From assembly GCF_002369955.1 (NCBI RefSeq), contig NZ_AP014564.1, positions 370,893 to 434,892 on the forward strand: a stretch of 64,000 bases of DNA, in the 5' to 3' direction. Both the position numbers and the translations under genes were made by a program. Positions within the stretch are counted from its first letter, which is position 1. The number at the start of each line of letters is the position of its first letter. This document shows, piece by piece, positions 1 through 64,000 of this stretch. Origin of the DNA: Ichthyobacterium seriolicida. GTDB lineage: Bacteria; Bacteroidota; Bacteroidia; Flavobacteriales; Ichthyobacteriaceae. Under the pieces are notes generated by a model. The model was not told the DNA's origin, did not search any database, and saw only the letters and a list, made by a program, of their open reading frames with translations.

Positions 1-640
1 CTAACATTACTCCCATTACAAATCCCTCTCTGCTATGGGCAGTGTGTTTTATTTCTATATCGTCTATATCAGACTTATATAAAACCGTGTGTGTTCCCGT
101 TGTATTATCCACTCTCTTTGCCACTATAGGTATATCTTCAGGCCTTTGAGAATGGTTTAAAATCCATCGTGTCTTATCTGTTTGATTTATTATTTCCTCA
201 GCAATTTTAATAGCCGTTCCACTAGGGCTGTCTTTTTTTTCTGTGTGATGAATTTCTTCTATGCCTACAGAGTAATTTTTGAATTTACTCATAATCTTAG
301 AAGTCTTTTTTATTATTTCGAAAAATATATTTACTCCTATACTAAAATTAGAAGAATACAAAAATGTGCCTTCGTGTTTTGTACATAATTCTACTATTTG
401 GGGGTAATTATCTAACCATCCAGTAGTGCCAGATATGACAGGAATCTTATTTTCTATACACTGTTTAATATTTTCAAAAGCGCCTGATGGAGTGCTAAAT
501 TCTATTGCTATATCTGCATTGTTAAAATTTATATTACTCTGCTTTTTTTCTATTCTGGCGACTATTTTATATCCTTTTTCAACAGCGGTTTTTTCAATAG
601 CCTTACCCATTTTACCATATCCTAAAAGAGCTATATTCAT
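1..640 (-). CDS. dapB: 4-hydroxy-tetrahydrodipicolinate reductase, 3' end outside window
   Basis: Reduces 4-hydroxy-tetrahydrodipicolinate with NAD(P)H in the diaminopimelate/lysine pathway, in the cytoplasm. I translated the minus strand from the ATG at 640. About 213 residues are visible, with the nucleotide-binding loop LLGYGKMGK near residues 5-13, FSTPSG near 48-53, SGTTGW near 70-75, and the family signature EIHHTEKKDSPSGTA at about 129-143, which holds the catalytic His and Lys. Roughly the last 20 residues lie beyond base 1. It is the last visible gene of parA-parB-DUF5683-dapB, and the DUF5683 gene ends 3 bases upstream of its start. This order is common in Flavobacteriia. The identification is secure. 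Only the C-terminus is unseen. Confidence 0.95.
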   Translation of the reverse strand, partial: MNIALLGYGKMGKAIEKTAVEKGYKIVARIEKKQSNINFNNADIAIEFSTPSGAFENIKQCIENKIPVISGTTGWLDNYPQIVELCTKHEGTFLYSSNFSIGVNIFFEIIKKTSKIMSKFKNYSVGIEEIHHTEKKDSPSGTAIKIAEEIINQTDKTRWILNHSQRPEDIPIVAKRVDNTTGTHTVLYKSDIDDIEIKHTAHSREGFVMGVML

Positions 641-643
641 AAT

Positions 644-1303
644 TTAAAAATCATATGCTATTTTTAATCCCACAGAGTGTATATCATTCCTATCTAATAT
701 CAGATTCGGCTTTATAGATAGAGCAATGTCGGTATTGAAGCTGTATAGATGAGCATAAACTAAAGCATCTATTATATTGAGTACATATACTCCCGTTAAT
801 ACAATTAGTGATACATTTCTCAATCTAAGGTATATGTCCTGCCCCCTTAATAAAGTGTTTTCATTGCTGTAAGTGTCATAGAATTCATCTTTTTCGCCTT
901 TTTGTCTTATGAAATAGGCTTTTCTAAATTGTTCGTATTTCAAATCGTATATTACTCCATAGTATGCACAGAGACTCATGGCTGCATATATAACTGGTAT
1001 TTTCCAATAATCTTCATTGTAAACTTGTCCTAATCCTGGTAGGACCGAAGAATAAAAAGTAGCCTTTGAAGGTGATTTATATACAGTATTTAAAAGTTTT
1101 TTAATTTGATAGTCACTATCTTTTAGTTCAACGGCAGAACTTTCAATATTGTTACTTTCTATCTGATCGACAGAATTTTCATTACTGTTTTGTTCTATTT
1201 TATCATCAGACTCTTTATCATTGTCTAGCTCATCTATTTGAGCAAAACAAGAGTAAATAGGAAATATTAATATTATTAACAAGTGTATTTTTTTCAATTT
1301 CAT
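644..1303 (-). CDS. DUF5683 domain protein, putative secreted/membrane protein
   Basis: The function is unknown. The 219-residue product starts with a hydrophobic export signal (IHLLIILIFPIYSCFAQ) followed by an acidic, Asn/Ser-rich linker to about residue 65. The conserved part begins with SVLPGLGQVYNEDYWKIP near 85-105. The PGLGQ-Y motif and the following membrane-associated stretches are typical of DUF5683. Two or three hydrophobic segments (VIYAAMSLCAYYGVIYDL; VSLIVLTGVYVLNIIDALVYA) suggest membrane association, and the end (SVGLKIAYDF) looks like a beta-strand. It is packed between parB (18 bases) and dapB (3 bases), so it is almost certainly cotranscribed with them. A Cys in the signal region could make it a lipoprotein, but the motif is not a clean lipobox. 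Confidence 0.8.
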   Translation of the reverse strand: MKLKKIHLLIILIFPIYSCFAQIDELDNDKESDDKIEQNSNENSVDQIESNNIESSAVELKDSDYQIKKLLNTVYKSPSKATFYSSVLPGLGQVYNEDYWKIPVIYAAMSLCAYYGVIYDLKYEQFRKAYFIRQKGEKDEFYDTYSNENTLLRGQDIYLRLRNVSLIVLTGVYVLNIIDALVYAHLYSFNTDIALSIKPNLILDRNDIHSVGLKIAYDF

Positions 1304-1321
1304 ACTACCCTAGTAATACAA

Positions 1322-2182
1322 TTAATTGTTTAATATTCCCTTTATTCTATTGAGATCTATATCGTTGTTAAAGTGAATTATAATTTTTCCTTTGCCAGCT
1401 TTGTTTACTTTTAATTCCACATTGCTTTCCAAGAGGGAAGACAATTTTTTTTCATCGGCTTTGTATTTTTCAGACAGAGGAATAATCGTTGGCGCTACTT
1501 TTTTATGATGATAATTTCTTACTAGTTCCTCGGTTTTCCTCACTGATAAATTTTTTGCTACTATCTCTTTGTAGAGGTCCATTTGTATATTGTGGTCTTC
1601 AATATTAATGAGGGCTCTACCATGTGCCATACTTATAATTTTATCTCGTATACCGCTTTGTATTATGGGATCTAGTTTTAGAAGTCGGAGGTAATTGGTA
1701 ATGGTAGAACGATCCTTGCTCACTCTTTGACTCATCTCTTCTTGAGTAAGGTTACATTCGTCTATGAGCCTTCTATATGATAGAGCTATTTCTATAGCGT
1801 CTAAGTCTTGTCTGTGTATATTTTCGACCAGTGCTATCTCTAGCATTTCTTGGTCGTCAGATACTCTTATGTAGGCTGGAATAGTTTTTATGCCAGCTAA
1901 TTTACTAGCCCTTAATCTTCGTTCTCCTGCCAGTAATTGGAATTTACCATTTTCTAAAATGGTTACAGTAATAGGCTGTACTACACCTAATTGCTCAATA
2001 GATTCTGACAGTTCTTTAATATGTTCAGAATTAAAATTTGTTCTAGGTTGGAAAGGGTTAGGAGATATTTTATCTATATCTATCTCTATAATTGTATTGA
2101 CTACTTCTTTTATTTCTTTATCTCCCAGAGAAGGTTGCCCTAGAAGGGCAGATAATCCTTTACCTAATACTTTCTTTGCCAT
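1322..2182 (-). CDS. parB: Chromosome partitioning protein ParB (Spo0J family)
   Basis: A centromere-binding CTPase clamp that loads on parS sites and works with ParA to segregate the chromosome origin. The 286 residues carry the N-terminal KGLSALLG motif (residues 8-15) that contacts ParA, the CTP-binding box GERRLRASKLAG (about 86-97), the ENIHRQDL segment (about 120-127), a helix-turn-helix around 147-170 (TQEEMSQRVSKDRSTITNYL), and a basic, lysine-rich C-terminal dimerisation domain. Length is normal for the family. It begins 4 bases after parA ends, so translation is probably coupled. No parS-like palindrome was visible in this window. Confidence 0.97.
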   Translation of the reverse strand: MAKKVLGKGLSALLGQPSLGDKEIKEVVNTIIEIDIDKISPNPFQPRTNFNSEHIKELSESIEQLGVVQPITVTILENGKFQLLAGERRLRASKLAGIKTIPAYIRVSDDQEMLEIALVENIHRQDLDAIEIALSYRRLIDECNLTQEEMSQRVSKDRSTITNYLRLLKLDPIIQSGIRDKIISMAHGRALINIEDHNIQMDLYKEIVAKNLSVRKTEELVRNYHHKKVAPTIIPLSEKYKADEKKLSSLLESNVELKVNKAGKGKIIIHFNNDIDLNRIKGILNN

Positions 2183-2186
2183 AGTT

Positions 2187-2951
2187 TCAATTATTTTTCT
2201 CTATGATTTCACTGGCTAAATTCATATAGTTAATAGCACCTTTACTTTCAATATCGTATTCCATTATGTTTTGGCCAAAACTAGGAGCTTCACTCAAACG
2301 AATATTTCTGTGTATAATAGTTTTAAACACTATGTGCTCGAAATGTTTTGTCACATCGTTCAACACTTGATTTGACAGTCTAAGTCTCGGGTCGTACATA
2401 GTCAGCAAAATACCTTCTATATTTAATTCTTTATTATGAGTGTTTTGTACGCTTTTTATGGTGTTTAGAAGTTTTCCCAAACCTTCAAGGGCATAGTACT
2501 CGCACTGTATGGGGATTATAATAGATCTGGCGAGAGTGAGAGCATTCAGAGTCAACAGACCTAGAGATGGAGCACAATCTATAATGATATAGTCGTAATT
2601 ATCACATATGGGATATACTGCATCTCTCAACATGTATTCCCTATTTTCTATATTGACTAATTCTATCTCGGTGGCTACTAAGTCAATATGAGAAGGCATT
2701 AGATCTACATTTGGAGTACTCGTAGATATTATGCATTCTCTTGCAGGGAACTCATGTCCTAAACATTGATAGGTACCCTTATTATAACTTATGGCATCGA
2801 CTCCCAATCCTGAAGTAGCATTGGCTTGTGGGTCGGCATCTATGAGTAATACTTTTTTTTCTAAAACTCCTAATGCGGCAGATAAATTGACAGATGTGGT
2901 CGTTTTGCCCACCCCCCCCTTCTGATTAGCTATGGCTATTATTTTAGTCAT
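2187..2951 (-). CDS. parA: Chromosome partitioning ATPase ParA (Soj)
   Basis: A deviant-Walker ATPase that forms dimers on the nucleoid and pulls ParB-parS complexes during origin segregation. The 254-residue protein has the deviant Walker A KGGVGKTT at residues 11-18 with the signature lysine, the switch I region DADPQANAT near 38-46, and a Walker B-like [10 protein letters not shown] near 121-130. It lacks the N-terminal helix-turn-helix of plasmid ParAs, as expected of chromosomal Soj types. It is the first gene of the parA-parB-DUF5683-dapB operon, and a good Bacteroidota-type promoter lies just upstream (2980-3009). Confidence 0.97.
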
Positions 2952-2979
2952 ATTTAGTATAACGCTATATTGATTACAA

Positions 2980-3009
2980 CAAAAATATTAAATCTTTATT
3001 TACCCCAAA
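2980..3009 (-). promoter_or_regulatory. Predicted Bacteroidota-type promoter of the parA operon
   Basis: On the minus strand, TTTG at 3009-3006 is followed by an 18-base spacer and then TATTTTTG at 2987-2980. This matches the Bacteroidota housekeeping sigma consensus TTTG / TAnnTTTG. The box ends 28 bases upstream of the parA ATG, leaving a short leader. It is the best promoter match noticed in the window. Transcription itself is inferred. Confidence 0.5.
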
Positions 3010-3097
3010 TGTATATTAAATCCTTCTGATAAAAAGAGAAGTGTAAATCAACATTGAATAACTATTTTTAGTTGAAAAAGTTCATATGATCTGACTA

Positions 3098-3523
3098 TCA
3101 GTTTTTCATTTTGGTCTTTAGGGCTATAGCGTAAAATTTTATTTGTTTTATCATAACTAATAAGCCGTTAGATCGTGTAGGAGTCAAGTGTTCTTTTAAG
3201 CCTATTTCATCTATAAAATCAGTGTTAGATTGAGCTATTAGCAATGGGTCTTGGCCATTGAATACCCTCAACATAAGAGCTATTAACCCTTTGGTGATAA
3301 CCGTATCACTATCGGCAGAAAAATATACTTTGTCATCTTTTATATGAGCGTAAAGCCACACTCTAGATTGGCATCCCTTTATGATATTGTCATCTGTTTT
3401 GTGCTCTTGACTCATCACAGACATCGATTTACCTATCTCTATGAGATGTTCATACTTATCTAACCAATTGTCGAAAAGGGAGAACTCCTCTATTATTTCT
3501 TTTTGTATCTCCTCTATTGTCAT
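3098..3523 (-). CDS. sufE: SufE-family cysteine desulfurase activator
   Basis: Accepts sulfur from the cysteine desulfurase SufS and passes it to the SufBCD scaffold for iron-sulfur cluster assembly. The 141-residue length is typical. The sulfur-accepting cysteine lies in GCQSRVW (Cys51), and the surrounding pattern (LIEIGKSM upstream, then VYFSADSDTVITKGLIALMLRVFNGQ) is that of SufE/YgdK proteins. It starts 3 bases after proS ends, so the two are likely cotranscribed. No other suf genes are in this window, so the partner desulfurase must lie elsewhere. SufE and CsdE cannot be separated with certainty by reading alone. Confidence 0.93.
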   Translation of the reverse strand: MTIEEIQKEIIEEFSLFDNWLDKYEHLIEIGKSMSVMSQEHKTDDNIIKGCQSRVWLYAHIKDDKVYFSADSDTVITKGLIALMLRVFNGQDPLLIAQSNTDFIDEIGLKEHLTPTRSNGLLVMIKQIKFYAIALKTKMKN

Positions 3524-3526
3524 AGA

Positions 3527-4999
3527 TCAATAAGCCTTAGCGAAGATAACTCTTCTATTAGAAGGCTCACCAGAGTAGATGCATTTTCCTTCCTCTTGTT
3601 TGGAATCTAATAATATACATCTTATCGATGCCTGAGTTTCCTTTTTTATCGCTTCTTCGGTATGGGAAGTTCCGTCCCAATGAGCTGATATAAATCCACC
3701 TTTTTGCTTTAAAACTTCTTTGAATTCTTCATAAGAGTTGACCTCTACAGTATTTTTTGCTCTAAATTCCTCAGCCTTTTTTAATAGATCAAACTGCATG
3801 TCTTCTAATGTGATTTCTATTTTTTCGCTTAATATATCTTGGGATATTACCTCTTTAACTAGAGTGTCTCTACGAACTAACTCTACAGTATTTTCTTTTA
3901 ATTCTTTCATCCCAATACTGATTCTCACAGGCACTCCTTTTAATTCGTATTCATTGAATTTCCATCCTGGCTTTTTATTGTCATTGTCGTCATATCTCAC
4001 AGATATGCCTTTTGCATCTATAGATTTTTTTATTTCTTCAACCCTATTTGATATCTCTTTTAACTCTTTCGCATCTCTATATATAGGGATTATGACTACT
4101 TGTAGAGGCGCTAGCTTAGGTGGTAATACAAGTCCTTTATTATCCGAGTGCGTCATGATTAGAGCTCCCATTAGCCTGGTGGAAACACCCCAAGATGTGG
4201 CCCATACAAAATTGGTGTCTCCTTTTTCATCGGAAAATTTAACGTCGAAAGCCTTAGCGAAGTTCTGACCTAAGAAATGAGAAGTTCCAGCTTGCAAAGC
4301 CTTTCCATCTTGCATAAGTGCTTCTATGCAGAATGTCTCATCTGCTCCAGCGAACCTTTCACTGTCGGTTTTAATTCCTTTTATGACAGGAATAGCCATA
4401 AAATCTTGAACAAAATCAGAATATAAATCTAATATTGTCTTAGCCTCTTCTATGGCTTCTTCTCTTGTGGCATGAGCGGTATGTCCTTCTTGCCATAAGA
4501 ACTCTGTGGTTCTGAGAAAAAATCTAGTTCTCATCTCCCATCTCACTACGTTCGCCCATTGATTTATCAAAATAGGTAAATCTCTGTACGACTGTATCCA
4601 CTTTCTATAAGTATCCCATATGATGGTTTCTGAAGTGGGCCTGACTATGAGCTCTTCTTCTAATTTTGCATTTTCATCTACTACTAAATTTCCATTTTCA
4701 TCATTCTTTAATCTGTAATGTGTGACTACAGCACATTCCTTAGCAAAACCATCTACGTGTTTTGCTTCTTTATTCATATGAGATTTGGGAATGAAAATTG
4801 GAAAATAAGCATTTACATGCCCTGTATCTTTGAACCTTTTATCCAGTTCTGCCTGGATCTTCTCCCAAATAGCATATCCATAAGGCTTTACGACCATACA
4901 TCCCTTTACGCCTGAGTTTTCAGCTAGACCAGCTTTTACTACCAACTCGTTATACCACTTGGAATAATCCTCTTCTTTTTTTGATAAATAGTTTTGCAT
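3527..4999 (-). CDS. proS: Prolyl-tRNA synthetase (archaeal/eukaryotic-type)
   Basis: Charges tRNA-Pro with proline. The 490 residues match the short ProS class that lacks the bacterial editing insertion and carries a C-terminal extension. Visible signatures are [15 protein letters not shown] near 145-160, the class II motif 2 region [24 protein letters not shown] near 175-200, a central [15 protein letters not shown] stretch, and the terminal FAKAY ending typical of this class. The ATG at 4999 fits [19 protein letters not shown], a common N-terminus for Bacteroidota ProS. A small hairpin (GCCCT-6-AGGGC, 5014-5029) sits in its leader. sufE follows after 3 bases. Confidence 0.97.
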
Positions 5000-5129
5000 A
5001 TTACAATTTATAAGCCCTGATATAAGGGCAGCTAAGGTAGTGAAATGTATTTTTTTAATACGTTTTTTTTAGCCTCTTATCGATCACATTATTTTTAAAA
5101 AAATCGTTTAAAAGAGCATTGTCCTTTTA

Positions 5130-5154
5130 AACCTGAGTTCGATTAATAGTTAAT
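5130..5154 (+). repeat. Solo IS-end-like sequence next to aroB
   Basis: The sequence begins AACCTGAGTTCGATTAATAG. It matches, in the opposite orientation, the copy at 19744-19765 upstream of the IS982-like transposase remnant, and related copies at 19801-19821, 25139-25162 and 25350-25370. No transposase lies here, so this is a solo end, perhaps left after deletion of an element. It abuts the aroB stop codon (5156-5158). The assignment to an IS inverted repeat is inference from the position of the 19744 copy. Confidence 0.6.
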
Positions 5155-5155
5155 A

Positions 5156-6247
5156 CTAGATCGATGATCTTTTACGGTTGTAATACAATAAAGATTGCGA
5201 TATAATATCTGCTTCTACAGAAATATCCGTCTGACATTTTCCTATCTGACAGAGTAGAGAAAAACTATTTGTCCCCAATTCATTTTTCTTATCGTACTTT
5301 ATGAGTTCTATAACGCTAGAAAAATCAAACTTATCTATATATACTAACTCATGTACAGAGAAAATATATTCTTCTATCTCTTGAACACTGCAAATGGGTA
5401 ATCCTAATTTTATATGAGAGATATAAGCCTCTGCAATCATCCCAATAGCTATTGCTTCTCCGTGTAATAGTGTTTTTTTATTCGGATCGTTCAAATACAA
5501 CGATTCTATAGCATGACCTATGGTGTGTCCAAAATTAAGTGCTTTTCTGGGTCCCTTTTCCCTTGGGTCGACCCTTACTATACAGCTTTTTATATCTATG
5601 GATTTTGGAATAAACTTCTCTATATTCTTAGGACTTATGTGTCTTATAGATCGTATCTCTTCCCACATTTTTTCATCATATATAAGTGCGTGTTTTATCA
5701 CTTCAGAAAATCCTGAGCGCAACTGTTTTGCACTTAAGGACTCTAGGAAAGTGACATCTATAGCCACCTTGACAGGATGTGAAAATAGACCTATGTGATT
5801 CTTTAACCCTCTAAAATCTATTCCTGTTTTGCCTCCAAAACAAGCGTCTACCATACTCAACAGATTCGTTGGGATATTTACAAATCGAACTCCTCTTTTA
5901 AAACAAGAACAAGCAAAAGATCCCATATCGGTCAAAACACCTCCGCCTAAATTTATCACCAAGCTCTTTCGATCTGCACCCAATTCAGTCATCTTTTGCC
6001 ATATATAAATACAGGTCTCTATGGTTTTATTCTCTTCTCCAAAAGGAATTTTTATCAGATTATGATCGCTTAATGTGATATTAGAAAGTAAATGAGGCAA
6101 ACAGTATTTATGGGTATTGTTATCTACCAAAACAAATATCTTCGAGTAGAAGCCTTCTTTTAGAAATTTATCTAAACGCAACAGAGAATCTCTGCCATAA
6201 AAAATTCTATTTTCATCTAGAGAAAACTCAGATAGCGCATTAGACAT
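5156..6247 (-). CDS. aroB: 3-dehydroquinate synthase
   Basis: Converts DAHP to 3-dehydroquinate, the second step of the shikimate pathway. It is NAD- and metal-dependent. The 363-residue product has the NAD-binding region INLGGGVLTDMGSFAC near 100-115, IPTNLLSMVDACFGGKTGID near 125-145, the metal ligand Glu in GFSEVIKHALIYD, and the two metal-binding His in LNFGHTIGHAIE and LLHGEAIAIGM. An in-frame TTG lies one codon earlier (6250), but I chose the ATG at 6247. It stands alone between proS and lysS on the same strand, and an IS-end-like repeat begins one base past its stop. Identification is secure. Confidence 0.95.
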   Translation of the reverse strand: MSNALSEFSLDENRIFYGRDSLLRLDKFLKEGFYSKIFVLVDNNTHKYCLPHLLSNITLSDHNLIKIPFGEENKTIETCIYIWQKMTELGADRKSLVINLGGGVLTDMGSFACSCFKRGVRFVNIPTNLLSMVDACFGGKTGIDFRGLKNHIGLFSHPVKVAIDVTFLESLSAKQLRSGFSEVIKHALIYDEKMWEEIRSIRHISPKNIEKFIPKSIDIKSCIVRVDPREKGPRKALNFGHTIGHAIESLYLNDPNKKTLLHGEAIAIGMIAEAYISHIKLGLPICSVQEIEEYIFSVHELVYIDKFDFSSVIELIKYDKKNELGTNSFSLLCQIGKCQTDISVEADIISQSLLYYNRKRSSI

Positions 6248-6305
6248 CAAAAAATAATTTTAGTGATCAATGACACAGTTTAGACCCTTTGAGTGGAATA
6301 CTTTT

Positions 6306-7799
6306 TTAAGATTTTTCAGGTCTCATCTGAGGGAAAAACAGCACCTCTTGTATGGAGTCGTTGTTAGTCATCATCATGACCAATCTATCTATTCCTATTC
6401 CTATTCCCGCCGTTGGAGGCATTCCATATTCTAGAGCTCGTATAAAATCCTTGTCTATGAACATTGCCTCATCATCTCCCTTTTTAGACAACTCTAATTG
6501 AGCCTTAAAACGTTCTTCTTGTTCTATAGGATCATTCAACTCTGAATAAGCGTTAGCTATTTCTTGTCCATTTACTATCAATTCGAAACGTTCAGTCAAA
6601 TCAGAGTTTTCTCTATGCCTCTTAGAAAGAGGACTCATCTCTATAGGGTAGTCTGTGATAAAAGTAGGTTGTATGATATTCTTCTCACATTTTTCTCCAA
6701 AAATCTCATCTATGATTTTCCCTTTACCTAGATTTTCATCTACTTGTATCCCCAATTTTTTACAGACTTTATGCAATTGTTTTTCATCCATACCAGATAT
6801 ATTTACTCCAGTGTGTTGCTCTATGCTATCTATTATAGAAATACGCTTATACGGTTTGGAAAATTCTATTTCATTTTTCCCTACCTGTATTTTGGTCTTT
6901 CCGTGTATAGCAAACGTGATCTTTTCTAGTAACTCCTCGGTTAGATTCATCATCCAGTTATAGTCCTTGTAAGCCACATAGAGCTCCATTACGGTAAATT
7001 CTGGATTGTGTTTTTTATCCATCCCCTCATTGCGAAAATCTTTGGAAAATTCGTATACCCCATCAAAGCCACCTACTATAAGTCTCTTTAAGTACAGCTC
7101 ATTAGATATTCTTAGATACAGAGGGATGTCTAAAGCGTTGTGATGAGTTATAAAAGGTCGTGCTATAGCTCCTCCTGGTATAGGCTGTAAAACAGGCGTT
7201 TCCACCTCTATATAATCCCTTTCATTTAAAAAGGTTCTTATGGAATCTATAATTTTTACTCTTTTGATAAAAGTATCTTTTACATTGTCATTTACTATCA
7301 GATCTACATATCGTTGTCTATAACGAAGTTCTGTATCGCAAAACACATCGTGACTAGTACCATCGGCATCTGTTTTGACTATAGGGATAGGTTTTATAGA
7401 CTTAGATACTAGAGTCAGCTCTTCTACGTTGACTGTAATTTCGCCTACTTTCGTTTTAAATACAAATCCCCTTACCCATATGATGTCGCCTATGTCTAAT
7501 AGCCTTTTGAAGACATTATTATAATACTCTCCGTCTCCTGATATGTTGTCTCTAGTTATATACAACTGTATTCTACCAGAAGAGTCCTTTAATTCTACAA
7601 AGGAGGCCTTACCCATTATTCTACGACTCATAATTCTGCCAGCTAGGGAAACCGTCATTTTTTCTCCGTCAAATTTGTCGAGTATATCCCTTGCAGTAGA
7701 GTCTACCTTAAACTCTTTAGCTGGATATGGATCTATTCCTAATCCTACTAGCTCTTGTAGAGATTTTATCCTTTCTATTTCTTGTTCAGACCGTTGCAT
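6306..7799 (-). CDS. lysS: Lysyl-tRNA synthetase, class II
   Basis: Charges tRNA-Lys with lysine. The 497 residues comprise an N-terminal OB-fold anticodon-binding domain (about 50-150, including MSRRIMGKASFVELKDSSGR) and a class II catalytic core. Motif 2 shows as FRNEGMDKKHNPEFTVMELY near 253-272, and motif 3 as GIGIGIDRLVMMMT near 465-478. PTFITDYPIEMSPLSKRHR is a LysRS hallmark, as is the late NAYSELNDP segment. The ATG at 7799 is well placed, and a TAATTTTG -7-like box sits at 7829-7836. It is divergent from the universal stress gene across about 150 bases. Confidence 0.97.
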   Translation of the reverse strand: MQRSEQEIERIKSLQELVGLGIDPYPAKEFKVDSTARDILDKFDGEKMTVSLAGRIMSRRIMGKASFVELKDSSGRIQLYITRDNISGDGEYYNNVFKRLLDIGDIIWVRGFVFKTKVGEITVNVEELTLVSKSIKPIPIVKTDADGTSHDVFCDTELRYRQRYVDLIVNDNVKDTFIKRVKIIDSIRTFLNERDYIEVETPVLQPIPGGAIARPFITHHNALDIPLYLRISNELYLKRLIVGGFDGVYEFSKDFRNEGMDKKHNPEFTVMELYVAYKDYNWMMNLTEELLEKITFAIHGKTKIQVGKNEIEFSKPYKRISIIDSIEQHTGVNISGMDEKQLHKVCKKLGIQVDENLGKGKIIDEIFGEKCEKNIIQPTFITDYPIEMSPLSKRHRENSDLTERFELIVNGQEIANAYSELNDPIEQEERFKAQLELSKKGDDEAMFIDKDFIRALEYGMPPTAGIGIGIDRLVMMMTNNDSIQEVLFFPQMRPEKS

Positions 7800-7950
7800 T
7801 ACCTTCTCTTTTAATGGATGAAAAGCAGCAAAATTACGCTAAAATAATTTGGAATACTCTTGTATTTGTATGTAGTTTTTTGTTTAAAAAAATTAAAAAT
7901 AAACCCATACTTTAGCACCTCAATTACTAAGAATATCTATAATAGCTATT

Positions 7951-8799
7951 ATGTCATTTGATAAAAAAAGCTGCCATTTTAAAAGAATAGGTACTGCGTT
8001 AGGGTTTTCTCCTACTATGAAAGCAGTTTTAGCACAGGCTTGCAGAATATCTAAACTATACGGTGCAGAGATGATACTCATACACGTGGGAGAGGAAACT
8101 CAAGGGAAAGTCAGCAAAATAAATTCTATTGCAGAAGAATTGGACATTGACATGAACAATGTAACTATAGTATGGGATACTGGCGATGTAGAGAAAGTGA
8201 TTTTGAAAAATACTAAAAAATACAATCTAGATTTATTGATTATAGGAGCTTTGGAGAGAGAGAGTTTTTTGAAACATTATTTGGGCTCTGTGGCTAGAAA
8301 CTTATCTAGAAAGGTGGATTGCTCTCTTTTGATGGTCGTTAATTTCAGTAATACTCAAAAGCCTTTTAATAAAATAGTGGTGTCTGGATCAGAAGATCCA
8401 AAAACACCGAGAACTATCTCTACAGCAGCGTACATATCTGAAGTCGAAAAAGCCAAAGAGCTATACGTGGTCAGAGAAGTCTATGCCTCTGCATTTATCG
8501 ACACATTGGGAAACACTAATGAAAAGGAGAAAAAAAATATCAGGTTTAAGTATATAGATAAAGCATACAAATCTTGTAGTGAGTACATAAAGAAAATAGG
8601 GATAAACATCCCTTTAAAAATAAAGGTGATAATAGGGAAAAAAGGATATTCTATATCTAATTTTTCTAGGTTTAGAAATGCCGATCTATTAGTTATTAAC
8701 TCTCCTAGTAAAAAGTTTTTTTTCTTAAATAGAGTTTTTCCCCACGATGTGGAGTACATATTATCAGATATACCTTGTAATCTACTTATAGTAAAATAA
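7951..8799 (+). CDS. Universal stress protein, tandem UspA domains
   Basis: A cytoplasmic stress protein. Family members bind ATP or AMP and modulate partner proteins, and the role here is unknown. The 282 residues contain two Usp folds. The first (about 10-135) opens RIGTALGFSPTMKAVLAQAC, continues ILIHVGEE, and ends GALERESFLKHYLGSVARNLSRKVDCSLLMV, which resembles the G-2X-G-9X-G(S/T) nucleotide loop. The second (about 145-282) is more diverged and ends SDIPCNLLIVK. The next gene, a CPA2 antiporter, starts 16 bases downstream, so the pair is probably one transcript. Usp domains commonly regulate such antiporters in other bacteria, which makes a regulatory partnership plausible. Confidence 0.85.
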   Translation: MSFDKKSCHFKRIGTALGFSPTMKAVLAQACRISKLYGAEMILIHVGEETQGKVSKINSIAEELDIDMNNVTIVWDTGDVEKVILKNTKKYNLDLLIIGALERESFLKHYLGSVARNLSRKVDCSLLMVVNFSNTQKPFNKIVVSGSEDPKTPRTISTAAYISEVEKAKELYVVREVYASAFIDTLGNTNEKEKKNIRFKYIDKAYKSCSEYIKKIGINIPLKIKVIIGKKGYSISNFSRFRNADLLVINSPSKKFFFLNRVFPHDVEYILSDIPCNLLIVK

Positions 8800-8815
8800 C
8801 CTTATTGCATATGTC

Positions 8816-10066
8816 ATGGATCACAAGGATATCACTTATTTTTTTCTCAGTCTAGGAGTCATATTGATCTTTTCTAGGCTTTTAGCAGAAATTTTCAAAC
8901 TCATAAAAATGCCATCTGTTGTAGGCGAGATAGTGGCAGGTATAATTTTAGGGCCAACAATATTGGGATATTTTTTCCCAAATACATTTGATTTATTATT
9001 CCCTTTCGTAAATTATCCAGAAGCCTACAACTCTGTATCTATAGCTATGGATTCTATTATATCTATTTCCTTAGTTATGTTGTTGTTTGTAGCTGGTTTG
9101 GAAGTTCAGTTGCCAATGGTAATAGAAAGAGGTAAAAACGCTTTGATAATTACCTTTTTTGGAATGCTCATTCCCATTTGTGCTGGTTATGCAGTAGTGT
9201 GGTCTCTGCCTGATATGTTCGTTATAAACGACAGTTTTGATAAAAACACATATAGTCTTTTTATAGGGATAGTGCTCTCTATAACGGCTCTTCCTGTCAT
9301 TGCTAGAATAATGATGGATATGAATATATTCAAAACGCGAATGGGGATGACTATAATAGCATCTGCTATGGTTATAGATTTGCTCGGCTGGCTGATTTTT
9401 TCGGTAATACTATCTGTTATAGATAGTTCTGCAGAGAAGAAATCTATTTGGCAAACCGTAATCTCTATAATCTCTTTTGGAAGCATTATGCTAACTGTAG
9501 GAACCAAGATTGTAAACAGTGGGTTGCCTTGGGTGCAATCTAAATTCTCTTGGCCAGGAGGAGTATTATCTCTTTCTTTGGGTTCTTGTTTTCTAGCTTC
9601 AGCATTTACTGAGTCTATAGGGGTGCACTCTGTTTTAGGAGCATTCATTATGGGGATTACAATAGGGGATTCGGTTAATCTCAAAAATAAAACAAATGAG
9701 ATAATACATCAATTTATAAACAATGTATTTGCTCCTATATTCTTTGTTTCTATAGGCTTATATGTCAATTTCATAGAAAACTTCGACATAAAACTAATAT
9801 GCATTATTCTGATTATATCTTACTTGAGTAAGATATTAGGGTCTAAGATAGGATCTTCAGTAGGCGGGATAAGAGGCAAGGAAGGATGGGCCATCGCTAT
9901 GGCTATGAATACTCATGGCGCTTTGGAAATAATCCTCGCTACTTTGGCTTTAGAAGCAGGATTGATAAATAGTCAATTATTAGTAGCCATTGTCATCACC
10001 GTTATTTTAAGTATTATAACTACCGTTCCTCTGCTAAAGGCTTTCTTGCCAAAGAAGATAGAGTAA
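8816..10066 (+). CDS. Cation:proton antiporter, CPA2/Kef-type membrane protein
   Basis: An inner-membrane monovalent cation/H+ antiporter. The 416 residues are almost entirely hydrophobic, with about 12-13 predicted membrane segments. The CPA2 pattern is seen in LIKMPSVVGEIVAGIILGPTILGYFFP near 27-53, in VMLLFVAGLEVQLP, in the unwound-helix region ALPVIARIMMDMNIFKTRMGMTIIASAMVIDLLGW near 158-193, and in FFVSIGLYVNF. It lacks the C-terminal TrkA-N/RCK domain of KefB/KefC, so the upstream universal stress protein could be the soluble regulator instead. The ion (Na+ or K+) cannot be read from sequence. Confidence 0.88.
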   Translation: MDHKDITYFFLSLGVILIFSRLLAEIFKLIKMPSVVGEIVAGIILGPTILGYFFPNTFDLLFPFVNYPEAYNSVSIAMDSIISISLVMLLFVAGLEVQLPMVIERGKNALIITFFGMLIPICAGYAVVWSLPDMFVINDSFDKNTYSLFIGIVLSITALPVIARIMMDMNIFKTRMGMTIIASAMVIDLLGWLIFSVILSVIDSSAEKKSIWQTVISIISFGSIMLTVGTKIVNSGLPWVQSKFSWPGGVLSLSLGSCFLASAFTESIGVHSVLGAFIMGITIGDSVNLKNKTNEIIHQFINNVFAPIFFVSIGLYVNFIENFDIKLICIILIISYLSKILGSKIGSSVGGIRGKEGWAIAMAMNTHGALEIILATLALEAGLINSQLLVAIVITVILSIITTVPLLKAFLPKKIE

Positions 10067-10115
10067 CACTTTTGAGGTCTTAAAAAGACACTAAACTCAG
10101 TTACAGATAAAGAAA

Positions 10116-11069
10116 ATGAAAAACACTATTACGAGTACAGATTTTAATTTTTTAGGTCAAAGATCTGTGTATAAAGGTAAAGTCAGAGATGTATACAACA
10201 TAAACGATGATGTATTAGTAATGGTAGTTACCGACAGACTATCTGCTTTTGATGTAATCTTACCAAAGGGGATCCCTTACAAGGGACAGGTTTTAAATTC
10301 CATAGCTATAAAGTTTATGGAGCAAACCGAGAACATAGTACCTAATTGGATAATCCATTCTCCAGATCCCAATGTTATAGTTGGGCATTTGTGTGATCCT
10401 TTTAAAATAGAGATGGTCATAAGGGGTTATCTATCTGGTCATGCTTGGCGTGTATATAAATCTGGAATCCGTAAATTATGTGGAGTAGTACTCCCAGAGG
10501 GATTAAAAGAAAATGAAAAATTACCCCATCCCATAATAACTCCTACAATCAAAGCTGATATAGGCCAACATGACCAAGACATAACTAAAGAAGATATAAT
10601 CAAAAACAATATAGTTTCACCAAAAGAATGGGATATTCTCCAAGAGTATACTTATTCTCTTTTTGAAAAAGGATCTGAGATAGCAGATAATAAAAATCTT
10701 ATATTGGTAGATACCAAATATGAATTTGGAAAGAACAAAGATGGTAAAATACTACTTATAGATGAGTTGCACACTGCTGATTCTGCTAGATATTTCTACA
10801 AAGATGAATATGATATCACACAGAGCAAAGGAGGAGAGCAAAGGCAACTATCCAAAGAATTCGTAAGACAGTGGCTTATATCTAAAGGCTTTCAAGGTTT
10901 AGACAAGCAAAGTATTCCCGATATGAGCGATGATTTTATACAAATTATATCACAACGATATATAGAGTTATATGAAAAGATTACTGGTGAAGTATTTTCC
11001 AAAGAAGATTCTAATGATCCTTTAACCCGTATAAAAGAGAATGTAGACAATTTTTTGAAAACGATTTAA
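10116..11069 (+). CDS. purC: SAICAR synthase (phosphoribosylaminoimidazole-succinocarboxamide synthase)
   Basis: Joins aspartate to CAIR with ATP in purine synthesis. At 317 residues it is the longer PurC form found in Bacteroidota and eukaryote-like relatives. Seen are the N-terminal VYKGKVRDVYNI near 20-31, the substrate loop VTDRLSAFDVILPKGIPYKG near 38-57, the highly conserved EMVIRGYLSGHAWRVYKSG near 109-127, and LILVDTKYEFG with LIDELHTADSARYF. No other pur gene is adjacent. ruvA starts 19 bases downstream, so a purC-ruvA-sprA transcript is likely. Confidence 0.96.
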   Translation: MKNTITSTDFNFLGQRSVYKGKVRDVYNINDDVLVMVVTDRLSAFDVILPKGIPYKGQVLNSIAIKFMEQTENIVPNWIIHSPDPNVIVGHLCDPFKIEMVIRGYLSGHAWRVYKSGIRKLCGVVLPEGLKENEKLPHPIITPTIKADIGQHDQDITKEDIIKNNIVSPKEWDILQEYTYSLFEKGSEIADNKNLILVDTKYEFGKNKDGKILLIDELHTADSARYFYKDEYDITQSKGGEQRQLSKEFVRQWLISKGFQGLDKQSIPDMSDDFIQIISQRYIELYEKITGEVFSKEDSNDPLTRIKENVDNFLKTI

Positions 11070-11088
11070 ACCTCCAAAATACAAGACA

Positions 11089-11676
11089 ATGATAACTCAA
11101 ATAGAAGGAGAATTGTTAGAGAAATATCCGACTCAGTTGGTGGTAAAATGCGGAGGAATAGGTTATGAGTTGAATGTTTCTCTAAACACTAGCGAAAAGC
11201 TAGGCAGTGCTAAGGAAGTTAAATTATTAACTCATTTGCACATAAGAGAAGATGCTCATATTTTGTATGGATTTGCAGATAAATTAGAGAGAGAGATTTT
11301 CAAATTGTTGATATCTGTTTCAGGTATAGGTGCAACTAAAGCTATAGTTATGCTCTCTTCACTAAAGGTAGAAGAGATACAGCAAGCCGTCATATCTGAA
11401 GACGCCTCTGCCTTAGAGAGAGCTAAGGGTATAGGTAATAAGGCAGCTCAACGTATAATCTTAGAATTAAAAAACAAAATCCAAAACACTTTTGGTTTAA
11501 ATGAATTTGATAATGCCAATGGCACTAAGGGGATAACTAAAAATGAAGCATTGACAGCATTAGAAATATTGGGGTTCTCTAGAAAAGCCGTGGAAGTAGT
11601 ACTAAATAAGAAATTGAAAAACAACCCTGATATAACTGTCGAAAACTTAATAAAAGAAGTGTTAAGTGATATGTGA
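11089..11676 (+). CDS. ruvA: Holliday junction DNA helicase RuvA
   Basis: The tetrameric junction-binding subunit of the RuvAB branch-migration complex. The 195 residues show the N-terminal OB-fold (MITQIEGELLEKYPTQLVVKCGGIGYELNVS), the HLHIREDAHILYGF region near 63-76, the two helix-hairpin-helix motifs around LLISVSGIGATKAIVMLS and RAKGIGNKAAQRIILELK, and a C-terminal domain III (EALTALEILGFSRKAVEVVL) that contacts RuvB. The last 11 bases overlap the GTG start of sprA, which implies translational coupling. ruvA followed by sprA is a recurring arrangement in Flavobacteriia. Confidence 0.96.
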   Translation: MITQIEGELLEKYPTQLVVKCGGIGYELNVSLNTSEKLGSAKEVKLLTHLHIREDAHILYGFADKLEREIFKLLISVSGIGATKAIVMLSSLKVEEIQQAVISEDASALERAKGIGNKAAQRIILELKNKIQNTFGLNEFDNANGTKGITKNEALTALEILGFSRKAVEVVLNKKLKNNPDITVENLIKEVLSDM

Positions 11677-14600
11677 TTTCTTAAGAAAAAATCGTGTATG
11701 TATTATATTTTGTTTTCTATCTGTATTTATATGCAAAGAAGCTGTATCTCAAGTAGAAGAAGCTGATCGTGATCAATATGAAACACAAGATCAAGATGAG
11801 GATGCCTTCCAAGTGGAAGAAGCTGATGATCAAGATGAAACACAAGATCAAGATGAGGCTACCTTTCAAGGAGAACAAGCTGATGATCAAGATGAAACAC
11901 AAGATCAAGATGAGGCTACCTTTCAAGGAGAACAGGCTGATGATGATCAAGATGAAACACAAGATAGAAGTGATAGTGATACATTGCCATATCCTTTTAA
12001 AGAGGAGGTGGGAGGCTTGTATCTAAATAATCCCAGTTTTTTTTCCGATAGCATAATATACAATCCTCATAAAAGGGAAGTTACCATAAGAAAAAAAATA
12101 GGTGATTACCTCTCGCCAAATAGTGTAACTATTAGCGTAAAAGACTATCATGACATCATTCTACAAAAAAAAATAAATGATTATTTCAGGAGTAAGAGCT
12201 ACGGTTTCTTAAGAGAAGAAAAAAACACAAAGAAAAAGAGAGCATCTCTATTACCTCCTTTCCAAGTTCCTGGGAAATGGTTTGAAAATATATTTGGAGG
12301 TAATACTATAGAAATAGTCCCTAAGGGGTCTATAAGTGTTCAATTAGGACTGCTATATAACCATGTAGATAATCCTAAAATAACAGAGGCCAACCGAGGT
12401 ACTCTGAATTTAGATTTCGATCAGAAGATACAATTTAATGCGACGGCTAAAATAGGGACGAAATTTAAGTTTGACATAGGGCAAGACACCAAGGCTATGT
12501 TCGATTTTCAAAACCTGTTGAAAATAAACTATTCTGGAGAAGAAGACGATATTGTAAAAAACCTCAACATAGGCGATGTCAGTATGACAGTCAACAATTC
12601 ACTTATACGTGGAGCTCAGAGTCTGTTTGGAGTCAAAAGCGTTTTACAATTTGGAGATTGGACCATCTCTTCAGTCTTTTCTCAACAGAGGTCTAATAGT
12701 GAAAAAATAGATACTCAAGGAGGAGATGTGGTAAACAAATTCGAGATAAGCACAGATAAATACGAGAATAATAAGCACTTTTTCTTATCCCAATATTTCT
12801 ATCATAATTACGATGATTTTTTAAGTGAAATTCCTTTCATATCATCTGGAATAACAATAGTAGATATAGAGGTATGGATCACTAATAAATCCTCAACGGC
12901 TAACTCCAAACAAGACACTAGAAATATTATAGCTATCTCAGATTTGGGTGAGAATAATTCTTCATCAAAAGAAATTCTACCTGAAAATGGCATCAATGCA
13001 GATTTAAACCCTGAAAACATGTCTAGAGATGTTAGAGATTTTAGCAAGGCCTCTTCACTGCTTTTATCTAAAGGCTTAAGACAAGATTTAGATTTTATAC
13101 AGTTAGAAAATGCCAAGAAACTAAATTCAAATGAGTACACATTTAATAAAGAATTAGGATATATCTCATTGAATAGAAAATTAAACGATGACCAAGTCTT
13201 AGCAGTAGCCTTTCAGTATAATTACAATGGAAAAGTATATCAAGTAGGTGAATTATCTCATCAGGGAATCAACAACTCTGAAAATTTAGTGGTTAAGCTA
13301 TTAAAAAGTAAAATTATAGATGTAAATCACCCCACTTGGAAATTGATGATGAAAAATATTTATTCAATAGGATCTGCAAAAATAAATAAAGAGGATTTCA
13401 AACTAAACATACTGTATAAAGATGATCAAATCGGAATTCCTGTCAATTATATAAAAGATGGAAATATAAAGAGAGTACCTCTGTTAAAGGTTTTCAAATT
13501 AGACGTTGTAAACAAAGCATACAAAAGTGTATCAGATGGATATTTTGATTTTTTAGAGGGGATTACCATCGATAGCAAAAATGGAAGAATAATATTTCCT
13601 GTAGCTGAACCCTTTGGAGAATATCTAGAGCAAAAGATAAACGACGTGTCATCTGAAAAATACGTGTTTAAACAGCTTTATAACACCACTAAGTCAGAAG
13701 CAGAACAAAACATGAAATACAACAGATTTTTAATATCTGGAGAATATAAATCTAAGTTTTCCGATGGAGGCATTCCCTTGGGGGCTATTAATGTTCAAAA
13801 AGGGTCGGTAAAGGTGAGCTCTATGGGACGAACACTGACCGAAGGAGTAGACTATACAGTGGATTACAAAATGGGATTGGTCAAGATAATAAATCAAGAT
13901 ATAATACAATCTAACTCTCCTGTGAGTATCAACGTAGAGAAAAATTCTATGTTTAACTTTCAGACAAAGACCTTTATGGGGATAAATCTAGGATATCAAT
14001 TTAGTGATAATCTATTGTTGGAGGCCACAGTTATGAATTTAAGTGAGAGATATTCTGGACAAAAGGTAAGCTACAATCAAGAGCTTATAAAAAACACATT
14101 GACAGGATTTAATCTCAAATACAATAAAGAGCTCCCATGGCTAACTAGTTTTGTCAATAGCATCACCCCTTCAGAGACAAATACTCCTTCTAGTATTAGT
14201 ATCAAGAATGAATTTGCTTATTTTTTTCCAGGCACTAATGACAACAGTGGGGATAGTGCCTATATAGATGATTTTGAAAGCAGTATATCTAATATAAATA
14301 TCAAAACAGCAAACCAATGGAGCTTAGCTAGTACTCCTATAAACTTCCCTAAGGGAAGAGAAATGGGAAAGACCAATCAAGACAATAGAGCTAAATTGTC
14401 TTTCTATACAATAGATCCATTATTTTATGCTAATATCAGTTCTACGCCTCCCAATATAAGGAATGATAAGTCTTTTATTTCAACACATAAGACTCGACAA
14501 GTAAATAGCACAGAACTGTTCCCCAACAAGGATATATCAACTGGTAGTATAAACCTCATATCCACATTCGACATAGCTTTTTTCCCAGATGAAAGAGGTC

Positions 14601-17600
14601 CTTATAATACTAATGCAAAGGCCATAGACGATAATGGTAAGTTAAAAAAACCCGAAGAGAGATGGGGAGGTATCATGAGACCTTTTAAAACATCAAATTT
14701 TGAACAGAGCAATATAGAGTATTTGCAATTTTGGTTATTAGATACTTTCTCTCAAGATATGGGAGCTGATGAGAGTGGGGAGATATATTTTCACATAGGT
14801 AACGTATCAGAAGATATCTTAAAAGATAAGAGAAAGAGTGTCGAAAATGGACTGCCAGCCTTGGGTGGTGATCAAGGAACAATTAATACAGGAGTAGCTA
14901 AAGTTCCTTCTGTACAAATACTGTCTTATAGTTTTGACAATGACGATTCCTCGAGAAGAAATCAAGATGTAGGGCTAGATGGCTTTTCCGATGAAGAAGA
15001 AAAAAACATCGACATATACAGAGATTTTTTAAACAATATACCGAGTTCTGCTAGGAGTAAATTTATAGATGATCCAGCAGGTGATAATTTCGAATTCTTT
15101 AGAGGTAGTCATCACGATGAGAATAACTCAGGGATAATAGAGAGGTATAAAAACTTTAGTGGAACAGAGGGCAACTCGCCTACTCTAGGACTGTCTAAAG
15201 AATCTTATATGACCTCCTCTAAGGTCTACCCCGACACTGAAGACATAGATAGAAATAAAACTCTAGATGAATTAGAGAGCTATGCCCAATACAAAGTGGG
15301 AATAAAGGCAAATATGAGTATAGGCAATCATAAGTATTTGGTCGACAAAAAAGTTACGACTGTCACCATGCCCGACCGAAGTGTACAAAAAAGCACTTGG
15401 TATCAATTTAAGATTCCACTGCAAAACCCCTCTGAAAAAATAGGTGGTTTTTCCGATTTCAGATCGGTGAGATATGTCAGAATGATTTTCAAAAAGTTTA
15501 GAAAGCCTATAGTTTTCAGGTTTGCTAAAATGGATTTTATGCGTGGAGAATGGAGGAGGTTCAAAAAAGATTTAAAAGATGAAGACAGTGATATGATCAT
15601 CAATAGCGATTATACTTCTTTTGATGTAAGAGCTATAAACTTAGAAGAAAATGAAAACAGAACACCTATTCCATACACATTACCTCCTGGGGTACAAAGA
15701 GAGAAACAACACGATAACACTAGAGTAATAAGACAAAATGAACAATCTATTTTACTGGATATTTGCAATATAAAAGAGGGGGATTCAAGAGCTATTTACA
15801 AGGGTATGAACATGGATTTGAGAAGATATTCTAGGATAAAGATGTTTATACATGCTGAGGCTGTAAGTGCAGATAAATTTCTAAAAGATGATGAATTAAA
15901 GTTTTTTATTCGTTTGGGATCGGATCAAACATCTAATTATTACGAATATGAAATTCCCTTGAAGATAACGCCCAGTGGAGAGAGAGATCCAAATTATATA
16001 TGGCCAAAAGATAATGAATTAGACCTTGAAACAGAGATATTGACAAGGGCTAAAATATCTAGAAATGAAGCTATAGTTTCTAATAAACATCCATCTTATT
16101 CTAAAGCTTATAGAAGTTTTAAAGGTAATAACACTATAACGGTAAAGGGGAATCCTTCATTAGCCGATGTGAAAGTAATTATGATGGGAATCCGCAACCC
16201 TGAAAATTCTAATAATGGAGATAAGTGTGTAGAGGTATGGTTAAACGAATTGCGACTTACAGATATAAATAAACAAGGAGGATGGGGTAGTAATGCCAGT
16301 GTAAAACTAAATCTAGCTGACTTGGCCGATTTGTATCTAGACGGAAGTATTGTCACTTCTAACTTTGGAGCGTTGAATGAAAAAAATGTAGATCTAAATA
16401 ATCACGGAATAAAAAAATACAACTTCACAACTAGTCTAAATACAGGCAAATTATTACCAGAGGATTGGAAAATAAAACTCCCTATATACTACTCCATTGC
16501 AGAGACCTTTAAAACACCTATGTACAACCCTACCAAAAACGATTTAAAATTAGAGAATTCAATCCCAGAAAAAGAGAATAGAGATTCTATTTTGAGTCTC
16601 ATTCAAGATTACCAAAAAGTGACGAGCATAAGTTTTACAGATGTAAAAAAAGGCAGATCAGAAGAGAGTCTATCTTTTCCTTGGGATATAGAAAACTTCT
16701 CTGTATCCTACCATAGGAATCACATGTTTAAAAGAAAAATTGACTTAGAATATTATAATGAAATAGAAAATAAGGGTAAGATAACATATAATTATAATGT
16801 TCCCGATCTAAGTTTCAGACCGTTTTATTACATTCCCTATATGGATGATTACGTGAAAGTACTCTCTGATATAAATCTTCGATTACTACCTTCGTCTTTA
16901 AGTCTAGAAACGGATTTTCACAAGGAATACATCAGTGAAAAAAACAGATCTTTAGGAAATGAACATCTGCTATTTGAACCCATATACAGCAAAAACTTCC
17001 GTATGAACTGGAAGGGTTTTCTCACACATAAAATCACTGATAATTTAAATGTGAAATACGAAGCCTTAAATCAGGCTATAGTACACGAATATGAAGAAAC
17101 TGAAATAAACCCTCAAACTGGAATTCTCTATACCGATAATGAAAAAAGCGATTATATGTGGAATAATATATTATCGTTTGGTGAGCCTCAAAAGTATAAA
17201 CACGGCTTTGAGCTCAACTATAATCCAAGCATTTCAAAGATACCCTTTTTACAGTGGCTAAGTGCTAATTATTCTCTAAACACTACTTATAGCTGGGATA
17301 CTTATCCTGTGATAAAACTACAAGACAAACTGGGGAATACAATACAGAATTCTATATCTCATCAGATTAATGGAAAATTAACTATGAATACTCTGTACGA
17401 TAGCTTCGACTTTATAATTAATAGTTCAGATAGATTATTAAATAATGCTGAAAGCCTTGGATTCTGGCAGAGTATAGCTGATTACATAATATATGCTCTT
17501 ACTGGGGTGAAGGATTTAAATTTATCTATTAATGTAACCCAAGGGACTCTATTACCTGGTTTTTTACCTTCCACAGGCTTTTTTGGAATAGGAAATCACA

Positions 17601-18832
17601 AAGGGGTATCAGCTCCAGATTGGAAGTTTCTACTAGGTTTTCAAGATGATATAAGAGAAATGCTTGTGAGTGATAATCTGCTGACCACATATACCAAATT
17701 CAATACTCCTAGTAAAAACACCTTTGTTCGTAAAATAAATTATATGGTAGATATAGTTCCTTTTCCAAAACTGAGAATTAAGCTCTCAGCTGATCAGGTA
17801 TCATCTAATGATAGGGGCAGCATACTCAGGAATATAGGCACTGAAGCTGATCCTATATTCGCTAAACAATCGTATACTGAAAAAGGTAATTTTAGCAATT
17901 CTATAATATCTATAGGTTCTTCTATGACCAACTCTAAAGATATTTTTAATAAATTTTTAGAAAACAGAAAAATAATAGCTAATGAGCTAGCCGCAGAACA
18001 TTATCGTTCTAATAGTTATCCTTCTATAAATGGATATCCTTCTGGATTTAGTTCTAACAGTGAAAAAGTAATCTTATTGTCTTTTTTGCATACTTATTTG
18101 GATGAGGATATAAATAATCCTTCTTTGAGTTTCTTTAGGGATATTCCCATACCAAATTGGAGAGCGACTTATTCTGGTTTAAGAGATATAGTTTGGGTTA
18201 AAGATTATTTGAGGACTTTTAATATATCTCATGCTTACGAATCGGCATACAGCATAAATCAATATCAAAATAATCCGTTATACGACGAGAGTAATCCTAA
18301 TAAATTGAATAAGAATAATGATTTCATACAGCCCATTAATGTTTTAAATATAGCTTTAAACGAACGTTTTAATCCTTTAATAGGAATAGATATAAAAACC
18401 AAAAATGACATCTCTCTTAAAATAGAAATGAAAAAGAGTAGAGCCTTAGTTCTGAGTTTAAAGAGTTATATGTTAAATGAGGTATCTTCTAAAGAATTGA
18501 TATTTGGGGGGGGGTACACAATACGAAATCTAGCTTTTGATGTAAAGACAAAGAAGAGATTTTTAAAATTCAAAAGTGATTTGAAGATAAAGTTTAATCT
18601 ATCTATCAGGGAGAATTATACCACTATGAGAAATATTAATAATAACTATGAAGATATTACAGGAGGAAGTATAATTTATGGTTTTACCTCTTCTGTTGAT
18701 TATTCTCTTACAGATAGGCTTAAGTTAGAGCTCTATTTCGATTACAATGCAAATAGTTATATAGTATCTACGGCTTACCCTACAATTATGTCTAGATTTG
18801 GCATAAAGGCTATTTACATCTTAGATAATTAA
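11666..18832 (+). CDS. sprA: SprA/Sov, outer-membrane translocon of the type IX secretion system
   Basis: Forms the giant outer-membrane beta-barrel through which T9SS cargo leaves the periplasm. The 2388-residue length matches SprA homologues of roughly 2300-2500. A GTG start at 11666 gives a basic N-terminus and a hydrophobic export signal (VCIIFCFLSVFICKEAVSQ). No ATG gives a comparable start. Residues about 30-105 are an acidic D/E/Q-rich tandem repeat (see 11761-11970). The family part then begins (PYPFKEEVGGLYLNNPS; KWFENIFGGNTIEIVPKGSI) and continues as beta-strand-rich sequence with typical SprA stretches such as AYIDDFESS and VWLNELRLT. It overlaps ruvA by 11 bases and ends just before a strong hairpin terminator. 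Confidence 0.95.
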   Translation: MICDFLRKNRVCIIFCFLSVFICKEAVSQVEEADRDQYETQDQDEDAFQVEEADDQDETQDQDEATFQGEQADDQDETQDQDEATFQGEQADDDQDETQDRSDSDTLPYPFKEEVGGLYLNNPSFFSDSIIYNPHKREVTIRKKIGDYLSPNSVTISVKDYHDIILQKKINDYFRSKSYGFLREEKNTKKKRASLLPPFQVPGKWFENIFGGNTIEIVPKGSISVQLGLLYNHVDNPKITEANRGTLNLDFDQKIQFNATAKIGTKFKFDIGQDTKAMFDFQNLLKINYSGEEDDIVKNLNIGDVSMTVNNSLIRGAQSLFGVKSVLQFGDWTISSVFSQQRSNSEKIDTQGGDVVNKFEISTDKYENNKHFFLSQYFYHNYDDFLSEIPFISSGITIVDIEVWITNKSSTANSKQDTRNIIAISDLGENNSSSKEILPENGINADLNPENMSRDVRDFSKASSLLLSKGLRQDLDFIQLENAKKLNSNEYTFNKELGYISLNRKLNDDQVLAVAFQYNYNGKVYQVGELSHQGINNSENLVVKLLKSKIIDVNHPTWKLMMKNIYSIGSAKINKEDFKLNILYKDDQIGIPVNYIKDGNIKRVPLLKVFKLDVVNKAYKSVSDGYFDFLEGITIDSKNGRIIFPVAEPFGEYLEQKINDVSSEKYVFKQLYNTTKSEAEQNMKYNRFLISGEYKSKFSDGGIPLGAINVQKGSVKVSSMGRTLTEGVDYTVDYKMGLVKIINQDIIQSNSPVSINVEKNSMFNFQTKTFMGINLGYQFSDNLLLEATVMNLSERYSGQKVSYNQELIKNTLTGFNLKYNKELPWLTSFVNSITPSETNTPSSISIKNEFAYFFPGTNDNSGDSAYIDDFESSISNINIKTANQWSLASTPINFPKGREMGKTNQDNRAKLSFYTIDPLFYANISSTPPNIRNDKSFISTHKTRQVNSTELFPNKDISTGSINLISTFDIAFFPDERGPYNTNAKAIDDNGKLKKPEERWGGIMRPFKTSNFEQSNIEYLQFWLLDTFSQDMGADESGEIYFHIGNVSEDILKDKRKSVENGLPALGGDQGTINTGVAKVPSVQILSYSFDNDDSSRRNQDVGLDGFSDEEEKNIDIYRDFLNNIPSSARSKFIDDPAGDNFEFFRGSHHDENNSGIIERYKNFSGTEGNSPTLGLSKESYMTSSKVYPDTEDIDRNKTLDELESYAQYKVGIKANMSIGNHKYLVDKKVTTVTMPDRSVQKSTWYQFKIPLQNPSEKIGGFSDFRSVRYVRMIFKKFRKPIVFRFAKMDFMRGEWRRFKKDLKDEDSDMIINSDYTSFDVRAINLEENENRTPIPYTLPPGVQREKQHDNTRVIRQNEQSILLDICNIKEGDSRAIYKGMNMDLRRYSRIKMFIHAEAVSADKFLKDDELKFFIRLGSDQTSNYYEYEIPLKITPSGERDPNYIWPKDNELDLETEILTRAKISRNEAIVSNKHPSYSKAYRSFKGNNTITVKGNPSLADVKVIMMGIRNPENSNNGDKCVEVWLNELRLTDINKQGGWGSNASVKLNLADLADLYLDGSIVTSNFGALNEKNVDLNNHGIKKYNFTTSLNTGKLLPEDWKIKLPIYYSIAETFKTPMYNPTKNDLKLENSIPEKENRDSILSLIQDYQKVTSISFTDVKKGRSEESLSFPWDIENFSVSYHRNHMFKRKIDLEYYNEIENKGKITYNYNVPDLSFRPFYYIPYMDDYVKVLSDINLRLLPSSLSLETDFHKEYISEKNRSLGNEHLLFEPIYSKNFRMNWKGFLTHKITDNLNVKYEALNQAIVHEYEETEINPQTGILYTDNEKSDYMWNNILSFGEPQKYKHGFELNYNPSISKIPFLQWLSANYSLNTTYSWDTYPVIKLQDKLGNTIQNSISHQINGKLTMNTLYDSFDFIINSSDRLLNNAESLGFWQSIADYIIYALTGVKDLNLSINVTQGTLLPGFLPSTGFFGIGNHKGVSAPDWKFLLGFQDDIREMLVSDNLLTTYTKFNTPSKNTFVRKINYMVDIVPFPKLRIKLSADQVSSNDRGSILRNIGTEADPIFAKQSYTEKGNFSNSIISIGSSMTNSKDIFNKFLENRKIIANELAAEHYRSNSYPSINGYPSGFSSNSEKVILLSFLHTYLDEDINNPSLSFFRDIPIPNWRATYSGLRDIVWVKDYLRTFNISHAYESAYSINQYQNNPLYDESNPNKLNKNNDFIQPINVLNIALNERFNPLIGIDIKTKNDISLKIEMKKSRALVLSLKSYMLNEVSSKELIFGGGYTIRNLAFDVKTKKRFLKFKSDLKIKFNLSIRENYTTMRNINNNYEDITGGSIIYGFTSSVDYSLTDRLKLELYFDYNANSYIVSTAYPTIMSRFGIKAIYILDN
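11761..11970 (+). repeat. Tandem 57-base repeat in sprA encoding acidic 19-residue units
   Basis: Units begin at 11761 (60 bases, diverged), 11821, 11878 and 11935 (partial). The 11821 and 11878 units are nearly identical over 57 bases. Each encodes roughly DDQDETQDQDEATFQGEQA. The repeat lies just after the signal peptide of SprA. The near identity of adjacent units points to recent slippage or unequal recombination. The period is a multiple of three, so copy-number change keeps the frame. Confidence 0.9.
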
Positions 18833-18835
18833 TAA

Positions 18836-18880
18836 CAAAAAAAAAAGCTGCCTCCTTAATTAAAGGAGGTGGTTTTTTAA
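18836..18880 (+). terminator. Intrinsic terminator of sprA, probably bidirectional
   Basis: The stem CCTCCTT / AAGGAGG (18851-18869, 5-base loop) is preceded by a long A tract (18836-18846) and followed by TTTTTT (18873-18878). It lies 18 bases past the sprA stop. The A tract would serve as a U tract for transcription from the right. Confidence 0.85.
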
Positions 18881-18905
18881 TTTTTGGTATTTATCGCTAC
18901 ACTTT

Positions 18906-19657
18906 TCAGGATAGTGTCAGCTGATCATTGATGGTTTCTATGATTGATCTCTTTCTGAGTAATAGTTTATCAATCATTGGCATGAGGGCATTTTTCATAT
19001 TGTTTTTAACTGAGGTAATCAATTCTACACCTTTTTCAAAGAGATTTTTTCTTAAATTTTTGCTTATATCCTTTATCACCAAAGAGTTTTCCAAATATTT
19101 TAGTCAAAAAACGCTCGTTTTTTAATGGCGTTCTATCATCTTCATTAGCTCTTGTGATGCGAAAATTTAGTATTTCTCCTCGGTCGTTTATGATGATATG
19201 AAGTTTAAATCCATAAAACCAGCCCATCGTTGATTTTCCTACATTAGCAATGCCTTTGAATACCTTATTTCTACTTATTCTTTTATTGTTTACAAACACG
19301 AATTGTAGTGGAATCTACAAATGAAATTCCAGTACATTTTCCTAAACAGAATGTCTTTAAAAAAAAGGTAAGAGGCAATAAATTTTGTTGCATTAATTCC
19401 ACAAATCTGTTGTATGATACGGTTTTAGGGAATTCTTTAGTCATGTATTTTTGTAAATAATTCAAATAAAAATGCTTGAAATTTCTCATGCTACTGTGTT
19501 GAAAAATAATCATTATGGTCATTATTTGTCTAGAGCTCATTCTGCATGGGCGTTTTGATTTACTCCCCAAAAGGGCTTTATCAATAACTTGAGAATATTT
19601 TTTACAGAATTCATCAACTAAACAAAATATTTCTGTGATTTTCGAGCAAGTTATCAT
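18906..19657 (-). pseudogene. IS982-family transposase, frameshifted and 3'-truncated
   Basis: Three reading frames, read in order on the minus strand, rebuild one transposase. Frame one (19657-19283) starts [20 protein letters not shown] and ends with the catalytic-core segment [14 protein letters not shown], holding the first acidic residue of the DDE triad. Frame two (19299-19036) continues [19 protein letters not shown], then GWFYGFKLHIIINDRGEI and ANEDDRTPLKNERFL. Frame three (19094-18906) gives [16 protein letters not shown] and [16 protein letters not shown]. Breaks lie near 19290 and 19065 and fit small indels. The protein ends after NDQL, short of the usual C-terminus of about 290-300 residues. 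It cannot make a full enzyme without frameshifting at two places. Confidence 0.88.
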
Positions 19658-19743
19658 GCCTGTTTTTTTTTAGAATTAAAACGTTGAATTTTAGAGCGTT
19701 AATTTACTCTAAGTCCATTGTTTTTATTGACTATTTTACACCT

Positions 19744-19765
19744 AATTATTAATCGAACTCAGGTT
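19744..19765 (-). repeat. IS-end sequence upstream of the transposase remnant
   Basis: The reverse complement begins AACCTGAGTTCGATTAATAA, near-identical to the solo copy at 5130-5154. It sits about 87 bases upstream of the transposase start, facing outward, where a terminal inverted repeat is expected. Confidence 0.7.
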
Positions 19766-19769
19766 CCTA

Positions 19770-19821
19770 GACTCCAACAAATTCAAAAAGTTCAAGTGTT
19801 TTTATTAATCCAACTCAGGTT
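19770..19821 (-). repeat. Second IS-end copy, 52 bases, matching 25318-25370
   Basis: This stretch aligns with 25318-25370 over its whole length, with a handful of substitutions and one indel, and ends in the same AACCTGAGTTGGATTAATAA end (read on the minus strand). It follows the copy at 19744-19765 in the same orientation, so two element ends are stacked here. The next 360 bases (19822-20181) hold no recognisable gene, only the hairpin at 20007-20037. Confidence 0.65.
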
Positions 19822-20006
19822 AATAATTATGAAATCCCCAATCATGAAGAACCAACAGCGATAGGATGCCTAAAACAAAAACCTCAATTTAGAAATCAGG
19901 AGTTTTATTTACACGACAAATTTGATTGAAAATCTCAATGTAAAAATCATAAAATACACCAAAAACGAACTATGATTTCCAACTGCTGCTGTTGTTATAA
20001 AATCTA

Positions 20007-20037
20007 TTTTTTTAGCTCTTGGGGAGGCTAAAAAAAA
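20007..20037 (-). terminator. Probable intrinsic terminator of the collagen-like gene
   Basis: TTTTTTTAGC (20007-20016) and GCTAAAAAAA (20027-20036) pair perfectly around a 10-base loop, so the stem plus flanking A/T tracts work as a terminator in either direction. It is about 145 bases past the stop codon of the minus-strand collagen-like gene. There is no other candidate target nearby. Confidence 0.6.
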
Positions 20038-20181
20038 TGTTCAAAACCGATACTGAATTGGGGAATAACACTGAATCAATTTCTAACTCTTCTTGACAAA
20101 AGAGTTCGACTATGAATGAAAACAAAAAAATATGTTATTTTTTATTTACACATTTTAATCGATAGGGTCTATAATGAATAT

Positions 20182-23100
20182 CTATTCTTTTATCAAAACT
20201 TTGATATCTTCCTTACTAAGGACATCTGATTTACTTAATACTTTAATTAAAATATCTAATTTCTGTTGGGCACTAGAAAGCTTTTCCTCAGTAGCAGAAA
20301 GCTTTTCATTTGTAACAGAAAGTTTTTTCTTAGTATAAAGAAGCTCTTCATAAACAGCTTGAGTAGCTGAAATATTTAAAGTGGTAAGTCCATCGTAATC
20401 TACTGATCGCATGTCGTCTACTTCTTTACCATAAACAAAAACCTTATTATTAGAATCTAAAACTTCTTCTATTAAAAATGTATTAGGATCTATAACGGCT
20501 TTTACTTTTACCTCTTTGGTTCCTTCACTTTCTATTATAATCTTAACAATATCTCCAATAGAAAAATTGTGAACCTTGTTTGTTGTAATAGTACTTCCTT
20601 CATTAGAAAAGCTTATTGATTTAGCTAATTCGTATACATTAGGGATAATACCTTTATTTATATCTATAACTTCTGGAACTATACTTTCTATCTGCTGAGC
20701 TATTACTTTTTTAAATGGTCTAACTCCACTTTCTATACTATCTATCATAGTATAATCTGTAATCTCTATATCCAAGAGTTTCTTTAAATCTTCTCTTCTA
20801 TTCGAGATACCTTTTATACTCTTGATACGTTTATCTGATGTAGCTAAAAATTTTTTCTCTGTTACAATACTATACTTGGCATATAGAGAAATGTCTTGAT
20901 TTGCACTTTTCAAAATCCCATCTAATGTACGCGAAGCGTTGTTTTCAAGATATGTTCCATTTTTTGACTCGGATAAAAATCCCTCTAGAATAACTTGACC
21001 TTTTAAATATGTTCTTTGAGTACCTATACCCCCAATAAATACTGTATTATTTCCTTTCCCTATTGCTCCATAACCTATAACTATCTCATTGAGGCTGACA
21101 TTCTGTTTCGCTTTAGCATCAGTTCCTATGAAAATAGAATTATTTGATTCAGTGAGAGCTGTTGATCCATTAGCAATATAATAACCAGCGCTACTTCCTA
21201 TAGCTATATTTTTATTTCCTCTAACTATATTACTTAAAGAATATGAACCTACCGAAGTATTGTTATTGCCATCAGTATTTTCTTTGAGAGAACTATGGCC
21301 AACTGAAGTATTATAATAGCCAGTGGTATTCTTTTCTAGAGAAACATTGCCAATTGAGACATTACGGTTGCCAGTAGTATTATTTTTGAAAGAACTATTG
21401 CCAACTGAAGTATTAGAATAGCCAGTAGTTATTGCGTTACCAGATTCTACGCCTAAAAAAATATTACTTCCACCAGTACCTGTACCTCCACTAGTTCCAT
21501 TACTGCCATTTCCTGACCATTTAGTTATGAGATTATTAGTCCCTACTTTTCGTAGGTTATAAGAACTAATATCTTCCCAATTAGGATCAGAAGGTGGGAT
21601 AGGGTTAGGGCCAGTGACAGGGATAGTGATAGAAGATCCTGTTCTCTTATAAAAAATCCCATCGTAAATAACTACATCGCTAACTTCATAAGTAACGCCT
21701 ATCATTTTACTTCTTTTGTTAAAACCTCCACTGTGCAATAAACCTCCTAAATGAGTAGATATAATACTACCTTCCTTACCTATGACTACAGTACTATCTC
21801 CTTTTCCTAACGCGTAAGTCCCTATAACTATCTCATTGAGGCTGGTATCTGTTTTAGCTTTAGAATTAGCTCCTATGAAAATAGAATTATTTGACTTCTT
21901 GAGATTTACTACACCATCAGCTGTTATAGAACCAGCAACAGATCCTATAGCTACATTTTTATCTCCATCTTTTATCCTATTTAAAGAATATGAACCTACC
22001 GAAGTATTCTCGTTGCCAGTTGTATTAAAGTAGAGAGATTTTATGCCAACTGATGTATTGTTGATGCCAGTAGTATTATCTTGGAGAGAACTCAGACCAA
22101 CTGAAACATTATAGCTGCCAGTAGTATTATCTTGGAGAGAACCCACACCAACTGAAGTATTAAAATTGCCAATAGTATTTTTTTTAAGAGAGTATCTGCC
22201 AACTGAAACATTACTATAGCCTGTAGTATTTTCTTCGAGAGAACTATCGCCAACTGAAACATTATTATTACCTGTAGTATTATTTAGGAGAGAAGCATCG
22301 CCAACTGAAATATTATAGCTGCCAGTAGTATTTTTTTGGAGAGAATTCGAGCCAACTGAAACATTACAGCTGCCAGTAGTATTATATCTAAGAGACCATG
22401 CGCCAAAAGAAGTGTTCCTATGTGCAGAGGTGATATTTTTTAGGGATTCCCAACCAACAGCTGTGTTGTTATTTGCTTTACCTACTACTCCACCAGACCC
22501 TATACCTAAAAAAGTATTACCACCACTTCCACTGCCTGCAGAAGTTCCGTTATTGCCGTTACCAGACCATTTAGTTATAATATTATTAGTACCTATTTTT
22601 ATAAGCGTATGTGCTTCTTTTATTTTTTCATCTAGGATTTTCCCCTGATTAGCTGATAAGGCACTTTTGTCATCATCAGAGTCTAAACTATCAATAATTT
22701 TTTCTGGTCCTGGCTTGCCAGGAGGCCCTGGAGAGCCTTGCGGACCAATTTGTCCTCTGTCTCCTTTTGGTCCTGCTGGACCTTGCTCTCCTTTAGCACC
22801 AGGAATACCTTGGTTACCTTGAGGACCTGCTGGACCTACTGCCCCTGTGTTTCCTGTGTCTCCTTTTTCCCCTCGAGGACCTGCTGGTCCTATTGGACCT
22901 TGGATGCCGTCTTTCCCGTTAATGCCAGCTTTACCAGTAGGACCTGCTGGCCCTTGAGACCCTACTGGACCTGTTTCACCCCGAAGCCCTGTTAGCCCTG
23001 GTGGGCCTTGTTTTCCTTCTTTACCTGCTGCTCCATCTGCTCCATCTCTACCAGCAGGACCTTGTTTACCAGGATCACCTTTTTCACCTGGCGCCCCTGT

Positions 23101-25074
23101 TGGACCTGCTGCACCTGTTTCACCTCGCTCTCCTCTTTCGCCTCTTTCTCCTATTGGACCCGCTGGTCCTTGTAAACCTTGTTCACCATCCTTGCCATTT
23201 ACACCATCTTTACCAGCAGGCCCGACGAGTCCTGCTGGTCCTCTTTCACCTTGGTCTCCTTTAGCTCCAGGGGGTCCTGCTGGTCCTTGAAGACCTTGGA
23301 TGCCGTCTTCCCCGTTAATGCCAGCTTTACCAGTAGGACCTGCTGGACCTACTGCCCCTTGAGGCCCTGCTGCACCTGTAGCGCCATCTTTACCTTTTGG
23401 CCCTTGAACACCAGTAGGCCCCGCTGGACCTGCTGGACCTCTGTCTCCTTTTTCCCCTCGAGGCCCTTGATCTCCTTGCGCTCCTGTTTCACCCTTTGCT
23501 CCTGCTGGTCCTATTGGACCTTGTAGTCCTTGCGCTCCATCTTTACCTGCAGGCCCGACGGGTCCTTCTGCTCCTCTTTCACCTTGGTCTCCTTTAGCTC
23601 CAGGGGTTCCTGCTGGTCCTTGAAGACCTTGGATGCCGTCTTTCCCGTTAATGCCAGCTTTACCAGTAGGACCTGCTGGACCTACTGCCCCTTGAGGCCC
23701 TGCTGCACCTGCTGGCCCTGTTTCACCCCGAAGCCCTGTTAGCCCTGGTGGGCCTTGTTTTCCTTCTTTACCTGCTGCTCCATCTGCTCCATCTCTACCA
23801 GCAGGACCTTGTTTACCAGGATCACCTTTTTCACCTGGCGCCCCTGTTGGACCTGCTGCACCTGTTTCACCTCGCTCTCCTCTTTCGCCTCTTTCTCCTA
23901 TTGGACCCGCTGGTCCTTGTAAACCTTGTTCACCATCCTTGCCATTTACACCATCTTTACCAGCAGGCCCGACGGGTCCTGCTGGTCCTCTTTCACCTTG
24001 GTCTCCTTTAGCTCCAGGGGGTCCTGCTGGTCCTTGAAGACCTTGGATGCCGTCTTTCCCGTTAATGCCAGCTTTACCAGCCGCACCTGCTGGACCTGTA
24101 GCGCCTGGGGGGCCCGCCGGGCCGGTTTCCCCTCCTACTCCATCTCTACCTGGTGCTCCATCTTCACCTTTTAGCCCTTGAGGACCTGTATTACCTTGAG
24201 CACCAGTGTCTCCTCTTGGTCCTGCTGGTCCCTTTTCTCCTGCAGGGCCTGGATTACCATCTTTACCAGGCTCGCCCTGTTTTCCTTCTGCCCCTGGGGC
24301 TCCTCTTTCACCTCTTTCACCTCTTTCACCTCTTTCACCTCTTTCACCTCTTTCACCTCTTTCACCTCTTTCACCTCTTTCACCTCTTTCACCTCTTTCA
24401 CCTCTTTCACCTTGGGGACCTCTTTCTGCCTTTATGTCTATCATCTGCTTAAGCAGATATCCTTGATGCGCTGATAAAACTTTACCAACCCCTCCATCTA
24501 AATTATCAGCAATATCTATTTTGTCTAATTTTTTCTCTTCTAAAACCCTTCCTTGACTAGCAGATAGAGCAGCTGATACAACTCTAGATCTCAAATTATC
24601 TATAACATTTGTTTTTGGGCTATTTGCAGAATAAAATGCATAAGGGACACTAAGCATTTGACTCTTTTTTATAAGAGCATTGCTATAATCATTTTTACCA
24701 GTCAGATCTATCTCTGATTTAATATAATATGAATACTCAGACCATGACAAATCAGACAATTTTGAATCTGAAAATCCTTCAGATCTAATACCTTCTCCTA
24801 TATTTAGAGTAGCTAAGCCATTCTTAGCTGTTTTAACATTCCAATGAACTTCAGAGTATACAACATCTTCTATCTTTCCATTTAAAAAATATATAGAAAT
24901 ACGAATACTAACTGTAGATTCTTTTAACAATTTATCATCTTTCCTAATCACTAACTGATAACTCAACTTATCAGGAAAATTCTTAGAAATAGAATCTATA
25001 CTTAGAAATGAAAAAAGTATAAATCCAAAGTAAAACACCAGTCTTCTTTTTATATGGTCTAAAAGTATTGTCAT
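20182..25074 (-). CDS. Giant collagen-like, YadA-head, S74-chaperone surface/fibre protein
   Basis: A predicted trimeric fibre or adhesin of 1630 residues. In order: a basic N-terminus and hydrophobic export segment (about 8-30); a beta-rich domain to about 150; two LSAxQG-type segments (about 165-215) as in phage tail fibres; about 570 residues of Gly-X-Y (about 218-788) starting with a 12-copy GER tract; a third LSANQG segment; a YadA-like beta-roll head with ten 17-residue repeats (about 865-1048); a CBM5/12-like patch (about 1125-1168); a shorter head of four repeats; an S74 intramolecular chaperone from SDKRIK (about 1411), whose Ser-Asp is the family self-cleavage site; and a C-terminal coiled coil. 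No T9SS sorting domain is visible, so the export route is unclear. The collagen part is clearly richer in G+C than its surroundings. IS-end sequences lie on both sides. Confidence 0.9.
21187..21420 (-). repeat. Short beta-roll head: four 51-base repeats
   Basis: Units of the type [17 protein letters not shown] repeat every 17 residues (51 bases), ending in NIAIGSSAG. This is a second, shorter copy of the head module at 21930-22475, preceded by the same lead-in ([18 protein letters not shown]). Confidence 0.85.
21930..22475 (-). repeat. Long beta-roll head: about ten 51-base repeats
   Basis: Units such as [17 protein letters not shown] repeat every 17 residues (51 bases), varying mainly at the positions after Val-Gly. 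The pattern (N-x-SVG-x-x-SL-x-x-NTTG) is that of YadA-type left-handed beta-roll heads, and the run ends [10 protein letters not shown]. Confidence 0.88.
22972..23331 (-). repeat. Collagen-region duplication, copy 1
   Basis: About 360 bases that recur at 23719-24078 (offset 747 bases, 249 residues). I see only a few differences by eye, for example cgacgagtcc against cgacgggtcc and gtcttccccg against gtctttcccg. The near identity extends through synonymous positions, so the duplication is recent or maintained by gene conversion. Confidence 0.88.
23719..24078 (-). repeat. Collagen-region duplication, copy 2
   Basis: The partner of 22972-23331 at a 747-base offset. A third, shorter relative of part of this unit lies around 23571-23715, so the collagen region has been built by repeated in-frame duplication. 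Confidence 0.88.
24302..24409 (-). repeat. Perfect 9-base microsatellite (12 copies) encoding (GER)12
   Basis: The plus strand reads cctctttca repeated 12 times without a mismatch (108 bases), encoding Gly-Glu-Arg repeats at the start of the collagen region, about residues 222-257. Perfect conservation of the synonymous positions argues for recent slippage expansion. Gain or loss of units keeps the frame. Confidence 0.95.
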
Positions 25075-25092
25075 ATATATTAGCTAAAGCAA

Positions 25093-25100
25093 CAAAATTA
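25093..25100 (-). promoter_or_regulatory. Possible -7 box of the collagen-like gene
   Basis: The minus strand reads TAATTTTG, an exact TAnnTTTG match, 18 bases before the ATG at 25074. I found no convincing TTTG at the -33 position, so this is a half-supported promoter. Confidence 0.3.
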
Positions 25101-25138
25101 GATTTTTTTTTACATTTATACTAGCGTGGTAGCTAATT

Positions 25139-25370
25139 AAACCTGGGTTCAATTAATAATTTACTTACTTAAAACACCCTAAAGTCTTGAATTAACTGAG
25201 ATTTAAGAGGCTTATATTTGTTATAAATAGAATGTTTTTGTCCAAAAAGTATCAAGTTTCTACTAAATCGCCTCATAAGTATAAAAGGACTCCAATAACC
25301 ACACCAGTAATATCTTAAACTCCAATAAATTCAAAGGATTCAAACGCTTTTTATTAATCCAACTCAGGTT
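25139..25370. mobile_element. MITE-like element bounded by inverted IS ends
   Basis: The left end (25140 onward) reads AACCTGGGTTCAATTAATAA. The right end, reverse-complemented from 25370, reads AACCTGAGTTGGATTAATAA. The two differ at only three or four positions and face outward, enclosing about 190 bases with no open frame. The right 53 bases match 19770-19821. This looks like a non-autonomous or internally deleted derivative of the element whose end lies at 19744. I see no clear target-site duplication. It fills most of the gene-free stretch 25075-25489. Confidence 0.6.
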
Positions 25371-25417
25371 ACCTATCACCTAAAATAATTTGAAGAAGAT
25401 TTAACTATAATATCTCT

Positions 25418-25459
25418 TAAAAAATACAGTAAGCCCATGCTATCTAAATAACATGGGCT
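25418..25459 (-). terminator. Intrinsic terminator downstream of the BI-1 family gene
   Basis: AGCCCATG (25432-25439) pairs perfectly with CATGGGCT (25452-25459). On the minus strand the stem is followed within a few bases by a T-rich run (complement of 25418-25424). It lies 30 bases past the stop of the gene at 25490. Confidence 0.75.
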
Positions 25460-25489
25460 CATTTTACAAAAATCGCTATACGAAGAGTT

Positions 25490-26239
25490 TTATTCTCTAC
25501 TCTGCAGCTTGCTAAGTAATCTAAGGATTTCCATATATAGCCATACCAAAGTAACCATAAGTCCAAAAGCACAATACCACTCCATATACTTTGGAGCTCC
25601 ATTGCTCACGCTCTCTTCAACTCTACTGAAATCTAGTATTAAACTCAATGCAGCTATTACCACAACTACTAAACTGAATACTATACTAATCATAGAATTG
25701 CCATGGAAAAACATATTGACACCAAACATGCTCAAGATCATACCAACAAAGTAAACTAAACAAACACCGCCTATAGCTACTGTCATGATGGATTTAAACT
25801 TTTCAGTAGCCCTTATAGTCCCTGTTTTATAGGCGAATAACATAAACAAAAAAGTCCCAATTGTAAGACCTACAGCCTGAAAAGCTATGCCAGGATACCT
25901 CATCTCCATAAGAGATGAAATGCCTCCCAATAATAAACCTTCAGCTACGGCATATATAGGAACAAATATGTGCACTAACCTCTTGTTGAATATGATAAAT
26001 AAAAAAGAAGCTATAGTGACAAAAAAACCGCCCATCATGTACATATATACATCCTCGCCCTCAAAACTCTTATTCCATACAAATGTAGCAGAGGCCAAAA
26101 GTATCAACAAGGAAATAAAAGTCTTATTTACAGTGCCGTTTAAAGTCATAATGCCATCAACACCACTATAACCGAAATTCACATCTTTTAAAGAACTCTC
26201 AGAAAATGCTGGATTTGAAGTATTTCTAATTATATTCAT
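25490..26239 (-). CDS. Bax inhibitor-1/YccA family membrane protein
   Basis: An inner-membrane protein of the TMBIM/BI-1 family. Studied members are pH-sensitive calcium leak channels, and the role here is not known. The 249 residues contain about seven membrane segments (for example ISLLILLASATFVWN, GFFVTIASFLFIIF, ISIVFSLVVVVIAALSLILDF). The C-terminal region shows the family pattern LDFSRVEESVSNGAPKYMEWYCAFGLMVTLVWLYMEILRLL, where the conserved acidic residues near the last helix form the proposed pH sensor. It is a single gene with its own predicted promoter upstream and hairpin terminator downstream. Confidence 0.9.
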   Translation of the reverse strand: MNIIRNTSNPAFSESSLKDVNFGYSGVDGIMTLNGTVNKTFISLLILLASATFVWNKSFEGEDVYMYMMGGFFVTIASFLFIIFNKRLVHIFVPIYAVAEGLLLGGISSLMEMRYPGIAFQAVGLTIGTFLFMLFAYKTGTIRATEKFKSIMTVAIGGVCLVYFVGMILSMFGVNMFFHGNSMISIVFSLVVVVIAALSLILDFSRVEESVSNGAPKYMEWYCAFGLMVTLVWLYMEILRLLSKLQSRE

Positions 26240-26278
26240 CTTATATTTTATTTGAACTTTTCAACTAACTTACCTGCA

Positions 26279-26307
26279 CAAATCTACACAAATCTCTACA
26301 AACACAA
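26279..26307 (-). promoter_or_regulatory. Predicted Bacteroidota-type promoter of the BI-1 family gene
   Basis: On the minus strand, TTG at 26307-26305 is followed by an 18-base spacer and TAGATTTG at 26286-26279, matching TTG / TAnnTTTG. It ends about 40 bases before the ATG at 26239. Confidence 0.45.
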
Positions 26308-26353
26308 TAGCAGAACAACCGCCTTTCCAAAAAAAAGTCTATTTGGACGAAAT

Positions 26354-26396
26354 AAAAAAGTAATCCAGTTCTCTCTTAGAACTAGATTACTTTTTT
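26354..26396. terminator. Palindromic terminator overlapping the rplT stop codon
   Basis: AAAAAAGTAATC and GATTACTTTTTT flank an inner AGTTCT/AGAACT stem and a 5-base loop, giving an almost perfect 43-base palindrome with one mismatched position. The rplT stop (26382-26384) and last codons lie inside the right arm, so the hairpin ends the rpmI-rplT transcript and can act in both directions. Confidence 0.85.
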
Positions 26397-26726
26397 AACT
26401 ATTTCTTTAAAAGCCTCAGGGTGATTCATAGCCAAATCTGCTAAGACTTTTCTATTTAAGGCAATGCCGTTAGCCTTAACCTTACCCATAAACTTAGAAT
26501 AAGAGAGTCCACTGAGCCTAGCTCCAGAGTTTATTCTCATTATCCAAAGAGAACGAAAACTTCTCTTCTTGGCTCTACGATCTCTATAAGCATAGGACAA
26601 AGCCTTCTCAACAGCGTTTTTAGCCACAGTATAGACATTTTTACGTCTACCAAAATAACCTTTGGCTTGTTTTATTATTTTTTTTCTCCTGTTCCTAGAG
26701 GCAACAGCATTTACCGATCTTGGCAT
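26382..26726 (-). CDS. rplT: 50S ribosomal protein L20
   Basis: A large-subunit assembly protein that binds 23S rRNA. In several bacteria it also represses its own operon. The 114 residues match the family from [32 protein letters not shown] through [26 protein letters not shown] to [25 protein letters not shown]. It is the last gene of the thrS-infC-rpmI-rplT cluster, separated from rpmI by 92 bases. Its final codons form one arm of the terminator hairpin. Confidence 0.98.
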
Positions 26727-26818
26727 GATTACAACAAATTTTTGTGAAAGGCACTCACTGAAAAAAGTGAGATTTTAATTCATAGCTCTTTTACACGATT
26801 AAATTAAAAAAACAATAA

Positions 26819-27016
26819 CTACTTCAAACAAAGTTGAATCCTAATATTATTCTGATCAGCTGCGCTGACAAGACCAGAATAAGTCAAATTCCTCTTACGC
26901 TTAGTAGACATCTTAGTTAAGATATGACTCTTAAAAGCATGCTTTCGCTTAATCTTCCCCGTACCGGTTAGTTTGAACCTCTTCTTGGCACTAGATTTAG
27001 TCTTAATTTTTGGCAT
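26819..27016 (-). CDS. rpmI: 50S ribosomal protein L35
   Basis: A small basic protein of the large ribosomal subunit. The 65 residues start [31 protein letters not shown], the normal L35 N-terminus, and end shortly after [18 protein letters not shown]. It lies 23 bases after infC and 92 before rplT in the standard infC-rpmI-rplT order. Confidence 0.98.
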
Positions 27017-27039
27017 ATAAACTCTATATTTTATAACAT

Positions 27040-27594
27040 TTAACTTTTTTTCTTAGGAGACATAAACATAATCATACGTTTACCTTCTAACTTAGGCAAC
27101 TTATCTACCTTGCCATATTCCTCTAATTCTTGAGCCAACTTTAAGAGTAAAATCTCACCTTGATCTTTATAGATTATAGCCCTACCCTTAAAAAAGACAA
27201 AAGCCTTAAGCTTGGCACCACTCTCTAAAAACTCTATGGCATGCTTCTTCTTAAACTCAAAATCATGACTGTCAGTCCTAGGGCCAAATCGTATCTCTTT
27301 AATGACTACTTTGCTACTGACCTTAGATTTTATCTCCTTTTTCTTCTTTTGATAAAGAAACTTATCGTAATCTAAAATTTTGCAAACTGGCGGATCCGAC
27401 TGAGATGATATCTCAACCAAATCTAAACTCATACTGTTAGCCATAGACATGGCCTTAGAAGTACTATAAACACCAATTTCCTCTATATTGTCACCGACCA
27501 ACCTGACCTTTTCTGATATTATATCAGAATTAATCCTGTGTTCATTTCTCTTACTCGGCTGTCTACCCCAATCCTTTGTTTTTTTTCTAAGCAC
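27040..27594 (-). CDS. infC: Translation initiation factor IF-3
   Basis: Binds the 30S subunit and checks start-codon/initiator-tRNA pairing. The 184 residues show the N-terminal domain ([23 protein letters not shown] near 20-42), the linker with LDLVEIS and [15 protein letters not shown], and the C-terminal domain ([25 protein letters not shown]). The start is GTG at 27594, and the protein then begins [20 protein letters not shown]. infC genes often use a non-ATG start because IF-3 discriminates against it, giving autoregulation. GTG is milder than the AUU of E. coli, so that inference is weak. It starts 7 bases after thrS ends. Confidence 0.95.
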
Positions 27595-27601
27595 TACAGT
27601 A

Positions 27602-29542
27602 TTACGTTTTTTCAGGATTCAACTCTGAGTTTATCCTGTCATTTATCAGATTAGAAAAACCTTCCACAGTAAAAACACCCAAATCTCCTTGCCCATGTTC
27701 TCGAACAGACACGAGATTATCCTCTTGCTCTTGAGCACCTACTATCAACATAAAAGGGATTTTTCCAATTTCAGCATCTCTAACCTTCTTACCCATCTTC
27801 TCAGCCCTTAAGTCTATTTCGGCGCGAATTTCGTAATTTTTTAGCAATTGCAAAACTTTTTTTGCATAATCTTCATATTTATCACTTATAACCAAAATAA
27901 TGGCTTGAACAGAAATAAGCCAAAGAGGTAAATGACCCGAAGTATGCTCTACTAAAATAGCTATAAATCTCTCCAAAGAACCCAAAGGAGCACGGTGGAT
28001 CATAACAGGCCTGTATTGCTTGTCATCAGTGCCTGTATAAGACAAATCAAAGCGCTCAGGTAAATTGTAATCTACCTGTATGGTGCCCAATTGCCAGCTT
28101 CTGCCAATGGCATCCTTTACCATAAAATCTAATTTAGGACCGTAAAAAGCTGCCTCTCCATACTCTATAAAATAATCTAAACCTTTCTCCTTTGTGGCTT
28201 CTATTATATCGCTTTCAGCTCTTTCCCAATTTTCATCACTACCTATATATTTTTGAGGATTAGACTCATCTCTAAGAGATATTTGAGCTTTAAAATTCCC
28301 AAATCCCAAAGATCTGAAAACGTAAAGAACCATGTCTATGACTTTCTTAAATTCCTCTTTAAGTTGTTCTGTAGTACAGAATATATGAGCGTCGTCCTGG
28401 GTAAAACCTCTCACGCGAAATAACCCATGTAACTCTCCACTTTTCTCATATCGATAGACAGTTCCAAATTCAGCAAATCGCTTTGGCAAATCTCTATAAG
28501 AATAAGGTTTGCTCTTAAATATCTCACAGTGATGAGGACAGTTCATAGGTTTTAATAAAAACTCCTCATCCTCTACTGGCGTCTTAATAGGCTGAAAACT
28601 GTCCTCCCCGTATTTTTCGTAATGACCAGATGTCATATATAATTCCTTACTGCCTATATGAGGAGTGTACACCATCTCATAACCAGAATCCCTTTGTATT
28701 TTTTTCAAAAAAGTCTCTAATCTCTCTCTCAGATCATATCCCTTAGGAAGCCAAAGAGGAAGCCCTTGACCAATCCTCTTAGAAAAAATAAATAGCTCTA
28801 AGTCTTTTCCTAACCTCCTGTGGTCCCTAGCTTTAGCTTCTTCTAAGAATTTTAGATGCTCTGTCATATACTTAGCCTTTGGAAAAGAGATGCCGTAAAC
28901 TCTAGTCAACTGCTTATTTTTCTCATCTCCTCGCCAATAAGCTCCAGCTACACTCATTATTTTTACAGACTTTACAAGTCCTGTATTGGGAATATGACCT
29001 CCTCTGCACAAATCTGTGAAATTATCGTGAGTACAAAAAGTTATCTCTCCATCTGTCAATGCATCTATCAACTCTGTTTTATATGAATTATTCTCATATG
29101 TAGACAAAGCCTCCGCCTTGCTGACGTGATAAATTTTAAAAGGAGACTTATTTCTAGCATTATCTAAAATGAGCTTCTCTACTTTCTCAAAATCACTTTC
29201 AGAAAAAACATTTTCTCCAAAATCCACATCGTAATAAAACCCATTATCTACGGCTGGACCTATAGTTAATTTAATTCCTGGATACAACTGCTCTAGAGCT
29301 TGAGCCAAAAGGTGAGCCGATGAATGCCAAAAGGCTCTCTTGCCTTGTTTATCATCCCAAGTGTAAAAACATATTGATGAATCCTCATTTATAGTAGTAG
29401 ATACCTCCACTACCCTATCGTTCAACTTAGCAGATAGTATGTTCCTAGATAAGCCTTCGCTTATATCTTTGGCCACATCGATAACAGAAATTCCCTTGGG
29501 ATATTGCTTGACTGCACCATCTAAAAAAGTAATCTTAACCAA
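27602..29542 (-). CDS. thrS: Threonyl-tRNA synthetase
   Basis: Charges tRNA-Thr. The 646 residues contain the N-terminal TGS domain (about 1-62), the editing domain with HSSAHLLAQALEQLYP (zinc-site His pair) and TDLCRGGHIPNTG, and the class II core: RPMNCPHHCEIF-like motif at LKPMNCPHHCEIFKS, RYEKSGELHGLFRVRGFTQDDAHIF near 365-389, and the anticodon-binding domain at the end. The start is TTG at 29542 (VKITFLDGAVKQYPKG). No ATG is nearby, and upstream codons in frame do not extend the family match. It heads the infC-rpmI-rplT cluster. Confidence 0.96.
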   Translation of the reverse strand: MVKITFLDGAVKQYPKGISVIDVAKDISEGLSRNILSAKLNDRVVEVSTTINEDSSICFYTWDDKQGKRAFWHSSAHLLAQALEQLYPGIKLTIGPAVDNGFYYDVDFGENVFSESDFEKVEKLILDNARNKSPFKIYHVSKAEALSTYENNSYKTELIDALTDGEITFCTHDNFTDLCRGGHIPNTGLVKSVKIMSVAGAYWRGDEKNKQLTRVYGISFPKAKYMTEHLKFLEEAKARDHRRLGKDLELFIFSKRIGQGLPLWLPKGYDLRERLETFLKKIQRDSGYEMVYTPHIGSKELYMTSGHYEKYGEDSFQPIKTPVEDEEFLLKPMNCPHHCEIFKSKPYSYRDLPKRFAEFGTVYRYEKSGELHGLFRVRGFTQDDAHIFCTTEQLKEEFKKVIDMVLYVFRSLGFGNFKAQISLRDESNPQKYIGSDENWERAESDIIEATKEKGLDYFIEYGEAAFYGPKLDFMVKDAIGRSWQLGTIQVDYNLPERFDLSYTGTDDKQYRPVMIHRAPLGSLERFIAILVEHTSGHLPLWLISVQAIILVISDKYEDYAKKVLQLLKNYEIRAEIDLRAEKMGKKVRDAEIGKIPFMLIVGAQEQEDNLVSVREHGQGDLGVFTVEGFSNLINDRINSELNPEKT

Positions 29543-29641
29543 CTCTATAACAGTAATTTATAATTAAAATCCAACAGGTACACTAGAAAGTGTTTTTTCA
29601 GCGTATAAAAATAATCTAATAAAACAATAACTAGTAAAATA

Positions 29642-31615
29642 TCATTTTTGCAATCTGAAGTTTTTCAACCCCTCTTTCATCCAATTTAGATATTCATCAA
29701 CATTAGTATTGTAGGCCCTAGGAGAGTTCAACTTCTCTGATTTATGATTTAATAAAACATAATAAGGCTGAGCATTAGTTTTATACTTATAAGTTTGAAA
29801 TTCACTCCACTTAGCTCCTACAGTCTCTATCTTTTTTTGAGTGTGCTCGGATATATACTTTTGATCTTCAGGCAATTCCTTTTGTTCGTCTACGTATAGA
29901 GATATAACCACAAATTTATCTCTTAGTAATGTATTAACTCTTTTATCAGACCATACCTCAGCCTCCATTTTTCTACAATTTACACAAGCATGCCCTGTGA
30001 AATCTAACAATATAGGCTTATTAGTTTTTATAGCATGATCCAATCCCTTTTGATAATCGTGAAATACATAAATACCACTAGGACCTAGATGCATTTGCGC
30101 ATTATCACAACCATTGCAACTTGGTCTACCAACAGATGCTGAATTAGAACTAAAGCCGATAGGAGACTCACTGTAGTGTTGAGGAGGCGGAAAAGCACTT
30201 ATCCATTTGAGCGGAGCCCCCCATAAGCCAGGAATCATATATACTACAAATGAAAATACTACTATAGAAAAAAATAATCTCATCACAGATACTTTTTGCA
30301 AAGGAGTGTCGTGGGGAAATTGAATCTTTCCCAATAGATAAAACCCCATTATTGAAAAGATAACTATCCATATAGCTAAAAACACTTCTCTTTCTAATAA
30401 ATGTAACTGAAGAACCATATCAGCATTAGATAAAAACTTCAGAGCTAAAGCCAACTCTAAAAGCCCTAATATCACTTTTACAGAGTTTAACCACCCGCCA
30501 GACTTAGGCATAGATTTGAGCCAATTTGGAAAAAGAGCAAAAACAGTAAAAGGGAGGGCCAATGCTAAAGAAAAGGCAAACATCCCTATTAGAGGACCAG
30601 ACACCCCGCCATATATAGCAGTTTCAACCAATAGAGTCCCTATTATAGGGCCAGTACAAGAGAAAGAGACTAGAGCTAGGGAAAAAGACATGAAAAATAT
30701 TCCTATAAGACCTCCTCTATCTGAGATTTTATCAACTTTATTAGTCCAAGAACTAGGTATGGTGATCTCAAAAGCCCCCAAGAATGATATGGCAAATACT
30801 ACTACCAGCAAGAAAAATAATAGATTAAACCAAACATTGGTAGACAGAGCATTCAAAGCATTAGGACCAAATACAGCAGTGACAGAATAACCCAAAAGTA
30901 CATATATCACTATTATAGATATTCCGTATACAATGGCATTTCTAATCCCTTTTACCTTACTTTCACTCTGCTTGGTGAAAAAACTCACCGTTAGAGGTAT
31001 CATAGGGAATACACATGGAGTGAGCAAGGCCAAAAATCCTCCTGTAAAACCCGTGATAAATATCATCCACCAACTTAATTTGTGAGTATCAGCTTTTGTA
31101 TCTGAAGTGATATTTGTAGAATTATTATCCACTTGATCCAACTTACAAGAACCTTTTAAACTATCATCTATATTAAACACTAGCTCTTCACTTTGAGGAG
31201 GAATGCAGTTAGTATCGTCACAAGCCATATACCTAACCTCGGCTATGACCTTAAACGGCTCGTTTGTCAACAGTTTAATTTTTTGTTTAAATACAGCTTC
31301 CCCAGAGAAATATCTCACATCCATAGAAAATAATTCACTGTGCTTATAAATAGACTTGCTCTCTAAGGTGCTGCCTATAATCTCATAATTTCCATCTGAA
31401 TTTAAAAATTTAATAGAAGTAGGAATAGGTCCCCCCTCATCTAAATGTTGAGAATACATATGCCATCCGTCTTGGATTTTAGCTCTAAGGGACAAACACA
31501 CTTGATCCTCAGATATTCTAGTTGCCGAAATGCTAAATTTTACAGGATCATAAATTTGGGCTGTAGAAAACAGAAATGATGCAAATAAAATAATAGTGCT
31601 AAAAATACCTTTCAT
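29642..31615 (-). CDS. dsbD: Thiol:disulfide interchange protein DsbD family
   Basis: Moves electrons from cytoplasmic thioredoxin across the inner membrane to periplasmic thiols. The 657 residues hold a signal peptide (to about 20), an N-terminal DsbD-alpha-like domain whose Cys pair is in ACDDTNC, a membrane part of eight or so segments with the core cysteines in LLTPCVFPMIPL and VSFSCTGPIIG, and a C-terminal thioredoxin domain with the active site ACVNCRKME near 540-550. All three redox Cys pairs are present. An extra Cys pair (SCNGC) lies just before the thioredoxin domain. It is monocistronic, 99 bases downstream of thrS and divergent from recJ. Confidence 0.92.
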   Translation of the reverse strand: MKGIFSTIILFASFLFSTAQIYDPVKFSISATRISEDQVCLSLRAKIQDGWHMYSQHLDEGGPIPTSIKFLNSDGNYEIIGSTLESKSIYKHSELFSMDVRYFSGEAVFKQKIKLLTNEPFKVIAEVRYMACDDTNCIPPQSEELVFNIDDSLKGSCKLDQVDNNSTNITSDTKADTHKLSWWMIFITGFTGGFLALLTPCVFPMIPLTVSFFTKQSESKVKGIRNAIVYGISIIVIYVLLGYSVTAVFGPNALNALSTNVWFNLLFFLLVVVFAISFLGAFEITIPSSWTNKVDKISDRGGLIGIFFMSFSLALVSFSCTGPIIGTLLVETAIYGGVSGPLIGMFAFSLALALPFTVFALFPNWLKSMPKSGGWLNSVKVILGLLELALALKFLSNADMVLQLHLLEREVFLAIWIVIFSIMGFYLLGKIQFPHDTPLQKVSVMRLFFSIVVFSFVVYMIPGLWGAPLKWISAFPPPQHYSESPIGFSSNSASVGRPSCNGCDNAQMHLGPSGIYVFHDYQKGLDHAIKTNKPILLDFTGHACVNCRKMEAEVWSDKRVNTLLRDKFVVISLYVDEQKELPEDQKYISEHTQKKIETVGAKWSEFQTYKYKTNAQPYYVLLNHKSEKLNSPRAYNTNVDEYLNWMKEGLKNFRLQK

Positions 31616-31741
31616 AGTCTAGCTTTTTAAAGATCTGCAAATGTATCAATTATTTTTTCTGCGCTAATGTCTAAACAGAATAGACTAATGTTTATCAAAT
31701 TATCTTTGCTCAGCAAAACTTTTAAAACAACCTAAATATTA

Positions 31742-33442
31742 ATGGAAAAACCTAAAACAAAATGGATTTTCAAACCCGATCCTCCAATAGACAAAATCAC
31801 GAGATTATCCAAAGAATTAAATATAGACACAGTTATAAGTAAACTCCTGATACAGAGAGGAATAGAAACTTTTGATCAAGCTAAAGTTTTTTTCTGTCCT
31901 GATATTTCACATCTGCACTCCCCTTTTTTAATGAAAAATATGAAGGACGCTATAGACAGGATAAATAGTGCTATCGATTCTTCTCAAAGAATCTTAATAT
32001 ACGGTGATTACGATGTAGATGGCACCTCCGCAGTAGCCTTGACATATAGTTTTTTAAAGCAATTTACAGATGAAATAGAATTTTATATACCCGATAGAGA
32101 CAGTGAAGGATATGGGATATCATATAAAGGCATAGATTATGCAAAAAGTAAAAATATCGAACTTATAATAGCTCTAGATTGTGGTATAAAAGAGAATAAT
32201 AAAATTGAATATGCTAAAGAAAAAAATATAGATTTTATAATCTGCGATCATCATACTCCTAGTGATAAGTTGCCCGATGCTATAATATTAAATCCTAAAC
32301 AAAAAGATTGCAATTATCCCTATAAAGAACTCAGTGGTTGTGCTATAGGTTTCAAGTTGATACAAGGCATAAACCAAGACAAGGGGTTTGATTTTGAACA
32401 ATTGACCAATTATTTAGATTTGGTAGCAGTTAGTATAATTTCAGATATTGTATCTATGTCTGGAGAAAATAGAGTCTTAACTTTTTTAGGGTTAAAACAA
32501 CTAAACAAAAATCCCCGTTTAGGATTTCGTTATTTTATAAAATTATTTAATAAAACAGAGGTCACTGTAGAAGATGTAGTCTTTGGCATAGCCCCAAAAA
32601 TAAATGCCGCTGGAAGAATAGATCACGGATCTGTAGCTGTTGAATTAATGCTATCCAAGGATGAAGATCAAGTCAAAACCCTTATAGAAATTATAGAAGA
32701 ATTTAATGCATACAGAAAGGAATTAGAAAAAACTACTGCCAAACAGGCCTTAGAAATGGTGGAACCTCAAAGGAAAACGACCGTAGTGTATAGTCCTTCT
32801 TGGCACAAAGGCGTTATAGGAATAGTAGCCTCTCGTATAATAGAACATCATTATAGGCCTACGATAGTGTTCACCAAAAAAGATGATCTTTTAGTGGCTT
32901 CGGCACGCTCGATAGAAGGAATAGATATTTATGAAGCTCTATGTCAATGTCAAGAACATATAGAACAATTTGGAGGGCATAAACAAGCAGCGGGGCTCTC
33001 TATAAAAGAGAATAACTTAGAGGGATTCAAATCAAAATTTGAACGAGTAATAGAAAATATGACCTCTGAAAAAGATTTTATCCAAACAACAATTATAGAT
33101 TCTGAAATACAGTTAGAAGATATCACGCCTAAGTTTTGGAGAATCTTAAAACGCTTTGAACCCTGTGGCCCAGATAACAGACATCCCGTATTAGCATATA
33201 AGAATATAAAATACGATGACTCAGCAAGGCTAGTAGGAGAAGATAAATCTCATCTGAAATTAAATATATCATCCCCTAACAGCGAAAAACGCTATAACGC
33301 CATAGCTTTTAAAAAGGCTTATTTTCTACCTGAAATAGAAAGCCGTGGGGAATACTCAATCGCTTTTAGCTTAAAAGAAAACAACTGGATGAATATGATC
33401 TCTATTGATTTTCACATAAAAGATATACATTTTGATATCTAG
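31742..33442 (+). CDS. recJ: Single-stranded-DNA-specific exonuclease RecJ
   Basis: A 5'-3' single-strand exonuclease of recombination and mismatch repair. The 566 residues show the DHH phosphoesterase motifs: ILIYGDYDVDGTSAVAL near 81-97, IALDCGIKE, ICDHHTPSDKLPDAI near 172-186, and AAGRIDHGS near 294-302. The DHHA1 domain has FGGHKQAAGLSI near 415-426, followed by the RecJ OB-fold (EPCGPDNRHPVL). A TATCTTTG -7-like box lies at 31701-31708. It is divergent from dsbD. The 245 bases after it contain no gene. Confidence 0.95.
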   Translation: MEKPKTKWIFKPDPPIDKITRLSKELNIDTVISKLLIQRGIETFDQAKVFFCPDISHLHSPFLMKNMKDAIDRINSAIDSSQRILIYGDYDVDGTSAVALTYSFLKQFTDEIEFYIPDRDSEGYGISYKGIDYAKSKNIELIIALDCGIKENNKIEYAKEKNIDFIICDHHTPSDKLPDAIILNPKQKDCNYPYKELSGCAIGFKLIQGINQDKGFDFEQLTNYLDLVAVSIISDIVSMSGENRVLTFLGLKQLNKNPRLGFRYFIKLFNKTEVTVEDVVFGIAPKINAAGRIDHGSVAVELMLSKDEDQVKTLIEIIEEFNAYRKELEKTTAKQALEMVEPQRKTTVVYSPSWHKGVIGIVASRIIEHHYRPTIVFTKKDDLLVASARSIEGIDIYEALCQCQEHIEQFGGHKQAAGLSIKENNLEGFKSKFERVIENMTSEKDFIQTTIIDSEIQLEDITPKFWRILKRFEPCGPDNRHPVLAYKNIKYDDSARLVGEDKSHLKLNISSPNSEKRYNAIAFKKAYFLPEIESRGEYSIAFSLKENNWMNMISIDFHIKDIHFDI

Positions 33443-33687
33443 AGGTTATAGGTAAATATCCCAATCAAAGACACTATCCTGTAATGTGTAAAGTCTGTTT
33501 TTAAGATTAAAAACCTAGAGATTTTATTATCGTAATGAAAATTCATATTCTCGTTTGCTTAACCTGGATTATTCATAGTTGTATTAAAATAGATTAGACG
33601 TGATATTTTTCCCTTAACTTTTTTGCTAATCAAACAGAATCTTTATTTACAAACTTTGCACAACAGTGTCGAGATAAAATCAAAGCC

Positions 33688-35985
33688 TCAGTTCTTATCC
33701 TTCTGCATTAGGTTTTTAGATGAAACCCTTTTCTTGAAGAGTTTAAATCTAGAAGGCTCAATTTTTCTAGGCCAATGATTATTGCTAGTATCTACATCTG
33801 CCGTCTCTAACTTTGGATCTACCGTTATTGATTTGACCTTCTTATCAAAAGCGAATACTTTGGTAAATCCTTCATCGTTAAACCTCCATATCTTAGCGTG
33901 TAGAGTTTTGTCAACCTTTGAACCATCTTCAAAGGTGAATTCTAAAATCACTGGCATTACCAATCCGCCAGGCTTAGAAAATTCTACTTCATAAAAATAT
34001 CTATTGTCATTTAGCAATTCTTTATCCTCTTTGCTCAAACCGTTTAAAAAATCTTTATACTCTTTTTTATCGAAACTGCTAATTGTATATTCATCATTTT
34101 TGTCGTAGAAATCAATTGCTTTTTTATCTCTCTCAACATATGGAATTATTCCTTGACCTCTATTATTATCCCTAGTTTTATCTGGTAAATCCTTGTATGC
34201 TTTTTCAGCTATAGGCTTTTCTATTTCAGGATTTTCCGTGTCTATGGTCATCTCTCGGACATTTTCTATTCCTATGTCGCAGTAATCAGTAGTGTAAAAC
34301 CAACCTCTCCAAAACCAATCTAAGTCTACTCCAGAGGCATCTTCCATAGTTCTGAAAAAATCTTCGGGTGTAGGATGTTTAAATTTCCATCTGTTAGCAT
34401 ATGTTTTAAAAGCATGATCAAACAACTCTCTACCCATTATAGTCTCTCTCAATATTGTAAGAGCCGCTGTAGGCTTTGAATAACAATTAGGACCATACTG
34501 TATTACATTATCTGAATGTGTCATAATAGGAGATATATTATCTTGAACTCCTTTCATATATTGAGTTATATTCATAGGCGTCCCTCTACCTTTAGGATAG
34601 TTCTCACTCCACTCACTCTCTGCTATAGACTCTACAAAACTGTTTAGCCCCTCATCCATCCATCCGAATTTCCTCTCATCTGAATTTACTATCATAGGAA
34701 AATAATTGTGTCCTATCTCGTGAATTATAACCGATATGAGATAATACTTTATCCTTTTAGAGTAAGTCCCATCTTTTTCAGGCCTGCCCCCATTCCAACA
34801 TATCATAGGATATTCCATACCTCCTCCAGATGTGTAACTCACCGAAATAGCCTTGTGATACGGATAATCAAAAGTCATTCTAGAATATACCTTTAAAGTA
34901 TGGGCTACCACTCTGGTAGAATACTGTTCCCAAAGAGGATTACCTTCCTTAGGATAATACGACATTGCCATAATTGTATTGTCCCCAATTTTAACAGCTT
35001 GGGCATCCCATATAAACTTCCTACTAGCAGAAAAAGCAAAGTCTCTAACATTTTCAGCGTGAAAAACCCAAGTCTTAGTCCCTTTTTCTCTAGTTTTTTC
35101 TCTCGCTATAGCTTCTGATTCAGTGGCTATGATAACAGGTTTATCATAAGTCTTCTTAGCTACCTCTAATCTCTTTATCTGATTCGGACTTAAAACATCA
35201 TTGGGATTTTGCAATTTACCAGTAGAAGCAACTATCAAATCAGACGGAGCTGTTATGCTAACCTTGTAGTCTCCAAAGACCAATGCAAACTCAGAGCCAC
35301 CAAAAAATTGTAGGTTCTGCCAACCTTCCACATCGTTATATACGGCCATCCTAGGAAAAAATTGCGCTATGAAATACAAATTCCCCTCTTTAAAAGGCTC
35401 GTAACCAGAACGACCCCATATGGTAGAAGAGTTAGTTATATTATACCACCATTTAATATTAAATTCAAATTTCTCACCTGGTCTTAAAGGAGTAGGCAAA
35501 TCTATTCTCATCATGGTATGATTAATAGTATGAGCCAAATCCTTACCATTGTGAGAGACTGACTCTATTTTAAACCCACCGTCGAAAGCTTGAGCTTCCT
35601 TACTTTTACTAAAACTATGAGCGGGAAAATAATCTGGTACGCTAGAGGGATTAATCTTTTTACTCTGTGAATCTTTAGAGTTCATATTCTGATCTAATTG
35701 CAGCCACAAATAATCTAATACATCAGGAGAATTGTTGTGATAGGTTATGGTCTCTTGTCCAGAAATTGTGTTCTTATCTTCATTTAAAACCACATCTATT
35801 TTGTAATCGGCTTTTTGTTGATAGTATTTGTGTCCTGGAGCTCCCGAAGCTGTTCTGTACGCGTTAGGAGTTGCAAACTCTTGATCTAACTGCTTGAACT
35901 TATTGTTGTCGTAATGTCCTTTTTCTTGCCCGAAAGACATAGTGCAACAAAAAATTATAATGGATAATATATATGTACGATTCAT
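33688..35985 (-). CDS. M1 family zinc metallopeptidase, exported
   Basis: A secreted or periplasmic gluzincin aminopeptidase. The 765 residues begin with a signal peptide (ILSIIIFCCTMSFGQ), then an M1 N-terminal beta domain (YKIDVVLNEDKNTISGQETITYHNN). The catalytic part has the substrate-binding GGGMEYPMI, equivalent to the GxMEN motif, and the zinc site HEIGHNYFP with the third ligand Glu exactly 18 residues after HEIGH (FGWMDEGLNSFVE). The C-terminal third is charged and lysine-rich, without a recognised T9SS sorting domain. Similar long M1 proteins are common in Bacteroidota. Substrate preference is unknown. Confidence 0.92.
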   Translation of the reverse strand: MNRTYILSIIIFCCTMSFGQEKGHYDNNKFKQLDQEFATPNAYRTASGAPGHKYYQQKADYKIDVVLNEDKNTISGQETITYHNNSPDVLDYLWLQLDQNMNSKDSQSKKINPSSVPDYFPAHSFSKSKEAQAFDGGFKIESVSHNGKDLAHTINHTMMRIDLPTPLRPGEKFEFNIKWWYNITNSSTIWGRSGYEPFKEGNLYFIAQFFPRMAVYNDVEGWQNLQFFGGSEFALVFGDYKVSITAPSDLIVASTGKLQNPNDVLSPNQIKRLEVAKKTYDKPVIIATESEAIAREKTREKGTKTWVFHAENVRDFAFSASRKFIWDAQAVKIGDNTIMAMSYYPKEGNPLWEQYSTRVVAHTLKVYSRMTFDYPYHKAISVSYTSGGGMEYPMICWNGGRPEKDGTYSKRIKYYLISVIIHEIGHNYFPMIVNSDERKFGWMDEGLNSFVESIAESEWSENYPKGRGTPMNITQYMKGVQDNISPIMTHSDNVIQYGPNCYSKPTAALTILRETIMGRELFDHAFKTYANRWKFKHPTPEDFFRTMEDASGVDLDWFWRGWFYTTDYCDIGIENVREMTIDTENPEIEKPIAEKAYKDLPDKTRDNNRGQGIIPYVERDKKAIDFYDKNDEYTISSFDKKEYKDFLNGLSKEDKELLNDNRYFYEVEFSKPGGLVMPVILEFTFEDGSKVDKTLHAKIWRFNDEGFTKVFAFDKKVKSITVDPKLETADVDTSNNHWPRKIEPSRFKLFKKRVSSKNLMQKDKN

Positions 35986-36174
35986 AACTTAAATAGGTAT
36001 TTTTTTTTGCGAGTGATGAAATAATATTATAACGGCATAGCCGCAAATATAATTTAAAAAGTATACCTCAACTTAAAAAGTACATATACTCGCTCTGTAA
36101 GTATGGAAAAAACTCTACTTTTAAACTCTATTTTCGAAGAGCTCTTAAATCACAAAAAAATAGAATAAACACAT

Positions 36175-37134
36175 ATGATCTTTTTAAAAAAAGACAAAAA
36201 TGACATTGTAAAACAACGCAAAGTGATAGCGATATGTATATCTGTATCTATTTTCTTTTGGGTGTTTACAAAATTTCCAAAGAATTACACCAACGACATA
36301 ACTTTTAATGTTACCTACACAGATTTACCAAAAGATAAAATCTTAAAAAGTGGCTCTATAGAGAATGTAACACTAAAAATTTACGCTTCGGGATTTTCAT
36401 TTTACTCTCATCATTTTAGCTCTTCACCTATAGTGTTATCCCTGAAAGATTTAAAAGAAAAAAACAAAAAAAATTATATACTACTCTCAGATAATTTTAG
36501 ATTTATAGAGAAACAATTAGGTTATAACGAGCAGTTGATTCAACTTCAAACAGAGACAGATACCATATGGCTAGATCTGTATAAAAAAACACACAAGAAA
36601 ATACCTGTACAAATAGATAAAGATATTAGCTTTTTAGAAGGATATCAATTTATAAAACCCATGAGTGTGACTCCCAAAGAAATAACCGTTTCAGGATCTC
36701 AAGAAGACGTAGATAAAATAAATGAGATAGCAGTTGAAAAACTCATAAAATACGATATAAATTCTAATTTCAAAGAGACCCTAAATATAATTCCATATTT
36801 AGATGACTATGTAGAATACTCTCATAATAAAGTGCTTGTAAAAGGCGAAATAGATAAGGTCACACAGATAAAAATGGAAGTTCCCGTGAGGGTGATAAAC
36901 GTGCCCGATAGCAGTATTTACATCAGTCTTTTCCCCGATAAAGTAACCGTGTATGGAAATGTCCCCATATCTAAATACAAAAAGACAAATGTGTCTGATT
37001 TTGAAGTGACAGTGAATTTTGCACATCATTCTAACAGAACAGAAAAGCTTATACCAGAATTGACAAAGTCACCAGAGTATATCATAAATCCTAGACTAAC
37101 ACCAAATTCTGTGCAGTACATAATAAAAAAATGA
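36175..37134 (+). CDS. YbbR-like domain protein
   Basis: The 319 residues carry one N-terminal membrane helix (VIAICISVSIFFWVF, about 18-32) followed by an extracytoplasmic part made of YbbR-type beta-rich repeats (VTLKIYASGFSF; KIPVQIDKDISFLEGYQF; VTVSGSQEDVDKI as ITVSGSQEDVDKI; VEVPVRVINVPDSS). YbbR proteins regulate the diadenylate cyclase CdaA in Firmicutes. No cyclase gene is adjacent here, so that role is not supported. Its stop overlaps the start of coaE by 4 bases (ATGA), so the two are cotranslated. Confidence 0.82.
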   Translation: MIFLKKDKNDIVKQRKVIAICISVSIFFWVFTKFPKNYTNDITFNVTYTDLPKDKILKSGSIENVTLKIYASGFSFYSHHFSSSPIVLSLKDLKEKNKKNYILLSDNFRFIEKQLGYNEQLIQLQTETDTIWLDLYKKTHKKIPVQIDKDISFLEGYQFIKPMSVTPKEITVSGSQEDVDKINEIAVEKLIKYDINSNFKETLNIIPYLDDYVEYSHNKVLVKGEIDKVTQIKMEVPVRVINVPDSSIYISLFPDKVTVYGNVPISKYKKTNVSDFEVTVNFAHHSNRTEKLIPELTKSPEYIINPRLTPNSVQYIIKK

Positions 37135-37727
37135 CTAAAATAATAGGTCTCACAGGAGGAATCGGTTCTGGAAAAACTACTGTATCAAAAATCTTTGCCT
37201 CTTATGGCATCCCCGTATTTAACTCCGATGTAGAAGCCAAATTAATGATGAATCAAGATCGAGAGGTAAAAAAAAATATCATCGCCCATTTTGGTGAAAA
37301 ATCTTACTTAGAAAATGCCTTAAATACTAGTTTCTTATCTGAAGTGGTCTTTTCTGATCCAGAGAAATTAAAACTGTTAAACTCTTTGGTTCATTGCGAA
37401 TTAGAAAAAGTATTTAAAGACTGGGTTAAAAACATCAAGAAAAAACTAATAATAAAAGAAGCTGCCATACTGTTTGAGACAGACTCTTATAAAATGTGCG
37501 ACAGTACAATTTTAGTATTATCCGATAAAAACACACGTATAAAAAGGGTGATAGAAAGAGATAAAATATCTACAGGAGATATATTAAAAAGGATGAATAA
37601 TCAATGGTCTGACCAAAAGAAATTTCCAATAGCAGACTATATAATAGTAAACGACTACGACCTAAAAACTCTGAAAAAATCAGCCAGATATATACTGAAT
37701 TTACTAATGACTAAATATGAGTTATAG
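37131..37727 (+). CDS. coaE: Dephospho-CoA kinase
   Basis: Phosphorylates dephospho-CoA in the last step of CoA synthesis. The 198 residues begin MTKIIGLTGGIGSGKTTVSKIF, with the P-loop at about 8-17, followed by the substrate region GIPVFNSDVEAKLMM, the IIKEAAILFET stretch, and the lid region RIKRVIERDKIS. Length is normal. The ATGA overlap with the YbbR-like gene indicates coupling. This ybbR-coaE pairing is frequent in Bacteroidota. Confidence 0.95.
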   Translation: MTKIIGLTGGIGSGKTTVSKIFASYGIPVFNSDVEAKLMMNQDREVKKNIIAHFGEKSYLENALNTSFLSEVVFSDPEKLKLLNSLVHCELEKVFKDWVKNIKKKLIIKEAAILFETDSYKMCDSTILVLSDKNTRIKRVIERDKISTGDILKRMNNQWSDQKKFPIADYIIVNDYDLKTLKKSARYILNLLMTKYEL

Positions 37728-37764
37728 TTTTTTATTTACCCACTGAGAATTTACAAAAAAAAAA

Positions 37765-39258
37765 TCACTCAAGAGATTTTGGACTCTTAAATCCAGAGAT
37801 GATAAGGCGTACTTCCTTTCTGTGTATCACCACAAGTACGCTTAGAAATACTAAAAACAACAAGGTGTTGCTAAAAATATTGTCCTTCAAAAAAAACCAA
37901 GAATACATCGATGGCAATACGGTTAAAATGAAATACATCGATATTTTTTTAAAATCGTATTTAATAGGATAGTACTTATTGCCTAAATACAGAGATAATA
38001 TCATCATAGCTCCGTATGAAAATAATGTTGTCCAAGCAGAGGCGGCATAACCTATAATAGGTATTAGACTTATATTTCCCACTATAGTTATTATAGCTCC
38101 AACAATGGACATATAAGCCCCATATACAGTTTTGTCTGACAACTTATACCAAACAGATAAATGAGTATAGATTCCAAAAAATACTTGGGCCAACAATAAA
38201 ATAGGAACTATATCTAGAGCTTGCCAATATTCCTCAGATCGTATAAAATATTTTATCAATTCTATGTGGGTCACCAATAATAAAAATATTATGAGCATGG
38301 TAAGCACGAAATAATTCATAGTAGTGGCGTATAACTTTTTAGAATCTTTATTCTTAGATTGAGAGAAAAATATAGGTTCTGCTCCCAATCGATAAGCCTG
38401 AATAAACAATACCATAAAAATGGATAATTTATAACAAGCTCCATATACACCCAAACTATGTCTCCATTGATCCTCTGGAAGCAGATATTTTAAAAACTGC
38501 TTGTCCATGGCTTCATTTATAACACCTGCTAATCCCATTACCAGTATAGGAGCTCCGTAGGTGATCATCTTTTTTAGGAGCTTAAAATCAAACATCTTAA
38601 TACTGTATTGTCCAATATCTTTTGACAATAGAAAAAGGCTAATAGCCGAAGATAGAATATTCGAGATAAATACGTATTCTAAAGCCCATTGCGGATTATA
38701 TATTCGAGATATAAAATATGGCAACTCTCCTCCTTTTGATAAAAAATCAGGGATAGCCCATAGAAATAACACATTGACAAATATGTAAATTACAATATTA
38801 GTTATTTTTATCAAAGCGTATTTAAAAGCCTTGTTTTCATGTCTTAATTTAGCAAATGGTATGGCAGTTACAGAGTCTATAGTCAGTATTACTATTAAGT
38901 AAATCACTAATTTTTGCTGATTTTCGTATCCTAATGCCTGAGATATTCCATCTAAAAAACAAAGAGTTATAAATACAAATAAAACGGTAGTAAAAACTAT
39001 GCTCAGAAAAGCTGTAGAAAATGTTTTGGAAGAGTATTTACTCTCGTTAGAAAAACGAAAGTAAGCCGTTTCCATACCATAGGTGAGAAGTATTATAAAG
39101 ATGCTAATTTGAGAATATACATCTATTATTACCACATAGTCTTTAGCTAAAAAGACTCCTGTGTAAAGAGGAGTTAATAAAAAATTTAACACACGCGCCA
39201 ACACGGAACTAAGCCCATATATTGTAACTTGTTTTGTTAACTTCTTTATTGGGCTCAT
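37765..39258 (-). CDS. Polysaccharide flippase, MOP superfamily (Wzx-like)
   Basis: A predicted inner-membrane translocase of lipid-linked sugars. The 497 residues give about 14 membrane segments, and the N-terminus (KKLTKQVTIYGLSSVLARVLNFLLTPLYT) is the standard start of polysaccharide_synt/MATE-like flippases. The best start is the ATG at 39258, whose A is shared with the metF stop (TGATG). An in-frame TTG lies one codon earlier. No glycosyltransferase is adjacent, so the cargo could be an O-antigen-type unit, another glycan or lipid II, and the sequence does not decide. Confidence 0.85.
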   Translation of the reverse strand: MSPIKKLTKQVTIYGLSSVLARVLNFLLTPLYTGVFLAKDYVVIIDVYSQISIFIILLTYGMETAYFRFSNESKYSSKTFSTAFLSIVFTTVLFVFITLCFLDGISQALGYENQQKLVIYLIVILTIDSVTAIPFAKLRHENKAFKYALIKITNIVIYIFVNVLFLWAIPDFLSKGGELPYFISRIYNPQWALEYVFISNILSSAISLFLLSKDIGQYSIKMFDFKLLKKMITYGAPILVMGLAGVINEAMDKQFLKYLLPEDQWRHSLGVYGACYKLSIFMVLFIQAYRLGAEPIFFSQSKNKDSKKLYATTMNYFVLTMLIIFLLLVTHIELIKYFIRSEEYWQALDIVPILLLAQVFFGIYTHLSVWYKLSDKTVYGAYMSIVGAIITIVGNISLIPIIGYAASAWTTLFSYGAMMILSLYLGNKYYPIKYDFKKISMYFILTVLPSMYSWFFLKDNIFSNTLLFLVFLSVLVVIHRKEVRLIISGFKSPKSLE

Positions 39259-40205
39259 CAAAACACCTTTGAAGCTATCTCTTCTATATTAGAAGATCTT
39301 CCCATAGTGTAATAGTGTAATACTGGAGCATTGTTGGCTACCAATTCCTTAGACTGATAAACAGCCCATTCTATACCTACTTGTCTCACCTGTTTATTGT
39401 CCTTACACTTTATAACTTCTTTTTGAAGGTCCTCTGGTATTTCAATGTCAAATACTTCTGGTAATACCTTTAGTTGCTTTTTTGTAGATATGGGTTTTAA
39501 TCCTGGAATAATAGGTACTGAAATATCATTTTCCTCACACTTATCGACGAAATCCATATATTTTGAATTGTCGAAAAACATTTGAGTAACTATATAATCA
39601 GCTCCTTGGTCTACCTTATTTTTTAGATGTTTGATATCTGTATTTAAATCAGTTGCTTCAGAATGTTTCTCTGGATAACCGGCTACACCCACACAAAAAT
39701 TAGTGTCATCTTGTTTTAAATCGTTGAGATATCTCCCATTGTTCATCTCATTGATTTGTTTTACTAGATCAGATGCATATTTATTATCTCCATTTTCATG
39801 TACAAGTGAAGATTCCCCTTGGGAAAAATCACCTCTTAGAGCTAGTACATTTTCTATTCCTAGGAAATTTAAATCTATCAACATGTTTTCAACCTCTTCT
39901 TTAGTAGATCCATTACACAAAATATGTGGCACGGTATCTATTTGATATTTATTCATAATAGCTGCAGCTATTCCCACAGTTCCTGGACGCTTTCTAATTA
40001 TTTTTTTTCTAGTACTTCCATCATCTTTTTTTTCGTACAAATATTCTTCTTTATGGAAGGTGACATCTATAAACGAGGGGTCGAACTTTATTAGTGGATC
40101 TATATTTTCATATATATAGTTTATGTTCTCTCCCCTTAGAGGTGGAAGTATTTCTATGGAAAAAAGTGTTTTTTCAGATTCTTCTATATGCTGAGATACT
40201 TTCAT
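39258..40205 (-). CDS. metF: Methylenetetrahydrofolate reductase
   Basis: Reduces 5,10-methylene-THF to 5-methyl-THF for methionine synthesis, using FAD. I start it at the ATG at 40205 (MKVSQHIEESEKTLFSIEILPP), giving 315 residues. A frame open to 40247 adds 14 residues unlike the family. Visible are FSIEILPPLRGEN near 16-28, the TVPHILCNGSTKEEVENML region, ENVLALRGDFSQG, the ADYIVTQMFFDNSKY FAD/substrate segment, and IPGLKPISTKKQ. The flippase gene overlaps its stop by one base. No metH or other methionine gene is adjacent. Confidence 0.94.
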   Translation of the reverse strand: MKVSQHIEESEKTLFSIEILPPLRGENINYIYENIDPLIKFDPSFIDVTFHKEEYLYEKKDDGSTRKKIIRKRPGTVGIAAAIMNKYQIDTVPHILCNGSTKEEVENMLIDLNFLGIENVLALRGDFSQGESSLVHENGDNKYASDLVKQINEMNNGRYLNDLKQDDTNFCVGVAGYPEKHSEATDLNTDIKHLKNKVDQGADYIVTQMFFDNSKYMDFVDKCEENDISVPIIPGLKPISTKKQLKVLPEVFDIEIPEDLQKEVIKCKDNKQVRQVGIEWAVYQSKELVANNAPVLHYYTMGRSSNIEEIASKVF

Positions 40206-40360
40206 TTTTATTATTGTGTAATAATTGAGAACTATACTACCGAGCACAAATTTATTTTTTTAATCCAAATCTCAATATTTTAGTTAAACCAATTAGTATT
40301 GAACATCATCTCAAATGACTATTGTTTAAATTATCCCAAATTATTGTTTATTATAAACAA

Positions 40361-40384
40361 CAAAAGGCCTAATTAGACCTTTTG
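40361..40384 (-). terminator. Hairpin downstream of the LPP20-like lipoprotein gene
   Basis: CAAAAGG and CCTTTTG arms enclose a CTAATTAG palindrome, with one or two mismatched positions. The minus strand continues TTGTTTATAATAAAC, only moderately T-rich, so termination is likely but not certain. It lies 28 bases past the stop at 40412. Confidence 0.5.
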
Positions 40385-40411
40385 AATATTACAAGCGATA
40401 TGGAAAATCAA

Positions 40412-40981
40412 TTACTGACCTATCTTTTTCATTTCCTCTTCGAAAGTTTCTTTGAACTTTTCGTAATTGTAATCAACTTTCAAATTCTCATCATTAGAGA
40501 GGACTTCATTATAAGCGCTAACCAAATCACTAGCTGATAATTCTATAGCGACATAATATTTGTATTTTCCTGTAGATTTAACCCTAGTAGGCTTTTCACA
40601 TATCTGTCTAACCCCTCTCAACTGCTGAGAAACCACGCTTCTTCCATTTTGTTCAAATCTCTCTAATGCCTCTTCTTTATTATTAAATTCCGAAGATTTT
40701 ACATAGTTATCAGTGACAGACTTAATCACAGTACTAATATCTGAAGCTAATTGCTGTCTGGCATTAGCCAATGCTTTCTTTTTAGCTACCATCTGATCTA
40801 AACTCTCACCCACAGAATTTGATCTAAAATGATTCCCATCGGTGAAAAATTCCTTTCCAGAACAAGGGATGACTACATCTATTTCGTCATTAGGTATGAT
40901 AACTGGTTTAGAGCCACCACAACATATAAATAGAGATACAAACACTACAACACCTAATGATTTAATTATTTTTATTTTCAT
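40412..40981 (-). CDS. LPP20-like lipoprotein
   Basis: The 189-residue product has a lysine-rich start, a hydrophobic segment and a lipobox-like end (VSLFICCGG; Cys at about 21-22), so it is predicted to be lipid-anchored in the periplasm or outer membrane. The middle (MVAKKKALANARQQLASDISTVIKS, then RQICEKPTRVKSTGKYKYYVAIELSASDL) follows the pattern of LPP20/FlgO-type domains: a helix with A-x-x-A-x-x-x-L spacing, then a strand with YY-VA. The function is unknown. It stands alone, with a hairpin after it. Confidence 0.65.
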   Translation of the reverse strand: MKIKIIKSLGVVVFVSLFICCGGSKPVIIPNDEIDVVIPCSGKEFFTDGNHFRSNSVGESLDQMVAKKKALANARQQLASDISTVIKSVTDNYVKSSEFNNKEEALERFEQNGRSVVSQQLRGVRQICEKPTRVKSTGKYKYYVAIELSASDLVSAYNEVLSNDENLKVDYNYEKFKETFEEEMKKIGQ

Positions 40982-41078
40982 GATGATATTATTATTTTTT
41001 TTTTTAACTCTTATAGAGCTTAAACAATCCTAACGCAGCTAGGTTGGCAAATATATAGTTTTTATAAAAACTTCTTGT

Positions 41079-43496
41079 TTATTTAATTATACTCACTGAC
41101 CCTCTATATTCTTTTTCGTCTAATTTAATCACATACCAATATGTAGCTACGGGAAGTAATATTCCATTATACAAGCCATTCCAGTGCTCATCTCTACCAT
41201 TATATCTTCTCAATATCTTACCTGTCCTATCAGCAACGACGATTTCTGCATCTGGATAATCTTCAATGCCAGAAATTTCCCAAAAATCATTTTTCCCATC
41301 TCCGTTGGGAGTAAATACTTTTGGCGCATAGATTTTTGGAATTTCTATTTTTTCTGAATAAGTACATCCGCGATTATCCTCTAAGGTTAAGACATAAGTC
41401 CCAGGATTTAGATACAATCCCTTTCTTATATCTTCTAACTTCAATTTAGTATCATCCAAATAATAGCTATAAGGAGATTCTGCATTTAACTCTTTGTCTA
41501 TGAAAAGATTTCTACCTAAAAGTCTCTTTACAAATTTTAACCTACCCTTAAACGGTAATACTTTAAATGTTTCAACAATAGTACAATTAGTCTTTTTGGA
41601 ATAAGTTGTCACACTGTAATTCCCAGGCTTATATACTTTTATGCTCTTTGTATTTTCTTTTGCTCTTGTACTCCATAGATAAGTAACCGAATCTAAGCTA
41701 CTAGTTAGTACAGCCATATTAGGAGAACACATCCTGATCTCTTTTTCAGATACAGAATTAGGAGGACCAACAGTCACATTAAACACTTCAGTATTAACAC
41801 ACTCATTTTCGTCTATTATCTCAACTGTATACGTTCCAGATTTATCTACTACTATGCTTCTAGTTTTCTCTCCAGTACTCCACAGGTAAGAACCATAAGC
41901 TGAATACTCACTTGTCAATATCTCATTTCCAGAACTGCCAGCACAAGCGATAATTTCTTTTGCTGGAATATTAATAGGACTTTTTACAATAATATCTTGT
42001 GAGAAAGTTACTGATTCACTACTAACTGCCTCAACTAAAGTTAAAGTGACTTTATAAGTTCCCTCATTTGCATACTGATGCTCAACAATTACATCTCTAG
42101 TAGAAGAATCTGCAAATCCAGAAACAGAAGGAGACCCATCTCCAAAATCCCATCCATAATATGCTTTATACTCTGGAGCTATAGAGGTCTTAAACTTGGT
42201 TTTGCCACCTACACAATAGTCTCTAGAAGAAAAATCATAAAAAAAAGTGGATACAAAAGAAGGTAATCCTTCACGAGATTTTTTATTTACTGCCAAATTT
42301 TGCGCCTGATCATTATAATTAAATGCTGGTGTATATTCTGAATCTGGTGATTCTATAACACCTATTTTTTCATCAACAACGGGGGGAATAGCTGGTGTTG
42401 TAGGATTAAACATAGCTGCATATATTTTATTATCTGGACCTAACTGCAATGCATTGGCATAGGATGAATCTCCAGGATTATCAACAGAAGCAGATGGTAT
42501 AGATATAATATTGTTTACCTTATCAAGGTCTACTTGAAAAAGATTCCCGCTGTATCTCTCTGTTACATATAAAAATTTTGAATTTGGAGAAAACTCTAGA
42601 CCATAATAACCATAATTTTCATTCTCTTTTACTTCCCCATTGTACTCATGGGAACTAAATTTATTTAAAGATGACCTAGAAGTTAACTTGCCAATTCTAT
42701 TGTTAAAACCAAAGACTTCTATAAACCCACGGTTTTTAGCAGAAATAGTGTAATCTGATTCTACAATAACTTTTCCGTCTCTTCCTAAGACATTGGGAAC
42801 AACAAGACCAAGTAATTTCCCATCTCTAGATGCCTTCATATAGCCTTCAGGGTTAATATGCTTCTTCCCTATAGAAGTCACAACAGGCTCTGGATCTATT
42901 CCCGTACTAGATATTTTATAGGAAAAAAACCTCCTAGAATTACGCTCATGTAAAACTAACCAAAAACTACTCTGATCATAGTGCTCTATAACAGCCATTT
43001 TATGTGTAAGACTTACACCGTTATAATCACCAGTAAACAAATCTGTATCCTTAGATTCGATATTGCCACCGCCAGTGGTCATATCTACAATAGCATATTT
43101 ACACTTAGAATTTGAATCTATATAAAACACATAATATTTATCATCAGTTGAACCTGCAGCCTTGGGAATAGGAACTATTATAGTCTGAGTGTTATTGTTG
43201 GCGCCACTTAAAAGTGATCCCGCCATTTCAGTATTATCAGCCTTCCATACCTTGTTACCATCTGTATAAAAAAGTAATTCCCCCAATACGCTGGAAATAG
43301 AGGCACAAGCCTCAGGAGAGATTAAATTACTATTACCCTTAGTTTCTATAGAGGGTGTTTCATAAGCATCACCAAACGTTATATCCGCTTTTTGACCAAA
43401 ATGCCAATTATAGGCACGCCCCCTCTGTGCATAAGAGAAGGAAACTGTAAAGGCAACTAATAAGGAAATAAAAAAAATACGATTATTAAACTTCAT
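41079..43496 (-). CDS. T9SS type B cargo protein with beta-propeller and PKD domains
   Basis: A predicted secreted surface protein of 805 residues. A signal peptide (FISLLVAFTVSFSYAQ) leads into a beta-propeller-like region (about 25-390; YGLEFSPNSKFLYVTERYSG), a PKD domain (about 400-500; YGWDFGDGSPSVSG, then HQYANEGTYKVTLTLVEA), two Ig-like repeats with the SYLWSTGEKTRSI / TYLWSTRAKENTKSI pattern, and a C-terminal type B (gliding-motility-associated) sorting domain that starts PKVFTPNGDGKNDFWEI and ends VATYWYVIKLDEKEYRGSVSIIK. The sorting domain links it to SprA in this window. No adjacent PorP-like partner is visible. Confidence 0.9.
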   Translation of the reverse strand: MKFNNRIFFISLLVAFTVSFSYAQRGRAYNWHFGQKADITFGDAYETPSIETKGNSNLISPEACASISSVLGELLFYTDGNKVWKADNTEMAGSLLSGANNNTQTIIVPIPKAAGSTDDKYYVFYIDSNSKCKYAIVDMTTGGGNIESKDTDLFTGDYNGVSLTHKMAVIEHYDQSSFWLVLHERNSRRFFSYKISSTGIDPEPVVTSIGKKHINPEGYMKASRDGKLLGLVVPNVLGRDGKVIVESDYTISAKNRGFIEVFGFNNRIGKLTSRSSLNKFSSHEYNGEVKENENYGYYGLEFSPNSKFLYVTERYSGNLFQVDLDKVNNIISIPSASVDNPGDSSYANALQLGPDNKIYAAMFNPTTPAIPPVVDEKIGVIESPDSEYTPAFNYNDQAQNLAVNKKSREGLPSFVSTFFYDFSSRDYCVGGKTKFKTSIAPEYKAYYGWDFGDGSPSVSGFADSSTRDVIVEHQYANEGTYKVTLTLVEAVSSESVTFSQDIIVKSPINIPAKEIIACAGSSGNEILTSEYSAYGSYLWSTGEKTRSIVVDKSGTYTVEIIDENECVNTEVFNVTVGPPNSVSEKEIRMCSPNMAVLTSSLDSVTYLWSTRAKENTKSIKVYKPGNYSVTTYSKKTNCTIVETFKVLPFKGRLKFVKRLLGRNLFIDKELNAESPYSYYLDDTKLKLEDIRKGLYLNPGTYVLTLEDNRGCTYSEKIEIPKIYAPKVFTPNGDGKNDFWEISGIEDYPDAEIVVADRTGKILRRYNGRDEHWNGLYNGILLPVATYWYVIKLDEKEYRGSVSIIK

Positions 43497-43602
43497 CTAC
43501 TTATATTATAGTTTATAAGCCAATAAGAACTACCAACGGGGCGTGTAGTCTAAAAAAATTAGACTGACTCGCGAAGTTAAGTTTTTTTTGTTAAAAAAAC
43601 AA

Positions 43603-44868
43603 TTACTCTAATGCCTTATTTAATAACTTTTGATCTATCTCTTTGGTATTTTTAACACCTAACTTTTTGAGATCCTCTGCCTTTCTTATTAAATTCCCCC
43701 TTCCCTCAGAAAAAGAACTCATAGCACTATCATATGCATTCTGTGCCTTATTCATATGATTTCCTATATCTGATAAATACTTCTGAAATGAGACGAACTT
43801 ATCGTATAACTTACTGCCAGCATTCACAATCTTTTCTACATTATTCTTTTGATCTTCTTGCTTCCATATAAAAGCTACCGTTCTTAATGTAGCTATAAGT
43901 GTAGAGGTTGTCACCAATACTATATTTTTATTTATAGCCTCGTTAAAAATATTTTGTTGATCCTGTAAAGCTAATGAAAATGCTGGCTCTATAGGTATGA
44001 ACATCAAGACATAATCAGGGGAATTTATTCCATACAAACCTTGGTAATTCTTACTCGAGAGATCTCTGATGTGATTTTTAATGCTCAATATGTGGAGAGC
44101 TAATTCTTTTCTTTTAGTTTCTTGGTCATCTGTCTCACAAAATCTAGAATAATTAGACAGTGATACTTTTGAATCTATAATTAGGTTTTTTCCCTCTGGC
44201 AAATCAACTATTACATCGGGCCTCAGCATTTTGCCTTCTTCATTTTTTATAGTGGGCTGTACAGAAAAATTGACATTTTTCTCCAAACCAGATTTCTCTA
44301 AAATACTCTCTAATTTCAATTCCCCCCAATCGCCCTGAACCTTACTATCTCCCTTGAGAGCATTAGCTAAATTTTTAGCATCATTACTCAACTGGTTATT
44401 GAGCCTACACAACTGATTTATCTCACTCTTTACAGATGCTCTATCCTTATTTTCACTGTCGTAATAATCCTTTAATCTCTTTTCAAAATCCTTGAAATTC
44501 TCTTTTAAAGGGTTCAATATACTATTTATTTGAGATGTGTTTTCTTCTTTAAATTTCTTAGTTCTGTCTTCCAAAACCTTATTGGCTAGGTTTTCAAATT
44601 CTAGCTTTATCTTTTTTTGAATTTCTTCTAAATCTTCTTTTTGTTTCTTTATATAATTCTCTTTGTATTCCAAAGCCGTCTCTTGAGATGCTATAGTCTT
44701 GTTCAAATCTATTATTTCTACATCTTTAGATTTTAAAGCCAGTTTGATATCTTCTATCTCTTGCAAAGAAATATCTAATCTCTCTTTTTCTATATTTTTA
44801 GAAAAAAATAATTTTCCCATAAATACACCTATAGCCATTCCAGCTATAAGGAACAATACTCCTTCCAT
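43603..44868 (-). CDS. rmuC: DNA recombination protein RmuC
   Basis: A family thought to limit inversions between short repeats, with a predicted nuclease-like fold. The 421 residues have an N-terminal membrane anchor (LFLIAGMAIGVFMGKLFF), a long coiled coil (about 25-150) and the conserved core from KGDSKVQGDWGELKLESILEKSGL through NLIIDSKVSLSNYSRF and LMFIPIEPAFSLAL. The ATG at 44868 is well placed. It follows the DUF819 gene's stop by only 11 bases and may share its transcript. Confidence 0.92.
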   Translation of the reverse strand: MEGVLFLIAGMAIGVFMGKLFFSKNIEKERLDISLQEIEDIKLALKSKDVEIIDLNKTIASQETALEYKENYIKKQKEDLEEIQKKIKLEFENLANKVLEDRTKKFKEENTSQINSILNPLKENFKDFEKRLKDYYDSENKDRASVKSEINQLCRLNNQLSNDAKNLANALKGDSKVQGDWGELKLESILEKSGLEKNVNFSVQPTIKNEEGKMLRPDVIVDLPEGKNLIIDSKVSLSNYSRFCETDDQETKRKELALHILSIKNHIRDLSSKNYQGLYGINSPDYVLMFIPIEPAFSLALQDQQNIFNEAINKNIVLVTTSTLIATLRTVAFIWKQEDQKNNVEKIVNAGSKLYDKFVSFQKYLSDIGNHMNKAQNAYDSAMSSFSEGRGNLIRKAEDLKKLGVKNTKEIDQKLLNKALE

Positions 44869-44879
44869 AATTTAAAAAT

Positions 44880-46121
44880 TTAAGACGCTAACTCCATTAG
44901 ATAAGCACATATAACAGCAGCATAGGTCCCTATGAAATAACCTAAAACAGCTAACAAGACCCCTACAGGAGCCAAAGACGGATGAAACGCTGCTGCTAAT
45001 ATAGGAGCTGAACCAGCCCCTCCTATATTAGCCTGACTTCCTACGGCTAGATAAAAATAAGGCGCTTTTAAAAGTCTAGCCATCAATATCAATAAGGACG
45101 CATGTATAGATATCCAAACCATACCTACTAACAATAATCCTGGTTGGCTAAACATCTCTGTAATATCCATTTTCATTCCAATTACAGCCACCAATATGTA
45201 AATAAAAACATTACCTATTTTGGAAGCTCCATATCCCTGCATTTTTTTAGCCCTAGTAAAAGACAACAGCAATCCAATAGAAGTAGATATTAAAACCAAC
45301 CAAAAAAACTCTGATGCAAGAGTGTTGTTTTTCATACCACTAAAGCTCTCAAGAATCCAATCTGTAATGGACTTAGACATATAGTGAGAAAAACTTATCA
45401 CAAAAAATGCCAATCCCAATATCTTAATGTAATCACCTAAATTAGGTATCTTCTCTATACTCTTAGTATACGATTCTGTTCTTTCTTTTAAATCCTCTAT
45501 AGATGACACATCAGCCTTAAGCCATCTATCTATCTTTTCTCTCTTGCCTATTCCTACTAATAACAGAGCCATCCATATACCTGATATTACTATGTCTACC
45601 AAAACCATAACCCCATACTTGTCAGGGTTGTATTTGAATATCTCTAACATACTAGCTTGATTAGCCCCTCCGCCTATCCAACTTCCAGCTATAGTAGACA
45701 TACCTCTCCATACAGCATCATGACCTACTCCTCCTACAGTTTCAGGAGAAAAAAAAGAAATTATAAGAATAGATAAAGGACCTCCAATCAATATGCCCAA
45801 TGTCCCTGTTAAAAACATAATTATAGGCTTAAAACCCAATTTGATAAGAGACTTAATATCTATACTCAAAGTCATCAAGAACAAAGCCGCAGGCAAAAAA
45901 TAATTCTTAGATATTGTATATAAATTAGAGTGATCTTTGGATATTACTCCAAGGGAATTCAATATAGAGGGAATCAAATAACACATCAAAAGAGCAGGGA
46001 CTACTCTGTAAAACTTTCTCAAATACTTGTTCTTACTACTGGAAGTATAAAATATTACTCCCAGAACCCCCATTATTATTCCAAATACAACTTTATCATC
46101 GTAGAAAATAGGTTCGCTCAC
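44880..46121 (-). CDS. DUF819 family membrane protein
   Basis: A predicted transporter-like inner-membrane protein of 413 residues with about 10-12 membrane segments. The family pattern includes LIPSILNSLGVIS, AALFLMTLSIDIKSLIKLG, the Gly-rich AGSWIGGGANQASMLEIF near 148-165, and GSQANIGGAGSAPILAAAFHPSLAPVGVLLAVLG near the end, which resembles the inverted-repeat core of anion transporters. The start is GTG at 46121. The substrate is unknown. It is followed by rmuC after 11 bases. Confidence 0.85.
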   Translation of the reverse strand: MSEPIFYDDKVVFGIIMGVLGVIFYTSSSKNKYLRKFYRVVPALLMCYLIPSILNSLGVISKDHSNLYTISKNYFLPAALFLMTLSIDIKSLIKLGFKPIIMFLTGTLGILIGGPLSILIISFFSPETVGGVGHDAVWRGMSTIAGSWIGGGANQASMLEIFKYNPDKYGVMVLVDIVISGIWMALLLVGIGKREKIDRWLKADVSSIEDLKERTESYTKSIEKIPNLGDYIKILGLAFFVISFSHYMSKSITDWILESFSGMKNNTLASEFFWLVLISTSIGLLLSFTRAKKMQGYGASKIGNVFIYILVAVIGMKMDITEMFSQPGLLLVGMVWISIHASLLILMARLLKAPYFYLAVGSQANIGGAGSAPILAAAFHPSLAPVGVLLAVLGYFIGTYAAVICAYLMELAS

Positions 46122-46220
46122 TTTTGACGTATCTCTCTAGTTTATAAAAATAGTTGATAACTATTCTATTGTTAATATTTCAGATTATCATTTTAGTCCA
46201 GACTAAATAAATTACAGAGT

Positions 46221-47258
46221 TTAAAATCTTAACTTTCTGATTTCCCTGCTGGTTCTCCATATTTCAGAATCTTCTATCTCTTTGAGCTCTACCTCTAATT
46301 TCTCCCTATAATCCGCCATGCTGTTACAATCTATAGATCTTTGTGCTTCTTTGCCAGAGGTCACAGATTTGTACAACTCAGCAAATAGAGGTTTATTCAC
46401 TTCTCTAAATCTCTTCCACCAATCTAAAGCCCCTCTCTGAGCAGTGGCAGAACAATTTGCATACATCCAATCCATGCCATTCTCTGCTATTAAAGGCATC
46501 AGACTCTGTGTCAGCTCTTCCACCGTTTCGTTGAAAGCCTCTGAAGGAGTGTGTCCATTTTCTCTCAACACTTCATATTGAGCTGTAAATAAACCCTGTA
46601 CAGCACCCATTAAAGTGCCCCTTTCTCCAGTTAAATCACAAGTGACCTCCTTATCAAATGTAGTCTCAAATAAATACCCAGATCCAATCCCTATTGCTAG
46701 GGATAAGACCCTATCTCTAGCTTTTCCACTAGCGTCTTGATGTACAGCAAAACTTGAATTCAATGCTTTGCCCTCTGTAAACATCCTACGAAGACTAGTT
46801 CCAGAACCCTTTGGAGCAACCAAAAGCACATCTATATTATCGGGAGGTACAATGCCTGTCTTTTCATTGTAAGAAATGCCAAAACCATGAGAGAAATAAA
46901 GGGCCTTGCCCTCAGTTAAATAAGGTTTTATAATCGACCACATAGCTATCTGCGCCGCATCGGATATCAAATATTTTATTATAGTCCCTTTACTACAAGC
47001 TTGTTCAATCTCAAATAAAGTCTCCCCTGGAACCCATCCATCTCTTACAGCCTTATCCCAACTCTTAGAGTTTTTCCTCTGACCTATTATGACATCAATA
47101 CCATTATCTCTTAAATTTAGTGACTGTGCTGATCCCTGAACCCCATAACCTATAATAGCTATAGTCTCATCTTTCAATACTGACTTTGCTCTTTCTAGAT
47201 TAAACTCATCTCTTGTTATTACATTCTCTTGGACTCCTCCAAAATCTATTTTAGCCAT
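46221..47258 (-). CDS. ilvC: Ketol-acid reductoisomerase
   Basis: Isomerises and reduces acetolactate-type substrates in valine, leucine and isoleucine synthesis. The 345 residues are the class I length. The NADPH-binding region is IAIIGYGVQGSAQSLNLRDNG near 33-53 with the specificity loop GQRKNSKSWDKA. The metal and substrate residues lie in LVAPKGSGTSLRRMF, DLTGERGTLMGAVQGLF and FNETVEELTQ. The sequence appears intact. No other ilv or leu gene is in this window, so it is either an isolated member of a scattered pathway or a relict. Confidence 0.96.
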   Translation of the reverse strand: MAKIDFGGVQENVITRDEFNLERAKSVLKDETIAIIGYGVQGSAQSLNLRDNGIDVIIGQRKNSKSWDKAVRDGWVPGETLFEIEQACSKGTIIKYLISDAAQIAMWSIIKPYLTEGKALYFSHGFGISYNEKTGIVPPDNIDVLLVAPKGSGTSLRRMFTEGKALNSSFAVHQDASGKARDRVLSLAIGIGSGYLFETTFDKEVTCDLTGERGTLMGAVQGLFTAQYEVLRENGHTPSEAFNETVEELTQSLMPLIAENGMDWMYANCSATAQRGALDWWKRFREVNKPLFAELYKSVTSGKEAQRSIDCNSMADYREKLEVELKEIEDSEIWRTSREIRKLRF

Positions 47259-47320
47259 TTTAATTTTATTACAGTTAATTTAACCAGTTTTTTCGTGCGC
47301 TAATATAACAAAATATAAAC

Positions 47321-47377
47321 GAGGACCTTAGCTAAGTCTCATAATATTAAAAATGAGATTCTTAGACTAAAATCCTC
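47321..47377. other. Long imperfect hairpin between pdhB and ilvC
   Basis: The arms pair in blocks: GAGGA/TCCTC, TTAG/CTAA, AAG/CTT and CTCAT/ATGAG, around a 10-base A/T loop with small internal loops. It lies about 110 bases after the pdhB stop and 63 bases before the ilvC ATG. There is no strong T tract on the minus strand, so it could be a terminator, an RNA-stability element or a leader structure for ilvC. Nothing here identifies a known riboswitch. Confidence 0.45.
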
Positions 47378-47485
47378 AATGTTTTGATATGATATTTATG
47401 AAATACCTTAACTCAAATGAAAACAGATTCCAAGTGAATTATTAATATTAAAAAAAAACTAATTGTTCTATAAACAAAGGCCTTA

Positions 47486-48472
47486 CTAAGAACCCCTTAC
47501 GTATAAGACTTCTTTAACAGCTCTTATAAGATCGCTTGCATTTGGAATCCAAGCTTTAAATAAAGCACTAGAATAGGGAGCTGGAGTATCGGCTGTAGTC
47601 ACTCTTTTTACAGGTGAATCCAAATAGTCAAAGGCCTCATCTTGAATTTTATAAGTTATTTCAGATGCTAAACAAGCCAATGGCCACGCTTCCTCTAGAA
47701 CTACCAAACGATTAGTCTTTTTTATAGAATTTATTATACACTGATAATCCAAAGGCCTTACAGTCCTTAAATCTATAATCTCTATATCTATGCCCTCTTT
47801 ACTCAGCTCTTCTGCCGCTATATAAGCTTCCTTTATTATTTTTCCAAAAGAAACTACTGTGACATCTTTACCAACCTTTTTTACTTCGGCAGATCCTATT
47901 GGGATGATATACTCTCCATCGGGTATTTCTCCCTTATCTCCATACATCTGCTCGGATTCCATGAAAATGACAGGATCGTCATCTCTTATCGCTGATTTTA
48001 ATAATCCCTTAGCATCATAAGGATTAGAAGGAACAACAACCTTTAACCCAGGACAATTAGCATACCAACTTTCAAAAGCCTGAGAATGAGTAGCTGCTAA
48101 CTGACCAGCTGATGCTGTAGGACCTCTAAAAACTATAGGTATATTAAACTGCCCTCCACTCATGTGTTTCATCTTGGCAGCATTATTAATAATTTGATCT
48201 ATAGCTACTAGAGAAAAATTAAAAGTCATAAACTCTATAATAGGCCTGTTGCCATTCATTGAAGAACCAACACCTATACCAGAAAACCCTGCCTCAGAAA
48301 TAGGAGTGTCTATAACCCTCTCTGGACCAAATTCATCTAACATTCCCTTAGAAGCTTTATAAGCTCCATTGTATTGTGCAACCTCCTCTCCCATCAAATA
48401 GATGCTCTTATCTCTTCGCATCTCTTCGCTCATGGCTTCAACGATTGCCTCTCTAAATTGAACTGTTCTCAT
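47486..48472 (-). CDS. pdhB: Pyruvate dehydrogenase E1 component, beta subunit
   Basis: The beta subunit of the thiamine-diphosphate E1 heterotetramer, which decarboxylates pyruvate for acetyl-CoA synthesis. I start it at the ATG at 48472 (MRTVQFREAIVEAMSEEM), giving 328 residues. A frame open to 48553 adds 27 lysine-rich residues and would overlap the TPR gene. Visible are YLMGEEVAQYNGAYKASKG, DTPISEAGFSGIGVGSSMNG, IEFMTFNFSLVAIDQIINNAAK and the transketolase C-terminal domain (IDLRTVRPLDYQCI; VVLEEAWPLACLASEI). It lies 7 kb away from pdhC-pdhA on the same strand. Confidence 0.95.
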   Translation of the reverse strand: MRTVQFREAIVEAMSEEMRRDKSIYLMGEEVAQYNGAYKASKGMLDEFGPERVIDTPISEAGFSGIGVGSSMNGNRPIIEFMTFNFSLVAIDQIINNAAKMKHMSGGQFNIPIVFRGPTASAGQLAATHSQAFESWYANCPGLKVVVPSNPYDAKGLLKSAIRDDDPVIFMESEQMYGDKGEIPDGEYIIPIGSAEVKKVGKDVTVVSFGKIIKEAYIAAEELSKEGIDIEIIDLRTVRPLDYQCIINSIKKTNRLVVLEEAWPLACLASEITYKIQDEAFDYLDSPVKRVTTADTPAPYSSALFKAWIPNASDLIRAVKEVLYVRGS

Positions 48473-48515
48473 TTTTTTCTGCTTAATTTTACTTAACCTT
48501 ACCTTTAAAAAAAAA

Positions 48516-50099
48516 TCACTTAGATAATTTTTCCATCTCTTTAACCTTTTCATGCTTTTCTAAAGCATAATAGATGTTTTTCAAAGTATTTATTACGCTT
48601 TTATTTTTTCCATCTATAGATAAAGCTTTTTCTAAATACCCCATGGCTTGTTTATATATCTCATTTTTTCTTTTCTTCAAGTCTTCATACCTCGCTTTAT
48701 CTTTTGCAGAAAATCCCAAATTACTTATTTGATCATTTATACTTCTTTCAGAGGACAAAATTAAAGCAGATAAATTTATATAAGCATCTAAAAATTTATC
48801 ATCTAAAGTTATAGACTCTTTATATGAATCAATAGCACTATTCCAAAAACCCCCTGTACTTTCTGAAATTGCAAGCAAATCACCACGGAGCCCTAATAAC
48901 TCCTTTTCTGCTTTTTCTCTCTTAGCCCTTTGAGATTTGCGATACTTTGTTATTTCATTCTTCTTTGCAGATATACTGGTCTCTACTTTTTCTCTTTCAG
49001 ATTCTTTATTTCTAAGCAGGTTAGCATATATAACTCCCATATTGAAATGTAAAACGGCATTTTTAGGATCATTTTTTACAGCATCTTTCATACTCTCTAA
49101 AAAAGCTGATTCATCACCTTTTTTTAGGTATATATTTCCTTTAGCTAGCAATAATTCCTGATCCTCAGCATATTCCTCTCTGCCTTTGTCCAAAAGTTTT
49201 AAAGCCTTATCATAAGATTCTTGTTTTTCGTACAATACAGCCAACTGAAGTATTATACCTTTCCTAAGGTCTGGAGCTCTATAGTCCCTAGGATCTTCAG
49301 CAGCCTTTAACCTAACCTGAACATCCCTATCTATTTTAGATTCAAAAACTACTTTCTCTCCATTTACAATGGCCTCATATAACATTTTATCTCCCCTATA
49401 TCCTATATTATACAAGTGTTCATAATCTTTTATGGCTAAATCTGATAACTCTCCACTCAATGCGGATATCGCAGCGTTGTAATACATAGAAGTATCGGCT
49501 TTATTGACCATTGCAGAAGTCTCATAGGCCACTATAAAATTATCCCTAGATATTTTGAATTTTTTCTCATCATAAGTCTTTACAGCTTCTTGTCTTATCT
49601 CTAAATACATGTCCATAGCATCTGCTGAATTTACTTTTTCTGAAAGTAAATCTTTCACTTCCAAAACTTTTGGAGTAGTGTAATTACCTGACTCTATAGC
49701 TCTGTCTAAAGCCTCTTTATTCTCGAAAAAGAACATTTCTCCAGAAATGCTTTTTTTAGCTGAATAATTATTCCCTTTTTCGTATTCTAGCAAACTCTTA
49801 TAGTTATTTAATGCCTCTCTCCAATTCTTATTTAAAGATTCTAGCTTGGCTCTGTTGTAATAATACCTCTGCATAGATTCATCTTCTATCTTCTCTGACT
49901 CTTTCACCCCTTCTGGACTTCTCAACTTAACTAGATAGGCATCTATTTTCTCCTTAGCCTTAGATAATTTCAACTCAGCTGAATCCTTGCCCGAGGGAGA
50001 TTTAAGATCTTTTTCAGAATCTATTACCCCCTGTAAAGATACTTGAGAACCACAACCTATGAGAAATAAGATAATTGAAAGTGTTTTTAATGACTTCAT
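48516..50099 (-). CDS. TPR-repeat lipoprotein
   Basis: The function is unknown. The 527 residues have a lipoprotein signal (LSIILFLIGCGSQ, Cys at about 16) and at least five TPR-like helical pairs, for example YYNRAKLESLNKNWREALNNYKSLLE, YEKQESYDKALKLLDKGREEY, VLHFNMGVIYANL and AMGYLEKALSIDGKNKSV. A charged coiled-coil insertion lies around 370-415. It is probably a periplasmic scaffold attached to the membrane. It lies directly upstream of pdhB, with 43 bases between, which may be a chance arrangement. Confidence 0.8.
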   Translation of the reverse strand: MKSLKTLSIILFLIGCGSQVSLQGVIDSEKDLKSPSGKDSAELKLSKAKEKIDAYLVKLRSPEGVKESEKIEDESMQRYYYNRAKLESLNKNWREALNNYKSLLEYEKGNNYSAKKSISGEMFFFENKEALDRAIESGNYTTPKVLEVKDLLSEKVNSADAMDMYLEIRQEAVKTYDEKKFKISRDNFIVAYETSAMVNKADTSMYYNAAISALSGELSDLAIKDYEHLYNIGYRGDKMLYEAIVNGEKVVFESKIDRDVQVRLKAAEDPRDYRAPDLRKGIILQLAVLYEKQESYDKALKLLDKGREEYAEDQELLLAKGNIYLKKGDESAFLESMKDAVKNDPKNAVLHFNMGVIYANLLRNKESEREKVETSISAKKNEITKYRKSQRAKREKAEKELLGLRGDLLAISESTGGFWNSAIDSYKESITLDDKFLDAYINLSALILSSERSINDQISNLGFSAKDKARYEDLKKRKNEIYKQAMGYLEKALSIDGKNKSVINTLKNIYYALEKHEKVKEMEKLSK

Positions 50100-50155
50100 T
50101 TTTAATGATTTTATTTTATATTTTCTTAAATTCTTTTATAGAGTATATAACTCTT

Positions 50156-51472
50156 TTATACCGCCTTTACACTGTTAAAAAGTTTCACAACCTCATAATG
50201 GGATACGGTCTTATCCTTAAAATAGTCTACAAAATAAACTTTTTCTTTATCTGTAGCTCCTAGCCTATTCAATATGTTTAAAAGGTGAACCTTCATATGC
50301 CCTTTTTGAATTCCAGTAGTTACCAGAGCTCTCAAAGCGGCAAAATTTTGCGCTAAACCCGCAACTGCTATAATACACATCAATTCTTTGGCATTTGGAT
50401 TACCTAAAATCTTATGTGATAATTTTGCCATGGGATGTAAATCGGTTAAGCCTCCTACTGTGCCGACAGATATGGGCAAATCCAACCAAAAACGAAAAAT
50501 GCCATTTTCTATACTTACATCACTGAGACTAGTATATTTTCCATTTCTAGAGGCATAGGAATGCCCACAAGCCTCTACAGCCCTAAAGTCATTTCCCGTA
50601 GCTATTACCACAGCATCTATACCGTTGAAGATTCCCTTGTTATGAGTAGTAGCTCTATAAGGCTCTGCTTTAGCTATTCTGACTGCTTTTACAAATTTAT
50701 CTGCAAAATCAGATGATCCTATACTATCTGTCAACTCTTCTACTCTGCATTCTACATGAGCCCTAACAATACATTTTGGTGTATAATTAGACAATATTGA
50801 CATTATTACCTCTAAGTCTTTTTCTTCAGAGGAAAAATGATCTGCTTGGGAGATGATATTTTTTAACTTCTCAGCAAATAGTTCTAAACAAGAATTTATA
50901 AAGTTAGCTCCCATAGAATCAACTGTTTGAAAAGTAGCTTCTATCTGAAAATAATTTTCTTCTTCTAAACTCTTGTCTATCAGATTGATATCCATAATTC
51001 CGCCACCTCTAGACCTCATGGCTTCTGTCAGATGTGAAACACTATCTAACAATTTCTCTTTTAATTCTAAACGAAAAAATTTTCTGAGCTTATCACCATC
51101 TCCTCTATAGATAAAATGAACATGGCCTATCTTTTCAGTAGAGAGAACCTCTGCCTTAAAACCTCCTTTGTCCAACCAGAAATTAGCGGTTTTAGATGCT
51201 GAAGCGACCACAGAACTCTCTTCTATTACCATAGGGATGGTATACAGCTTGTCGTTTATTAAAAAATTGGGGGCGATGCCAAAGGGCATATAGAAATTAG
51301 AAACTGTATTCTCAGAGAACTCATCGTACAATTTCTGAATATTTACATCACCGTACATGTGACTATTCAATACTTCCAAGTCTTTCTCAGAAGAATTTAA
51401 ACACTCGGTATATAAGAAGTCTATCTTTTCAGACTTAGATAATTTTGAAAAACCCTTTGTGTGTTTTTTCAT
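50156..51472 (-). CDS. Hydroxymethylglutaryl-CoA reductase, class II
   Basis: Interconverts HMG-CoA and mevalonate. The 438 residues match the class II (bacterial) type. Visible are the catalytic Glu in YTIPMVIEESSVVASASKTA near 76-95, the cofactor-loop DSMGANFINSCLE near 177-189, the catalytic Lys in ATTHNKGIFNGIDAVVIATGND, GTVGGLTDLHPMAKLSHKILG, and the catalytic His in GIQKGHMKVHL near 400-410. Class II enzymes can be catabolic, but in Flavobacteriia the mevalonate route makes isoprenoids, so a biosynthetic role is more likely. It ends the pyrH-frr run, 14 bases after frr. Confidence 0.93.
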   Translation of the reverse strand: MKKHTKGFSKLSKSEKIDFLYTECLNSSEKDLEVLNSHMYGDVNIQKLYDEFSENTVSNFYMPFGIAPNFLINDKLYTIPMVIEESSVVASASKTANFWLDKGGFKAEVLSTEKIGHVHFIYRGDGDKLRKFFRLELKEKLLDSVSHLTEAMRSRGGGIMDINLIDKSLEEENYFQIEATFQTVDSMGANFINSCLELFAEKLKNIISQADHFSSEEKDLEVIMSILSNYTPKCIVRAHVECRVEELTDSIGSSDFADKFVKAVRIAKAEPYRATTHNKGIFNGIDAVVIATGNDFRAVEACGHSYASRNGKYTSLSDVSIENGIFRFWLDLPISVGTVGGLTDLHPMAKLSHKILGNPNAKELMCIIAVAGLAQNFAALRALVTTGIQKGHMKVHLLNILNRLGATDKEKVYFVDYFKDKTVSHYEVVKLFNSVKAV

Positions 51473-51486
51473 CTAAAAATATATGC

Positions 51487-52050
51487 CTATATGGTCATGA
51501 TTTCTTCCCTCTTTTTCTCCAACCTATCATTAGAAATTTCTGTATACTTATCTGTCAAGATCTGTACTTTAGCTTCATAATCTTTTGCAATATCCTCTGA
51601 TAAACCATCCACTTGCATTTGTTTTATCTGATTATTAGCTTCCTTTCTCGCATTTCTAATACTTATTTTAGATTCCTCTCCCTCAGATTTAGTCTGTTTT
51701 ACCAAATTTAAACGTCTCTCTTCTGTTAACGGTGGTATATTTATAATTATCAACTCACCATTATTCATAGGACTAAAACCTAAATTTGAATTTATAATAG
51801 CTCGTTCTATATGTTCCAACATATTTTTTTCCCACGGCTGCACACTTATAGTCTTCCCATCAGGAGTGTTTATATTAGAAACCTGTGATATGGGTGTCAT
51901 AGTGCCGTAATAATCGACCTCTACTCCATTTAACATAGCAGGACTAGCCTTCCCCGCACGTATTTTTAACAATTCTTTGTCTAGATGAGATATGGAACTC
52001 ATCATCTGCTCCTCAGTCGAATCTAATATTAACTGTACTTCTTCAATCAT
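51487..52050 (-). CDS. frr: Ribosome recycling factor
   Basis: Splits post-termination ribosomes together with EF-G. The 187 residues are the usual length. Conserved parts are LDKELLKIRAGKASPAMLNGVEVDYYG near 24-50, PLTEERRLNLVKQTK near 113-127, and KISIRNARKEANNQIKQM. It follows pyrH after 10 bases in the usual pyrH-frr order. Confidence 0.97.
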   Translation of the reverse strand: MIEEVQLILDSTEEQMMSSISHLDKELLKIRAGKASPAMLNGVEVDYYGTMTPISQVSNINTPDGKTISVQPWEKNMLEHIERAIINSNLGFSPMNNGELIIINIPPLTEERRLNLVKQTKSEGEESKISIRNARKEANNQIKQMQVDGLSEDIAKDYEAKVQILTDKYTEISNDRLEKKREEIMTI

Positions 52051-52060
52051 AACTGATCTA

Positions 52061-52765
52061 TTATCTTACTATTGTACCTATATTACCCCCCTCCACAACT
52101 TTTAAGAGATTACCCTTTTTATTCATGTCGAAAATTATAATTGGTAATTTATTCTCCTTGCTCAAAGTAAAAGCTGTCATATCCATTATCCTAAAATTTT
52201 TCGTTATAGCCTCCTCAAATGATATAGACTCTATCTTAGTGGCATCTGCATTTTTCTCTGGATCTGAAGTATATATTCCATCTACCCTAGTCCCCTTTAA
52301 TATAACATCTGCATTTATCTCTATAGCTCTTAATATGGCTGCCGTATCCGTTGTGAAATAAGGATTCCCTGTGCCAGCTGCAAATATTACTACTCTTCCC
52401 TTTTCCAAATGCCTCACAGCTCTACGCTTTATAAAAGACTCTGCTATTCTATTCATTTCAATAGCTGTCTGAACTCGCGTTTTTACACCTAGATTCTCCA
52501 AAGAACTCTGCAAGGCTAAACTATTTATGACTGTAGCTAACATGCCCATATAATCTGCCTGCACTCTATCTATTTTAGCGTCATCTCCCATCACACCTCT
52601 GAATATATTCCCCCCTCCCATAACTACTGCAACGCTGACATTTTTATCCAAAACGCTTTTGATATCTAAAGAGTATTTTTCTAACACCTCACTAGATATA
52701 CCATACTTTTGCTTGCCCATTAATGACTCTCCGCTGAGCTTGATAAGAATGCGCTTAAACTTCAT
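52061..52765 (-). CDS. pyrH: Uridylate kinase (UMP kinase)
   Basis: Phosphorylates UMP to UDP. It belongs to the amino-acid-kinase fold. The 234 residues show FKRILIKLSGESLMGKQKYGI at the start, VAVVMGGGNIFRGVMGD near 45-60, DYMGMLATVINSLALQSSLE near 71-90, GTGNPYFTTDTAAILRAIEI near 130-150 and the terminal GGNIGTIV. All are typical of bacterial PyrH. The order pyrH-frr is kept. The expected rpsB and tsf upstream are absent here and must lie elsewhere. Confidence 0.97.
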   Translation of the reverse strand: MKFKRILIKLSGESLMGKQKYGISSEVLEKYSLDIKSVLDKNVSVAVVMGGGNIFRGVMGDDAKIDRVQADYMGMLATVINSLALQSSLENLGVKTRVQTAIEMNRIAESFIKRRAVRHLEKGRVVIFAAGTGNPYFTTDTAAILRAIEINADVILKGTRVDGIYTSDPEKNADATKIESISFEEAITKNFRIMDMTAFTLSKENKLPIIIFDMNKKGNLLKVVEGGNIGTIVR

Positions 52766-52868
52766 TTTACGTTTTTATAATTTAACTCTAAAAATGCCAC
52801 AGAGGTATGCTTTTGAAAAAAGCAAATAATGGCTTTCATACAAAAAAATGTTTACTCAAAAAACGTTC

Positions 52869-53705
52869 TTATAAGCACAAGTGCTGATTGAATAAAATTG
52901 AAAAATAGTGCTCTGGAATACTATCTAACTCAAAACTATAAGTGAAATTAGTATTCTTCTGTCCAAAAGAAATATTCCGCACGTATTTATATAAGTATTC
53001 ATAATTCTCATTGGTTTTAGAAATATTTCCATACAGTGTTAGAACAACTATATCAAGATTAATGCCAGCTTGTTCATATACTAACAATACATAATAAATA
53101 AACTCCTCTGCACTTTTATATTCAAATGAATTATACAGCTTTAATTTTCCATCTCCAATTACAGAAATACACATACTATCTTCTTCCAAATACACGAAGA
53201 CTCCATCGATTCTATTATCTCTAAATAGAGTTTCAATAAAAGAGGAGGATGGATGCGTCCAACTAATATCACTCCACCTTTTACCTAAAAGAGTTTTTAT
53301 TTTTTGAGGGATAGTGTAAATAGCAACAGCATTTAAATTCTTCAAAGTTTGGGAAACTAAAACTTCTGTATCGGAAAAACCAAAATTTATACTAGCGTAT
53401 TCATGGATTTGTTTTTCATTATACAACTCAGAGGGAACCAAAGTGAAATTCAAATTGCTAAAACCAGCCGTTACTTTAACAAAAGTGTTTTTAAACAAAT
53501 CATTTTGCTCAAATATTTCATTCACATCACTGACTTGTAAAGTGCCAGTACTCGTGTACTCATATACAGCTAACATCCTGTGTATCAAATGATTATATAT
53601 GCAAAAACAAAGCCCTCCAGATTTTAACTGTATAGATAAGCCTAAGTTACCTCTTAAAGTATCTAAAGACTTATCCCTGTTTTTTGTTTTTAAAGTCAGA
53701 CTCAT
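52869..53705 (-). CDS. DUF3822 family protein
   Basis: The function is unknown. The 278 residues follow the DUF3822 pattern of Bacteroidota: an N-terminal strand-rich half (LSIQLKSGGLCFCIYN, then FTLVPSELYNEKQIHEYASINFG) and an actin/ASKHA-like second half (RIDGVFVYLEEDSMCISVIGDGKLKLYNSFEYKSAEEFIYYVLLVYEQAGI). Family members resemble degenerate PilM/FtsA-like folds. The usual neighbour with a methyltransferase or pilus assembly role is not seen. Its first 35 bases overlap the 3' end of the preceding unknown gene, so the pair is coupled. Confidence 0.8.
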   Translation of the reverse strand: MSLTLKTKNRDKSLDTLRGNLGLSIQLKSGGLCFCIYNHLIHRMLAVYEYTSTGTLQVSDVNEIFEQNDLFKNTFVKVTAGFSNLNFTLVPSELYNEKQIHEYASINFGFSDTEVLVSQTLKNLNAVAIYTIPQKIKTLLGKRWSDISWTHPSSSFIETLFRDNRIDGVFVYLEEDSMCISVIGDGKLKLYNSFEYKSAEEFIYYVLLVYEQAGINLDIVVLTLYGNISKTNENYEYLYKYVRNISFGQKNTNFTYSFELDSIPEHYFSILFNQHLCL

Positions 53706-54330
53706 AAGTTTTTGGCCAATTACCAGCGGTAGTAGCCTTCTGTAAACTCCCTACTTGTAAGTATTTACCTTTTACATCTACAGCTTCTTCTTCCGACCTT
53801 ATAAGATTCATATCTAGGCCTTCTAAAACTAATCTCTTTTGTACTTTAACCTCAAAGACAGGAACTGTAATCATATTCTTCCTTATTTTGGAAGCCTCCA
53901 TTTCGAATACATGTAATTCGTCAGTTCCTGGAACGTATTTCATCTTCTTGTAAATATCAGTCCCCTCAAAAAGACGATCCTTGACAAGCTCATAACCTAT
54001 TGTATCTACAATAACCTCTTCTACTAACTTATCCATACGATATAGTTTATCGTATTTCATATAACTGGTATCTTTTTTCTCTATAAGTACAAATTGAGCG
54101 GTGTCTACAAATGATGTTAACTCATCAAAATCTGAAGAGTAACGACCATTTATCTCTTTAAAAGCTTCCTGAGAATCTCTAATCATCTTTAGATTATCTA
54201 TGACCTTTTCATATCTCAAAGACTTCTCCCTACTAAAATCTATAGGGGACATTATACTGACATAATTGATGTATACTAAAAATGAGATAACTCCCCAAAG
54301 TAACGTAGTTATTATAATTCTATTCTTCAT
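53671..54330 (-). CDS. Conserved hypothetical protein with N-terminal membrane anchor
   Basis: I do not recognise a named domain. The 219 residues start with a membrane helix (IIITTLLWGVISFLVYINYV, about 4-23), followed by a helix (KSLRYEKVIDNLKMIRDSQEAFKEINGRY) that resembles the N-terminal pilin-like helix found in some type II secretion-related proteins. The rest is mixed strands with several charged repeats. It is probably exposed to the periplasm. It overlaps the DUF3822 gene by 35 bases, and this pair often occurs together in Flavobacteriia. It lies 172 bases after pdhC, in a stretch with no obvious signal. Confidence 0.6.
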   Translation of the reverse strand: MKNRIIITTLLWGVISFLVYINYVSIMSPIDFSREKSLRYEKVIDNLKMIRDSQEAFKEINGRYSSDFDELTSFVDTAQFVLIEKKDTSYMKYDKLYRMDKLVEEVIVDTIGYELVKDRLFEGTDIYKKMKYVPGTDELHVFEMEASKIRKNMITVPVFEVKVQKRLVLEGLDMNLIRSEEEAVDVKGKYLQVGSLQKATTAGNWPKTYESDFKNKKQG

Positions 54331-54502
54331 AATTTTTTAAATGAAATAAAAGCTGTTTACAAGGAAAACAAATTTAAACTTTTTTAAAAGCTGATCCCAA
54401 AGAAAGCATTTTTTCACCGAATCAAAGCTTATCTATCAACAAAAAAACACGAGAACAGATTATTAATTACGATATAATTAATCGACAAAAAGCTACGAGT
54501 AA

Positions 54503-55765
54503 CTAAGCTAACATGTTTATAGGGTTTTCTAACATCTTTTTAAATGTCTGTAAAAACAGAGCTCCAACCATTCCGTCAATAGTCCTATGGTCACAAGCTA
54601 AAGTTATTTTCATTGTATTTCCTACAGTTACCTGTCCATTTTTCACTACTGGCTTTTGTATTATGGCCCCCACAGACATAATTGCTGAATCAGGCTGATT
54701 TATAATAGAAGTAAAACTCTCTATTCCCAACATTCCTAAATTAGATATGGTGAAAGTGCTACCTTCCCAATCAGCAGGCAATAATTTTTTATCCCTAGCC
54801 CTCTTAGAGAGATCTTTTATCTCATGAGATATCTGAGATATAGATTTAGTATTGGCGTATCTAACAACTGGAACTAACAGCCCTCCATCTATTGCTATTG
54901 CTACACCTATATTGATATGTTTATTATATCGTATTTTGTCTGTCCCTACCATATTGGTATTAACCTCTGGATGTTTGGCCAAGGCCATAGATGCTGCCTT
55001 GACAATTATATCGTTAAAGGAAACCTTAGTTTCAACTGACTCGTTTATAGATTTTCTAGCTGTAATAGCATTACCCATATCTATCTCTACTGTGAGATAA
55101 TAATGAGGAGCTGTAAATTTAGATTCTGATAACCTATTAGCTATGACTTTACGCATTGGAGAAATATCTGTCTCAGTAAAAGCCTCTTGATTATGAGAGG
55201 CTGAACCTGTATCAATAGCACTTTCTCCCTTGAAATTATCGATATCTCTTTTGATAATTCTGCCAAAATCTCCTGTTCCAGTTATCTTAGTTATATCCAT
55301 CCCCTTGTCCATAGCCATCTTTTTAGCTATAGGAGATATTCTTAATCTACCATCATCTCTAGTATTAATACCTCTGACATCTACAGCACTTTTTTCTTCA
55401 TTTTTTTCTGCACTTTTCTTCTCATCTGTAGATTCTGTTTTGACTGAATCTGAATCAGATTTATCAGTCTTATTACTGTCGGTAGACTCAGTTTTATATT
55501 TCTCTACTATAGAAGAAATATCGGTTCCTTCTTCTCCAAGAATAGCCAATAGACTATCTACTTTCGCAGATTCACCTTCTTTAATACCTATATATAGAAG
55601 GGTTCCCTCTTGGAAAGATTCGAACTCCATAGTAGCCTTGTCTGTCTCTATATCGGCTAGTATATCTCCTTCAGATACTTTATCCCCTATTTTTTTATAC
55701 CACCTAGACACAACACCCTCAGTCATAGTGTCGCTTAAACGAGGCATAGTTACTATTTCTGTCAT
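54503..55765 (-). CDS. pdhC: Pyruvate dehydrogenase E2, dihydrolipoamide acetyltransferase
   Basis: The core of the pyruvate dehydrogenase complex, which transfers acetyl groups from E1 to CoA. The 420 residues have one N-terminal lipoyl domain with the lipoylated lysine in DIETDKATMEFES (Lys43), a flexible Ser/Glu/Lys-rich linker (about 85-135), a peripheral subunit-binding domain (RISPIAKKMAMDKGMDITKITGTGDFGRI), and the catalytic domain with the HxxxDG active site in ACDHRTIDGMVG near 394-405. A single lipoyl domain is at the low end for E2 proteins. It starts 17 bases after pdhA. Confidence 0.96.
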   Translation of the reverse strand: MTEIVTMPRLSDTMTEGVVSRWYKKIGDKVSEGDILADIETDKATMEFESFQEGTLLYIGIKEGESAKVDSLLAILGEEGTDISSIVEKYKTESTDSNKTDKSDSDSVKTESTDEKKSAEKNEEKSAVDVRGINTRDDGRLRISPIAKKMAMDKGMDITKITGTGDFGRIIKRDIDNFKGESAIDTGSASHNQEAFTETDISPMRKVIANRLSESKFTAPHYYLTVEIDMGNAITARKSINESVETKVSFNDIIVKAASMALAKHPEVNTNMVGTDKIRYNKHINIGVAIAIDGGLLVPVVRYANTKSISQISHEIKDLSKRARDKKLLPADWEGSTFTISNLGMLGIESFTSIINQPDSAIMSVGAIIQKPVVKNGQVTVGNTMKITLACDHRTIDGMVGALFLQTFKKMLENPINMLA

Positions 55766-55782
55766 TTTATTACTGTGTTTTT

Positions 55783-56772
55783 TTAAGTTAAAAAGGGATA
55801 ATCCTTTTGTTCGTATACGTAATCGTAGAGCTTAGACGAATCTGGAAAATTAGACTTTTCAGCAAAGTCCACACATTCCGATACAATACCTTTTACTTTT
55901 TCTTGTATGCTTTCTATATCCTTATCAGACGCGTATTTTTTTGTCTTTATAACTTCCAAGACCTGATTAATAGGATCTATCTTTTGATACTCAATCAATT
56001 CTTCCTTTGTCCTATAATGTTGAGCATCTGACATAGAGTGACCCTTATAACGATAAGTTTTAGCCTCTATCAGACTAGGCCCCTGTCCTTTTCTAGCCCT
56101 ATCTACAGCTTTAAAAATAACTTCAGCTACTTTAACAGGATTCATCCCATCTGCCTGTTGGGAAGGCATCTCATAACCCAATCCTAATTTATATAAATCT
56201 ACATGATTAGCAGTTCTAGAAACCGAAGTCCCCATGGCGTATTGATTGTTTTCTATTATAAAAACAACTGGCAATTTCCAATTCATAGCCATGTTCAAAG
56301 TTTCGTGAAAAGTCCCTTGCCTTACAGCTCCATCTCCCATATAAGTCAGAGTCACAGCCTCTCTATTAAAATATTTATCGGCAAAAGCTAAACCAGCCCC
56401 TAGAGGTATTTGCCCTCCTACTATTCCATGACCTCCATAAAATCTGTACTCTTTAGAAAAAATATGCATAGAGCCACCTTGTCCCTTGGAAGTTCCAGTC
56501 TCCTTACCGAAGAGCTCTGCCATAACCATACGAGGATCTACTCCCATCCCAATAGGATGAACATGATTCCTATATGCACTAATCATCTTATCTTTGGTCA
56601 GATCTATAGCGTGTAGCGAACCTGCTAACACAGCTTCTTGCCCATTGTATAGATGTAAAAAACCTCTTATTTTCTGCTGAATGTACAGCGCAGAACACTT
56701 ATCTTCGAACTTACGCCATAAAAGCATATTCTCATACCATTTTAAATAGGTCTCTTTCGTTATTTTATCCAT
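55783..56772 (-). CDS. pdhA: Pyruvate dehydrogenase E1 component, alpha subunit
   Basis: The thiamine-diphosphate-binding alpha subunit of E1. The 329 residues show LLWRKFEDKCSALYIQQKIRGFLHLYNGQEA near 17-47, ISAYRNHVHPIGMG, the GGSMHIF motif, the GHGIVGGQIPLGAGLAFADKY region, and the TPP-binding GDGAVRQGTFHETLNMA with the downstream ENNQYAMGTSVSR. The phosphorylation-loop-like YRYKGHSMSDAQHYRTKEE is present. It is the first gene of pdhA-pdhC. pdhB is 7 kb away. It is divergent from murB. Confidence 0.96.
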   Translation of the reverse strand: MDKITKETYLKWYENMLLWRKFEDKCSALYIQQKIRGFLHLYNGQEAVLAGSLHAIDLTKDKMISAYRNHVHPIGMGVDPRMVMAELFGKETGTSKGQGGSMHIFSKEYRFYGGHGIVGGQIPLGAGLAFADKYFNREAVTLTYMGDGAVRQGTFHETLNMAMNWKLPVVFIIENNQYAMGTSVSRTANHVDLYKLGLGYEMPSQQADGMNPVKVAEVIFKAVDRARKGQGPSLIEAKTYRYKGHSMSDAQHYRTKEELIEYQKIDPINQVLEVIKTKKYASDKDIESIQEKVKGIVSECVDFAEKSNFPDSSKLYDYVYEQKDYPFLT

Positions 56773-56872
56773 TAATATGCTATAATAATTTCTTAAAATT
56801 TCTCACAAAAATACTATTTTATTCTTTCTGTAAAAGAGAACAAATATTTATCTTAAATATCTATTTAGAAGA

Positions 56873-56880
56873 TACTTTTG
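56873..56880 (+). promoter_or_regulatory. Possible -7 box of murB
   Basis: TACTTTTG matches TAnnTTTG exactly, 29 bases before the murB ATG. There is no clear -33 TTTG upstream at the right spacing, so support is partial. Confidence 0.3.
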
Positions 56881-56909
56881 TCCAAACTATAACTATTACG
56901 GTTAAAAGT

Positions 56910-57923
56910 ATGATATTAGAAAACATCTCTCTAAAAAAATATAATACATTCGGCGTAGATATCACAGCCAAATGCTTCTTAGAAATAAAATGTGAAGAGC
57001 AATTGAGAGAAGTATTATTACAAAATGACAAACCAAAATTCGTTTTAGGAGGAGGAAGTAATATTTTATTCACAAAAAATCTAGATAGGCTAGTATTACG
57101 TATTTCTAATAAGGGTAAAAAAATTTTAAAAGAAGATAGAGATAGCATTTTAGTAAAAGTAGAATCTGGAGAAATATGGAGTGACTTTGTCGTTTGGTGT
57201 ATCAATAACGACCTTGGAGGTTTGGAAAATTTGTCATCGATTCCAGGGAATGTAGGTTCTGCACCTATACAGAACATAGGAGCTTACGGTGTAGAAGTAA
57301 AAAATTATATAGAGAATTTAGAAGCTATAGAGATCGCTACTGGCAAAAAAAAGGTTTTCTCCAACACAGAATGTGAGTTCGGCTATAGAGATTCTATCTT
57401 CAAACAAAGAGCTAAAAACAATTACGTCATAATATCGGTAACCTTCAAGTTGACAAAAAAATCACATACTATAAAATCCTCTTATGGAGATATAAAATGT
57501 GAATTACAAAATAAAAAAATTGAAAATCCATCTATAAAAGACATCAGTGAGATAGTCACAGCCATTAGGAAAAGAAAACTTCCTGACCCTTTAAAAATAG
57601 GTAATGGAGGCAGCTTTTTTAAAAATGCTACTATACCCAAATCACATTTTAACCATCTAAAGGAATCTTATCCCAAAATCCCTAATTACCCCGACGATAA
57701 TAATAATCTAGTAAAGATATCTTCAGCTTGGCTAATAGAACAATGTGGGTTTAAAGGTCACAGAATTGGAGATGCAGGTGTCTCTTGTAATCAAGCACTT
57801 ATCTTGGTCAACTACGGGAATGCCTCTGGCGGTGAAATCCTATCCCTAGCTAATGATATAAGACAAAGTGTCCAAACCAAGTTTAATATCAATCTAGAAA
57901 CAGAGGTGAATATAATAACTTAA
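56910..57923 (+). CDS. murB: UDP-N-acetylenolpyruvoylglucosamine reductase
   Basis: Reduces UDP-GlcNAc-enolpyruvate to UDP-MurNAc in peptidoglycan precursor synthesis, using FAD. The 337 residues are the longer (type I) form. Conserved parts are LKKYNTFGVDITA near 8-20, FVLGGGSNILFTK near 46-58, GLENLSSIPGNVGSAPIQNIGAYGVE near 112-137, with the catalytic Ser/Glu region GNGGSFFKNATIP and AWLIEQCGFKG, and the terminal NLETEVNII. It is divergent from pdhA. Confidence 0.96.
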   Translation: MILENISLKKYNTFGVDITAKCFLEIKCEEQLREVLLQNDKPKFVLGGGSNILFTKNLDRLVLRISNKGKKILKEDRDSILVKVESGEIWSDFVVWCINNDLGGLENLSSIPGNVGSAPIQNIGAYGVEVKNYIENLEAIEIATGKKKVFSNTECEFGYRDSIFKQRAKNNYVIISVTFKLTKKSHTIKSSYGDIKCELQNKKIENPSIKDISEIVTAIRKRKLPDPLKIGNGGSFFKNATIPKSHFNHLKESYPKIPNYPDDNNNLVKISSAWLIEQCGFKGHRIGDAGVSCNQALILVNYGNASGGEILSLANDIRQSVQTKFNINLETEVNIIT

Positions 57924-57966
57924 AATACCATACTTTTACCTTGTAAGTGTCTTAAATATTAGGCGA

Positions 57967-58848
57967 GTGAAGAAAAACAATAAATCCAATAAACACAGTA
58001 AATCTAGTCTATATGAATACAGAATTTATGAAGGGATAAATACCGATACTCTCTGTGATAAATGCCATGAAATAGAAAATGCCATTCCCGATGATGTGCT
58101 AAACAGACTGTTTTGCAAATCTTCTGAAAAAATGGATGAAATACCTGATTCTTCCATTCACATTGTAATTACTTCGCCTCCTTATAACGTGGGGAAAGAA
58201 TACGACAATAATCTCTCTCTAGAAGAATACCTGATTTTTTTGAAAAATGTCTTTAATGAGACTTACAGAGTTTTAGTAAATGGAGGCAGAGCCTGTATTA
58301 ATGTTGCCAATCTGGGGAGAAAGCCATATATCCCCATATCAGATTATATATCTAAAATAATGATAGATATAGGCTTTAATATGAGAGGTGAAATTATATG
58401 GAATAAATCTCTTAGCACTGGGCCTTCTTCTGCTTGGGGCAGTTGGATGTCAGCTTCTAATCCCACTTTGAGAGACACACACGAATATATATTGATATTT
58501 TCCAAAGGCTCGTATAAAAGAGTTGTGAATGATAAAAATCACAAATACTCCACCATCAAAAGAGAAGACTTTATGGACTTTACCAAATCCATTTGGAATA
58601 TGAAGTCAGAGAGCGCAAAGAGAGTAGGTCATCCCGCTCCCTTTCCACTAGAGCTCCCAAAAAGACTTATAGAATTGTATTCGTTTGCTAACGACGTAGT
58701 TTTAGATCCGTTTATAGGCAGTGGCACTTCAGCTCTGGCAGCTCTGAAATTAAACAGAAACTACATAGGGTACGACACCAAACAAGAGTATATAAGCATA
58801 TGCGAAAATCGTATCTCAGAATACACAAAATCTATACTCAAACACTAG
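57967..58848 (+). CDS. Orphan DNA methyltransferase (TSPPY type, beta class)
   Basis: Predicted to methylate a base at its exocyclic amino group (N4-cytosine or N6-adenine). The 293 residues have the catalytic motif TSPPY at about 69-73 and the SAM-binding motif DPFIGSGTSALAAL near 243-256, so motif IV precedes motif I, as in beta-class enzymes. TSPPY is more often seen in N4-cytosine types but does not settle it. The recognition region (ARNLGRKPYI-like NLGRKPYIP; SSAWGSWMSASNPTLRDTHEYIL) lies between. The N-terminus has a short Cys-x-x-Cys (LCDKC). The start is GTG at 57967, 43 bases after murB. No restriction enzyme gene is adjacent. Confidence 0.85.
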   Translation: MKKNNKSNKHSKSSLYEYRIYEGINTDTLCDKCHEIENAIPDDVLNRLFCKSSEKMDEIPDSSIHIVITSPPYNVGKEYDNNLSLEEYLIFLKNVFNETYRVLVNGGRACINVANLGRKPYIPISDYISKIMIDIGFNMRGEIIWNKSLSTGPSSAWGSWMSASNPTLRDTHEYILIFSKGSYKRVVNDKNHKYSTIKREDFMDFTKSIWNMKSESAKRVGHPAPFPLELPKRLIELYSFANDVVLDPFIGSGTSALAALKLNRNYIGYDTKQEYISICENRISEYTKSILKH

Positions 58849-58853
58849 GGATT

Positions 58854-59666
58854 TTATTGAAAATCTCTTTCTTCCAGTATTAAGTAGGAGGAATACACAA
58901 ATAATATGAAATAAAAAACACTTAACATCACCCCTGTAAACGGCACATAATCTAGATTTGACATTAGAAACCCGCTTCTAAGCTCTGGCTTAAGAAGGGG
59001 GCCCTGTATAAGAGAGTTGAATACTTCTAAAGGAAGAATACATATTTCTTTTACATCGAAATACATATAAAATAATTTCTTCATAGAAAACTCTAATATG
59101 CTAGCGACAACCATGCAAATAATGGCAAAGCCCGTTTTTTTAACTAGTATTGATATAAACATGGCCACAGACATATAGGACATAATTTGCAAGATATATG
59201 CTAGAGGAAATTGTATATCGCTATAGGCTAAATCTCTGAAAAAATTCTCATTGTAAGTATATCCCAAATAAAGACCTATAAATGAAATAATAATCATAGA
59301 TACTATAGATAGTACTAGAATAAATAATAATTTTGATGCTATAAATTCTCTTATACTAAGACCATCTATAATATTTTGCCTGAAAGTTCTAAAAGAGAAT
59401 TCACTAGTTATAGAAATGATAAACAACATAGCCATAAACACACTAAAAAAGTCTCCCACATAAAAAGAATTTTGTATTACATTTTCAGTAGAATATATTC
59501 CAGAAAAGCTCAATGGTATTTCATTTCCAGGTGCTCCTTGTTCAAGTTTATCATGTATCACAAATACCAACAACATGGAAAGGAAATAAAAACAAAAAAA
59601 TACTAGGTTAAACTTTCTATATTTTATCTTAGCCCATTCTAAAGACAACAACTTAGCTATAATCAT
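58854..59666 (-). CDS. ABC-2 type transporter permease
   Basis: A membrane subunit of an ATP-driven exporter. The 270 residues have about six membrane helices. The start (LLSLEWAKIKYRKFNLVFFCFYFLS) and the region SITSEFSFRTFRQNIIDGLSIREFIASKLLF are typical of ABC-2/BcrB-like permeases. It follows the ATPase gene after 26 bases and forms a two-gene operon. The substrate is unknown. Its C-terminal stop lies 5 bases from the convergent methyltransferase stop. Confidence 0.87.
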   Translation of the reverse strand: MIIAKLLSLEWAKIKYRKFNLVFFCFYFLSMLLVFVIHDKLEQGAPGNEIPLSFSGIYSTENVIQNSFYVGDFFSVFMAMLFIISITSEFSFRTFRQNIIDGLSIREFIASKLLFILVLSIVSMIIISFIGLYLGYTYNENFFRDLAYSDIQFPLAYILQIMSYMSVAMFISILVKKTGFAIICMVVASILEFSMKKLFYMYFDVKEICILPLEVFNSLIQGPLLKPELRSGFLMSNLDYVPFTGVMLSVFYFILFVYSSYLILEERDFQ

Positions 59667-59692
59667 AACAGTATATTTAAATTTGATCTTTT

Positions 59693-60394
59693 CTAACTTA
59701 TTATTTCCAAGAACTTTTGTTCTAAATTTCCTCCTTCAGAAAATTCCTTCATTTCCCCTTGAAATTTTTCCACACCTTTTTTAATAATCATAAGATGAGT
59801 ACACACTTTTTGTATTTCATCTAAAAGATGACTTGCAATAACCACTGTTGTGCCATTTTTTGACACCGTATTTATAATATTCCTGATATCAGAGATTCCA
59901 ACAGGATCTAATCCGTTGGTAGGCTCATCTAAGATGAGTAACTCAGGATCGTTTAGTAGAGAAGAAGCAATGGACAAACGTTGCTTCATTCCAAGGGAGA
60001 ACTTTCCAAAGGGTTTGTATCTTTCTTCGTACAGCGTTACCAATTTTAACTTATCCTCTATTTTCCTAGGTATTTCCTCTGGAATGATATCTTTTATCTT
60101 CGCTACCAAAGACAAATTTTGTATGGCATTCATATAAGGATAAAAATTAGGAGTTTCTAAAATAGCCCCAATTTTCTTGCGAGAATTAGAATCATTAGCT
60201 TTTTCACTAAATAAACTTATAGTTCCTGAAGTCGGGTTAATAACATTTAAGATCATGCCTAAAGTAGTAGTTTTTCCACTTCCATTGGGCCCCAAAACAC
60301 CATATATGGCCCCTTTAGGAACAGATATAGATAAAGAGTCTACTACGGTAGATTTTCCGTATTTTTTAGTGAGTTTTTTTGTTTGTAATATCAT
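59693..60394 (-). CDS. ABC transporter ATP-binding protein
   Basis: Powers the permease encoded next to it. The 233 residues show Walker A GPNGSGKTT near 34-42, the signature FSLGMKQRLSIA near 131-142, Walker B LLILDEPTNGLDP near 153-165, and the H-loop IASHLLDE. This is the CcmA/BcrA-like class that pairs with ABC-2 permeases, used for lipid, antibiotic or surface-molecule export. The 279 bases upstream (60395-60673) hold no gene, only the terminator at 60599-60630. Confidence 0.93.
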   Translation of the reverse strand: MILQTKKLTKKYGKSTVVDSLSISVPKGAIYGVLGPNGSGKTTTLGMILNVINPTSGTISLFSEKANDSNSRKKIGAILETPNFYPYMNAIQNLSLVAKIKDIIPEEIPRKIEDKLKLVTLYEERYKPFGKFSLGMKQRLSIASSLLNDPELLILDEPTNGLDPVGISDIRNIINTVSKNGTTVVIASHLLDEIQKVCTHLMIIKKGVEKFQGEMKEFSEGGNLEQKFLEIIS

Positions 60395-60598
60395 TGAGAT
60401 GTTTTTAACATTAAAACAGAGCCGCTAAGTTATATAAAAATTGAAAGTTATATGGACTTTTATATAAGCCTATCTTCCACTAAGAAATTAAATGTGAATA
60501 GTTTTAAAACTCCTTGTCCCAAAGTAAAAAATAACTGAGTAGATAAAAAATGATAATGTCTTAAAAAGGAAACTAAAATAGCTCTAATACCAAAAATT

Positions 60599-60630
60599 AA
60601 AAAACCGCCCCATTTCATTAATGAGACGGC
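60599..60630 (-). terminator. Intrinsic terminator of the lipoprotein gene, twin of 61942-61978
   Basis: An imperfect hairpin GCCGTCTCAT ... GGGGC (60606-60630) is followed on the minus strand by TTTTTT (60604-60599). A 24-base stretch (60611-60634) is identical to 61955-61978 downstream of the SusD-like gene. It lies about 45 bases past the stop at 60674. Confidence 0.7.
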
Positions 60631-60673
60631 TTCTAAACTTTAACTAAAGTAATTAATCTTCCTAACTCTCTAA

Positions 60674-61747
60674 CTACTGAGGCGCATCCGCATTAATTTT
60701 TAACTTATAGTGTTTTTTAGTAACACCATCTTGAGCTACCACTCTGAATGTATAAATCTGAGCTGTAGTTGCAGTACTACCTACTTTAAGCTGCTGCCCA
60801 TCATTACTTGAGCTGCTATTTCCAGTAATTGGACAAACATTAGCAGTAGTATTAGCTGTAGAGCCAGGAGCAGAATCAGCTTCGATAAAAGCCCCCTCAG
60901 GCAGGATTAGAGCATCTGCTTTGAAATAACTACTAGCTGGAGCCCCATTAGTCACTGCAAGCTCACCACCAGTAGGATATGCAGTGTCAGATTTACCTTT
61001 TCTAAGCTCAAACTCAATAGCATTAGCAGCAGTTAAGCCATCCTTGCCACTATTACCAGTAGGATAATGAGCAAACACCTTAGTCCCAGCTGCAGGCGCA
61101 GTGCCATGTTGATTAAATGAAGCCTTAGCATTAGCACCAGTCTCAGCAACTATAAATCCAAACTCACCTTGTTTTATATCACATTTGTCAGATTTATCAT
61201 TAGAGAATTTAACAACTACAGTATATTTTTTTACTGCGGAAGTGCCTCCAGCTTTAGAGAATTCGAAGTCTTTTCTGAAAGGGCCAGCTTCTAATTTCTC
61301 TTTAGTAAGTTCTGTTGCAAGTATTTCAAAAGGGATCTCCGCAGTCTTACCTGTAATAGCAGTCCCACCTAAGGTAACGCCTTCAACAGCAGATTTAAAA
61401 GTAATAGTAGCCTTAACACTAGCATTACTTGTTAAGTTTGTAAACTGCGAATTAAACGGAAGGTTTACATTTATGATACTATCTCCTACTATATCTGTAG
61501 CTGCAATTGTAAATTCATTTGGATAACCATCAGCAGTGGCATTTTTATTCATATTTCTAGGAGGAGTCTTTGTGATAAATAATTTATCGTAAAACTCAGA
61601 GATATTATCAGCAGTTAGATTCTTACTCTTCTCAAACTTCACAGAAGAAATCTGTAGCTCTAAAGCTTTTTTAGCTGTATCATTTGGTTTACTACATGAG
61701 AAAACTACCAGACCAAGTGTTAGTAGTGAAAAAAGGTTTTTAAACAT
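60674..61747 (-). CDS. Surface lipoprotein, beta-sandwich (DUF5018/cadherin-like)
   Basis: The function is unknown. The 357 residues start with a lipoprotein signal (LFSLLTLGLVVFSCSKPND, Cys at about 18), so it is predicted to be lipid-anchored, probably on the outer membrane. The rest looks like two or three beta-sandwich repeats ending in strands such as KKYTVVVKFSND and YTFRVVAQDGVTKKHYKLKI, as in DUF5018-type cell-surface lipoproteins. It is rich in Ala, Gly, Thr and Asn and visibly richer in G+C than its neighbours. It has its own terminator after it and an inverted repeat in its leader. It sits downstream of the SusCD pair, separated by a terminator, so it may be transcribed on its own. 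Confidence 0.75.
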   Translation of the reverse strand: MFKNLFSLLTLGLVVFSCSKPNDTAKKALELQISSVKFEKSKNLTADNISEFYDKLFITKTPPRNMNKNATADGYPNEFTIAATDIVGDSIINVNLPFNSQFTNLTSNASVKATITFKSAVEGVTLGGTAITGKTAEIPFEILATELTKEKLEAGPFRKDFEFSKAGGTSAVKKYTVVVKFSNDKSDKCDIKQGEFGFIVAETGANAKASFNQHGTAPAAGTKVFAHYPTGNSGKDGLTAANAIEFELRKGKSDTAYPTGGELAVTNGAPASSYFKADALILPEGAFIEADSAPGSTANTTANVCPITGNSSSSNDGQQLKVGSTATTAQIYTFRVVAQDGVTKKHYKLKINADAPQ

Positions 61748-61789
61748 TTTTTTGATTTTTTTTAGGTTTAAAATTCAACAATTAATAAA

Positions 61790-61812
61790 CTACTCATTTA
61801 CTATATGAGTAG
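61790..61812. promoter_or_regulatory. Perfect inverted repeat in the leader of the lipoprotein gene
   Basis: CTACTCAT and ATGAGTAG (8-base arms) flank a 7-base loop (TTACTAT), 43 bases before the ATG at 61747. It could be an operator or an mRNA hairpin. No T tract follows on the minus strand, so it is not a terminator. A second smaller repeat, GTGAAA-ATA-TTTCAC, lies at 61875-61889. The 294-base gap 61748-62041 otherwise holds only the terminator at 61942-61978. Confidence 0.45.
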
Positions 61813-61941
61813 GTGGCGAAATTAATGTTAATTTTTTTAAACTTTTTTTAAAAGGAAAAAAATATTTGATCGATGTGAAAATATTTCACGACAGAACGCA
61901 CCACGTAGAACAGGTTAACAGGAAAAACTACACTTTCAAAC

Positions 61942-61978
61942 AAAAAAAACGCCTCATTTCATTAATGAGACGGCTTCT
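61942..61978 (-). terminator. Intrinsic terminator of the SusD-like gene
   Basis: An imperfect stem (CTCAT/ATGAG with GC/GC at the base, 61951-61974) is followed on the minus strand by TTTTTTTT (61949-61942). It lies about 65 bases past the SusD-like stop, and its core is identical to the hairpin after the next gene (60611-60634). Confidence 0.75.
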
Positions 61979-62041
61979 TCATTCTACGCTTTACAAATAA
62001 CCTAACTTATAAAGTTTATTTTTAATTTAGGGTTTATAAGA

Positions 62042-63505
62042 TTAATGTTTATCCCAAAATAACTTTACACTTAATTTGTCTCCGCCTATGGCATCACTTG
62101 CCTTTTTGTAGGAATCTCCATTAAGAGATTGCTCTGAGACTGGATAAGTAAGCCTATAAGGAGGCGCTGTCATACCATGAGGATTTCCTGCTGGAGCTAC
62201 TAATTGAGGAAAATCTAATCTCCTCCAATGCAACCAAGCAGAAGCGCCTCTATTGTACATTGCTATCCAAAGCTGAGTGCCTATCTTTTGTTTCCAATCA
62301 GAAGAAGTATTGCCGCTAGTAGTATATTGTGCATCTGCTTTTCCTAAATAGGTTGTGGCTTCTTGTTCACTCCCTCCAAAAAATACTATTGAAGCGGTAA
62401 CTCCTTTATCATAATGGTCCTTTGCCGATCCAGATAAAAAATTTCTCTCACATGCCTCAGCTAATAACAACTCCACCTCGCTATAATCTAGGACACGAGC
62501 TGCTCTATCAGATACTTTAAACTGATCTGTTATATGAGAATATCTGTTGTACTGGCTCTTCGCTCCTATTTCTGCTCCAGAATACTCACTGCTACCTTCA
62601 ACTGCTGTGCACAACCTGGAAAGTCTAGGATCCTGATCACTGGTGGTATTACTACTACTATTGGGGAAATCTTTTAAAATATCTACAAGAGTTTTAGCCA
62701 TTACATACTCATTCTTCTTGCTAGCTACCAAACCTACATATACTAAATTCTGATGAGGAGAAGTAGATCTGTATTTGTAATAAGCATTATCAGTATTAGA
62801 TGTGAATAATCCATACCCATGTGCTTTTACAACTATACTCTTAGCATAAGTTTGATCTACATCTGCCAAAACCATACCCATCCTAAGCATCAGCGATGCA
62901 GCAAATTTTTTCCATCCAGAAACAGTAGTGTACATATTGTCGTGTTCATAAGCTCCTGATGTGCTACTGCCTATGCCCTTAATAGCCATATCTAACTTAG
63001 ATATAAGGTCTTTATAAACCGTTTTAGCGTCGTCGTATTTAGGAGTTAAATTTTTAACATCTAAGGCCTCAGAATATGGAATATCACCGAATGTCTCTAC
63101 CAACCTGCTATAAGCAAAAACACTATTTATATCCAAAATAGCCGTTCTAACTTTTTTTGCCTCAGCGCTAACATCTTCAGTTTTTAAAAACTCTTTGGCT
63201 TGATCTAAATTCTTTAATACCTTTCTATAAGTATCTATAAATATCTCTCCAGCTATGTCCTTTTTAGATATGTTATAATTAGACTCATCTGTAGATTCCA
63301 CCTGCTGCCAATGCTGAACCCATAATCTAAATACATTCAGACCCACATCTGTGCTAACCAAATTATCTACAATAGATTTTTGAGCCCTTAAATACAGAGA
63401 ATTAGATGTAGTCTTAGAGAGAGCTCTATAATTATTATTCAAGTCTGTTATCTTAGTACACCCAATGATAAAGACGAATGTTGAAAAAAGTATTATTCTA
63501 CTCAT
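62042..63505 (-). CDS. SusD/RagB-type nutrient-binding outer-membrane lipoprotein
   Basis: A lid and binding protein for a SusC-type TonB-dependent transporter. The 487 residues have a lipoprotein signal (FSTFVFIIGCTKITDL, Cys at about 16) and the helical SusD-like_2 fold: YLRAQKSIVDNLVSTDVGLNVFRLWVQHWQQVEST near the start, YRKVLKNLDQAKEFL, RLVETFGDIPYSEAL near 136-150, and late features SEVELLLAEACERNFLSGSAKDHYDKGV and WLHWRRLDFPQL. It lies 12 bases after the SusC-like gene, as usual. The nutrient (glycan, peptide or other) is not readable from sequence. Confidence 0.92.
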   Translation of the reverse strand: MSRIILFSTFVFIIGCTKITDLNNNYRALSKTTSNSLYLRAQKSIVDNLVSTDVGLNVFRLWVQHWQQVESTDESNYNISKKDIAGEIFIDTYRKVLKNLDQAKEFLKTEDVSAEAKKVRTAILDINSVFAYSRLVETFGDIPYSEALDVKNLTPKYDDAKTVYKDLISKLDMAIKGIGSSTSGAYEHDNMYTTVSGWKKFAASLMLRMGMVLADVDQTYAKSIVVKAHGYGLFTSNTDNAYYKYRSTSPHQNLVYVGLVASKKNEYVMAKTLVDILKDFPNSSSNTTSDQDPRLSRLCTAVEGSSEYSGAEIGAKSQYNRYSHITDQFKVSDRAARVLDYSEVELLLAEACERNFLSGSAKDHYDKGVTASIVFFGGSEQEATTYLGKADAQYTTSGNTSSDWKQKIGTQLWIAMYNRGASAWLHWRRLDFPQLVAPAGNPHGMTAPPYRLTYPVSEQSLNGDSYKKASDAIGGDKLSVKLFWDKH

Positions 63506-63517
63506 TATCTATTTTTT

Positions 63518-64000
63518 TTAAAAATTAAGTTTAATATTAACAGCTAATTCTCTAAATGTAGGCAATGACCCCACACTAAACCCTTGAGCATTACCAGCTC
63601 CCATAGAAGCTTCTGGATCAGCATAAGGAAGGTTCTTGTATAATATCCACAAGTTAGACCCCACTAGCCCCAATGTTATCTTTTTGAAATATTCAGTACC
63701 TAAAGGCAAATCATAAGATATAGACATCTCTCTCAATTTTATATAAGAAGCGTCATACACAAATGCTTTATCAGGCAGTGAGCCTCCGAGACTTCCCTGT
63801 GTAACTTCCATCCTAGTAGTATTCTTAGTTCCATCTTCATAAACTCCGGGATTTAGAATACCTCCACCATCTGCTACCTTATCTCTAATATTCTTTCCAT
63901 TTTCATTTGTAAATGATGTCTCCTTGTATAAACCATTTCCTAAACCATATAACATATCTACAGAAAAGATATCTCCACCCTTTTGACAATCAATCAAGAA
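63518..64000 (-). CDS. SusC/RagA-type TonB-dependent receptor, C-terminal end only
   Basis: An outer-membrane beta-barrel transporter. Only the last 161 or so residues are visible, and the 5' part lies beyond base 64000. The visible segment shows typical SusC end features: DKAFVYDASYIKLREMSISYDLP, then FKKITLGLVGSNLWILYKNLPYADPEASMG, and the final strand FRELAVNIKLNF ending in Phe. It is followed after 12 bases by the SusD-like gene, forming the usual transport pair. TonB-dependent energy coupling is assumed from the family. Confidence 0.92.
   Translation of the reverse strand, partial: FLIDCQKGGDIFSVDMLYGLGNGLYKETSFTNENGKNIRDKVADGGGILNPGVYEDGTKNTTRMEVTQGSLGGSLPDKAFVYDASYIKLREMSISYDLPLGTEYFKKITLGLVGSNLWILYKNLPYADPEASMGAGNAQGFSVGSLPTFRELAVNIKLNF

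Follow-up and report, generated by a model that had tools for sequence, protein, structure and literature searches.

In F. johnsoniae, the N terminus of SprA, which is not resolved in the core structures, folds within a SkpA trimer (PMC10994853). The same study reports that normal transport needs this N terminus and that its removal affects transport as strongly as the removal of SkpA. The wild-type background in these experiments was Twin-Strep-tagged SprA; if the tag is N-terminal, as its name hints, this would in itself represent tolerance of an extension. The gliding fish pathogen Ichthyobacterium seriolicida JBKA-6T, the sole recognized species of its family, is reported to have gld and spr genes (PMC5331501). 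Here, we analyzed a 64,000-nucleotide stretch of its genome (the window), the assembly of which is a single contig of 1,921,407 bases, and describe an acidic tandem repeat at the start of mature SprA.

The sprA gene, which encodes the T9SS outer-membrane translocon (2388 aa), occupies positions 11666..18832 of the plus strand. It was identified by a full-length match to TIGR04189 (SprA/Sov; 2244 bits against a cut-off of 200, residues 120-2382) and by the Pfam family SprA_N (E=7.1e-174). It is the same protein as F. johnsoniae SprA/Sov (PDB 6h3i and 8gl8), which its residues 114 to 2383 match by sequence. The start codon is GTG, located immediately 3' of a stop codon, and the gene overlaps by 11 bases the upstream open reading frame (ORF) at 11089..11676, read by eye as ruvA. 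T9SS C-terminal signals of the TIGR04131 type were matched six times genome-wide, twice above the cut-off. A CHU_C type IX secretion signal ends an 805-aa PKD protein at 41079-43496 of the window (minus strand). No Rfam family matched above its gathering score in the whole 64-kb window.

The signal peptide comprises residues 1-28 (11666..11749, plus strand), with the hydrophobic core located by script and cleavage placed by eye near AVS-Q. It is followed by an acidic tandem repeat spanning residues 29-100 (11750..11965, plus strand), in which four units of 20, 19, 19, and 14 aa stand head to tail. In reading-frame units, these are copy 1 (11750-11809, 60 bp, QVEEADRDQYETQDQDEDAF), copy 2 (11810-11866, 57 bp, QVEEADDQDETQDQDEATF), copy 3 (11867-11923, 57 bp, QGEQADDQDETQDQDEATF), and the partial copy 4 (11924-11965, 42 bp, QGEQADDDQDETQD), all on the plus strand. 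TRF placed the array at 11749-11965 with a period of 57, 3.7 copies, 90% matches, and a score of 310. Codon shuffling gave best scores of 76 for sprA (200 shuffles) and 113 for the insert by itself (500 shuffles), which confirms that the repeat between the signal peptide and the first conserved residues is real. The 72 residues include 20 D, 13 E, and 17 Q, with a single K or R. The period (57, with one 60-bp copy) is divisible by three and the frame stays open, as fits an in-frame coding minisatellite.

A sequence-only reading of this DNA had described roughly 3.5 copies of a 19-residue acidic unit directly behind the SprA signal peptide, and both the unit and the copy number were nearly right. 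Its coordinates, 11761-11970, were also close, although the true array starts 11 to 12 bases earlier. Its observation that two copies are near-identical at the DNA level holds for copies 2 and 3 (11810..11923, plus strand), which agree at 54 of 57 bases by eye. The repeat also contains Q-A-D-D, which resembles a motif of Bacteroidetes surface lipoproteins, but by eye SprA has no lipobox, and a lipoprotein export signal was set aside.

The same reading knew of no such tract as a standard part of SprA, and the comparison of SprA N termini agreed. SprA was matched in 161 of the 196 genomes of the order, and N termini were taken from among the matches listed, the listed ones left unread being mostly matches that start far inside the protein. 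The 210 loci read, including that of I. seriolicida, came from the best 80 of 310 confirmed relatives among genome contigs, from 30 loci of an order search (I. seriolicida included), and from 100 further stretches out of 98 genomes. After four loci at contig ends were dropped, 206 usable N termini remained (204 distinct), with one genome per species and I. seriolicida as the sole member of its family. An internal N-terminal repeat was present in I. seriolicida alone (1/206), and 205 N termini lacked it. The self-repeat score of this SprA was 29; the runner-up scored 5, and shuffling this SprA 1000 times yielded at most 6. Of the 206 spacers between the hydrophobic core and the anchor, that of this SprA was the longest, at 179 residues (161 in the second longest, with a median of 111), and carried the most negative net charge (-26; next, -17). 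When the homologous part before the anchor was left out, the net charge was -34 compared with -12 for the next sequence. The three nearest SprA proteins among the matches listed (42 to 44% identity) have short spacers. Thus, as far as sampled, the repeat is private to I. seriolicida SprA. Among the literature titles listed, none concerned a tandem repeat in this part of SprA, and the passages of PMC12635249 consulted held nothing on the SprA N terminus.

An origin by copying from elsewhere in the genome was rejected. When 21 bases of the unit were searched for, allowing at most 3 mismatches, all four matches lay within the array (one match for the reversed control), and the best DNA match beyond the array reached only E=0.45. 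The N-terminal 178 aa of SprA had no match in the plasmid records.

An N-terminal alignment of 31 SprA proteins (that of I. seriolicida and 30 relatives picked from 209) placed the insert in a gap that separates the signal peptide from a conserved block, the first residue of which is D105. This block opens with D-S or D-T at residues 105-107 (window 11978-11986) in 29 of the 31 proteins. The pattern D[ST][AILVMT] was fitted at these residues by 25 of the 31; it is a Bacteroidota O-glycosylation motif. Residues 1-410 were modeled using AlphaFold with the 31-sequence alignment (mean pLDDT, 61.3; pTM, 0.31). In the model, the signal-peptide helix reaches residue 38, inside the first repeat unit, and residues 39-110 are predicted to have no secondary structure, with block-mean pLDDT values of 43 to 49 for residues 41-110. 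Residues 121-180 are predicted with block-mean pLDDT values of 74 to 95 and form three strands and a helix. The best Foldseek match of this predicted N-terminal domain was F. johnsoniae SprA in the Extended Translocon (8gl8_A, 235 columns), and the next three matches were SprA as well (126 to 132 columns). Since TM-scores by query length were low (0.18 to 0.21) and the rmsd to 8gl8_A was 22.6, the Foldseek result is used only to back the identification of the small domain.

Taken with PMC10994853, the alignment, pLDDT, and Foldseek results indicate that the first conserved segment, residues 105-183 (11978..12214, plus strand), in which the D-S/T motif is followed by the small predicted fold, likely corresponds to the N terminus that SkpA encloses in F. 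johnsoniae SprA. The insert would then sit at the very front of the SkpA-enclosed segment. The periplasmic N-terminal location proposed from the sequence is to be expected, judging from the SprA structures in PMC10994853. F. johnsoniae SprA lacks the tandem repeat; its alignment begins at its residue 34, which leaves no room for a comparable tract.

The host genome abounds in coding tandem repeats that keep the frame. Tandem arrays with a period of at least 10 and a score of at least 80 were counted in a 400-kb sample of the I. seriolicida genome, excluding the window. The sample held 71 arrays, of which 64 had a period divisible by three and 63 lay in ORFs of at least 120 aa. Equal samples from two other Flavobacteriales held 7 and 4 arrays, so the density in I. 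seriolicida was 10 to 18 times that of the controls. The window itself contains 5 arrays per 64 kb, below the rate of the sample. Without the period limit, the sample held 75 arrays, which were clustered (22/75 in one stretch, L284) and fell mostly in DUF285-like, collagen-like, and coiled-coil proteins and in proteins with repeats of 51 bp or longer (names mostly by eye); the genome-wide rate is therefore too high to be applied to conserved proteins. The arrays of these families share with that of SprA a period divisible by three, an intact frame, and near-identical copies. However, they mostly build repeat proteins, whereas in SprA the array forms a spacer within a conserved protein of the translocon. 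Two cases come closer. At the end of a group 1 glycosyltransferase (L278:5995-7335, minus strand), a 51-bp stretch coding for 17 aa occurs twice in tandem without any mismatch, and a DUF285 protein has a 27-bp repeat immediately behind its lipoprotein signal. In the window, a collagen-like protein of 1630 aa (20182-25074) contains a perfect 9-bp repeat in 12.3 copies. Loss of mismatch repair, judged by MutS, was rejected as the source of the repeats: MutS_I was found in the genome.

We consider the tract a lineage-specific in-frame minisatellite expansion in a SprA spacer, born of slippage and tolerated (probability about 0.65). "Tolerated slippage" had been one suggestion of the sequence-only reading, and it is the one we prefer in view of the in-frame period, the predicted disorder, and the repeat-rich genome. 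Its occurrence in 1 of 206 SprA proteins, its position in an alignment gap, the lack of predicted structure, the near-identity of copies 2 and 3, and the parallels beyond repeat-protein families in the glycosyltransferase and the DUF285 protein all argue for it. Replication slippage or unequal recombination would have duplicated a short stretch coding for Asp, Gln, and Glu in 57-bp steps, in a genome where in-frame coding repeats are frequent. The expanded spacer would join the signal peptide to the first conserved, probably SkpA-contacting segment. Two features presumably let the tract persist: mature SprA begins with a free end that is disordered and lies in the periplasm, and the unit is almost devoid of Lys and Arg, which would hamper Sec export. 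On the other side, the acidic content and the similar spacers in a DUF5683 protein and a symporter could reflect function instead.

These spacers bear on a possible role in export. ORFs with a signal-peptide-like start were scanned using ATG starts only, so that the GTG-started sprA lay outside the scan. At least 12 net negative charges in the 50 residues behind the signal were found in 3 of 87 ORFs of I. seriolicida (2/75 in the 400-kb sample and 1/12 in the window) versus 0 of 175 in controls (Fisher p=0.036). The three were a DUF5683 protein, a sodium:alanine symporter, and ExbB. The DUF5683 protein (window 644-1303, minus strand) is an outlier as SprA is, its spacer exceeding all others in length and acidity among 29 usable sequences of 30 homologue rows, and in the symporter the acidic spacer is, by eye, longer than in the two nearest relatives. 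In ExbB, the spacer resembles the SprA tract in its position behind the signal peptide and its acidic low-complexity character. However, it is family-wide in Flavobacteriales (median net charge of -11 in 30 rows; I. seriolicida ranks 3/30 in length and 7/30 in charge), whereas the SprA tract is private and in tandem copies. A host-wide habit of acidic spacers was thus only partly supported, by DUF5683; ExbB is ordinary for its family. Secretion is blocked by early positive charges (PMC5468347), so the acidic bias may be read as what survives behind a Sec signal, with no dedicated function. The low K/R count itself is weak evidence of selection, since the repeat copies are not independent. That the spacer actively aids Sec export, as an unfolded, Lys/Arg-free early mature region that speeds up a very large preprotein, is also consistent with the spacers in DUF5683 and ExbB, the scan, and the block by positive charges. 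We regard this as unlikely, given that SprA proteins of similar size are exported without the tract, that such a role would not need a tandem array, and that one of the three acidic cases is ExbB.

The sequence-only reading had also offered binding of calcium or of partner proteins, and neither gained support. SkpA is the known partner of the neighboring segment. Of two OmpH-like genes in I. seriolicida, which by eye are preceded by bamA and followed by murI, the first encodes SkpA (8.5e-34 versus 8gl8_G, against 0.0082 for the second gene). The 155-residue core of SkpA has a net charge of -2 and a pI of 5.4; the cores of 11 further loci of 29 range from -6 to -2 (the motif was matched in 12/30 in total), and the second Skp paralogue of the genome has a net charge of +2. 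Short SkpA is common where SprA has no insert, and no pairing of the insert with SkpA length was seen among the matches listed. Neither a basic SkpA nor a paired change in SkpA, as a SkpA-bound acidic element would entail, was therefore found, and a trap in which a basic SkpA chamber holds the acidic tail was rejected on the core charge and the SkpA length. This SkpA (L136:854-1387) lacks the long C-terminal extension of F. johnsoniae SkpA (341 aa); SkpA open frames of at least 260 aa occurred in one family, plus once elsewhere, among the matches listed. A functional tail in the Extended Translocon, lying within or around the SkpA chamber or the SprE base and adjusting how the periplasmic dish assembles, would suit an insert directly preceding a segment that folds inside SkpA and whose loss mimics that of SkpA. 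The lack of a basic SkpA core, the short SkpA in genomes with insert-free SprA, and the absence of the insert from 205 of 206 usable SprA N termini make it quite improbable. Still less likely is a lineage-specific extension of the Extended Translocon that alters the docking of SkpA and SprE on SprA, with repeat number as a tunable length. With 33 acidic residues in 72, the insert might bind calcium or another cation, but EF-hand patterns (PS00018 type) were absent from all of SprA, insert included, and RTX repeats (GGxGxD) from residues 1-120; we consider such binding highly improbable. An assembly artefact in the copy number is equally hard to credit. Tandem repeats are prone to miscounting and a single assembly was examined, but the genome was sequenced with 454 reads at 78-fold coverage (149,635,562 bases, 381,492 reads) plus mate pairs (PMC5331501). 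By division, the reads average about 392 bases and could span the 217-base array; moreover, the array keeps its reading frame and its copies are not identical.

Most simply, SprA of I. seriolicida is a known protein in a new, repeat-expanded form, and the effect on secretion biology itself is probably small. If expansion of a tolerated spacer is the correct explanation, the free N terminus of SprA, ahead of a segment probably enclosed by SkpA, takes a 72-residue insertion in nature, and this insertion would set a bound on the tolerance of the Extended Translocon. In addition, a small fish-pathogen genome so dense in in-frame coding repeats would be useful for strain typing and for studies of surface-protein variation.
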